Shown here: in pieces, positions 1-39,337 of the stretch | Layout: each line of letters starts with the position of its first letter | How positions within the stretch are numbered: position 1 is the first letter of the stretch | Assembly (NCBI GenBank): GCA_021648265.1 | Contig: JAKITD010000024.1 | Coordinates: 1 to 39,337, forward strand | Length of the DNA stretch: 39,337 nt | Reading direction: 5' to 3' | Source: Flavobacteriaceae bacterium | GTDB lineage: Bacteria > Bacteroidota > Bacteroidia > Flavobacteriales > Flavobacteriaceae | Position numbers and translations under genes: made by a program | Notes under the pieces: model-generated | The model's input: the letters and a program-made list of their open reading frames with translations, nothing else | What the model was told of the DNA's origin: nothing | The model's database searches: none

Positions 1-7
1 AAAAAAA

Positions 8-59
8 ATGGGAAGTAGCGGATAATTGTTGGGAAGTTCAAGGGGTTTGTTGGGAAGTT
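8..59. repeat. Short direct repeats, TTGTTGGGAAGTT
   Basis: The 13-base unit TTGTTGGGAAGTT occurs perfectly at 26-38 and 47-59 (21-base period). A partial copy, ATGGGAAGTAG, lies at 8-18. The stretch is G-rich compared with the surrounding AT-rich DNA and is non-coding. It resembles the GGAAGTT-type tandem tracts found between genes in flavobacteria, which is a recollection and not a database result. Its left end is cut by the window edge, so the full array may be longer. Confidence 0.6.
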
Positions 60-136
60 GGAATAAAAACATTGTTGGCATTTAGAATACTATGTTAATT
101 TCAAAAATTAGTTCTATATATTTACCAAAAAAATAA

Positions 137-574
137 ATGCTGCAATTAAGAAACCTACTTGAAGACAAAGGATTTTACAGAATTCCTCTTAAAAAACTAA
201 AGTCGGGGCATTATAGATTTTCAGCTAAAATAAACTCCGTTTCTGGTGATTTTATACTAGATACTGGCGCCTCTACCAGTTGTATTGGCTTTGACCAAAT
301 CTCTTATTTTAAATTAAAAAACGAAGTTAGTAAAATAAAAGCTGCAGGAGCAGGAGCTATTAATATGAAAACTGAGATTGCAAAAAACAACAGCTTATCT
401 ATTAATAAATGGACACTACAAAGTATGAGTTTTGTACTTTTCGATCTATCTCACGTTAATAAAGCTTTACAACAAGTTAATGAACTCCCTATACACGGAA
501 TTATAGGAGCCGATTTTTTAAAGCAAACTCGAGCAGTAATTGATTATGGAAGAAATTGTTTTTATGTAAAGTAA
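137..574 (+). CDS. Retropepsin-like aspartic protease family protein
   Basis: This 145-residue protein is a single-lobe, retropepsin-type aspartyl protease of clan AA. The catalytic motif is seen as FILDTGAS with Asp42, followed by a hydrophobic-Gly stretch near residues 120-127 (HGIIGADFL) that matches the second conserved region of the fold. One lobe implies an active homodimer. There is no signal peptide or membrane segment, so a cytoplasmic location is likely. It stands alone, 59 bases before the next gene. The ATG at 137 is preceded by an A-rich stretch without a Shine-Dalgarno sequence, as is usual in Bacteroidota. The substrate cannot be deduced. The family assignment is firm and the proteolytic role is inferred from the intact motif. 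Confidence 0.8.
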   Translation: MLQLRNLLEDKGFYRIPLKKLKSGHYRFSAKINSVSGDFILDTGASTSCIGFDQISYFKLKNEVSKIKAAGAGAINMKTEIAKNNSLSINKWTLQSMSFVLFDLSHVNKALQQVNELPIHGIIGADFLKQTRAVIDYGRNCFYVK

Positions 575-633
575 GTTTGTGTTATTTCCATCTTTTTTAG
601 TACTTTTATATTCTCCCTACAAACCTAGCAATC

Positions 634-2637
634 GTGAAAAAATTACTTTTTGTTTTTATCTTCCTGTTGGCATTTCCTTGGTTAGGGATTTCACAAGATG
701 TTGAATATTATAGATCCGTAGCCGACACCTCTCACAATCCTATTTCAAAATTAGTTGCATTAGACTCTGTTGTTTCTAAAAGTTTTAAAAAAGATGATGA
801 TACTTTTATTGTTTTTTCAATACAATACATAAAGCTTGCAAAAGAACTTGACAGCATAGAATTAGCTGCAAAAAAAGCAATGAATTTGCAACATATTCTA
901 ACATCATACAAAAATGACCCCAGAAGAGCAATCACGATAATCAATGAGGTCTTAGCTAATAAGTACAAAATTAAAGATAGCTTTTTATTAGCAGGACTTT
1001 ACCTAAAAAGAGGCGGTTCGTATTTTAGAATTGATATGCAAAAAGCTATTGAAGATTATACTACCGCTTTAAATATCTTCGGGCAAAAAGACTCTATATA
1101 TAAAGCAGATGCTTATCTGTTTAGAGGTCAGGCTTTTTCAAATTTAGGAAAATTTGTACCCGCGGGTGAAGATTTTAAAGCCGCTTATACATACTACGAA
1201 AACCTCAAAGATTACGAATACATGCTATATGCTCATCAAGGCAATATTACCATGTATAGCATGAACGGGTTTTACGAAAAAGCAAAAATTGAACGGGATC
1301 ACTTAATTAAAAAATTAACTCAGTTAAATTTAAATGAACGCCTCGCTTCTTCTTATTATAATCAATCTGTCGATTATAAAAAGACTAATAAACCAAAACT
1401 TCAATTAAACTATTTATTAAAAGCTGACAGCCTTTTTAAAAAACACAATATAAAAAAAACCCTCTATTTTGTGATAATCCATAGCAAACTCACCGAGTAT
1501 TATGCCAATGATTATGAATTTGAAAAAGCAGAGAAACACTTACAAATATTAGAAGATAATATTACTAAATTTAATGACGATCTATTTGCCGAGTCATACT
1601 ACTGTAGTGCCAATGCAGTATATTATGAAAAAACAGAAAACTTTGAAAAAGCATTGGAATTTGCAAATAAAAAAATCGAAATATCCCACAAATTAAACCA
1701 CGAAGAAGACAAAATGGAATCACATTTATTATTGTCTAACATCTATTATAAAACAGAAGATTTCAAAAAAAGTATTGATAATAAAAATGAATATTACGAA
1801 ATTAAAGATTCCATTTACAACCAAAGTTCTGCCAATGCATTAGCCTATTTTCAAACTTTATATGAAACCGAAAAGAAAGAAAAAGAATTGGTTAAAAAAA
1901 ATACAAGCATCCAATTATTAGAAAAAAATAATTATTTTGTAAAAAAACTATCCATTGCTACAGCAATTGCAATTGCTCTTTTATTTGGTTTAATTTTATT
2001 ATACCGAAATCAAAAAGAACTAAGAAACAATAAATTACTTCAAGAAAAATACAGTCAAGATTTATTGCAATATCAAGAAAATGAACACATTCGAATTTCT
2101 AAAGACCTTCACGATGGTATAGGGCAAAAACTTTTAATTTTAAAAAATAAACTTACAGAATCTGATAACCGAATCTTAGTAAATGAAACAATAGATGAGG
2201 TTCGTGCAATTTCTAGAGATTTATATCCATTTCAGCTTCAAGAGTTAGGAATCACAAAGGCAATTGAACATACAATAACCCAAATAGATGAGAACACTAC
2301 ACTATTTATTTCATCCGAAATAGATAATATCGACAATCTTTTCCAAAAAGAACAAGAGGTAAATATTTACCGTATTGTACAAGAAAGCTTGAGCAACATT
2401 ATTAAACACGCGAAAGCAGAAGCCAGCAAAGTCACCATAAAAAAATTAACAGATAAAATTGTTATATCAATAAAAGACAATGGAGTTGGGTTCGATTTCA
2501 CTGAAAAACACAAAGAAACCAATTCTTTAGGTTTAAAAACATTATTAGAACGCACCAAATTCCTTCACGGACAGATGAAAATTCAATCTAAAAAAGGAGA
2601 TGGTACATTAATTGAATTTATTTTTCCCATTATATGA
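634..2637 (+). CDS. TPR-containing sensor histidine kinase (HisKA_3/NarL type)
   Basis: This is a 667-residue membrane sensor kinase. It has an N-terminal signal peptide (residues 1-20), a long region of TPR-like helical pairs (about 30-400), a coiled segment, and one transmembrane helix (about 439-458). The dimerisation/phosphoacceptor helix is ISKDLHDGIGQKL, with His493, and a HATPase_c domain follows with N-box VQESLSNIIKHA and G-box DNGVGFD. The TPR part would lie in the periplasm and the kinase in the cytoplasm. The reading frame starts with GTG at 634, which places the signal peptide correctly. Its stop overlaps the start of the response regulator by 4 bases (ATGA), so the two form a translationally coupled two-component pair. 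The signal sensed is unknown. Confidence 0.88.
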   Translation: MKKLLFVFIFLLAFPWLGISQDVEYYRSVADTSHNPISKLVALDSVVSKSFKKDDDTFIVFSIQYIKLAKELDSIELAAKKAMNLQHILTSYKNDPRRAITIINEVLANKYKIKDSFLLAGLYLKRGGSYFRIDMQKAIEDYTTALNIFGQKDSIYKADAYLFRGQAFSNLGKFVPAGEDFKAAYTYYENLKDYEYMLYAHQGNITMYSMNGFYEKAKIERDHLIKKLTQLNLNERLASSYYNQSVDYKKTNKPKLQLNYLLKADSLFKKHNIKKTLYFVIIHSKLTEYYANDYEFEKAEKHLQILEDNITKFNDDLFAESYYCSANAVYYEKTENFEKALEFANKKIEISHKLNHEEDKMESHLLLSNIYYKTEDFKKSIDNKNEYYEIKDSIYNQSSANALAYFQTLYETEKKEKELVKKNTSIQLLEKNNYFVKKLSIATAIAIALLFGLILLYRNQKELRNNKLLQEKYSQDLLQYQENEHIRISKDLHDGIGQKLLILKNKLTESDNRILVNETIDEVRAISRDLYPFQLQELGITKAIEHTITQIDENTTLFISSEIDNIDNLFQKEQEVNIYRIVQESLSNIIKHAKAEASKVTIKKLTDKIVISIKDNGVGFDFTEKHKETNSLGLKTLLERTKFLHGQMKIQSKKGDGTLIEFIFPII

Positions 2638-3266
2638 AAGACCAAACTATAATAACCGCCGACGATCACCCATTACTATTAAAGGGATTAAATGATTTTT
2701 TAGTGGAAAAAAAATATAATATCATCGCTAGTGGTGTCAATGGTCAAGAGGCTTATAATTTAATTGTAAAAAACAAACCAGACATTGCTATTTTAGATAT
2801 ACAAATGCCATATATGACTGGGTTAGAAGTAGCTAAAGAATGCAAAAAAAACAACATTGATACAAAGATTATTTTAATTACTTTTCATAAAGAAAAAATA
2901 CTTTTTCAAAAAGCAAATGAACTTAATATTTTTGGATATATTTTAAAGGAATTTGCTATTGAAGAAATTGAAATTTGCATTAAATCTGTAACCGAAGGTA
3001 TCCCTTATTTTAGTCCAAGAATAAAAGAGTTACTCGGTATTAACCCATATAAAGAAACATATTTAAACAATCTTACCCCTTCTGAAAAGAAAATTTTAAA
3101 GCTAATTGCAAAAGACAAAACCAATAAGGAAATTGCGTCCCTCCTATTTATATCGCATCGCACGGTAGAAAAACACCGAAGTAATATTATTAATAAACTT
3201 CAAATTGAACACAAAACTAACAGTTTGCTTATCTGGGCAAAAGATAATGCCGATAAATTACTATAA
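2634..3266 (+). CDS. LuxR/NarL-family response regulator
   Basis: A 210-residue two-domain response regulator. The receiver domain (about 5-120) has the acidic pair Asp10-Asp11, phosphoacceptor Asp55 in LDIQMP, and a Thr and Lys at the expected later positions. A C-terminal LuxR-type helix-turn-helix (about 145-205) shows LTPSEKKILKLIA followed by TNKEIASLLFISHRTVEKH. It overlaps the upstream kinase by 4 bases and is its near-certain partner: HisKA_3 kinases typically pair with NarL-type regulators. The targets are unknown. The 44-residue membrane peptide just downstream could be one, but that is conjecture. Confidence 0.9.
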   Translation: MKDQTIITADDHPLLLKGLNDFLVEKKYNIIASGVNGQEAYNLIVKNKPDIAILDIQMPYMTGLEVAKECKKNNIDTKIILITFHKEKILFQKANELNIFGYILKEFAIEEIEICIKSVTEGIPYFSPRIKELLGINPYKETYLNNLTPSEKKILKLIAKDKTNKEIASLLFISHRTVEKHRSNIINKLQIEHKTNSLLIWAKDNADKLL

Positions 3267-3342
3267 TACTTATTTTTAATTTTTAAAAAATTACGTGTTT
3301 CCTCTTATTTCGTAATAAAATTCTTTTTCTAATATTTACACT

Positions 3343-3477
3343 ATGGAAAACAAAGTAGTTTTTATGTTAAAAGAAAGAGAGTTTAAAAATAATAAAATCC
3401 GGAAAATTATTTTTATTACTATAGTAATTTCTGTTTCTACTATATTATTACTAAATCTACTTTCATTTATTTTCTAA
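3343..3477 (+). CDS. Small single-span membrane protein (44 aa), hypothetical
   Basis: An ATG-initiated 44-codon frame ending in TAA at 3477. Its N-terminal half is charged and basic (KEREFKNNKIRK) and its C-terminal half is an uninterrupted hydrophobic helix of about 20 residues (residues 22-44, rich in Ile, Val and Leu). That is the layout of a small inner-membrane protein with the positive end in the cytoplasm. It begins 76 bases after the response regulator and ends 26 bases before a strong intrinsic terminator, so it sits in a transcript of the right polarity. TAATATTTAC, 10 bases upstream of the ATG, resembles a weak -7 box. I do not recognise a family. A chance frame is possible in such AT-rich DNA. 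Confidence 0.5.
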   Translation: MENKVVFMLKEREFKNNKIRKIIFITIVISVSTILLLNLLSFIF

Positions 3478-3503
3478 AAACATTAATTATTATAACTAAC
3501 CAG

Positions 3504-3533
3504 AAAAAAACCAGCTTAATGCTGGTTTTTTTT
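3504..3533. terminator. Bidirectional intrinsic terminator
   Basis: The hairpin is ACCAGC-TTAAT-GCTGGT, flanked by seven A on the left and eight T on the right. It would therefore terminate in both directions. It lies between the plus-strand two-component/small-peptide unit and the minus-strand odhB gene, exactly where convergent transcripts meet. Confidence 0.9.
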
Positions 3534-3556
3534 ATTTAATTATTTAAGAGAAATAA

Positions 3557-4768
3557 TTATAGTTCCAATGCTTTTTTAACGTCATTATCCATTAATATTT
3601 CTTGAGGATTCTCTAATGCTTCTTTTACTGCAACTAAAAACCCTACAGATTCGCGACCGTCAATAATTCTGTGATCGTAAGAAAGTGCTACAAACATAAT
3701 TGGTCTAATTTCCACTTTTCCATTTATAGCAACTGGGCGTTCAACAATATTATGCATTCCTAAAATTCCGCTTTGTGGTGGGTTAATAATTGGTGTTGAC
3801 AACATAGATCCAAACACACCTCCGTTGGTGATAGTAAACGTTCCTCCCGTCATTTCATCCACAGTTATTTGTCCATCTCTTGCTAAAATTGCTAACCGTT
3901 TTACTTCAGATTCTACACCTCTAAAACTTAAATTCTCTGCATTCCTAATTACTGGAACCATTAATCCTTTTGGCCCAGATACTGCAATCGATATATCTTT
4001 AAAATCGTGCTTAATCTGAAAATCTCCATCAATCATTGAGTTCACATCTGGAAATAATTCCAATGCTCTAACTATCGCCAAGGTAAAGAAAGACATAAAA
4101 CCTAAGCCTACTCCGTGTTTTGCTTTAAACTCTTCTTTATATTGTTTTCTAAGTTCAAATATTGGCGACATATCCACTTCATTAAACGTAGTTAACATCG
4201 CCGTTTCGTTTTTCACCATTACCAAACGCTCTGCCACTTTACGACGAAGCATTGATAGTTTTTTACGGCTGGTACCACGAGTTCCAACTCCTGGAGTTCC
4301 CATTGATGGTATTGCTTTTACTGCATCATCTTTAGTTACCCTTCCATCTTTTCCGCTGCCTTTTATAGTTTTGGGATCGATGTTCTTTTCGGCTAAAATC
4401 TTTTTAGCAGCTGGAGAAGCTGTTCCAGTTGCGTAGGTATCAGTTTTTTTTACTTCATCTTTTTTAGGAACTTCTGCTTCTGAAGGCTGAGGACTGTTTA
4501 CTGAAGACTCATCACTGCCAACTGGCTTTTCAGCTTCTGTATCAATTAAACAAACCACTGCGCCAACAGCAACAGCATCACCTTCTTCTGCTTTTAAAGT
4601 GATAATTCCACTTGCTTCAGCGGGAAGTTCTAACGTTGCTTTATCGCTATCTACTTCAGCAATTGCTTGATCTTTCTCTACCCAATCACCATCGGCAACC
4701 AACCATTCTGCTATTTCTACCTCTGTGATGGATTCTCCTGGTGAAGGAACTTTCATTTCTAATGCCAT
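3557..4768 (-). CDS. odhB: 2-oxoglutarate dehydrogenase E2, dihydrolipoyl succinyltransferase
   Basis: The E2 core of the 2-oxoglutarate dehydrogenase complex transfers the succinyl group from lipoyl-lysine to CoA in the TCA cycle. The domains in order are a lipoyl domain (1-77) with the attachment lysine Lys43 in DSDKATLE, an acidic/proline linker (about 80-115), a peripheral-subunit binding domain (about 117-155, [15 protein letters not shown]), and the catalytic acyltransferase domain (about 170-403). The active site SYDHRIIDG gives His366 and Asp370. Its 403 residues match the usual length. It follows sucA with a 31-base gap, so the two are co-transcribed. The E3 (lpd) gene is not in the window. 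Confidence 0.96.
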
Positions 4769-4799
4769 AATCTATATTTTTTATTAAAAAAGGCTTGTT

Positions 4800-7553
4800 T
4801 TATTTTTTATTTAATGTATTAAAAACATCATTAATTACGTAATTCTGTCTTAACTTATATCTTGCAGGACTTCCTGTTGCAGGAGTTGCATATATTTTTC
4901 GGCTACAAATTCTAAAATGTTTAGCTGCATCACAATGCATTAAAATATGCGAATATGCACCCATATTTTTAGGTTCTTCTTGTGCCCAAACAATATCGGT
5001 TGCGTTTTTATATTTCTGAATTACTTCTTTTATTTGCTTATTCGGAAGCGGAAACAACTGCTCAATTCTTACCAAAGCAACATCATCACGACCTAACTCT
5101 TCTTTCTTTTCTAGCAGCTCGTAATAAAATTTTCCAGTAACAAAAACCAAAGTTTTAATTTTATCTGAAATTGCCTCAGCATCATCTATCAACATCTGGA
5201 AACTTCCATTAGCAAACTCTTCTTTAGTTGAAACCACTTTTGGGTGACGTAACAAACTTTTGGGGGTAAATACAATTAAAGGTTTTCTGAAATTCACCTT
5301 CATTTGACGACGTAATAAATGATAGAAATTCGCTGGAGTGGTACAATCTGCTACATACATATTATCGGTAGCACAAAGTTGTAAATAACGCTCCATTCTT
5401 GCTGAAGAATGTTCTGCTCCTTGCCCTTCGTAACCGTGTGGCAATAATAGTACCAGTCCGTTTTGAAGTTCCCATTTATCTTCTGCAGCCGATAAATATT
5501 GATCGATTATTATCTGGGCTCCATTGCTAAAATCACCAAATTGTGCCTCCCAAATGGTTAACGTATTTGGACTCGCCATTGCATATCCATAATCAAACCC
5601 AACTACTCCATATTCTGACAATAAAGAATTATAAATATAAAAGTTTCCTTGATCGCCTTTTAAATTATTTAACAAAACAATTTCTTCTTCGCTATCCTCT
5701 ACTTTTACAACAGCGTGTCTATGCGAAAAAGTACCTCTTTCTACATCTTGCCCGCTCATCCGAACGTGATATCCTTCTCTTAATAAAGTTCCATAGGCTA
5801 ACATTTCTGCCATTGCCCAGTCTAATGAATTTGTTTCAAAAAACATTTTTCTACGGGCATCAATCAATCGTTCAATTTTACGTAAGAATTTTTTATCGGA
5901 AGGCAGTGTCGAAACCACCTTAGCGATTTCAGAAAGAGTATCTAACTCAACTGTTGTATCAACAGGAAGCATCATTTTTTCTTCTTGCGCAAGATGAAAC
6001 CCTTGCCATTCGTCTTGCATAATTGCAGTGATAACGGCTCTATTTCCTTTTCGAGAATCTTCTAAGTTCTCTTCTAACTTATCTTTATATTCTGCTTCTA
6101 ATTTTTTAATGTGTCCTTCATCTATAACCCCTTCTTTAAGTAATTTCTCCGCATAAATATCTCTCGAATTTCGATGCTTTGCTATTGCTTTGTATAATTT
6201 TGGTTGGGTAAAACGAGGCTCGTCACCTTCGTTATGACCGTATTTTCTGTAACCAAGAAGATCTATAAAAACATCTTTTCCAAATTGCATTCGGTAATCC
6301 AAAGCAAAAATCATAGCGTGTACAACCGCTTCAGCATCATCTGCGTTTACGTGAAGTACGGGTGATAACGTAACCTTTCCAACATCGGTACAATAGGTAG
6401 AAGAACGTGCGTCTAAATAATTGGTTGTAAAACCAATCTGATTATTTACTACTATATGGATTGTTCCTCCAGTTTTATAACCTTCTAATTGAGCCATTTG
6501 TACTACTTCATAAACTACACCCTGACCAGCAATAGCAGCATCACCGTGTACAATAATTGGAAGTACTTTTTCTATAGTATCCTTATAATGATTGTCTTGT
6601 TTTGCTCTTACAATTCCTTCTACAATTCCACCTACGGTTTCTAAATGTGAAGGATTAGGAGCAATATTCAGATTAATTTCTTTTCCGTTTTCTAATTTCT
6701 TTTTGGAAGTCCAACCCAAATGATATTTTACGTCACCATCAAAAATATCTTGTTCGTAATCTTTTCCGTCGAACTCACTAAATATATCTTCTGCACTTTT
6801 TCCGAAAATATTGGTCAAGGTATTTAAACGACCACGATGTGCCATTCCCATTACAAATTCTTCTACTCCTCTGTCTGATGCTGCTCTAATAAGTATATCC
6901 AAAGCAGGAATTAAACTCTCACCGCCTTCTAAAGAAAATCGTTTTTGACCTACATATTTTGTATGTAAAAAACTCTCGAAAGAAACGGCATCATTTAATT
7001 TTTCAAGAATTAATTTCTTTTGATCTGTAGTGTAATTTGGATGATTGGCATTTACGTGAAGTTTATCCTGAATCCATTGTTTTTCTTCAGGTTTACGTAT
7101 ATACATATACTCCACACCAATAGAATCGCAATAAATACTTTGTAAATGTTTAATAATTTCTTCTAAAGTAGCATCACCAATTCCAACGGTTTCTCCAGCT
7201 TTAAAAATTGTTTTTAAGTCGTGTTGATTTAGACCAAAAGTTTCAATAGCTAAATTAGGTTCGTAGGTTCGACGGTTTCTAACAGGGTTTGTTTTTGTAA
7301 ACAAATGCCCACGAGTTCGATAGCCTTCAATTAATTTTATTACTTGAAATTCCTTATAAACATTGGCACAAACAAGTGATTCATCAACTTCTACACCCAA
7401 AGCTTCGACGGATCCGTTTTCTATTCCAAAATCAAATCCCTGAAAAAAGGCTCTCCAACTTGCTTCTACCGAATCAGGTGAAGTTAAATACTTATCGTAA
7501 AGTTCCGCGATAAACGAAGGATGTACCGCATTAAGAAATGAATATTTATCCAT
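4800..7553 (-). CDS. sucA: 2-oxoglutarate dehydrogenase E1 component
   Basis: This thiamine-diphosphate-dependent E1 decarboxylates 2-oxoglutarate and succinylates the E2 lipoyl group. The 917-residue protein has the N-terminal E2-binding motif (residues about 5-40, including SVEASWRAFFQGF), the family motif MGMAHRGRLNTL, the ThDP-binding stretch GDAAIAGQGVVYE followed by NNQIGFTT, and a C-terminal transketolase-like pyrimidine domain. Length and motifs are those of a full, intact SucA/OdhA without the E2-like N-terminal fusion of actinobacteria. The ATG at 7553 begins MDKYSFLNAVHPSF, typical of the Bacteroidota family. It is first in the sucA-odhB unit, and a -7-type box lies about 36 bases upstream. 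Confidence 0.97.
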   Translation of the reverse strand: MDKYSFLNAVHPSFIAELYDKYLTSPDSVEASWRAFFQGFDFGIENGSVEALGVEVDESLVCANVYKEFQVIKLIEGYRTRGHLFTKTNPVRNRRTYEPNLAIETFGLNQHDLKTIFKAGETVGIGDATLEEIIKHLQSIYCDSIGVEYMYIRKPEEKQWIQDKLHVNANHPNYTTDQKKLILEKLNDAVSFESFLHTKYVGQKRFSLEGGESLIPALDILIRAASDRGVEEFVMGMAHRGRLNTLTNIFGKSAEDIFSEFDGKDYEQDIFDGDVKYHLGWTSKKKLENGKEINLNIAPNPSHLETVGGIVEGIVRAKQDNHYKDTIEKVLPIIVHGDAAIAGQGVVYEVVQMAQLEGYKTGGTIHIVVNNQIGFTTNYLDARSSTYCTDVGKVTLSPVLHVNADDAEAVVHAMIFALDYRMQFGKDVFIDLLGYRKYGHNEGDEPRFTQPKLYKAIAKHRNSRDIYAEKLLKEGVIDEGHIKKLEAEYKDKLEENLEDSRKGNRAVITAIMQDEWQGFHLAQEEKMMLPVDTTVELDTLSEIAKVVSTLPSDKKFLRKIERLIDARRKMFFETNSLDWAMAEMLAYGTLLREGYHVRMSGQDVERGTFSHRHAVVKVEDSEEEIVLLNNLKGDQGNFYIYNSLLSEYGVVGFDYGYAMASPNTLTIWEAQFGDFSNGAQIIIDQYLSAAEDKWELQNGLVLLLPHGYEGQGAEHSSARMERYLQLCATDNMYVADCTTPANFYHLLRRQMKVNFRKPLIVFTPKSLLRHPKVVSTKEEFANGSFQMLIDDAEAISDKIKTLVFVTGKFYYELLEKKEELGRDDVALVRIEQLFPLPNKQIKEVIQKYKNATDIVWAQEEPKNMGAYSHILMHCDAAKHFRICSRKIYATPATGSPARYKLRQNYVINDVFNTLNKK

Positions 7554-7588
7554 AGTTGGACTATACAGTCTTTTAGTTTAAAACGGAG

Positions 7589-7596
7589 CAAAAATA
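7589..7596 (-). promoter_or_regulatory. Candidate -7 box for sucA
   Basis: On the minus strand this reads TATTTTTG, an exact match to the Bacteroidota -7 consensus TAnnTTTG. It lies 35 bases before the sucA start codon, leaving a leader of roughly 28 bases. No clear TTTG -33 element is seen at the expected distance, so the call rests on the -7 box and its position in the divergent intergenic region. Confidence 0.5.
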
Positions 7597-7664
7597 CAAT
7601 ATTTACCATTACTTTATTATTAATTATTATATATTTAAGGGTTAGAAATTACAAATAAATAAAG

Positions 7665-8204
7665 ATGAAAAAACCTTTTATTACAAGATCCTCAGTCCAA
7701 TTGCTGATTATATTTATCACCTTTTTTAGTTTTACGTCGCAATCGCAAACAGAACCTCAAAAACAAAAATCCGAATTTTGGCAACAGGTTCAATTTGGTG
7801 GAAGCTTTGGATTGAGTTTTGGCAGTAACTTTTTTAGTGGATCAATTTCTCCAAGTGCAATTTACCGATTTGATGAAATGTTTGCAGTGGGTACGGCTCT
7901 TAATTTTTCTTATGGAAAAGAAAAATATGTTTTTGAAAACATTATTGTTGGTGCTAGTGTTTTAGGTTTATTTAACCCCATACCACAATTACAAATTTCT
8001 GCTGAGTTTGAACAATTATCAGTAAATAGATCTTTTGACAACCCTATTTATTTAGATGAAAACTACTGGTATCCAGGATTGTATTTAGGAGCTGGTTTTA
8101 GTACAGGACCCGTAACAATGGGTGTTCGGTTTGATGTTTTATATAATGAAAAAAGAAGTATTTATGCCAATGCGTATAATCCTTTTGTTCGGGTTTATTT
8201 TTAA
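7665..8204 (+). CDS. Small predicted beta-barrel outer-membrane protein
   Basis: A 179-residue protein with an N-terminal signal peptide (residues 1-28). After it, alternating polar/hydrophobic strands carry glycine and aromatic residues (GGSFGLSFGSNFF, YWYPGLYLGAGFS) and the chain ends in a terminal aromatic (VRVYF). This is the profile of a small outer-membrane barrel. It is divergent from sucA across a 111-base gap. Homologues in flavobacteria are, to my recollection, sometimes labelled alpha-ketoglutarate decarboxylase. Nothing in this protein resembles a ThDP enzyme, and the label probably leaked from the neighbouring sucA. The substrate or role is unknown. Confidence 0.72.
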   Translation: MKKPFITRSSVQLLIIFITFFSFTSQSQTEPQKQKSEFWQQVQFGGSFGLSFGSNFFSGSISPSAIYRFDEMFAVGTALNFSYGKEKYVFENIIVGASVLGLFNPIPQLQISAEFEQLSVNRSFDNPIYLDENYWYPGLYLGAGFSTGPVTMGVRFDVLYNEKRSIYANAYNPFVRVYF

Positions 8205-8216
8205 TAATTCTCGCAA

Positions 8217-8234
8217 TCCCGATAGCTATCGGGA
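8217..8234. repeat. Perfect 18-base palindrome (REP-like)
   Basis: TCCCGATAGCTATCGGGA is fully self-complementary and sits in the 80-base gap between convergent genes. Its flanks (TTCTCGCAA before and CGCAGAGTCGCTAAG after) look like the low-complexity intergenic elements scattered through flavobacterial genomes. It has no following T-run and is better read as a REP-like insertion than a classical terminator. Confidence 0.65.
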
Positions 8235-8284
8235 CGCAGAGTCGCTAAGAATTGTATAATTATTTTGCTCCTTTGCGAAAAATT

Positions 8285-8635
8285 TTATTTAAACTTCTCT
8301 CTAAACCAAACCTTTTGCCATTCGCGAAGCAAAATCAAATAAGTTATTTGTTTTGTGATTTTTATTGTATCCTCATATTCAATTTTCTTAATTTTATCTT
8401 CGGAAACATCAATGATATAAAGTAGATTCAAATATTCAGAATTGTGATTTTGAAAGAGGTCAAATACAATCTCATGAAGTTTTGTTTTTAATTCGGAAGG
8501 AACTATAGTTTCTAAAAAAGCCTCCGCTATAGCTGCTCGTTGAAAATCTTTATTTAATTGAAGGATTAATTTATGATACAACTGCAACCCTTCAGAACTT
8601 ATTAGAATTTCATCAATGGTTTTTAATTGTTGCAT
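8285..8635 (-). CDS. Hypothetical all-helical protein
   Basis: A 116-residue protein with no signal peptide or membrane segment. The composition (Leu, Ile, Lys, Glu and few Gly/Pro) predicts an all-alpha fold. The C-terminus is rich in aromatic and basic residues (REWQKVWFREKFK). I chose the ATG at 8635, which gives MQQLKTIDEIL. An in-frame GTG at 8659 would add eight residues, but the added part looks like leader sequence. It lies 60 bases downstream of the polyprenyl synthase gene on the same strand and is probably co-transcribed. I do not recognise the family, and no catalytic motif is visible. Confidence 0.65.
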   Translation of the reverse strand: MQQLKTIDEILISSEGLQLYHKLILQLNKDFQRAAIAEAFLETIVPSELKTKLHEIVFDLFQNHNSEYLNLLYIIDVSEDKIKKIEYEDTIKITKQITYLILLREWQKVWFREKFK

Positions 8636-8695
8636 TTTAATAATTTTTTCAATAACCACTCAATTAGTAAAAATTAGTGTAATTCGTGTCTTACC

Positions 8696-9670
8696 TTACA
8701 CGTTCCGATTCATTAACTTCTTTCCAAATGATTTTAAAACTGTTTTGTTTTCTTCTGAAATATTAATCTTATCTAAAATTGAATTGGCTTTTTCGGTATA
8801 GTTTACAATTTCTTTAATAGAAGCTTCAGCAGCTCCTGATTTTTGATACATTTCTTTTACAAACTTTATTTTTTCTGAAGGGTTTTCGGGAGTTTCGGAA
8901 AATAAATTTATTAATTGTTTTGCTTCAGAAGGCGAACAATTTTGAAGAGTTTTTAAATACAAATAGGTTTTTTTATTCGCAATTATATCGCCTCCTATTT
9001 GCTTTCCGAAGGTTTCAGGGTTTCCGAAACAATCTAAATAATCGTCTTGTAACTGAAATGCAATTCCTAATAAACGTCCAAACTCATAACTGTTATTTTT
9101 ACATTCTTCCGATGCATCTGCAACAATAGCTCCCATATTCATTGCTGCTCCCAACAAAACTGCTGTTTTATATTCGATCATTTTTATATAATCGGGAATA
9201 GTAACATCGGTTTTGGTTTCAAAATCTACGTCGTATTGTTGTCCTTCGCAAACCTTTAAAGCGGTTTTACTAAACAGTTTTGCCAACTCGCTAAATTTAT
9301 TGGGTTCGTATTCTTCAAACAACTGATATGCCAAAATCAACATCGCATCGCCCGAAAGAATCCCGGTGTTTAAATCCCATTTATGATGCACGGTTTTTTT
9401 TCCTCTTCGCAAAGGTGCTTGATCCATAATGTCATCATGAATTAAAGAGAAATTATGAAACAACTCCAATGCCAATGCAGCCGGAAGGGCTTTTTTATAG
9501 TCGGCTCCAAAAAAATCACAAGACATTATGGTAAGGATTGGTCGCAAACGTTTTCCGCCGAGAGCAACTATATATTTTATGGGTTCGTATAGCTGAACCG
9601 GCTCTTTTACGGTTACTACTTCTGAAACATAAGCCTTAAGTGCTTTGCTATAATTTTCAATTCCTACCAT
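8696..9670 (-). CDS. Trans-isoprenyl (polyprenyl) diphosphate synthase
   Basis: This 324-residue enzyme condenses isopentenyl diphosphate with allylic diphosphates. The first aspartate-rich motif is DDIMD at 79-83, followed by the RRGKKTVHH segment. The second is LQDDYLD further on, and GGKRLRP at 39-45 is the substrate-binding start. The long-chain product (quinone side chain or carotenoid precursor) cannot be fixed from sequence by eye; Phe77 is not present before the first motif (SLIHDD), so a geranylgeranyl or longer product is possible. The ATG at 9670 is supported by a -7 box just upstream. The helical protein that follows may belong to the same transcript. Confidence 0.93.
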   Translation of the reverse strand: MVGIENYSKALKAYVSEVVTVKEPVQLYEPIKYIVALGGKRLRPILTIMSCDFFGADYKKALPAALALELFHNFSLIHDDIMDQAPLRRGKKTVHHKWDLNTGILSGDAMLILAYQLFEEYEPNKFSELAKLFSKTALKVCEGQQYDVDFETKTDVTIPDYIKMIEYKTAVLLGAAMNMGAIVADASEECKNNSYEFGRLLGIAFQLQDDYLDCFGNPETFGKQIGGDIIANKKTYLYLKTLQNCSPSEAKQLINLFSETPENPSEKIKFVKEMYQKSGAAEASIKEIVNYTEKANSILDKINISEENKTVLKSFGKKLMNRNV

Positions 9671-9686
9671 TAAAAAAAAGTTTTAG

Positions 9687-9694
9687 CAAAAGTA
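9687..9694 (-). promoter_or_regulatory. Candidate -7 box for the polyprenyl synthase gene
   Basis: Minus-strand TACTTTTG matches TAnnTTTG exactly and ends 16 bases before the start codon at 9670, implying a very short leader. A TTTG lies 12 bases upstream of it, too close for a standard -33 element. Confidence 0.45.
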
Positions 9695-9766
9695 ACATTC
9701 ACAATCCAAATTACCACGAGAAATAATATTACAATCGCAAATATGCTAAATAATATACAAAACTTT

Positions 9767-9794
9767 GGAAACTTTTTTTGTATTTAAAGTTTCC
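9767..9794 (+). promoter_or_regulatory. Inverted-repeat operator for the TetR/efflux operon
   Basis: GGAAACTTT (9767-9775) and AAAGTTTCC (9786-9794) form a perfect 9-base inverted repeat with a 10-base spacer. It lies 33 bases before the TTG start of the TetR-family gene. It overlaps the -33 element and spacer of the predicted promoter, which is the classic position for a self-repressing TetR protein. Binding by the adjacent regulator is inferred. Confidence 0.7.
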
Positions 9795-9807
9795 TTTAGT
9801 ATTTTCG
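9777..9807 (+). promoter_or_regulatory. Predicted promoter of the tetR-tolC-RND operon
   Basis: TTTG at 9777-9780, a 19-base spacer, then TATTTTCG at 9800-9807. The Bacteroidota consensus is TTTG-N19-TAnnTTTG, so there is a single mismatch in the -7 box. The start codon of the regulator follows 19 bases later. Confidence 0.6.
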
Positions 9808-9826
9808 CAATCTAATTTAGACTAAA

Positions 9827-10429
9827 TTGAAGGAAAAAATACTAAAAAAAGCAATCGAATTGTTTCTTACACTTGGCTTTAAAAGTGTAACTATGGACGA
9901 TATAGCTTCCGAAATGGCAATTTCAAAAAAAACAATTTACGCACACTTTAAAAACAAAACACAATTGGTCGAAGCTACGACTTTACATGTGTTCGAAATA
10001 ATAACTGAAGGTATTGATTGTATTTGCTCTCTAAATAAAAATCCAATTGAGGAGCTTTACGAGATTAAAAAATTTGTGATGATTCATCTTAAAAACGACA
10101 AGTCGTCGCCTCAATACCAGCTACAAAAATATTATCCCGAAATACACGAAACACTTAAAACAAAACAGTTTGAAACTATGCAAAGCTGTGTTATTACAAA
10201 CTTAAATAAAGGAATAAAACTAAAATTATATAGAGATAATTTAAATGTAGAATTCGCTTCCAGAATATATTTTTTAGGAATTACAGGCATAAAAGATGAA
10301 ACGTTGTTTCCATTTAATATTTTTCCTAGAATAAATCTGATGGAAGATTATTTAGAGTATCATATAAGAGGAATAGTTACAGAAAAAGGACTAATTAAAC
10401 TAAATCAAATTACAAAAAACATAAACTAA
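9827..10429 (+). CDS. TetR/AcrR-family transcriptional regulator
   Basis: A 200-residue one-component regulator. The N-terminal helix-turn-helix (about 8-52) shows the family pattern SVTMDDIASEMAISKKTIYAHFKNK, written here in two parts: VTMDDIASEMAISKK, then TIYAHFKNK. The remaining helical domain would bind a ligand and dimerise. The frame starts with TTG at 9827; no ATG lies upstream in frame at a sensible distance, and the first residues KEKILKKAIELF fit the family start. Its stop codon shares a base with the start of the tolC gene (TAATG), so it heads an efflux operon that it probably represses through the inverted repeat upstream. Confidence 0.9.
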   Translation: MKEKILKKAIELFLTLGFKSVTMDDIASEMAISKKTIYAHFKNKTQLVEATTLHVFEIITEGIDCICSLNKNPIEELYEIKKFVMIHLKNDKSSPQYQLQKYYPEIHETLKTKQFETMQSCVITNLNKGIKLKLYRDNLNVEFASRIYFLGITGIKDETLFPFNIFPRINLMEDYLEYHIRGIVTEKGLIKLNQITKNIN

Positions 10430-11769
10430 TGAATAAATTATTCATCTTATTAGGTTTTGTTTTAATCACCACTATCGGTGTTGCACAACAAAATCAAAAA
10501 TATAAATTCACACTCGAACAAGCTATTAACTTTGCGTTAGATAGTAATTATACCGCTATAAATTCAAGGCGCGAAATTGCAAAGGCTATTAAGAAAAAAT
10601 GGGAAACTACCGCCTCTGGTTTACCCCAAATTAATGCAAATATATCTTATCAAAACAATTTAAAATTACCTGTCACTATACTGCCTGCCGAGATTATTGG
10701 AGGGGAGCCAGGTACTTTTGTTCCAGTTACTTTTGGCACAAAAGAAAATGCTTCTTTAGGTGCTACATTAACCCAATTAATTTTTGACGGAAGTTATTTA
10801 GTGGGTCTTCAAGCCGCAAAAACATTTTTAGAATATTCAGAAAATTCAGATGAGAAAGTTCAACTTGAAGTTAGAAAAGGAGTTATTAATGCTTATGGAA
10901 GTGTATTGCTTTCAGATGAATTAGTTGCCATTTTCATGCTTAATAAAACTAACCTAGAAAAAAACCTAATAGAAACTAAAGCTATTTATAAAAATGGATT
11001 TACAGAAGAAGAAAGTGTTGAACAGCTAGAAATCACACTACTTAACATTGAAACTCAATTAAAAAACTCAAGACGAACTTTAGTAATCGCTAAACAAATG
11101 TTTAATCTAGCAATAGGTGTGGATGTAGAAAGTGATGTGGAATTACTTGATAATTTAGACACCTTAACTAAAGAAAATATAGACCTTTCTTTTTTAGAAA
11201 AAAATATAAATATTGAAGACAATATCGACTTTAAAATTGCTAGTAACTTTACTAGACAACGTATATTAGAGTTGAAGCTTGAAAAAACATATTCGATGCC
11301 AAATTTATCTGCTTTTATCAATTACGGAGCTCAGGCAAACAGCGAAACATTTACTTTTTTTAGCAACGAACAAATATGGTACCAATCCTCTGTTCTTGGG
11401 GTAAGTATGAATATTCCTATAATAAGTAGTGGATTACGAAAGGCAAGAACTCAACAAGCAAAAATAGCTTTGGAACAAGCCGAAACAAACTTAACAGAAA
11501 CCTATCAACATGTATTATTAGAAATAAATACAGCTAAAAATAATTATCAATTTGCTATTGAAAACTATAACGACAATAAGAAAAATTTAAACTTATCGGA
11601 ACGGATCGAAAAGAAAAACCAAATAAAATTTACAGAAGGTTTAGCAACAAGTTTCGATTTACGTTTAGCTCAAATTCAACTATACACCGCACAACAATCT
11701 TATTTCGAATCAATGTTGAGAGTTATTACAACCAAAGCAGATTTAGAAATCGTTTTAAACTCACCTTAA
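10429..11769 (+). CDS. TolC-family outer-membrane efflux channel
   Basis: A 446-residue TolC-type protein with a signal peptide (1-19, ending VAQ). Two repeated helical halves follow (TLEQAINFALDSN at the start of the first, and long amphipathic helices around 340-420), with the late motif TEGLATSFDLRLAQIQLYTAQQ split as EGLATSFDLRLAQ and IQLYTAQQ. Trimers would form the outer-membrane exit duct for the RND pump encoded downstream. Translation is coupled to the TetR gene by a one-base overlap, and the adaptor gene follows after 46 bases. Confidence 0.92.
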   Translation: MNKLFILLGFVLITTIGVAQQNQKYKFTLEQAINFALDSNYTAINSRREIAKAIKKKWETTASGLPQINANISYQNNLKLPVTILPAEIIGGEPGTFVPVTFGTKENASLGATLTQLIFDGSYLVGLQAAKTFLEYSENSDEKVQLEVRKGVINAYGSVLLSDELVAIFMLNKTNLEKNLIETKAIYKNGFTEEESVEQLEITLLNIETQLKNSRRTLVIAKQMFNLAIGVDVESDVELLDNLDTLTKENIDLSFLEKNINIEDNIDFKIASNFTRQRILELKLEKTYSMPNLSAFINYGAQANSETFTFFSNEQIWYQSSVLGVSMNIPIISSGLRKARTQQAKIALEQAETNLTETYQHVLLEINTAKNNYQFAIENYNDNKKNLNLSERIEKKNQIKFTEGLATSFDLRLAQIQLYTAQQSYFESMLRVITTKADLEIVLNSP

Positions 11770-11815
11770 TTAAAAAACAACTAAATAATCACTACCATAA
11801 ATAAATTTCAAAAAA

Positions 11816-12994
11816 ATGAAAAAAATATTTTTACTTTTAATCATAACATTCATATCCATTTCTTGTGGTAGCGATTCTAAATCGGTTGAATCAATTATTG
11901 AAACTCACGACCTTATAAAAATAAGAGAAAAACGAAATGAAATAGTTTCAGAACAGTTAGAAACAAATAACAAATTAAAACTGATAGACGAAGCTATTAC
12001 TAGGTTAGACACTGTAAAAAAGATGCCTTTAGTGACTGCGTTTCAAGTAAAGCATTATGAATTTACTCACTATTTAGAACTTCAAGGAAATGTTGCTACC
12101 AAGAAAAACATCATCCTATATCCCGAATTTTCTGGACTTCTGAATTCGATTAAAGTTACGGAAGGTCAAAAAGTTTTAAAAGGACAATTATTAGCAACCA
12201 TTGATGATGGTGGAATGTCACAACAATTGGCTCAAATGGAAGTGCAATATAATTTTTCAAAAACCACTTTTGAAAGACAGCAACGTCTTTGGGATCAGAA
12301 AATTGGTAGCGAAATAGAATATCTGCAAGCAAAGGCAACTTATGAAGGGCAAGAAAATGCCGTAAATCAAATGCGATCTCAGTTATCAAAAACAGCTATA
12401 AGAGCACCTTTTTCAGGAATTATTGATAACATCATTACCGAACAAGGTACCGTTGTTGGTGCAGGACAATCGCAAATAATACGACTTATAAACTTAGACA
12501 AAATGTTTGTTGAAGCCGAAATCCCTGAAAGTTACCTCAACAACATCACCGTTGGAAAAACAGTTGAAGTATTTTTTCCAATTTTAGAAAAAACTTTTTC
12601 AACAAAAGTAAGCCAAGTCAGTAACTATATTAATCCTAGCAATCGTACTTTTAAAATCACGATCAATATTCCAAATAAAGAAAAAAGCATCAAACCAAAT
12701 CTAACTGCTAAAATTAAAATCAATGATTATTCAAGTAATAATGCGATTTTAATTCCACAGAGTATCATTTCAGAAAATGCTTTGGGCGAACAGTACGTTT
12801 TTACGGCTACTAAAACAGGAACAGGCGACGAAGCAATCGCAAAAAAAGTATTTATAAAAACAGGGAAAACTCAAGGTGATTTGGTTGAAATTACCGAAGG
12901 AATATCAAACTATGACATCATTGTTAAAGAAGGAGCTCGTAATATAAAAGACGGTCAACACATCGCTATTTTAAACTTGGAAGACAATGAGTAA
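11816..12994 (+). CDS. RND efflux periplasmic adaptor lipoprotein
   Basis: A 392-residue membrane-fusion protein. The signal peptide ends in a lipobox (FISISC) with lipidated Cys17. A coiled region (about 25-75), a lipoyl/biotinyl-like half motif (KVTEGQKVLKGQLLATID), an alpha-hairpin (about 130-175), the second half motif (RAPFSGIIDNIITEQGTVV) and C-terminal beta-barrel and membrane-proximal domains follow. It bridges the inner-membrane pump and TolC. Its last 8 bases overlap the permease gene, indicating tight translational coupling. Confidence 0.93.
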   Translation: MKKIFLLLIITFISISCGSDSKSVESIIETHDLIKIREKRNEIVSEQLETNNKLKLIDEAITRLDTVKKMPLVTAFQVKHYEFTHYLELQGNVATKKNIILYPEFSGLLNSIKVTEGQKVLKGQLLATIDDGGMSQQLAQMEVQYNFSKTTFERQQRLWDQKIGSEIEYLQAKATYEGQENAVNQMRSQLSKTAIRAPFSGIIDNIITEQGTVVGAGQSQIIRLINLDKMFVEAEIPESYLNNITVGKTVEVFFPILEKTFSTKVSQVSNYINPSNRTFKITINIPNKEKSIKPNLTAKIKINDYSSNNAILIPQSIISENALGEQYVFTATKTGTGDEAIAKKVFIKTGKTQGDLVEITEGISNYDIIVKEGARNIKDGQHIAILNLEDNE

Positions 12995-15900
12995 AAAACA
13001 AAAAAATATAGAAAAAGAATTTGGCTTGTCTTCCTGGGCAATTAATAACAAAACTACCATTTATGTGATGATAGCTTTGATATTGTTTATGGGAGTTTCG
13101 GCATATTTTAGTATGCCTAGAGAAAGCTTTCCCGAAATAAAACAAACCAAAATTTACATCAGTTCCATTTATCCAGGAAATACGGCTGAAGACATTGAAA
13201 AACTGATTACAAATCCGTTAGAAGACAAACTTAAAACAGTGAGTAATGTGGTTGAAATTACCTCTACTTCACAAGAAGATTTTTCAATGATAATCGTCGA
13301 GTTTGACGAAGACATTATAGTTGAAGCTGCCAAACAAAAGGTGAAAGATCAAATAGACACCGAAACATCTGGAGAAGATTGGCCTACGTTTAACGGAGCG
13401 AAAGTAGAACCGAATGTTTTTGATTTGAGTATGTCTGAGGAAATTCCAATTTTAAACATTAATATTTCGGGAGATTATCCTGTAAATAAACTTAAAGAAT
13501 ACGGGGAATATTTAGAAGATGAAATCGAAAATTTACTCGAAATAAAACAAGTAGATATTCGAGGAGCCCAAGAAAAAGAGGTCGAAATTGCAGTTGATAT
13601 TTATAAAATGATGGCAGCAAGAGTTAGTTTTAACGATGTAATAAACGCCATTAAAAACGGAAACGTAACGATGTCTGCGGGTAATTTTATTACCAGTGGA
13701 CAACGTAGAACTATTAGAGTTATTGGTGAAATTGAGAGCCCTTCAGAATTAGAAAACTTTGTTGTAAAGTCTGAAAAAGGAAATTCTATTTATTTAAGGG
13801 ACATTGGGAAAGTTTCATTTAAAGAAAAAGAACGAACCACCTACGCTCGAGAATTTGGAGATCGTGTAGTAATGCTCGACGTTAAAAAAAGAGCAGGGAA
13901 AAACATGGTTGCTGCAGCCGAAAAAATTAAACTAATTGTTGATAATGCAAAGAAAAATGTATTTCCAAGTAATTTAAAAGTAACCATCGCCAACGATCAA
14001 TCTTCAAAAACTATTGGACAAGTAGATGATTTGGTGAACAATATACTCTTCGGAATTATATTAGTTGTTAGTGTCTTAATGTTCTTTTTAGGTTTTAAAA
14101 ATGCCTTATTTGTTGGTTTCGCTATCCCAATGTCCATGTTTATGTCCTTGATGATTTTAAATTATTTGGGCTATACTATGAACACCATGATCTTATTCGG
14201 ATTAATTATGGGTCTCGGAATGTTGGTAGATAACGGGATTGTGGTGGTTGAAAACGTATATCGTTTAATGGACGAAGAAGGAATGACACGAGTTGAAGCC
14301 GCAAAAAAAGGAATCAGTGAAATTGCTTATCCAATTATAATTTCGACAGCGACAACCGTAGCAGCTTTTATTCCTTTGGGGCTTTGGCCTGGAGTGATGG
14401 GACAGTTTATGATTTATTTTCCCATTACACTTTCAGTAGTATTAGGGTCTTCCTTATTTGTTGCCATATTCTTTAATTCGGTGATGGTTTCACAATTTAT
14501 GAAAACCGAAGACGCCGATATGCCTATTAAAAAAATCATTGTCATTTCTAGTATTATGGTTGGTATTGGATTGTTAATTTTCCTATTTGGAGGTCCTTAT
14601 AAAGCCATTGGTAGTGTCATGATTTTCACTGCAATTATGCTTTGGGCTTACCGTTTTGGACTTCGGAAAATAGCCAATCGATTTCAGAAAAACAGCATTC
14701 CAAAATGGGAACGCTTGTATGAAAAAACATTGCGAGGTGCTTTAAATGGTATTATGCCTTATTTGTTAACTTTTATAACAGTTACACTTTTAATAGTAGC
14801 TTTTATGGGCTTTGGCATGTCTGTTTCTTCCCAAAGAACAAAAGTTGAATTTTTTCCAGATAATACACCCAACCAAATCGTTGTTTATATTGAATATCCA
14901 CAAGGTACTGATATTGAAAAAACAAATGTGATTACCAAAAAAATCGAAGAACGAGTTTATGGAATTATTAACAGCCCAGAATATATAGATGGAGATTATA
15001 ATTTCTTGGTAGAAAGTGTGGTTTCTCAAGTTGGTGAAGGAGCTGGAAATCCTCAAACCGATAGTGGCTCTACGGCAGAAATGCCCCATCGTGGAAAAAT
15101 TACCGCTTCCATGCGAGAATACAAATATCGTAGAGAAGCAGATAGCGAATTGCTTCGACAGAAAATACAAGAAGCATTGGTAGGTATTTATCCTGGGGTT
15201 TTAATTTCGGTTGAAAAAGACCAAAATGGTCCACCAGCAGGACCTCCCATAAACATCGAAATTGAAGGAAAAGATTATGCTGAACTTATCGTAATTGCTG
15301 AAAATATGCGGGAGTTTATCAATTCAAAAAACATAGCAGGAATTGATGAATTAAAAATCGATGTCAACAAATCGAAACCTTCAATGCAAGTTGAAATAGA
15401 CCGCCAAAAAGCAGGTGAATTAGGAGTGAGTGCTGGACAAGTTGGACAACAATTACGTAATTCAATTTTCGGTTCAAAGGCTGGTGTTTATAAAGAAGAT
15501 GGTGATGATTATGATATTTACGTTCGTTTCAACAAAGAAAACAGGTACAATACCAATGCACTGTTCGACCAGAAAATAATTTTTAGGGAACAATCCACAG
15601 GGAAAATTAAAGAAATTCCTGTTTCGGTTATTGCCAAACAAAAAAACAGTTCAGGTTTTAGTGCTATTAAACATAAAGATGTAAAAAGGGTGGTAACGGT
15701 TTATTCTGCTTTAGCTCCTGGATTTACAGATGCTGGTGTGGTGGTTTCACACATTCAAAATGAAATGAATAACTTCAGTACTTTACCTGACGATATTAAA
15801 ATTGATTACACAGGTCAGATTGAAGAACAAAACAAACAGATGAAATTCTTAATGGGAGCCTTTTTCTCTGGATTGGGATTGATATTCTTAATTTTAATTT

Positions 15901-16466
15901 TTCAATTTAACTCCGTTTCAAAACCTGCCATTATTATGCTTGCCATCTTTTTAAGTTTAATTGGCGTTTTTGGAGGAATTGTAATTACTGGTAGTGCTTT
16001 TGTTATTATGATGACAATGATGGGTATTATTTCGCTCGCAGGAATTGTAGTAAATAACGGTGTGGTATTATTGGATTACACCCAATTATTAATCGACCGA
16101 AAAATGATTTCAAAAGGAATGGACGACCACGATTTATTATCTGTAGATGAAGTTAAAGAATCTATAGTTGAAGGAGGAAGAGCTCGTTTACGTCCTGTAT
16201 TGTTAACCGCAATTACAACCATTTTAGGACTAATACCATTGGCAATTGGTTTTAACATTAACTTCTTTACCTTGTTTAGTGATTTTAATCCGAATATTTA
16301 TATAGGTGGAGATAATGTAATTTTTTGGGGTCCATTGGCTTGGACTGTAATTTATGGGCTTTTTGTTGCTACGTTTTTAACTTTAATTGTAGTGCCTGTG
16401 TTATTTTTTATAACTCATAAAATTAAATTGTTCCTTTTTAATTATAAAAAGAAACAAATTGTATAG
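12987..16466 (+). CDS. RND-family efflux permease
   Basis: A 1159-residue inner-membrane proton/drug antiporter of the resistance-nodulation-division type, with 12 expected membrane spans and two large periplasmic loops. Typical stretches are visible: PRESFPEIKQTK near the first loop, GMLVDNGIVVVENVYR in span 4, and GIVVNNGVVLLDY in span 10. In span 4 the usual Asp-Asp pair of the HAE1 group is Asp415-Asn416. It is about 100 residues longer than AcrB; part of the extra length is a hydrophobic insert near 520-570 and a segment near the C-terminus (about 1095-1115). The operon context (tetR-tolC-adaptor-permease) fits a regulated multidrug or envelope-stress pump. The substrate is unknown. Confidence 0.93.
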   Translation: MSKKQKNIEKEFGLSSWAINNKTTIYVMIALILFMGVSAYFSMPRESFPEIKQTKIYISSIYPGNTAEDIEKLITNPLEDKLKTVSNVVEITSTSQEDFSMIIVEFDEDIIVEAAKQKVKDQIDTETSGEDWPTFNGAKVEPNVFDLSMSEEIPILNINISGDYPVNKLKEYGEYLEDEIENLLEIKQVDIRGAQEKEVEIAVDIYKMMAARVSFNDVINAIKNGNVTMSAGNFITSGQRRTIRVIGEIESPSELENFVVKSEKGNSIYLRDIGKVSFKEKERTTYAREFGDRVVMLDVKKRAGKNMVAAAEKIKLIVDNAKKNVFPSNLKVTIANDQSSKTIGQVDDLVNNILFGIILVVSVLMFFLGFKNALFVGFAIPMSMFMSLMILNYLGYTMNTMILFGLIMGLGMLVDNGIVVVENVYRLMDEEGMTRVEAAKKGISEIAYPIIISTATTVAAFIPLGLWPGVMGQFMIYFPITLSVVLGSSLFVAIFFNSVMVSQFMKTEDADMPIKKIIVISSIMVGIGLLIFLFGGPYKAIGSVMIFTAIMLWAYRFGLRKIANRFQKNSIPKWERLYEKTLRGALNGIMPYLLTFITVTLLIVAFMGFGMSVSSQRTKVEFFPDNTPNQIVVYIEYPQGTDIEKTNVITKKIEERVYGIINSPEYIDGDYNFLVESVVSQVGEGAGNPQTDSGSTAEMPHRGKITASMREYKYRREADSELLRQKIQEALVGIYPGVLISVEKDQNGPPAGPPINIEIEGKDYAELIVIAENMREFINSKNIAGIDELKIDVNKSKPSMQVEIDRQKAGELGVSAGQVGQQLRNSIFGSKAGVYKEDGDDYDIYVRFNKENRYNTNALFDQKIIFREQSTGKIKEIPVSVIAKQKNSSGFSAIKHKDVKRVVTVYSALAPGFTDAGVVVSHIQNEMNNFSTLPDDIKIDYTGQIEEQNKQMKFLMGAFFSGLGLIFLILIFQFNSVSKPAIIMLAIFLSLIGVFGGIVITGSAFVIMMTMMGIISLAGIVVNNGVVLLDYTQLLIDRKMISKGMDDHDLLSVDEVKESIVEGGRARLRPVLLTAITTILGLIPLAIGFNINFFTLFSDFNPNIYIGGDNVIFWGPLAWTVIYGLFVATFLTLIVVPVLFFITHKIKLFLFNYKKKQIV

Positions 16467-16639
16467 TATTTTTATGCTAGCACGTTTTAAGTAATTAATT
16501 ATGGGTCGAGTAAAAAAAGTTGAGGTTATTTATAAACAATACTTGACTTTCTGTTTTTTTTTCGACTAAATTACAACACTGTATATCAGTCAATTTCGAT
16601 GAGCGAAGCTGCTGACATACTTCCGTTGACATTAATTGC

Positions 16640-17203
16640 CTAAATCAGTGAATGTAGATAATTGGCTGAATCATTTAATCCATTCTTTCTCAAATTGTCT
16701 AAAACTTCGTATTCATCTAAATCTGGGTTTCTCCTGTTTAACACTAATTTTTTAAAAGCTTCTATTGCCTTATCGTGATTTAAATCAATTATATCTGCAA
16801 TAAAATCATCAGCAGATTTTGCCACCAAACCGAAAGTTGCCAAATATTCATTTGGAAAATCTTTTAAATTATTTGTTACAATTACATTTGCGTTTATTTT
16901 AATTGCAGCAGCAAGTACGTGTCTATCTTTTTCATCAGGCAAAGTTAATCCTTCAATCAAAGACTCATAATTTATAACAAGTGCATCTGGAAAGGCTAAA
17001 TTTGCAACATTGGTTCTTTTCTTAATTTCCTCTTTTGTTACATCTTTTCTATCCATTACATCTTTCCACTCATCAAAAATATGATTACTCCATTTAGGTG
17101 TAAATAAATCATAATGAGCAAACCAAAACATTAAATCTCTGGTTTCTATTGGATATATAATGTTAGTGTCAAGAACACAAGTAAAACGTACACTATGAAT
17201 CAT
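16640..17203 (-). CDS. PIN-domain toxin (putative RNase)
   Basis: A 187-residue PIN-fold protein, the likely toxin of a type II toxin-antitoxin pair. Acidic residues expected at the metal site are Asp12 (VLDTNIIYP), Glu45 (FDEWKD), Asp93 (EKDRHVLAAA) and Asp115 (NNLKDFP), so the active site appears complete. The C-terminal 50 residues are an added helical region (ADDFIADII onward) found in the longer PIN_3-like group. It overlaps the upstream HTH gene by 11 bases. PIN toxins cut RNA; the target here is unknown. Confidence 0.85.
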   Translation of the reverse strand: MIHSVRFTCVLDTNIIYPIETRDLMFWFAHYDLFTPKWSNHIFDEWKDVMDRKDVTKEEIKKRTNVANLAFPDALVINYESLIEGLTLPDEKDRHVLAAAIKINANVIVTNNLKDFPNEYLATFGLVAKSADDFIADIIDLNHDKAIEAFKKLVLNRRNPDLDEYEVLDNLRKNGLNDSANYLHSLI

Positions 17204-17648
17204 ATAACCCTAGTTCTTCATCAGATTTCATCATATCTATAAGATATTGCTCCTGTTTCAATTTCATTTCTTTCTTAAATTTCATTACGTCTTCAAATTT
17301 AACCCTACGATGTCTTCCAACCATTGTAAAAGGAATATTTCCTTCCTCAATTAGTTTAACGAAATGAGGTCTGGAACAACCTAATAATTCGGCAGCTGCT
17401 TGAGTAGTCATTTCTGTTGCAATTGGCACTAAAGAAATTGACTTACCTTGACTAGTAGCCTTTAATATTTTTGCCAAAAGTTTAAGAGCCTTCAAAGGAA
17501 TCTTAATCTTTTCAGAAGTTTCCTCTATTTCTATTTCAGGATTTTCGGAACGCAATTCTTCTAATGTCGCAGCAAGAGCATTATAAGATTCCATAGCTGC
17601 AATCTGCTCTTTTTTAGAAGGTTTTTTTATGTCATTAAAGTATTCCAT
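17193..17648 (-). CDS. Excisionase-type HTH antitoxin/repressor
   Basis: A 151-residue protein with a MerR/excisionase-like winged helix-turn-helix at about 80-128 (TTQAAAELLGCSRPHFVKLIE, i.e. TTQAAAELLG then CSRPHFVKLI, and VGRHRRVKFEDVMKF). The N-terminal 75 residues are helical, and the acidic tail SDEELGLYDS could contact the toxin. It precedes and overlaps the PIN gene by 11 bases, the standard antitoxin-first arrangement. Upstream lie a promoter and tandem repeats TAAACGAAA that it may bind. The name excisionase refers only to fold similarity; no integrase is nearby. Confidence 0.83.
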   Translation of the reverse strand: MEYFNDIKKPSKKEQIAAMESYNALAATLEELRSENPEIEIEETSEKIKIPLKALKLLAKILKATSQGKSISLVPIATEMTTQAAAELLGCSRPHFVKLIEEGNIPFTMVGRHRRVKFEDVMKFKKEMKLKQEQYLIDMMKSDEELGLYDS

Positions 17649-17674
17649 TTTATTTAAGTTCTCATCGGTTACTA

Positions 17675-17701
17675 CAAATATAAACGAAATAAACGAAACA
17701 A
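17675..17701 (-). promoter_or_regulatory. Promoter/operator of the HTH-PIN pair
   Basis: On the minus strand a TTG at 17701-17699 is followed by 16 bases and then TATATTTG (17682-17675), an exact TAnnTTTG box 26 bases before the antitoxin start codon. The spacer is filled by two perfect tandem 9-base units (TTTCGTTTA; plus strand TAAACGAAA at 17681-17689 and 17690-17698). This is a likely autoregulatory operator. CAACGTTG, an 8-base palindrome, abuts it at 17699-17706. Confidence 0.62.
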
Positions 17702-17990
17702 CGTTGCATCAAAATGTTATTTTTTTATTAAAAACCAAACTTAAGCCGTATATAATTTATTGCTAGTTCTAGCTTATTTACGAAAATTATCGTGGATTTT
17801 CTATTCGGTTTTTATTTGCTAAATAGTTGCCTAAACACGCAACAAACCATATACAAACACGTTGATAAAGTGATGTAACAATACGTTTATGCTAAATTTA
17901 TTTAAACTTTTTTAGCTTTCAAACTTTAATTCGCACCCTCTTTTTCTTCTTTAATTAAAAGAAAGAGAATTTATTTTAATCTGAAAGATC
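17702..17990. other. Gene-poor AT-rich spacer between the toxin-antitoxin pair and glyS
   Basis: I see no credible coding frame, tRNA or insertion sequence here. Some phrases (GCCTAAACACGCAACAAACC, then ATATACAAACACGTTG, at about 17831-17866) look like dispersed flavobacterial intergenic repeats, but this is recollection only. A weak hairpin, CTCTTT...AAAGAG, lies near 17939-17968 downstream of glyS on its strand; it lacks a convincing T-run and may be at best a weak terminator. Confidence 0.4.
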
Positions 17991-19523
17991 TTAACTCAAC
18001 CATTCTTTATAAGAAATAGAGCTTCTAATTTTTCCTGAAATTTCAGAAATAGCAATTCGTTCTTGTTGCATCGTATCTCTGTGACGAATAGTTACGGTTT
18101 GGTCTTCTTTTGTTTGATGATCTACCGTAATACAAAAAGGAGTTCCCACAGCATCTTGACGACGATAACGTCTTCCTACGGCATCTTTCTCATCGTAAAT
18201 AACGTTGTATTCCCATTGTAAATCTTCAATAATCTCTTTGGCTATTTCTTGCAATCCATCTTTTTTAACTAATGGAAAAACCGCAGCTTTTATAGGAGCT
18301 AAAATCGATGGAAGTTTTAAAACTACTCTGGAACTTCCGTCTTCAAGTTCTTCAGTTTTTAATGAATTACTGAATACTGCTAAAAACATTCTGTCCAAAC
18401 CTATTGAAGTTTCTACTACATAAGGAGTGTAATTTTTATTGGTTTCGTGATCGAAAAACTGAAGCTTTTTACCCGAATGTTTTTCGTGGGCTTTTAAATC
18501 GAAATCGGTACGAGAATGTATTCCTTCTAATTCTTTAAACCCGAATGGAAAATTAAACTCAATATCGGTAGCTGCATTTGCATAATGTGCCATTTTTTCG
18601 TGATCGTGGAAACGGTAATTTTCTGCACCTAAACCTAAAGACATATGCCATTTTAATCTGGTTTCTTTCCAGTATTCATACCATTTCATTTCCTCGCCAG
18701 GTTTTACAAAATATTGCATTTCCATTTGTTCGAACTCACGCATTCTAAAAATAAATTGTCTTGCAACAATTTCGTTTCTAAATGCTTTTCCTGTTTGAGC
18801 GATTCCAAACGGAATTTTCATTCTACCTGTTTTCTGAACATTTAAGAAGTTAACAAATATTCCTTGAGCCGTTTCAGGACGTAAATACAAATCCATCGCA
18901 GTTTCTGCAGAAGCTCCTAGTTTTGTGCCAAACATCAAGTTAAATTGCTTTACATCTGTCCAGTTTTTTGAGCCTGTTAGTGGGTCTGCAATTCCTAGTT
19001 CTTCAATTAGCAATTTAACATCGGCTAAATCTTCAGCTTCTAAAGATCTTGCCATACGCTCCAAAATTTCTTTTTGCTTTGAAATGTAGTTTACCACTCT
19101 TGGATTGGTCGTTACAAACTCTTCTTCATTAAAGCTTTCGCCAAAACGTTTTTTTGCTTTGGTAATTTCTTTTTTAGCTTTAATATTTAGTTTTTCGCAG
19201 TAGTCTTCAATTAAAACATCTGCGCGATATCGCTTTTTTGAATCTTTGTTATCAATCAAAGGATCATTAAACGCATCTACGTGTCCTGAAGCCTTCCAAG
19301 TTTTGGGGTGCATTAATATTGCGGCGTCAATACCAACAATATTTTGATGCGTAAACACCATTGATCGCCACCAATATTCACGAATGTTCTTTTTTAATTC
19401 TACTCCGTTTTGAGCGTAATCGTACACGGCACTAAGTCCGTCATAAATTTCACTAGATGCAAAAATGTAACCGTACTCTTTTGCGTGTGATATTACTTTT
19501 TTAAATAAATCTTCGTTTGCCAT
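17991..19523 (-). CDS. glyS: Glycyl-tRNA synthetase (dimeric, class II)
   Basis: Charges tRNA-Gly with glycine. The 510-residue single-chain, eukaryote/Bacillus-type enzyme (not the alpha2beta2 form) shows the N-terminal DGLSAVYDYAQNG segment, the motif LRPETAQGIFVNF, motif 2 in AFRNEIVARQFIFRMREFEQ, motif 3 around TSIGLDRMFLAVF, and a C-terminal anticodon-binding domain (KAAVFPLVKKDG onward). It is complete. The ATG at 19523 lies only about 12 bases from the T-run of the terminator of the upstream gene, so its own promoter must overlap that terminator or lie before it. Confidence 0.97.
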   Translation of the reverse strand: MANEDLFKKVISHAKEYGYIFASSEIYDGLSAVYDYAQNGVELKKNIREYWWRSMVFTHQNIVGIDAAILMHPKTWKASGHVDAFNDPLIDNKDSKKRYRADVLIEDYCEKLNIKAKKEITKAKKRFGESFNEEEFVTTNPRVVNYISKQKEILERMARSLEAEDLADVKLLIEELGIADPLTGSKNWTDVKQFNLMFGTKLGASAETAMDLYLRPETAQGIFVNFLNVQKTGRMKIPFGIAQTGKAFRNEIVARQFIFRMREFEQMEMQYFVKPGEEMKWYEYWKETRLKWHMSLGLGAENYRFHDHEKMAHYANAATDIEFNFPFGFKELEGIHSRTDFDLKAHEKHSGKKLQFFDHETNKNYTPYVVETSIGLDRMFLAVFSNSLKTEELEDGSSRVVLKLPSILAPIKAAVFPLVKKDGLQEIAKEIIEDLQWEYNVIYDEKDAVGRRYRRQDAVGTPFCITVDHQTKEDQTVTIRHRDTMQQERIAISEISGKIRSSISYKEWLS

Positions 19524-19527
19524 ATCG

Positions 19528-19567
19528 CAAAAATAAAAAAACCGTTACGATTAGCTCGTAACGGTTT
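19528..19567 (-). terminator. Intrinsic terminator with an overlapping -7-like box before glyS
   Basis: On the minus strand a 12-base perfect stem (AAACCGTTACGA / TCGTAACGGTTT, loop 5 bases, 19539-19567) is followed by TTTTTTTATTTTTG. It ends the coiled-coil protein transcript, whose stop lies 19 bases upstream. The end of the T-run also spells TATTTTTG (19535-19528), a perfect TAnnTTTG box four bases before the glyS ATG. Confidence 0.85.
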
Positions 19568-19586
19568 CAATTATTTCAAATAAATA

Positions 19587-20468
19587 TTATTTTAAAGTCA
19601 TTTTTGAAGTAGCCACTAAATTAGACCCATCAAAAATATTAATCGTATAGATTCCAGAAACTAGATCTTCTTCTTTAGCATTCACCATTGTACAAACATC
19701 AAGCTCTTGGTTTTCGTAAAAAACTTTTGTACTTGCACTATAACTTAGAATTCCATTTTCAAATTTAAGTTCTTCTTTTTCCCCTAACAAATTATTTTTA
19801 GGGTTTATAATTTGTATGTATAAAGTTCTGTCTCCTTTTTCGGCAATAGCGTTTGGTGCTAATGCGAAACAAGCTCTAATTTTATCGGCTCTTTTCGATT
19901 TTTTGGTATCAACAATTTTTCCGTTTTTTCTAATAATTACAGCAGATCCTGTTAAATCTAATGCATGAACTATTGAACCTTTTCTAAGTTTTTCATTTAA
20001 AGCGGTATTTTCTCCAGAAACAGAGTCGATTACTTTATAGCTTTCATCAAGCTCTAAAAAGGCATTATCTCTTTCAGCAACCACCAACTTATTAACGGCA
20101 ATTAAACTGTCTGCTTTTTTAAATAAAGCTACACGTTCGGTTTTAAGTTTTCCTATTTCAATTTTATAGCGTCTTAACAAAGCTGCATTTGCCTTGGTAT
20201 CTTTTACAGAATCTAATAATACTACTATACGTTCTCTTGCTTCTAAAAGATCTTTATCTTTAATTTCATTGTCTTGAATTACCTCGTCGTAATTTGCGAT
20301 TAGTTCCCTCAATTCTCCTTCAATATCAGATTTTTGGTCTTGTAAAATAGTTACCGTATCTTTATTATCATTATATAATGTCACTGTATAAACAGCTAAC
20401 ACTATAAGCAGTAAGGTAAGTATCCCTACTATTATTTTAAATTTGTTGTTGTTCTCCTCTGTACTCAT
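19587..20468 (-). CDS. Membrane-anchored coiled-coil protein, hypothetical
   Basis: A 293-residue protein with a short cytoplasmic N-terminus, one membrane helix (about 11-30, IIVGILTLLLIVLAVYTVTL) and a long heptad-patterned coiled coil (about 35-155). A C-terminal beta-rich domain (about 165-293) resembles an immunoglobulin-like or C2-like sandwich (CFALAPNAIAEKGDRTLYIQ, and later LVSGIYTINIFDGSNLVATS). Related flavobacterial proteins are sometimes labelled chromosome-partitioning, but no ParA motif is visible here. The coiled coil and C-domain would lie in the periplasm. A clear terminator follows it. The function is unknown. Confidence 0.75.
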   Translation of the reverse strand: MSTEENNNKFKIIVGILTLLLIVLAVYTVTLYNDNKDTVTILQDQKSDIEGELRELIANYDEVIQDNEIKDKDLLEARERIVVLLDSVKDTKANAALLRRYKIEIGKLKTERVALFKKADSLIAVNKLVVAERDNAFLELDESYKVIDSVSGENTALNEKLRKGSIVHALDLTGSAVIIRKNGKIVDTKKSKRADKIRACFALAPNAIAEKGDRTLYIQIINPKNNLLGEKEELKFENGILSYSASTKVFYENQELDVCTMVNAKEEDLVSGIYTINIFDGSNLVATSKMTLK

Positions 20469-20497
20469 GGTTTTATTATTTAGTGTTAATTTTGGCT

Positions 20498-20516
20498 AAG
20501 TTACTATCTGTAACTT
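20498..20516. promoter_or_regulatory. Inverted repeat in a divergent promoter region
   Basis: AAGTTAC-TATCT-GTAACTT is a perfect 7-base inverted repeat with a 5-base spacer. It is centred in the 82-base gap between the divergent coiled-coil gene and comF, so a regulator binding here could affect both. No regulator gene is adjacent. Confidence 0.45.
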
Positions 20517-20550
20517 ATATAACGTCAAAATTAATAAAAAAATATATTTT

Positions 20551-21213
20551 ATGTTAAATCTTTTATTTCCAAAAGTTTGTAGCGCTTGTAAATCGGTTTT
20601 ATTAAAAACGGAAGAAATACTATGTACACAATGCCGACACAACCTCCCCTTAGTTAGCCATTATAAAACAGGAAATGAAACTATGAAAAACATTTTCTAC
20701 GGAAAAATTCCTATTGAACAAGCTACTGCATTAATTAAATTTCAGAAAGGAGGAATTACCCAAGAATTACTTCATAATTTAAAATATAGAGGACAAGAAG
20801 AAATCAGTTATTTTTTTGGAAAATGGTTGGGTAAAGAATTAACTGAAACTGAAAAATATAAAAATATTAAAGCGGTAATTCCAGTACCACTTCACAAACA
20901 AAAACTTAAAAAAAGGGGTTACAATCAAGTTGAAGGGTTTGGTAAAGAAATAGCAAAAGCCCTTGAAATTCCTTATTATGATGATGTTTTAATTAAAATT
21001 TCGAAAACCAAATCACAAGTTTTCAAACAACGATTTACACGATTTCAATCGGAAGAAGTATTTACTATTCAAAGAGAAAAATTAATTGAAAACAAACATA
21101 TTCTCTTAGTTGATGATATAATTACCACTGGTGCTACACTCGAAAATTGTGCACTTGAATTACTAAAAGCCAATAAGGTAAAACTAAGTTTTGCAACCAT
21201 TGCAATCGCTTAA
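20551..21213 (+). CDS. comF: ComF-family phosphoribosyltransferase-like protein
   Basis: A 220-residue ComF homologue. Four N-terminal cysteines (Cys10, Cys13, Cys25, Cys28) form a zinc ribbon. The C-terminal type I phosphoribosyltransferase domain carries the PRPP-binding stretch ILLVDDIITTGAT near 184-196 and the characteristic VIPVPLHKQKLKKRGYNQ. ComF proteins help single-stranded DNA handling during natural transformation in several bacteria, but in Bacteroidota they are often found without a competence operon, as here. The start ATG directly precedes the conserved first helix. Confidence 0.92.
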   Translation: MLNLLFPKVCSACKSVLLKTEEILCTQCRHNLPLVSHYKTGNETMKNIFYGKIPIEQATALIKFQKGGITQELLHNLKYRGQEEISYFFGKWLGKELTETEKYKNIKAVIPVPLHKQKLKKRGYNQVEGFGKEIAKALEIPYYDDVLIKISKTKSQVFKQRFTRFQSEEVFTIQREKLIENKHILLVDDIITTGATLENCALELLKANKVKLSFATIAIA

Positions 21214-21231
21214 CTATTTTGTCTATTTTTG
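21200..21231 (+). promoter_or_regulatory. Candidate promoter for the Ig-like lipoprotein gene
   Basis: TTG at 21200-21202, a 21-base spacer and TATTTTTG at 21224-21231 lie over the 3' end of comF and the 22-base gap. The -7 box ends four bases before the ATG, so a transcript from it would be nearly leaderless. Confidence 0.45.
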
Positions 21232-21235
21232 TGAA

Positions 21236-22840
21236 ATGAAGCGTCGATATATAATCATCCCAATTCTTTTATTATTTGTGCTTTCGTTTGTAGATTGTGC
21301 AAAACGAGGGCGACCTTCTGGAGGTAAAAAAGATTCGATTCCTCCCGTAATTGTTAGAAGTAACCCCGAGAATTACAGTATAAATTTTGATGGGGATGAA
21401 ATAAAAATTTACTTCGATGAATATATAAAACTAAAAGATTTAAGCAAAGAGCTAATCATTTCACCCCCACTAAAATACCAACCTTTAATTACTCCTTTAA
21501 GTACTGGGAAATTTATAAAAATTAAAATTAAAGATACTTTAAAGGAAAACACCACTTATTCCTTTAACTTCGGAAAAAGTATCGTTGACAATAATGAAGG
21601 AAACGCTTTTAAATATTATAAATATATTTTATCGACTGGTGATTATATTGACAGTTTAAAGTTAAAAGGAACTATAAAAGATGCTTTATTATTAAAGCCC
21701 AAAGACCTTACAACTGTAATGTTATATGAGGTTACCGAAACTTTTAATGACTCTATAATTTACAAAGAAAAACCTACTTACATCACCACCACTAAAGACA
21801 GTACACAAACTTTTGAACTCACTAATTTAAAAGAAGGAAAATACCTTTTAATAGCTTTAAAGGAAAAAACAAACGATTATATTTTTCAGCCAGAATATGA
21901 TAAAATAGGATTTGTAAATCAACTTATTACTATTCCAACAGATAGCTCTTACACCATTAGTTTATTTAAAGAAACACCAGAATATTATATTTCAAAACCT
22001 AAACACGAAGGTAAAAACCATATTATTTTTGGTTATAAAGGTGCTCCTGAAAATTTAGAAATCGAATTACAATCTAAGGTTTCTTTCGATTTTAAGAAAT
22101 CCAGTTATCGCGATATTAAAACCGATACCATTCATTATTGGTTTAAACCAGCTTTAGAAAACGACTCCTTAGTTTTTATGGCAACTACTGCTATTTACAA
22201 AGATACTTTGGTTACAAGAATGCGAGATTTATATGCCGACACTTTGAAAATTAAAGCCATTAACGCTGGGGTTTTAACTCCAAATGACACTTTAAAATAT
22301 TCTGCAAACACGCCGATTAATTCAATAGATATTGAAAAAATAAGTGTGATGAACCAGGACTCACTTTTTATTCCAGTTAAAGCTTCTATTAACAAAAAAT
22401 ACAATATTGCTGCGTTGGAATTCCCTATAAAAGATACCGAATATTATGCAGTTAAAATTTTACCCGGAGCCTTTATCGATTTTTTTGAAAATACCAACGA
22501 CACAATTGTAACAAGGGTGAGAACCAAAGAGCTTTCGGAATATGCTACCTTAAATATTACTTTAAATAATTTGGAAAGTTATCCTGTAATTGTTCAGTTA
22601 GTAAACTCAAATTTTAAGGCTGTTTTTGAAGAATATTTAACTGAAACCAATATTGCAAATTTTGAGTATATTATTCCAGGTGATTATTATGTAAGAATAA
22701 TCTACGATGAAAACAAAAATAAAATATGGGATACAGGAAACTACCTTCAAAAATTACAAGCTGAAAAAGTAATTTATTATCCAAAAAAATTAGAAGCAAG
22801 ACCAAATTGGAGCTTGATAGAAACTTTTACTTTAGATTAA
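21236..22840 (+). CDS. Ig-like (Big_5/SbsA-type) domain lipoprotein
   Basis: A 534-residue secreted lipoprotein. The start at 21236 gives a signal peptide (MKRRYIIIPILLLFVLSF) ending in a lipobox-like FVDC with Cys21; a start further upstream would bury this signal. After it comes an Ig-like domain of the SbsA type (about 35-135: PPVIVRSNPENYSINF, then ENTTYSFNFGKSIVDNNEGN). A long beta-rich region follows, with a final segment YVRIIYDENKNKIWDTGNYL (about 493-512) of the kind seen in many Bacteroidota cell-surface lipoproteins. It is probably at the outer membrane. The ligand and role are unknown. Confidence 0.83.
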   Translation: MKRRYIIIPILLLFVLSFVDCAKRGRPSGGKKDSIPPVIVRSNPENYSINFDGDEIKIYFDEYIKLKDLSKELIISPPLKYQPLITPLSTGKFIKIKIKDTLKENTTYSFNFGKSIVDNNEGNAFKYYKYILSTGDYIDSLKLKGTIKDALLLKPKDLTTVMLYEVTETFNDSIIYKEKPTYITTTKDSTQTFELTNLKEGKYLLIALKEKTNDYIFQPEYDKIGFVNQLITIPTDSSYTISLFKETPEYYISKPKHEGKNHIIFGYKGAPENLEIELQSKVSFDFKKSSYRDIKTDTIHYWFKPALENDSLVFMATTAIYKDTLVTRMRDLYADTLKIKAINAGVLTPNDTLKYSANTPINSIDIEKISVMNQDSLFIPVKASINKKYNIAALEFPIKDTEYYAVKILPGAFIDFFENTNDTIVTRVRTKELSEYATLNITLNNLESYPVIVQLVNSNFKAVFEEYLTETNIANFEYIIPGDYYVRIIYDENKNKIWDTGNYLQKLQAEKVIYYPKKLEARPNWSLIETFTLD

Positions 22841-22848
22841 AAAAAACT

Positions 22849-22887
22849 TCTCGATACTCCCGAAATTTCGGGATTTTAAAAATCACT
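22849..22887. repeat. REP-like intergenic element with a nested palindrome
   Basis: TCCCGAAATTTCGGGA at 22858-22873 is a perfect 16-base palindrome inside a larger imperfect inverted repeat (CTTCTCGATA... and ...CACTCGAAGAA). It fills the 72-base gap between two convergent genes and probably also helps end transcription. The outer sequences resemble the widespread flavobacterial TTCTCGATAC...CTCGAA element (recollection). Confidence 0.6.
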
Positions 22888-22912
22888 CGAAGAACTTTAG
22901 AGAATCTTTTTA

Positions 22913-23692
22913 TCATTCAAGTTTAAAATCATCCCGATCGTTTAAAAACTGAAGGTGCTTTCTGTTGGTTTCAATATGTTTTTCCTGAAGGGTAATCGTT
23001 TCAGTAAATTCTTCTTCAAAATTTAGGATTGAAATTTGCTCACCAAGCACATTATATACTGCCGAATGTCCAGAATATTTATGACCATTTCCGTCCTCTC
23101 CTATTCTGTTAACTCCAATACAATAAGTCATATTTTCGATTGCTCTTGCTTTTAAAAGTGCATCCCAAGCGGCAATTCTTCTTTCTGGCCAATTGGCAAC
23201 ATAGAGGAGTATATCGTAATTTTGAGTATTTCTTGCCCAAACTGGAAAACGCAAATCGTAACAAATTAATGGATAGATTTTCCAGCCTAAATATTCAATA
23301 ATTACTTGTTCATTTCCGGCTTTAAAAGTTTTATCTTCTCCGACCAAAGTAAACGTATGACGTTTATCGTAGGTTTTATAATTTTCTTCTGGAAATACAA
23401 AAAATAAGCGATTGTAATAGTTGTTGTTTTCTGAAATTATCACACTTCCCGTAATAGCACAATTATTATTTTTAGCTTCGTTTTGCAACCATTTCAGGGT
23501 TTCTCCTTTTTCTTCTTCTGCTAATTCTGAAGCATTCATTGTAAATCCAGTAGTAAACATTTCAGGAAGAATAATGAGCTTGGTTTCTTCTGAAATTGCT
23601 GCAATTTTCTTAGAGAACAGTTGTCGGTTTGCTTCGGGGTTTTCCCAAACAAGTGATGATTGAATAATGGTTATTTTTAAATTTTCCTTCAT
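22913..23692 (-). CDS. yafV: Omega-amidase (Nit2/YafV-type nitrilase superfamily)
   Basis: Hydrolyses omega-amides such as 2-oxoglutaramate or 2-oxosuccinamate. The nitrilase triad is visible as Glu44 (LPEMFTTGF), Lys110 (YDKRHTF) and Cys144 (ICYDLRFP). I chose the ATG at 23692, one base after the stop codon of the aminotransferase gene, giving MKENLKITIIQ; an in-frame start at 23704 would overlap that gene and adds only four residues. Pairing of a YafV-type omega-amidase with a YbdL-type transaminase is known to complete methionine salvage: the transaminase uses glutamine and the amidase removes the product. The adjacency supports that role here. Confidence 0.9.
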   Translation of the reverse strand: MKENLKITIIQSSLVWENPEANRQLFSKKIAAISEETKLIILPEMFTTGFTMNASELAEEEKGETLKWLQNEAKNNNCAITGSVIISENNNYYNRLFFVFPEENYKTYDKRHTFTLVGEDKTFKAGNEQVIIEYLGWKIYPLICYDLRFPVWARNTQNYDILLYVANWPERRIAAWDALLKARAIENMTYCIGVNRIGEDGNGHKYSGHSAVYNVLGEQISILNFEEEFTETITLQEKHIETNRKHLQFLNDRDDFKLE

Positions 23693-23693
23693 A

Positions 23694-24830
23694 TTAAATC
23701 GCATTCAAAATTAAAGCAGCTTGTTGTAAAGTATCTTCCGTTTTTGCAAAACAAACTCGTATTTGCTTAAAATCTTCTTTGTTGGTATTAAATACCGAAG
23801 TTGGAATCATTGCTATTTTATTCACTTTTGTTAATCGTTCAGCAAAAACAATATCGCTTTCTTGTGATATTTCAGAAAAGTCTAACATCTGAAAATAAGT
23901 TCCTTTTGAAGGGATTATTTTAAACCTTGACTCTCTTATTAAATTAAGGAAAACATCTCTTTTTTGTTGGTAAAATTTCGGTAGGCTTAAATAATGATCT
24001 GGTATTTTAAGATATGCTGCCAAGGCTTTTTGCATTGGAGTATTTACGCTAAACACATTAAATTGATGCACTTTTTTAAACTCAATCATCAAATTCTCTG
24101 GCGCTATACAATAGCCCATTTTCCATCCGGTATTATGAAATGTTTTCCCAAAGGAAGCAATTATAAAACTTCTAGATGCTAGTTCGGGAAAACGAGCAGC
24201 ACTAAAATGTGTCTGACTGTCAAAAATTATATGCTCGTACACCTCATCACTAATTACTAACAAATTATGTTTCGAAACTAAATTTTGTAATTGAAGCATA
24301 TCGCTTTCAGACAAGATTGTTCCACTTGGGTTATGGGGAGAATTGATAATAATTAGTTTTGTTTTATTGGTGATTTTATCTTCCACTTCTGTCCAATCAA
24401 CCTTATAAAAAGGAGCTTTTAGCTGTATTGGAATTGTTTTTCCGCCAAATAATTCGATGGAAGGACTGTAACAATCGTAAGCTGGAGTAAAAATAATTGC
24501 TTCGTCGCCTTTGTTAATAATTGCCGCAATTGCAGTAAATATTGCTTGAGTTGCACCAGCAGTTACAGTAATTTCAGTGGCAGGATTATAAACTTTATTA
24601 TGAAGTAGTTTTGTTTTTATAGAAATCACTTCACGCAAACCCAAATCACCAGGCATTGGCGCATATTGGTTGTAACCCTCTTTCATAGCTTTATTCACCA
24701 ATTCTATTAACAAAGGGTCACTTTTAAAATTCGGAAAACCTTGCGAGAGGTTTAACGCATTATTTTCTACAGCCATTTTACTCATTACAGCAAATATGGA
24801 TGTTTCAACATTTGGAAGTTTTGATATCAT
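23694..24830 (-). CDS. ybdL: Methionine/glutamine aminotransferase (YbdL-type, PLP)
   Basis: A 378-residue fold-type I aminotransferase of subgroup I gamma. It has LSQGFPNF near the start, SPHNPSG (Asn167), ISDEVYEH (Asp195) and the PLP lysine Lys229 in SFGKTFHNTGWKMGY. Such enzymes transaminate 4-methylthio-2-oxobutanoate with glutamine or aromatic donors, the last step of methionine regeneration. It is complete, starts with ATG at 24830 and is followed after one base by the omega-amidase gene, so the two form a functional pair. Confidence 0.9.
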   Translation of the reverse strand: MISKLPNVETSIFAVMSKMAVENNALNLSQGFPNFKSDPLLIELVNKAMKEGYNQYAPMPGDLGLREVISIKTKLLHNKVYNPATEITVTAGATQAIFTAIAAIINKGDEAIIFTPAYDCYSPSIELFGGKTIPIQLKAPFYKVDWTEVEDKITNKTKLIIINSPHNPSGTILSESDMLQLQNLVSKHNLLVISDEVYEHIIFDSQTHFSAARFPELASRSFIIASFGKTFHNTGWKMGYCIAPENLMIEFKKVHQFNVFSVNTPMQKALAAYLKIPDHYLSLPKFYQQKRDVFLNLIRESRFKIIPSKGTYFQMLDFSEISQESDIVFAERLTKVNKIAMIPTSVFNTNKEDFKQIRVCFAKTEDTLQQAALILNAI

Positions 24831-24934
24831 TCTATAAAAATAACTTTCCTTTTAAATAGAAACAAAAAAATACACTCTTTTTTTGTTCTTATTAGAAAAT
24901 GCGTACATTACAGTCTCTTTTATTGAAATAACCT

Positions 24935-27160
24935 ATGAGGCAAATTTTTTTTTATGTACTATTATTTTTATCTTTTTCATCCGTTTTTTCTCAAAATGAT
25001 TCGGAAAAAAAAGAAACTTTACGAATAAAAAAAATTGAAGAACGCAAGAATTTTCAAAAATTATTAGATTCCTCAAATACATTTTACGACAATGGAGAGT
25101 TTACTAAATCTCTAGACTTAAATTTACAAATACTTTCATTAGCTTTTAAAATTGGTGATAACTATTGCATTCACCAAGGGTATCGTTATTTAGCTTATGA
25201 TTATTTGTTTTTAAACGATACTATTTTAGCAATGGATAGCTTTAAAAAATCTGAAAGCTATGCTAAATTATCTAAGAATGATACAGCAACAGCTGTGACT
25301 TATATGGATTTGGGGAATGTTTACTCAACACAAGAAGACTATAAAAGAGCATATATTTATTTTAATAGATCTATTAATTTATTTGAAAAAATAAATGATT
25401 CTGTTGGAATTGCAAAAGCACATTACAACCTTGTTTTAGCTGCCATTGGTAATGCCGATTTTGATACCGCTTACATTCATATTACGAAAGCGAAAGAATT
25501 AAATAAGAACACTAATGACGCTTCCTTTTTTATTAATTTAGATAACTTTTTAGGTGAATATTATATCAATAAAAAAGATTTTATAAAAGCAGATGTTGTT
25601 TTTTTAAACGTAATAGAAGCGGCTAAAAATAATAAATTAGATATTGAACTTGAAAATGCCTATTACCTATATAGTGAGAGTTTATTTGAACAAGGTAAAT
25701 TTAAAGAAGCCTATGAAACATTTAAAATTTACGATGAGTATAGTGATATAAATTCTAATATATTCACCTCTGAGGAACGTTATACTTTAACACAAAAATT
25801 TCAACTTGACGAGTATAGAAAAGACATTGAAGCAGCAAATTTAAACAATAAATTACAAGCAGAAATTGTAAAAAGTAAAAGTAGAGTCAATATTATTTTA
25901 ATAATTGTTTCAGCAATATTTTTAATATTATTAATTGCACTATATTCTGCTTCAATTAAAAGAATTAAGTTAGTTAAAAAACTCCGAATAAAAAATAAAG
26001 AAGCCTTAAAAGCTAAGGAAGAATCTGAAAAACTTTCCAAAGCAAAAATAAAATTCTTTTCAACCGTTAGCCACGAATTACGTACACCTTTGTATGGTGT
26101 AATTGGGCTTAGCTCAGTTTTGCTAGAAGACAAGTCTTTAAAGAAACATAAAAAAGATTTAAAATATTTAAAATTTTCAGCAGATTATTTATTAGCATTA
26201 ATTAATGATGTATTGCAAATTAATAAAATTGATTCAGAAAAATTTGAAGAAGAAACTACTTCGTTTAATCTAAGGGAATTAATTGAAACCATCACCTCTT
26301 CGTTCGAGTATATGCGGATTCAAAATGACAACCAATTGCATATTGAAATTTCTGATGATATTCCAGCTTTAATTAGAGGAAACACCATTCAACTTTCTCA
26401 AATTTTAATGAATTTAATTGGAAATGCGTGTAAATTTACCGAAAATGGAAATGTTTATATCATAGCTAAAACCATAAAAATTGATGACACTAAAGCAGCC
26501 ATAAAATTTACAGTTAAAGATACCGGAATTGGTATTGCTAAAAGCAAACAAGATAGTGTTTTTGATGAATTTACACAAGTAGATTCGCTTAGTTATAGTG
26601 GTAATGGATCTGGATTAGGGCTGCCAATTGTTAAAAAATTATTAGCATTATCAAATTCTGAAATTCATCTTGAAAGTGAATTAGGAAAAGGTGCAACGTT
26701 TACATTTACACTTACTTTTGAAGTGTTAGAAAAAGCTTTAATAAATAAAACTCCTACTATATTTGACGATTCTATACTTAAAAATAAAGAAATTTTAATC
26801 GTTGAAGACAATAGAATTAATCAAATAGTTACTCGTAAAATTTTAGAACAAAAGGAAATTATATGTAGCATTGCAGAAAACGGAAACGAAGCCATTGATA
26901 AAATTAAACAAAACGACTACGACCTTGTTTTAATGGATATAAATATGCCCGTTAAAAATGGGATTGAAGCTTCAAAAGAAATTCGTAAATTCAATAAAAC
27001 AATTCCAATTATTGCATTAACAGCCGTTGAAATTGAAGAAATGAGAAACAACATTTATATGTCTGGTATGAATGACATCGTTGTAAAACCTTATGATATT
27101 TCAAAATTTATGGATGTAATTATCAAAAATATTTCATTAAATATGAAAGTAAATACCTAA
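24935..27160 (+). CDS. TPR hybrid sensor histidine kinase with receiver domain
   Basis: A 741-residue hybrid kinase. A signal peptide (1-19) is followed by periplasmic TPR-like repeats (about 30-290), a coiled segment, a membrane helix (about 318-342), a HisKA domain with His380 in STVSHELRTPLYG, HATPase_c (N-box LMNLIGNACKFTENG, G-boxes DTGIGIA and GNGSGLGLPIVKKLL), and a C-terminal receiver with Asp668 in LVLMDINMPVKNG. The receiver ends at the C-terminus without a DNA-binding output, so a separate phosphotransfer partner would be needed. It converges on sdhB with a 6-base gap. The signal is unknown. Confidence 0.92.
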   Translation: MRQIFFYVLLFLSFSSVFSQNDSEKKETLRIKKIEERKNFQKLLDSSNTFYDNGEFTKSLDLNLQILSLAFKIGDNYCIHQGYRYLAYDYLFLNDTILAMDSFKKSESYAKLSKNDTATAVTYMDLGNVYSTQEDYKRAYIYFNRSINLFEKINDSVGIAKAHYNLVLAAIGNADFDTAYIHITKAKELNKNTNDASFFINLDNFLGEYYINKKDFIKADVVFLNVIEAAKNNKLDIELENAYYLYSESLFEQGKFKEAYETFKIYDEYSDINSNIFTSEERYTLTQKFQLDEYRKDIEAANLNNKLQAEIVKSKSRVNIILIIVSAIFLILLIALYSASIKRIKLVKKLRIKNKEALKAKEESEKLSKAKIKFFSTVSHELRTPLYGVIGLSSVLLEDKSLKKHKKDLKYLKFSADYLLALINDVLQINKIDSEKFEEETTSFNLRELIETITSSFEYMRIQNDNQLHIEISDDIPALIRGNTIQLSQILMNLIGNACKFTENGNVYIIAKTIKIDDTKAAIKFTVKDTGIGIAKSKQDSVFDEFTQVDSLSYSGNGSGLGLPIVKKLLALSNSEIHLESELGKGATFTFTLTFEVLEKALINKTPTIFDDSILKNKEILIVEDNRINQIVTRKILEQKEIICSIAENGNEAIDKIKQNDYDLVLMDINMPVKNGIEASKEIRKFNKTIPIIALTAVEIEEMRNNIYMSGMNDIVVKPYDISKFMDVIIKNISLNMKVNT

Positions 27161-27166
27161 ACTTGA

Positions 27167-27913
27167 TTATCCTTTTAAACTTGCTTTTAAGAATTCACGA
27201 TTCATACGAGCAATATTAACTAAAGTAATTCCTTTAGGGCATTCAATTTCACAAGCTCCTGTATTGGTACAGTTTCCAAAACCTTCTAAGTCCATTTGAT
27301 GCACCATATTTGTAACACGGTCAGCTGCTTCAACTTTTCCTTGAGGCAATAATGCATATTGTGTCACTTTCGCTCCTACAAATAACATTGCTGAAGAGTT
27401 TTTACAAGTAGCCACACAAGCACCACAACCAATACAAGCTGCTGCATCCATCGCTTCGTCTGCTGCGTGTTTAGATATAGGAAGCGCATTTGCATCTTGA
27501 GTATTTCCAGAAGTATTTACAGAAATATAACCGCCCGCTTGTTGAATACGCTCAAAAGCCATTCTGTCAACAACCAAATCTTTAATTACAGGAAAAGCTG
27601 CTGCTCTCCACGGTTCAATATAAATAGTATCGCCATCGTTAAACATTCGCATATGCAACTGACAAGTAGTAATTCCACGATCGGGACCGTGAGCTTCTCC
27701 GTTGATATATAATGAACACATCCCGCAAATTCCTTCCCGACAATCGTGATCGAAAGCCACAGGTTCCTCTCCAGAATTTACTAATTGCTCGTTTAAAACA
27801 TCCATCATTTCTAAAAAAGACATATGTTCTGAAATATCGGTTACTTTATAATCGACCATTTTGCCCTTGGTATTGGCATCTTTTTGTCGCCAGATTTTTA
27901 GTGTTAAATTCAT
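27167..27913 (-). CDS. sdhB: Succinate dehydrogenase iron-sulfur subunit
   Basis: The iron-sulfur subunit carries electrons from the flavin to menaquinone. Cysteine motifs for the [2Fe-2S] cluster ([12 protein letters not shown] and later CQLHM), then [13 protein letters not shown] and [14 protein letters not shown] for the [4Fe-4S] and [3Fe-4S] clusters, are all intact. The 248 residues match the B-type enzyme of Bacteroidota. It is the last gene of the sdh operon but lies 10 bases after the two inserted defence-like genes and 1736 bases from sdhA, instead of directly after it. Its expression must therefore read through the insert or start inside it. Confidence 0.96.
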
Positions 27914-27923
27914 GCTGAAATCT

Positions 27924-28358
27924 TTAATTTATATTTTCTTCAAAAGGTGTGTTTTTTAAAACTATTCCTTTCACTCCTATTAATTTAATTAAATTTCTAT
28001 ATTCTTTATATGTGTTTAATCTTTTAGGTTTCAAACCTCTTGTTGTTACAATTCTTGCATTTATAGAGTTAAATTCAAAGTATTGCTTTAAATTACTAAT
28101 TGAAACAATTAGCTGATTTAATCCCTTTTTGACATCACTCCCTTTTAGTTCAATAAAAAATAAATTATTATTAGCTTTTAATAAATAATCACATCTTATC
28201 TCTTTAGAATTTAATGGGTAAACACAGTCATCTATTTTATACTTTAAAACAACTTTATTATTTTGATTAATTCCTCTATAAATACTTTTCTTTTCTTTTA
28301 ATAAAATTATTGAATCTGTTTTAGATTCTTTACATTTATTTAATCTTTCTTTAATCAT
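27924..28358 (-). CDS. Putative PD-(D/E)XK nuclease-like small protein
   Basis: A 144-residue basic protein that I do not recognise as a named family. The central segment reads RCDYLL, 12 residues, then FFIELKG: Asp57, Glu70 and Lys72 form the D-x(n)-ExK signature of the restriction-endonuclease fold. Hydrophobic strands before and after (NLFFIEL, ARIVTT) and a helix ([16 protein letters not shown]) fit the core order strand-strand-helix-strand. Its start overlaps the end of the ATPase gene by 8 bases and its stop is 10 bases before sdhB. The pairing suggests an ATPase-controlled nuclease effector. Nuclease activity and defence role are inferred from the motif and context only; it could also be an inactive or Holliday-junction-resolvase-like relative. 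Confidence 0.6.
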
Positions 28359-29595
28359 TTTGAGTTTCTATTTCTAAAAGCTCATCAAACTCTTTATTTA
28401 TAATTTCTGAAACATTGTCTAAGTTATCCAAATTAATAATGCACTCATCAACATCAACCATATTATCAGCTTTTCCATCATTTAAATAATAAACAGAAAT
28501 ATCATTTACATCAATCCACGATTTTTTAGATATAATTTTATCTACATCATTTTCATGTTTTCCATTTTTAGCTGTGCCAATTTTGTGAGCGTAAATTAAA
28601 TTACTTAATGTTGTTAAAATATATGGGCTATGCGTTGGTAAAATAAATTGATTGTTGTGTTTGTTTATAGATTTAACTAAAAATTCTACTAATTTTTTTT
28701 GTGCATTTGGAAATAGGTTTTGTTCAGGTTCTTCAACAATAAAAGTTCTTTTCCTTTTTTCAACTTCATTATAATTTTTAACAGCTAACACAATTGGAAT
28801 GGTAGATTGATAGCCACTTGCTCCATTATGTAAAGAATGATAATTCTCTTCTTTATCTTTCTTTACAAACCCAAGACCTCTTTCATTTTTATAAGTTAAT
28901 GATAAAGGTTCTATTCTTATTTCTTTATTAAATCCTCTAACAATTCTATTTAATTTATTTAGTTCATCTTGTATAGCCTCAGAAACTAATAAATTCTTTC
29001 CTGAAGATAGGGATTGAGAAACCCTTTCGGTTGGAATAAACAATGGATTATCCATTACTTTTTTTACATTTAATCTGTAAAAATTTTCATTAGGAGACCA
29101 TTCATATCCAAATATTTTAATATTTCTATCTTCTATGTCTTTTAGTTCATCCGATTTAAGTTTCCCTAATTGATCTAAAAGTTTTGCAAAATCGTTAGAT
29201 TTAGATACAGGAGCTATTCTTGTTTCAGTTTCAAAATATTCTTTTTTATACGTTTCAACTTCATTTACTTCCTCATATTCTGTAACTAGCTTATTTTTAA
29301 ACTCAAATTTATATGATGAATTTTTATAAACTATTCTCGAATTTTTAGTTAAATAATCATATAATCCCCAATTTCTTAATCCGTCTAAAAATTGTTCATT
29401 ATCATGAAATTCATCTTGTTTATCAATCTCAATTGAATAATTTACGATATATGAAAAATATCTACATATACTTAAAACCTTAGCCACAGTGCTTTTACCA
29501 GTGGCTTGTTCACCAATAAGCACTGTAATTTTACCTAAATCTAAATCTACTGATTTAATAGGGCCAAAGTTTTTTATGATGAGTTTTTCTTTCAT
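28351..29595 (-). CDS. OLD/PtuA-like AAA (ABC-type) ATPase
   Basis: A 414-residue SMC/OLD-like ATPase. The N-terminus LIIKNFGPIKSVDLDLG leads to Walker A GEQATGKST (28-36). A variable helical and charged region (about 50-240) holds the dimer/insert part. The signature-like NGASGYQST is at 257-265, Walker B FIVEEPEQNL at 285-294 (with the D/E pair Glu287-Glu288) and the switch His in THSPYIL at 321-327. There is no TOPRIM domain at the C-terminus, unlike true OLD proteins; ATPases of this shape appear in Septu, PARIS, retron and related two-gene defence systems. It starts 54 bases after the sdhA stop on the same strand. The region is noticeably more AT-rich than sdhA, which suggests acquisition by transfer. 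System identity is unknown. Confidence 0.85.
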   Translation of the reverse strand: MKEKLIIKNFGPIKSVDLDLGKITVLIGEQATGKSTVAKVLSICRYFSYIVNYSIEIDKQDEFHDNEQFLDGLRNWGLYDYLTKNSRIVYKNSSYKFEFKNKLVTEYEEVNEVETYKKEYFETETRIAPVSKSNDFAKLLDQLGKLKSDELKDIEDRNIKIFGYEWSPNENFYRLNVKKVMDNPLFIPTERVSQSLSSGKNLLVSEAIQDELNKLNRIVRGFNKEIRIEPLSLTYKNERGLGFVKKDKEENYHSLHNGASGYQSTIPIVLAVKNYNEVEKRKRTFIVEEPEQNLFPNAQKKLVEFLVKSINKHNNQFILPTHSPYILTTLSNLIYAHKIGTAKNGKHENDVDKIISKKSWIDVNDISVYYLNDGKADNMVDVDECIINLDNLDNVSEIINKEFDELLEIETQND

Positions 29596-29612
29596 TACAA
29601 CTAAAAATTATT

Positions 29613-29644
29613 ATCTTCTCTCTTCTCTTTATTCTCTTTTCTTT
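29613..29644. repeat. Purine/pyrimidine-biased microsatellite-like tract
   Basis: A run almost entirely of pyrimidines on the plus strand (TTCTCTT-type units; AAGAGAA-type on the transcribed strand) occupies most of the 54-base gap between sdhA and the ATPase gene. It marks the left-hand junction of the inserted pair within the sdh operon. No target-site duplication is obvious. Confidence 0.5.
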
Positions 29645-29649
29645 ACAAA

Positions 29650-31665
29650 TTATTTGTACGAACGTTGTTTCAACTCAATATCATGAAACTCTAATTCTTC
29701 TTTATGTAAAACTGCATCTGCAGGTTCTCCTTTATATTCCCAAGCAGAAACGTATGCAAAATCTTTATCGTTACGCAAAGCCTCTCCTTTTTGTTCTCCC
29801 TCTTTTACTACACTTTCTTCGCGATAATGGCCTCCACAAGATTCATTTCTATCCAAAGCGTCTTTTGCAAATAATTCTCCTAATTCTAAGAAATCTGCTA
29901 CTCTTCCGGCTTTTTCTAATTCCATATTCATTTCGTTGGCTGCTCCAGGAACTTTCACTTCTTTCCAAAACTCTTCACGAATTGCTTTAATTTCAGCCAT
30001 GGCTTCTTTTAAATGCTTTTCGTTACGTGCCATTCCTACTTTATCCCACATTACTTTTCCTAAACGTTTATGGAAATGATCTACCGATTTTGTTCCTTTA
30101 TTATTCATAAAGAAATCTATTTTGTCTTTTACTTCTTTTTCTACTTCATCAAATTCTTTGGTGTCCGTTGCAATTTTTCCTGTTCTAATTTCGTCAGCCA
30201 AATAGCTACCAATTGTATAAGGTAATACAAAATATCCATCTGCTAAACCTTGCATCAATGCAGAAGCTCCTAATCTGTTTGCACCGTGATCTGAGAAGTT
30301 CGCTTCCCCTAAACAATACAATCCAGGAACGGTAGTCATTAAGTTATAATCTACCCAAACACCGCCCATTGTATAATGCGTTGCTGGATAAATCATCATT
30401 GGAGTTTCATATGGATTCTCGGCAATAATCTTCTCATACATTTGGAAAAGATTTCCGTACTTTTCTTCGATAATTCCTTGTCCTAATTTTATAATTTCTT
30501 CTTTCGAAGCATTTTTAATTCCGTGTATTTTAGCTTGCTCTTTTCCGTAACGTTCAAAGGCAAAAGCAAAATCTAAATACACTGCTTCACCAGTTGCATT
30601 TACTCCGTAACCAGCATCACAACGTTCTTTTGCAGCTCTTGAAGCTACATCACGAGGCACCAAGTTTCCGAAAGCAGGATAACGACGTTCTAAATAATAA
30701 TCTCTATGTTCTTCAGCAATTTCAGTAGGTTTTAATTTTCCTTGTTGAATTGCTTTTGCATCTTCAATCCTAGCTGGAACCCAAATACGACCATCATTCC
30801 GAAGAGATTCAGACATCAAGGTTAATTTAGATTGATAATCTCCCGATCTTGGAATACACGTTGGGTGAATTTGTGTAAAACAAGGATTAGCGAAAAATGC
30901 TCCTTTTTTATGAATTTTCCAAGCAGCAGTGGCATTCGATCCCATGGCATTGGTCGATAGAAAATATACATTTCCGTAACCTCCAGTTGCAATAATTACT
31001 GCGTGTGCTGAATGTCTATCTATTTCTCCAGTAATTAAATTGCGAGTGATAATCCCTCTTGCTTTTCCGTCAACCTTTACAACATCTAACATTTCGTGAC
31101 GGTTAAACATTTCAATTTTACCACGAGCAATTTGTCTGTTCATTGCTGAATAAGCTCCTAATAATAATTGCTGTCCTGTCTGTCCTTTTGCATAAAAAGT
31201 ACGAGAAACCAACACACCTCCGAATGAACGATTATCAAGTAACCCACCATAATCACGAGCAAAAGGAACTCCTTGTGCCACACATTGATCAATGATGTTT
31301 CCTGAAACTTCCGCCAAACGATACACATTTGCTTCACGAGAACGGTAATCACCCCCTTTTACAGTATCGTAAAAAAGACGGTAATCAGAATCTCCATCGC
31401 CCATATAATTTTTGGAAGCGTTGATTCCTCCTTGTGCTGCAATAGAGTGCGCACGACGAGGGGAATCTTGGTAACAAAATGCTTTTACATTATAACCTTG
31501 CTCCGCTAAAGTCGCTGCAGCAGAACCACCAGCAAGTCCAGTACCAACAACGATTATATCAATATTACGTTTGTTGGCAGGATTAACAAGATCAATCTTA
31601 TTTTTATAATTCGTCCATTTATCTTTAATAGGACCTTCGGGTACTTTTGAATCTAATACAGACAT
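29650..31665 (-). CDS. sdhA: Succinate dehydrogenase flavoprotein subunit
   Basis: The FAD-containing catalytic subunit oxidises succinate to fumarate. The dinucleotide-binding motif [20 protein letters not shown] is near residues 35-54, the FAD-linking region [17 protein letters not shown] follows near 71, and [11 protein letters not shown] and GHYREESV are the substrate and C-terminal motifs. The 671-residue length is typical of the B-type (menaquinone) enzymes of Bacteroidota. The protein is intact to its usual C-terminus (ELKQRSYK), so the downstream insertion did not truncate it. It follows sdhC by 13 bases. Confidence 0.97.
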
Positions 31666-31678
31666 AGTTTTGTATTAT

Positions 31679-32350
31679 TTAATGAGTAAAATGGTGAAAA
31701 AGTGCAATGAATATGAAAAGCAATGGAACAACGATTGCATACGTTTTTCCAAAATTTCTCACACATTTTGAATATTTATTGTTCATTCCCATTGACTGGA
31801 ATGCAGATTGAAATCCGTGTAATAAGTGCAATGCTAAAAACACAAAGGCTAAAACATAAGCTCCAACTCGAATAGGGTTTGAAAACTTCGCATGTAATTC
31901 GTGATAATATCTAAATTCACCATCGTGTAATCCAGACATATCTCCTTGAATATATTTTACATTAATTTCTGGAAACCAAAAATCGATAAAATGTAGCACG
32001 ATAAAAGCTAAAATAGCCAAACCACTATAAATCATGTTTCTACTAACCCAACTAGAATTAGCTGCACCATTATTCTTTGCATAACTATTTACACCGACTG
32101 CTTTTCTATTTCTTAATTCCAAAACAAAGCCCATAACAAAATGAAATACTACCCCAATGATTAATATAGGTTGCATTCCAAACTGAACTAATGGATTGGT
32201 TCCCATAAAATGAGAAATCTCATTAAAAGTATCAGGGCTACAAACCGAAATTAAATTTATGGTAACGTGCATTAATAAAAAGAATATTAAAAAAAGTGCC
32301 GAAAGTGCCATAGCAACTTTTCTGGCAATTGAAGAGGATAAGATTCCCAT
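31679..32350 (-). CDS. sdhC: Succinate dehydrogenase cytochrome b subunit (B-type)
   Basis: A 223-residue membrane anchor with five hydrophobic spans, of the single-subunit di-haem type found in Wolinella FrdC and Bacillus SdhC. Histidines that may bind haem occur within or next to spans (FLLMHVTINL, FHFVMGF, LHFIDFW, HLLHGFQSAF). It anchors SdhA/SdhB and passes electrons to menaquinone. It is first in the operon and directly downstream of a consensus promoter. Confidence 0.94.
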   Translation of the reverse strand: MGILSSSIARKVAMALSALFLIFFLLMHVTINLISVCSPDTFNEISHFMGTNPLVQFGMQPILIIGVVFHFVMGFVLELRNRKAVGVNSYAKNNGAANSSWVSRNMIYSGLAILAFIVLHFIDFWFPEINVKYIQGDMSGLHDGEFRYYHELHAKFSNPIRVGAYVLAFVFLALHLLHGFQSAFQSMGMNNKYSKCVRNFGKTYAIVVPLLFIFIALFHHFTH

Positions 32351-32379
32351 TGTTTATATATTTTTCTTGATAAGTCCTA

Positions 32380-32411
32380 CAAAATTACGGCTCTAATAAA
32401 AAACAGCCAAA
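32380..32411 (-). promoter_or_regulatory. sdhC promoter, consensus Bacteroidota type
   Basis: On the minus strand, TTTG (32411-32408), a 20-base spacer and TAATTTTG (32387-32380) match TTTG-N19/20-TAnnTTTG in every fixed position. The leader to the sdhC start at 32350 would be about 22 bases. This is the best promoter match in the window and the only clear one for the whole sdh operon, including the inserted pair. Confidence 0.75.
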
Positions 32412-32459
32412 CTTTATAGATTGTTTTATTTGGTATTTAGAATTGTTTTAAATACAAGA

Positions 32460-35279
32460 CTATTTTATTTCTAAAGCAGTCTTTTTTCCATTGATATGAA
32501 TTAAATAGTTCCCTTTTGGTAAATAATATTTTTCGTTTTTAGCTTCAGATATTTCAATATCTTTCTTTGCCAATGCTTTTTTTCCTTTTTCTGAAAGGGT
32601 AACATCATAATCAAACATATTAACTCCTTTATCAGTACCTAGCTTATAACTTTGAAGTTCAACTCCATCTTCTGTTTTAATTGAAATGGTAATATTCTCT
32701 GCTTTTGGGTTATAAAACTGAATAGCTACCGAAGGTTCATAAACCTCACTCCATTGGCTACGAGAATCTCCCCAATATGAGGAATAATGGATAGGTTCAA
32801 TTTCTGAAATAAGAACTTCTCCTTCTTTGCTATTTTGTAAAATTGAAATATTTGCAACATACACAGAACGTCCGTGAGTTCCTAAAACCAAATCGTTTGC
32901 TTCTGGTTGAATTACTAAATCGTGAAATGCCACATTGGGTAATCCTTCAGAAAAAGGGTGCCAAGTTTCGCCTTTATTTAAGGAAACATAAACTCCGTTA
33001 TCGGTTCCTAAGTACAATACGTTTTCATTTTTAGGATCTTCTTTAATTACATTTACAGCTCCAACAGGTAGATTGCTACTAATATCTTTCCAAGACATTC
33101 CATAATTATCACTCATATATACATAAGGTGTAAAATCGTCCCAACGATATCCATTTAAAGTAACATAAACTCGTTCTTTTTTATGTTGGGAAGCGATTAC
33201 TCTACTTACCCATAAATCCTTTGGAAATGTTGAAGAAATAGTTGTCCAATTTCCACCACCATTTTTAGTTAGCTGAACCAAACCATCGTCACTACCCGTA
33301 TAAATCAATCCAAACTGATACGGAGATTCACTTATCGAAGTTAAAGTTCCGTAGGCAACATTTCCTTTTTTACCGCCTTTGGTTAAATCTTCTGAAATTG
33401 CTTCCCAATCATCACCTTGATTCATAGAACGTATTAATTTATTTCCGCCGAGATATAAAATATCCTGATTGTGCGGGCTTAATAAAATAGGTGTTTGCCA
33501 ATTAAAACGATACGGATTTTCACCCAATTCATGTTTTGGTTGGATGTAAGTTTGTTCTTCAATTTCACGATTTAATCTAAAATAATTTCCAAATTGAAAC
33601 CCTGTATAAACGATATTGCTATTTCGGTTGTCAATCTCCACTTGCATTCCGTCGCCACCCATAATAAATTTGAATGGATAGTTTCCAGATTGATGCCAAT
33701 CCGTACTTTCCTCATTGGTATGAGAACCTACCCAAACTCCATTATCTTGTAAACCTCCATATATATTATAAGGTTTTTCGTTATCCACATTTACAGTATA
33801 ATACTGCCCAACAGGAGGTGTGTTACATTTAATCCAATTTTCGCCATCATCGTAACTTATGTTTAATCCGCCGTCGTTTCCGTCTATTAAATGTCCTGTC
33901 ATTTTCGGGTTAATCCACAAATCGTGATGATCTGCATGAACGTTTTCTTTACTAATTGATGTAAAGGTTTTTCCGCCATCTTTCGATTTTAAAATAGGAA
34001 CTCCATAAATATAAACACCCTCTTTATTGCTTGGATCTACGTGGATTTTTCCGAAGTAATATCCGTAAGAATAATACAAACCATCTAAGTAACCTTCATG
34101 GGTTTTATTCCAAGTTTTTCCGCCATCGATGCTTTTATATACCTCAGCACCAATTACAGGTGTATCGAATAATAGTGAATTTGCATCTTCTAAATATTTT
34201 GCTAAATCTATGGGTTTTACCGTTCCTTCTCGAACGCTTTTCTTTACGGATTCTACAGAATACTTTTCAGGAAAACTATTCGATTTTAAATATTTTGAAA
34301 GTTTTTCGGCTTCTAAATTTAATAATTCTGAAGGGGTCATCATTTTAAAATCTTCTTTAGTTAATCCTTCATCTTTCTTCTTTTCAGAATCATCTTCTCT
34401 TCTAAATTGATTATCGTGAATAGCATATACTGTGTTCTCGTCATAGATTGCAATTCCAATTCTACCAACACCATCTCCCGTTGGGAAACCACTTCCTTCT
34501 CCTGAAACTTTTATCCAAGTAGTCCCAGCATCGATACTTTTATAGATAGCCGATCCTTCTCCGCTTCCTTTAAAATTCCATGCTTTTCGGTCTTTATCCC
34601 AAGAAGAAGCATACATTAAATTAAAATTATTTGGATCTGCTTGCATTTCAATAATCCCAGATTGATTATTAACAAATAGGGTTTTAATCCAAGTTTCCCC
34701 TCCATCGGCAGATTTAAAAACACCACGTTCTTCGTTTGGAGAATACAAATGCCCAACGGCACTCACTACTATTTCGTTGGAGTTTTTTGGATTGGTTAAA
34801 ATACTACTAATATGGTGCGAATCTGTTAATCCCATATTCTCCCAAGTTTTTCCATGGTCTGTAGATTTTAAAAGACCAATTCCAGCATAAGACGATCTTG
34901 AAGCATTTACTTCGCCAGTACCAACCCAAATGGTTTTTGTTTTCCAATCTACTGTCAAACTTCCTACATTTTGTGTTGGACTGTTGTCTAATATTGGAGT
35001 AAAAGATGTTCCATTATTATCGCTATACCAAACACCACCACTGGCGTAACCAATGTAAAATTCGGTTGGGTTATCTGGATTTACAGAAATCTCCGTAATC
35101 CGACCACTCATCACTGAAGGACCAATGTTTTTAAAAGGAAGGTTTTTAACCAAAGAAGTTTCAATAAGTTGTTGTTTTTGATTCAAACCCTTTTCAACAT
35201 CATTTGCATTGCTTGCAGGTTGTTGAGAAAAAGCTTGAACAGAAATAAGGGCAAAAAAGAGAAGTGCTATTTTTTTCAT
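32460..35279 (-). CDS. Secreted sortilin-like BNR/Asp-box repeat protein
   Basis: A 939-residue exported protein. The start at 35279 gives a signal peptide (MKKIALLFFALISVQAFSQ); a longer frame to 35345 would place 22 extra residues before it and is unlikely. Eleven Asp boxes of the form S-x-D/N-x-G-x-x-W occur through the chain (STDHGKTW, SADGGETW, SIDAGTTW, SIDGGKTW, SKDGGKTF, SLNKGETW and others), the pattern of a VPS10/sortilin-type ten-bladed propeller, as annotated in many Bacteroidota proteins. A charged helical insert (about 295-365) interrupts the repeats. The C-terminus is a small beta domain. No glycosidase active site is evident, and binding or peptidase-associated roles are open. 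It is divergent from the Xaa-Pro aminopeptidase gene. Confidence 0.85.
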   Translation of the reverse strand: MKKIALLFFALISVQAFSQQPASNANDVEKGLNQKQQLIETSLVKNLPFKNIGPSVMSGRITEISVNPDNPTEFYIGYASGGVWYSDNNGTSFTPILDNSPTQNVGSLTVDWKTKTIWVGTGEVNASRSSYAGIGLLKSTDHGKTWENMGLTDSHHISSILTNPKNSNEIVVSAVGHLYSPNEERGVFKSADGGETWIKTLFVNNQSGIIEMQADPNNFNLMYASSWDKDRKAWNFKGSGEGSAIYKSIDAGTTWIKVSGEGSGFPTGDGVGRIGIAIYDENTVYAIHDNQFRREDDSEKKKDEGLTKEDFKMMTPSELLNLEAEKLSKYLKSNSFPEKYSVESVKKSVREGTVKPIDLAKYLEDANSLLFDTPVIGAEVYKSIDGGKTWNKTHEGYLDGLYYSYGYYFGKIHVDPSNKEGVYIYGVPILKSKDGGKTFTSISKENVHADHHDLWINPKMTGHLIDGNDGGLNISYDDGENWIKCNTPPVGQYYTVNVDNEKPYNIYGGLQDNGVWVGSHTNEESTDWHQSGNYPFKFIMGGDGMQVEIDNRNSNIVYTGFQFGNYFRLNREIEEQTYIQPKHELGENPYRFNWQTPILLSPHNQDILYLGGNKLIRSMNQGDDWEAISEDLTKGGKKGNVAYGTLTSISESPYQFGLIYTGSDDGLVQLTKNGGGNWTTISSTFPKDLWVSRVIASQHKKERVYVTLNGYRWDDFTPYVYMSDNYGMSWKDISSNLPVGAVNVIKEDPKNENVLYLGTDNGVYVSLNKGETWHPFSEGLPNVAFHDLVIQPEANDLVLGTHGRSVYVANISILQNSKEGEVLISEIEPIHYSSYWGDSRSQWSEVYEPSVAIQFYNPKAENITISIKTEDGVELQSYKLGTDKGVNMFDYDVTLSEKGKKALAKKDIEISEAKNEKYYLPKGNYLIHINGKKTALEIK

Positions 35280-35372
35280 TTTTGATTTTATTTGAATTGT
35301 TGAAATTACGGAAATGGCTTTATTCTTCAAAATTTTAATCCTCATTTAACACCCAATCCCCATAATATTTTT

Positions 35373-35380
35373 TACTTTTG
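35373..35380 (+). promoter_or_regulatory. Candidate -7 box for the Xaa-Pro aminopeptidase gene
   Basis: TACTTTTG matches TAnnTTTG exactly, 20 bases before the ATG at 35401, in the divergent gap. No TTTG -33 element is present. Confidence 0.45.
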
Positions 35381-35400
35381 ATACTCTAAATATTTTTCAA

Positions 35401-36693
35401 ATGAAATACTATCAAATAGACCGAAATCTCTTCATTAAAAATCGTAAAAAATTTATAACTCAAATGAAACCAAGTAGCCTTGCTATATTTAACAGTAATG
35501 ATATTTACCCAATTACTGCTGATAGTACGATGCCGTTTCAACAACATAGAGATATTTTTTATTTAAGTGGTGTAGATCAAGAGGAAAGTGTATTGGTTTT
35601 GTTTCCTGATGCTCCAAATGATGCTCATAAAGAAATTTTATTTTTAAAAGAAACCAACGAGCATATTGCTGTTTGGGAAGGCGAAAAACTAACCAAAGAA
35701 AAAGCATTAGAAACTAGCGGAATCAAAACCGTTTATTGGTTACAGGAAATGGAAAAAGTATTGTTTGAGATTATGACACAATGCGAAACCGTTTACATAA
35801 ACACCAACGAACATTACAGAGCCAATGTAGAAACTGAAACTAGAGAAGCTCGTTTTGTAAAAGGATTTCTTCAAAAATATCCTGCTCATAATGTAGCTAA
35901 AAGCAATCCTATTTTACAACGTTTGCGTTCTGTTAAAGATCAAATTGAACTGGATTTAATTCAAAAAGCCTGTGATATTACTGAAAAGGGAATGCGTCGT
36001 GTACTCAACTTCGTAAAACCTGGTGTGATGGAATACGAAATTGAAGCCGAATATATGCACGAATTTTTAAGAAATCGTTCTAAAGGATTTGCCTACACAC
36101 CTATTATTGCAAGCGGAAACAACGCAAATGTATTACACTATATTGAAAATAATCAAGCTTGTAAAAACGGTGATTTAATTTTGATAGATGTTGGAGCAGA
36201 ATATGCAAATTACAGTAGTGATATGACACGTACTATTCCAGTAAACGGAAAATTCTCTAAACGACAACGCGATGTTTATGATGCTGTAAACAGAGTTAAA
36301 AATGAAGCAACAAAAATGCTGATTCCGGGTGCCGACTGGAAACAATATCATGTAGAAGTTGGAAATTTAATGACTTCAGAATTACTCGGATTAGGATTAT
36401 TAGATAAAGCTGATGTAAAAAATGAAAACCCAGATTGTCCAGCTTATAAAAAATATTTTATGCACGGAACCTCGCATCATATGGGGTTAGACACCCACGA
36501 TTATGGATTGCTTTGGGAACCTATGAAAGCCAATATGGTTTTTACCGTAGAACCTGGAATATACATCCCTGAGGAAGGTTTCGGAATTCGTTTGGAAGAT
36601 GATGTAGTGATTCAAGAAAATGGCGAACCATTTAATTTAATGCGAAATATCCCAATTGAAGCGGAAGAAATTGAAGAATTGATGAACAAATAG
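35401..36693 (+). CDS. pepP: Xaa-Pro aminopeptidase (pita-bread metalloprotease)
   Basis: Removes N-terminal residues before proline. A 430-residue M24B enzyme with an N-terminal creatinase-like domain (1-170) and a pita-bread catalytic domain. The five metal ligands are seen as Asp263 (LIDVGAEY), Asp274 (SSDMTRT), His359 (HGTSHHMGLD), Glu384 (VEPGIYIP) and Glu399 (GIRLEDD). Nothing is missing. No signal peptide is evident, so it is cytoplasmic. It stands between a divergent secreted protein and a convergent pseudogene that begins one base after it. Confidence 0.95.
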   Translation: MKYYQIDRNLFIKNRKKFITQMKPSSLAIFNSNDIYPITADSTMPFQQHRDIFYLSGVDQEESVLVLFPDAPNDAHKEILFLKETNEHIAVWEGEKLTKEKALETSGIKTVYWLQEMEKVLFEIMTQCETVYINTNEHYRANVETETREARFVKGFLQKYPAHNVAKSNPILQRLRSVKDQIELDLIQKACDITEKGMRRVLNFVKPGVMEYEIEAEYMHEFLRNRSKGFAYTPIIASGNNANVLHYIENNQACKNGDLILIDVGAEYANYSSDMTRTIPVNGKFSKRQRDVYDAVNRVKNEATKMLIPGADWKQYHVEVGNLMTSELLGLGLLDKADVKNENPDCPAYKKYFMHGTSHHMGLDTHDYGLLWEPMKANMVFTVEPGIYIPEEGFGIRLEDDVVIQENGEPFNLMRNIPIEAEEIEELMNK

Positions 36694-36694
36694 T

Positions 36695-36986
36695 TTAATT
36701 TATTTCTTCTTTTGGCTGAAATGATTTCGAAACTAAATTCGTAATAATAAAAGCTGGTAAAACCCAGCCCATACTGTTTTCAGAAAGAGGAATTATATTT
36801 CTTATAAATTCTAGATTTTCTTCGGGAATTAAAAACTGAGGAATTCTGTTCTGTTTTCTGTTTGAAAACTTTCAATGAACTACCCCGACGAGAGCGTCGA
36901 GGAATTCTATAGATTAAATTCCCTGCTCCAAAGAAAAGAGAAAATAAAGCAAATGCCGTTATAAAGGTTTGTTTACTGTGTTTCAA
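36695..36986 (-). pseudogene. brnQ: brnQ remnant (branched-chain amino acid transporter) with a large internal deletion
   Basis: Translating the minus strand from 36986 gives KHSKQTFITAFALFSLFFGAGNLI, shown here as KHSKQTFITAFALF and SLFFGAGNLI: the conserved start of LIVCS-family transporters. At about 36911 homology stops, and a different frame ending at TAA 36697-36695 reads IIPLSENSMGWVLPAFIITN and closes with SKSFQPKEEIN, which fits the C-terminal span of BrnQ. So the first ~25 and last ~45 residues remain out of an expected ~420, in different frames. A palindrome lies at the break. The first codon is TTG; the original ATG may also be lost. The call rests on family recognition by eye. 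Confidence 0.8.
36883..36902. repeat. Palindromic element at the brnQ deletion junction
   Basis: CCCCGACG-AGAG-CGTCGAGG has 8-base arms with one mismatch and a 4-base loop. It begins about nine bases from where N-terminal BrnQ homology ends. It shares the CCCGA...TCGGG style of the two perfect palindromes at 8217 and 22858, so it may be a further REP-like copy. Confidence 0.5.
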
Positions 36987-37018
36987 ACTTAGATATTTGT
37001 TCTGCTAAATTTAGATAA

Positions 37019-37795
37019 ATGATTACGAAATTCAACAATTCCTCCATTTATTATACAATAACAGGTAATGGTCCTGCATTGGTTTTACTGCATGGATTTT
37101 TATTAAGCCCTACTATTTGGACGGATATCATCCCAAAACTTGCAACAAAAAATAAACTGATTATTATAGATTTACCAGGGCACGGCAAAAGTAAATATAT
37201 TGCTGAAATACATTCTATGGAATTGATGGCTGAAGTGGTACATTCTATTTTAGAAGAAAACAATATTGAAAAAGCAAATTTCATAGGACACTCTATGGGA
37301 GGATATATCAGTCTTGCTTTTGCTGAAAAATATCCTTCAAAGATTGAAACATTAGTTTTATTAAATTCTTCTTCGGAAGCAGATTCTGAAGAACGAAAAA
37401 TAAATAGAAATCGAGCTATAAAAGTAATTGAAAACAATTCTGAAGTTTTTATTAAAATGGGGATTGCTGCACTTTTTAAAGATGAGAAACAAGAAGAGTT
37501 TCAACACTTAATCGAAAAGTTTTCAAGTGAAGCATTTCAATTTCCTGTAAAAGGGATCATAGCTTCTATAAAAGGAATGCGAGATCGAAAAGATCGATCC
37601 TCAATCTTGAAAAACTTTAAAGGTTACAAATATATGATTTCGGGAGTTGAAGACCCTATAATTCCCATTTCTAGTTCCGAAAAAACAGCTTTAACTACAA
37701 ACACAAAACTCTATAAAGTGCAATCTGGACATATGAGTATTAACGAAAACATCAATGAAATTGTTAAAATTATGCATTTCATCGAGTTTTTGTAA
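37019..37795 (+). CDS. Alpha/beta-hydrolase fold protein
   Basis: A 258-residue alpha/beta hydrolase. The oxyanion region LVLLHGFLLSPTIW (21-34) is followed by DLPGHGKS (51-58) and the nucleophile elbow GHSMGG with Ser92. The acid Asp212 (GVEDPIIP) and the general base His238 (VQSGHMSI) complete the triad. No signal peptide is present. Its start is 32 bases from the divergent brnQ remnant, so its promoter lies within the old transporter gene's leader. The substrate is not predictable; esterase-like or menaquinone/biotin pathway activities are possible. Confidence 0.88.
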   Translation: MITKFNNSSIYYTITGNGPALVLLHGFLLSPTIWTDIIPKLATKNKLIIIDLPGHGKSKYIAEIHSMELMAEVVHSILEENNIEKANFIGHSMGGYISLAFAEKYPSKIETLVLLNSSSEADSEERKINRNRAIKVIENNSEVFIKMGIAALFKDEKQEEFQHLIEKFSSEAFQFPVKGIIASIKGMRDRKDRSSILKNFKGYKYMISGVEDPIIPISSSEKTALTTNTKLYKVQSGHMSINENINEIVKIMHFIEFL

Positions 37796-37820
37796 CTTTT
37801 TAACTGATATATAATATTTT

Positions 37821-37843
37821 ATTTGTAGGTTTAGTCCTACGAA
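37821..37843 (+). promoter_or_regulatory. Short hairpin in the leader of the small zinc-ribbon genes
   Basis: GTAGG-TTTAGT-CCTAC (37825-37840) is a 5-base perfect stem that extends to 9 pairs with one mismatch (ATTTGTAGG / CCTACGAAA). It lies 17 bases before the start codon at 37860. It could be an operator or a translational control hairpin; no evidence decides. Confidence 0.35.
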
Positions 37844-37859
37844 ACAAAAACTAAATCAT

Positions 37860-38108
37860 ATGAAGTCAATATCCCCAAATCAAAACTTCAGCCTCACGAG
37901 TATTTTTTGTTCAACATTTGGACATCGATATAAAAAATCTAAAAAAATCACTAACCACATTAGTGAGTATAAATGTAAAATCTGTGGTCAAGAAGTTACC
38001 AATGCTGTATCGGGTGGAATTGAAATTTTAACTTTCAAGAATAAAAAAGTAAACGCCTGTCTTTCAGAATTCTTCCAAAAAAAATCACAACAAACCTCAA
38101 CTCATTAG
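37860..38108 (+). CDS. Small zinc-ribbon protein (DUF1660-like)
   Basis: An 82-residue protein with CSTFGHRY near the start (Cys19 and His24, after SLTSIF) and YKCKICGQEV (Cys-x2-Cys) about 20 residues later. This gives a C-x4-H/C-x2-C set that could hold one zinc ion. Similar small proteins occur in prophages and flavobacterial chromosomes under the DUF1660 label; the match is by pattern only. It is followed after 3 bases by a shorter paralogue with the same layout. The function is unknown. Confidence 0.6.
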   Translation: MKSISPNQNFSLTSIFCSTFGHRYKKSKKITNHISEYKCKICGQEVTNAVSGGIEILTFKNKKVNACLSEFFQKKSQQTSTH

Positions 38109-38111
38109 ATT

Positions 38112-38306
38112 ATGAAATCGATTTCATGTAAAATATTTGGTCACGAATACCATAATATTAACGAAACCAATTCTTTATACAAAGAACTAGAATGCGAAAA
38201 ATGTCATAAACATTTTACTACCGATGGTTATGGCAGAGTAGTTAAATTGACCTCCTTTTGGAAAGATAATCATTTATCAATTGAAAAATATTTTCAAAAA
38301 GTATAA
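38112..38306 (+). CDS. Small zinc-ribbon protein, paralogue of the preceding gene
   Basis: A 64-residue protein beginning MKSISCKIFGHEYHN, with the Cys-x4-His start (Cys6, His11) seen in its neighbour, then LECEKCHKHF (Cys-x2-Cys) and an aromatic/basic tail. It lies 3 bases after the 82-residue gene and shares the opening MKSIS, so a tandem duplication followed by divergence is likely. Both are probably co-transcribed. No function is known. Confidence 0.65.
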   Translation: MKSISCKIFGHEYHNINETNSLYKELECEKCHKHFTTDGYGRVVKLTSFWKDNHLSIEKYFQKV

Positions 38307-38314
38307 ACAATATT

Positions 38315-39337
38315 TTATTTTTCTTCATCAAAAGATGACCAGCCTCTTGCTATAAGTGGAATTTTCTCATTCCCGCGAGTAATTAAATTAACTCCTTCAT
38401 CTTTATTGGTTATATGACCGATGATGCTGAAATTTGGATTCCCTTTTATTTTTGGAAAATCATCCATTTTTACTGTAAATAAAAGTTCGTAATCTTCACC
38501 TCCGCTTAAAGCAATTGTCGTACTATCTAATTTGAATTCTTCACAAGTGGAAATTACTTGTTGATCCAACGGAATTTTATCTTCGTATAAATTGCATCCT
38601 ACTTCAGATTGCTTACAAATATGTAATATCTCTGAAGAAAGTCCGTCACTAATATCAATCATAGATGTTGGTGTCACTTCCAAATCTTTTAATAATCCTG
38701 AAATATCTTTCCTTGCTTCAGGTTTCAATTGTCGCTCTATTAAATAGGTATAAGCTTCCAAATCGGGTTGTGATTGTGGATTTACCTCAAATACTTTCTT
38801 TTCTCTTTCTAAAATCTGAAGCCCTAAATATGCCGCTCCCAAATCGCCTGTAACCACTAATAAATCGGTTTCTTTTGCAGTATCTCTATAAACCGGTTTT
38901 CCTTTTAAAACAGTCCCGATTGCTGTAATACTAATGACCAAACCTGTTCTTGAAGAAGTGGTATCACCACCAACAACATCGATATTATAATATTTTGCTG
39001 CGGTATGAATTCCTTCGTATAATTCTTCTAAAGCCTCCACCGGAAAACGATTGGAAACTCCAATAGATACCGTAATTTGTTTTGCTTCAGCATTCATTGC
39101 AAACACATCAGATAAATTTACAACTACTGCTTTATAGCCTAAATGTTTGAGTGGCATATAACTCATATCAAAATGCACCCCTTCTATTAGCAAGTCTGTT
39201 GTCACTACTAATTCTTCATCAGAATTACAAGCCAAAACCGCAGCATCATCACCAATCCCTTTTATGGTAGATTCGTGTTTTATCTTAAAGTTTTTGGTAA
39301 GATGATCTATCAAACCAAATTCTCCTAATTCTGAAAT
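38315..39337 (-). CDS. thiL: Thiamine-monophosphate kinase (5' end beyond the window)
   Basis: Phosphorylates thiamine monophosphate to thiamine diphosphate, the cofactor that sucA needs. The visible ~340 residues hold GIGDDAAVL (metal/ATP site), TTDLLIEGVHFD, VVGGDTTSS, and DISDGLSSEILHI and ALSGGEDYELLFTV, all family motifs. The frame stays open to the right edge, where ISELGEFGLIDHL is read; this is the normal ThiL N-terminal motif, so the true start lies a few codons outside the window. A TTG at 39313 is not a real start. Confidence 0.95.
   Translation of the reverse strand: MSELGEFGLIDHLTKNFKIKHESTIKGIGDDAAVLACNSDEELVVTTDLLIEGVHFDMSYMPLKHLGYKAVVVNLSDVFAMNAEAKQITVSIGVSNRFPVEALEELYEGIHTAAKYYNIDVVGGDTTSSRTGLVISITAIGTVLKGKPVYRDTAKETDLLVVTGDLGAAYLGLQILEREKKVFEVNPQSQPDLEAYTYLIERQLKPEARKDISGLLKDLEVTPTSMIDISDGLSSEILHICKQSEVGCNLYEDKIPLDQQVISTCEEFKLDSTTIALSGGEDYELLFTVKMDDFPKIKGNPNFSIIGHITNKDEGVNLITRGNEKIPLIARGWSSFDEEK

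Follow-up and report, generated by a model that had tools for sequence, protein, structure and literature searches.

An ATPase and nuclease-like gene pair of PDC-M29 type at the sdhA-sdhB junction in Flavobacteriaceae and other families: a probable defence module

Septu (PtuA-PtuB) is a two-gene system composed of an ABC-type ATPase and a small nuclease. PtuB is described as an HNH nuclease, and immunity is reported to be lost in Walker and HNH mutants (PMC13096335). PARIS (AriA-AriB; OLD class 4) combines an ATPase sensor with a separate nuclease. AriB is described as a TOPRIM tRNase, and the ATPase oligomer is reported to hold it until a phage protein binds (PMC12409363). Many defence systems have been found by looking in defence islands (PMC13092281), and defence hotspots flanked by core genes are already known, e.g. 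cDHS1 and cDHS2 of Pseudomonas aeruginosa, where defence cargo lies between fixed core genes. These are described as islands (medians 26 and 6 kb) with many systems (PMC10250203). The systems termed “PDC” are described as phage defence candidates that are still uncharacterised (PMC12482510).

The locus presented here is situated in contig JAKITD010000024.1 of a Flavobacteriaceae bacterium (assembly GCA_021648265.1); the whole stretch analysed, 39,337 nt, is termed the window. The gene order on the minus strand is sdhC-like, sdhA, a 414-aa ATPase, a 144-aa protein and sdhB (Table 1). The ATPase and small-protein genes are intact reading frames that fill the 1.7 kb interval between sdhA and sdhB. 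An earlier note on this DNA placed the pair between intact sdhA and sdhB genes on one strand, with gaps of 54 and 10 bases and an 8-base overlap, and this is confirmed. An overlap of a few bases between ATPase and nuclease genes is also found in most relatives, and translational coupling across the 8-base overlap is likely. A second species of the genus carries both genes intact, at the same position and in unchanged order; thus the pair is not a chance arrangement. An element borne by a transposon or integrase was considered and rejected, as the interval has only the two genes and no recombinase. Sequence comparison of the stretch shows only short, imperfect repeat pairs at the insert. The pair nearest to both insert ends is an inverted 14-nt repeat with 86% identity (27894–27907 and 29595–29608), which is no better than others in the stretch.

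Table 1. Features of the sdh locus in the window, and two further embedded gene pairs
Feature	Position	Strand	Remarks
sdhC-like membrane subunit, first gene of the operon	31679-32350	-	assigned by position and length only
sdhA	29650-31665	-	upstream flank, intact; homologous gene at 13 junctions without the pair and at 12 further ones with it
sdhA/ATPase spacer	29596-29649	-	54 bases, purine-rich
ATPase gene, OLD/Rad50-like ABC ATPase (PDC-M29A)	28351-29595	-	414 aa
ATPase/nuclease gene overlap	28351-28358	-	8 bases
Partner gene, PD-(D/E)xK-like nuclease (PDC-M29B)	27924-28358	-	144 aa
Nuclease gene/sdhB spacer	27914-27923	-	10 bases
sdhB	27167-27913	-	downstream flank, intact
Embedded pairs of family f5	L174 7136-8862; L176 7422-9163		flanking genes Pfam-tested in L174

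The ATPase sequence displays a Walker A motif (G28-x4-GKST, positions 33–36), EEPE at positions 288–291 and THSPY at positions 321–325. It matches Pfam AAA_15 (6e-23). Among 92 PADLOC matches the best is PDC-M29A (5e-43); the generic AriA/AAA_15 and PtuA models give 1.5e-24 and 3.8e-12. The predicted model is weak (pLDDT 60, with 169 of 414 residues below 50). Its fold search gave OLD nuclease 6p74 (E-value = 1.1e-7, TM-score 0.29), followed by GajA, Rad50, retron ATPases and PtuA, with TM-scores of 0.30 or less among the matches listed. A profile search of PDB sequences agrees (6p74, 8.9e-13). The ATPase shows no TOPRIM match and ends 88 residues past the AAA_15 match; membership in OLD or Gabija (GajA) was rejected, the ATPase being without a fused TOPRIM domain. 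The genome of the window has a second AAA-like ATPase open reading frame of 408 aa (L013, positions 1399–2625, G000:C64), with a weak match to the window ATPase (2.6e-6).

The small protein gives no Pfam or NCBIfam match. It matches PDC-M29B (1.6e-9) at residues 30–102 only, and PDC-M56B more weakly (1.7e-4). The D-x12-ExK motif reported for it is present, at D57...E70-x-K72. Conserved residues are C9, D43, C45, C56-D57, E70-x-K72 and Q82. In the 13 nucleases from sdhA-sdhB junctions, C9, C45, D57, E70 and Q82 are found in all, and D43, C56 and K72 in 12; the exception at K72 is G1068, which has Q. At 44 other nuclease loci, a set that includes near-identical entries and one gene present twice (L076 and L214), the counts are C9 40 (with 4 gaps), D43 43, C45 37, C56 44, D57 38 (with E in the other 6), E70 44, K72 44 and Q82 41. 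The pattern D...ExK...Q is that of PD-(D/E)xK nucleases, and the C-D...E-x-K...Q motif of the small protein fits such a putative nuclease. The structural model is poor (pLDDT 51; best PDB fold match E-value = 0.14). The weak fold matches listed include Nt.BspD6I, Hjc, McrBC and HincII, together with unrelated folds. There are also weak matches to HSDR_N_2 and NERD in one member each and to Cas4_II in two. Three cysteines, C9, C45 and C56, are near-invariant beside the D-ExK-Q motif in the window protein (27927–28358) and 56 related sequences; that they bind Zn or an Fe-S cluster is a guess.

The earlier note recognised no named system in the pair. This is not right, since the ATPase matches PDC-M29A (5e-43) and the downstream overlapping small protein matches PDC-M29B (1.6e-9), although the name PDC-M29 carries no function. 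An unlisted system was dismissed for the same reason. The PDC models reportedly stem from a study by Payne and others of defences embedded in immune systems. The open-licence literature searched yielded no paper naming PDC-M29 and no account of a PDC-M29 pair being active. The two genes match the two PDC-M29 models in the same order, and PDC-M29B is matched by 12 of the 13 nucleases in alignment A3. The locus differs in that the pair lies in the sdh operon, where the ATPases form a clade of their own, and in that the nuclease covers only part of the PDC-M29B model. A second candidate, PDC-M56, is matched more weakly by both proteins (A 1.2e-19, B 1.7e-4).

The likeness to Septu lies in the two-gene plan, an ABC-type ATPase with a small nuclease, and in the PtuA fold matches. 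The window partner, however, has an ExK motif instead of HNH; no HNH or PtuB match was found in it with Pfam, NCBIfam or PADLOC, and membership in Septu was rejected on this account. The plan of an ATPase sensor with a separate nuclease is shared with PARIS, but the partner is without TOPRIM: the same three libraries gave no TOPRIM/DUF4435 or AriB match, and PARIS was likewise set aside.

A match to sdhB is found in 16 of 19 genomes of the genus. One junction (G016, L032) is cut at a contig end, which leaves 15 readable junctions. The pair is present in two of these, the window genome (G000) and G003, a Flavobacteriaceae metagenome assembly (JALWKK010000054.1); the other 13 have only 7–11 bp between sdhA and sdhB. 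A contig scan with two close sequences matched only the known relative G003. The earlier note had proposed an insertion in the sdh operon, which would be in doubt if all relatives carried the pair; its absence at 13 of the 15 readable junctions supports the proposal. It had also proposed stable maintenance, which does not hold, as the slot is empty in most relatives examined. A universal gene of the sdh operon is excluded by the empty junctions. The two carriers show 57% identity in the ATPase and 69% in the nuclease; the values are 89% for SdhB and 86% for SdhA over residues 188–671 (88% over the whole length). The SdhAB tree does not place the carriers as sisters: G000 groups with the empty G012 (support 97) and G003 with the empty G006 (support 89).

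In the family, a query of the SdhA end and SdhB matched 197 of 199 genomes. In at least 42 genomes among the matches listed, one of which (G007) is also counted in the genus set, sdhA and sdhB fall within a single match, at most about 33 bases apart. A further 80 family genomes were compared; the remaining 75 of the 197, the window's own genome included, are outside these family counts. The projected gaps in the 80 are 7–117 bases in 69 and 378–573 bases in 11; thus the pair would fit in none of them. A small gene lies in each of the 11 wider gaps, which shows that the junction takes other cargo too. Six (L110, L117, L120, L148, L149 and L169) have an open reading frame resembling the 23S rRNA intervening sequence protein, a four-helix bundle; two of these are confirmed by Pfam (~3e-29) and four are assigned by resemblance only, two of the four being short. 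Four (L158, L164, L171 and L172) have an alike membrane protein of 113–120 aa between sdhA and sdhB, with no Pfam match in the one tested, L158. The last has a gene for a 183-aa protein. Several of the six loci with the 23S rRNA intervening-sequence-like frames show, by eye, inverted AT- or purine-rich arms. The window spacer at 29596–29649 is also purine-rich (AAAGAAAAGAGAATAAAGAG...), as are the left arms of the small L161 and L169 inserts, and may have been left behind by an element of this kind.

The pair is found between sdhA and sdhB in 13 genomes of five families, G003 counted. In family f18, 8 of 147 genomes match (E-value = 1e-20 or better), six of them in the slot. A search of the class gave 12 matches in 395 genomes (1e-25), with four in the slot, the window included. 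The other families are f104 (4 of 87 genomes match, three in the slot), f78 (1 of 9, in the slot) and f117 (2 of 4, one in the slot). No sdh gene was seen within the locus DNA examined for the two other f18 matches, the eight other class matches, G1352 and G1264. The pair is on the sdh strand in all 13 slot genomes. As measured by the longest reading frames, the packing is tight: in 11 of the 13 the ATPase follows sdhA at 0–64 bases; the distance is 448 bases in G835, and G842 has an extra 229-aa gene. The distance between nuclease and sdhB ranges from an 8-base overlap to 14 bases in 12 of the 13, and G915 has an extra 294-aa gene there. Of the G915 sdhB, a 40-residue piece at the end of the locus is all that is visible. 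The sdhA of G915 is split into two open reading frames upstream of the pair (L199, 2596–3726), by a frameshift or an assembly error.

In a tree of 34 ATPases, all 13 members from the slot and none of the 21 others fall in one clade (support 96); a smaller tree, with 11 slot members and 20 others, shows the same clade (support 97). The 21 others are a selection spanning the search matches, some of which were left out of the tree, and the profiles used for searching derive from slot members. The sdhA-sdhB junction is a recurrent slot, and one ATPase lineage was found only there. Modules of this kind thus seem to have a recurring address within an operon of core metabolism.

Related pairs occur more widely. 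The PDC-M29B model matches in 13 of 296 genomes of the order and in none of 14 control genomes, and the nuclease profile in 30 of 395 genomes of the phylum. The ATPase gene adjoins the nuclease gene in 12 of the 13 order matches (the other is at a contig end) and in 28 of the 30 phylum matches, two of them with a split ATPase; the two without it are weak matches. G034 (L003) has after the ATPase a 196-aa protein that gives no match to the nuclease profiles. In L079 and L085 the ATPase is split into two open reading frames beside the nuclease frame; these are decayed copies or sequence errors. Of four scans of viral sequences, the first gave 3 loci, the second 10 with these 3 among them, the third 6 of the same loci again and the last none; seven of the 10 have a partner with the nuclease motif, L055 has a 202-aa partner without it, and no partner was found beside the ATPase in L062 and L063. 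Searches of plasmid and phage proteins gave 4 and 2 records, and each of these covers less than 80% of the ATPase.

Three contexts are picked cases, as most of the 20 neighbourhoods listed show ordinary genes. In G680 (L191, 4390–12196) the pair is part of a type I restriction-modification (R-M) operon with the order hsdM, hsdS, a macro-domain gene (DarG-like), ATPase, nuclease and hsdR. In G051 it lies beside a gene for a MobA-type relaxase. On the phage contig L034, which has a terminase gene, it directly follows a CI-like repressor gene. R-M operons, relaxases and phage repressors are typical surroundings of defence genes, and the mobile, R-M and phage contexts of these kin fit defence. The scan of neighbourhoods with defence models covered L191, L193 and single genes. 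An AbiH-like gene upstream of the pair on the gut contig L053 was discarded as a candidate, being without a Pfam or PADLOC match.

We consider the pair a two-gene defence module of PDC-M29 type, of a lineage resident in the sdhA-sdhB junction, with a probability of about 0.68. The previous proposal is supported insofar as an accessory ATPase and small nuclease-like pair has been inserted in the sdh operon and most likely serves defence. By analogy with Septu and PARIS, we propose an ATPase sensor that would control a nuclease, stop infection and be made from the sdh transcript. The pair would be co-transcribed with sdhCAB and hence always made. The OLD/Rad50-like ATPase, as an ATP-bound oligomer, would hold the small nuclease inactive. 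A phage-derived trigger would change the state of the ATPase and so free or activate the nuclease, which would cut nucleic acid (DNA or tRNA) and arrest phage multiplication, probably by sacrificing the cell, as Septu and PARIS do. The cassette itself would come and go by recombination of related bacteria within their sdhA and sdhB sequences. Such recombination at the flanks would need no integrase and would keep the cassette at one address.

The main rival to exchange through the flanking sdh genes is vertical descent with losses: the pair would have entered the sdh operon once, long ago, and then been passed down and repeatedly lost. The address would then reflect history alone, and the pair may still serve defence. 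This is possible, though doubtful. One clade at one site speaks for it, as do the groups G000+G003+G1022 and G835+G973, which are found in both the ATPase and the SdhAB tree. These trees (10 taxa) agree only in part, however. Distances in SdhAB are hardly correlated with those in the ATPase (Spearman 0.20, p 0.18, 45 pairs); G968 and G925 of f18 are 0.25 apart in SdhAB and 1.92 in the ATPase, and G1068 shows the reverse of the G968 pattern. The middle part of the ATPase differs in G968, G915 and G1193, and thus part of the disagreement is domain change, which also adds to the gap between G968 and G925. Descent would in addition require very many precise losses. We prefer exchange among sdh loci through the flanking genes, on top of some descent. 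A different reading ties the pair to succinate dehydrogenase: it would sense or guard the respiratory state, the address would be selected, and the nuclease would fire when SDH or the electron chain is disturbed, e.g. by phage. The presence of all 13 members of one ATPase clade between sdhA and sdhB in five families, with trees that are partly discordant, favours this, and the near-invariant C9, C45 and C56 could bind a metal or an Fe-S cluster. The same cysteines, however, are found in members outside sdh, the pair is absent from most junctions examined, related pairs lie at unrelated loci, and the fixed address needs no functional link, given flank recombination or descent. The reading is accordingly unlikely. 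Its more specific form is slightly less likely still, namely that the junction is a selected address at which ATPase-nuclease immunity is coupled to SDH expression or to the redox/Fe-S state, with the cysteine-bearing nuclease as effector and phage damage to respiration as trigger.

Two further explanations dispense with defence. A housekeeping or regulatory role in DNA repair or RNA turnover is suggested by the Rad50-like matches and by the location in a core operon, and Cran1 is described as an OLD-family ATPase without a defence role (PMC12796447). Against such a role stand the patchy presence, the faster divergence of the pair than of Sdh (57/69% vs 86–89% identity), the kin in mobile and R-M contexts and the match to a library of defence candidates; nor did the libraries scanned (Pfam, NCBIfam and PADLOC) give a match to a housekeeping family, a result that would have weakened the proposal of the earlier note. 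We regard this role as highly improbable. A toxin-antitoxin or selfish addiction pair with no role against phage is only a little less improbable. It would account for two overlapping genes, a small nuclease-like protein and patchy presence, but the ATPase resembles the sensors of defence systems and the pair occurs in phage and R-M contexts. From sequence alone, a toxin-antitoxin pair and abortive-infection defence are inseparable.

In comparison with cDHS1 and cDHS2, a single compact core operon here encloses one 1.7-kb cassette, whose lineage stays at this junction from family to family. Residence of one lineage in the sdh operon across families was not found in the open-licence literature with the few phrasings used. 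A defence-like lineage that keeps to one core-operon junction in five families, as an insert without a recombinase, poses sharply the question of whether the address matters for function or only for transfer. If the pair is defence cargo moved by recombination between core genes, tight core operons merit a systematic search for immune cassettes hidden in them.

The ends of the flanking genes were compared for traces of such recombination. Next to the insert, the sdhA ends of G000 and its closest relative G012 match over 91 consecutive bases, followed by 4 mismatches in the final 15. Over its last 18 bases the G000 sdhA shows 94% identity to G005, G009, G013 and G017 and 78% to G012. The first 75 bases of sdhB are 75% identical between G000 and G012, and the rest 91%; no sampled genome fits the G000 sdhB start better than 80%. 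G003 shows five mismatches at positions −16 to −11 against both G006 and G004, and no mismatch cluster at its sdhB start (95%). Equally diverged 18-nt windows number 161 of 1474 for G000/G012, 46 of 1439 for G003/G006 and 19 of 1439 for G003/G004. The mismatch clusters at the junction would fit import by flank recombination and are suggestive only. Flank values of ~33% against distant genus members are an artefact of ungapped comparison and were ignored.

The earlier note proposed that the pair uses the sdh promoter; co-transcription with the sdh genes is likely, judging by the tight, co-directional packing in 13 genomes. The promoter box consensus is TAnnTTTG. The 54-base spacer before the ATPase has no exact box, and a promoter of the pair's own in the window was rejected for this reason; one box lies inside the ATPase gene (29304–29311). 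There are 77 such boxes across the whole window where 68 are expected, so that a box alone says little. The G003 spacer before the ATPase has, by eye, one box (TATATTTG), which may belong to a promoter of the pair's own in that genome. A TAATTTTG box is found on the minus strand at 32380–32387, 30 bases upstream of the sdhC-like start; it could be part of the operon promoter, although such boxes are no commoner in the window than by chance.

Tight packing of the pair with other genes is also seen outside sdh. In two genera of family f5 it lies between glycosyltransferase-like and DUF2807 genes with gaps of 2–13 bases (Table 1), which is another operon embedding of the pair.
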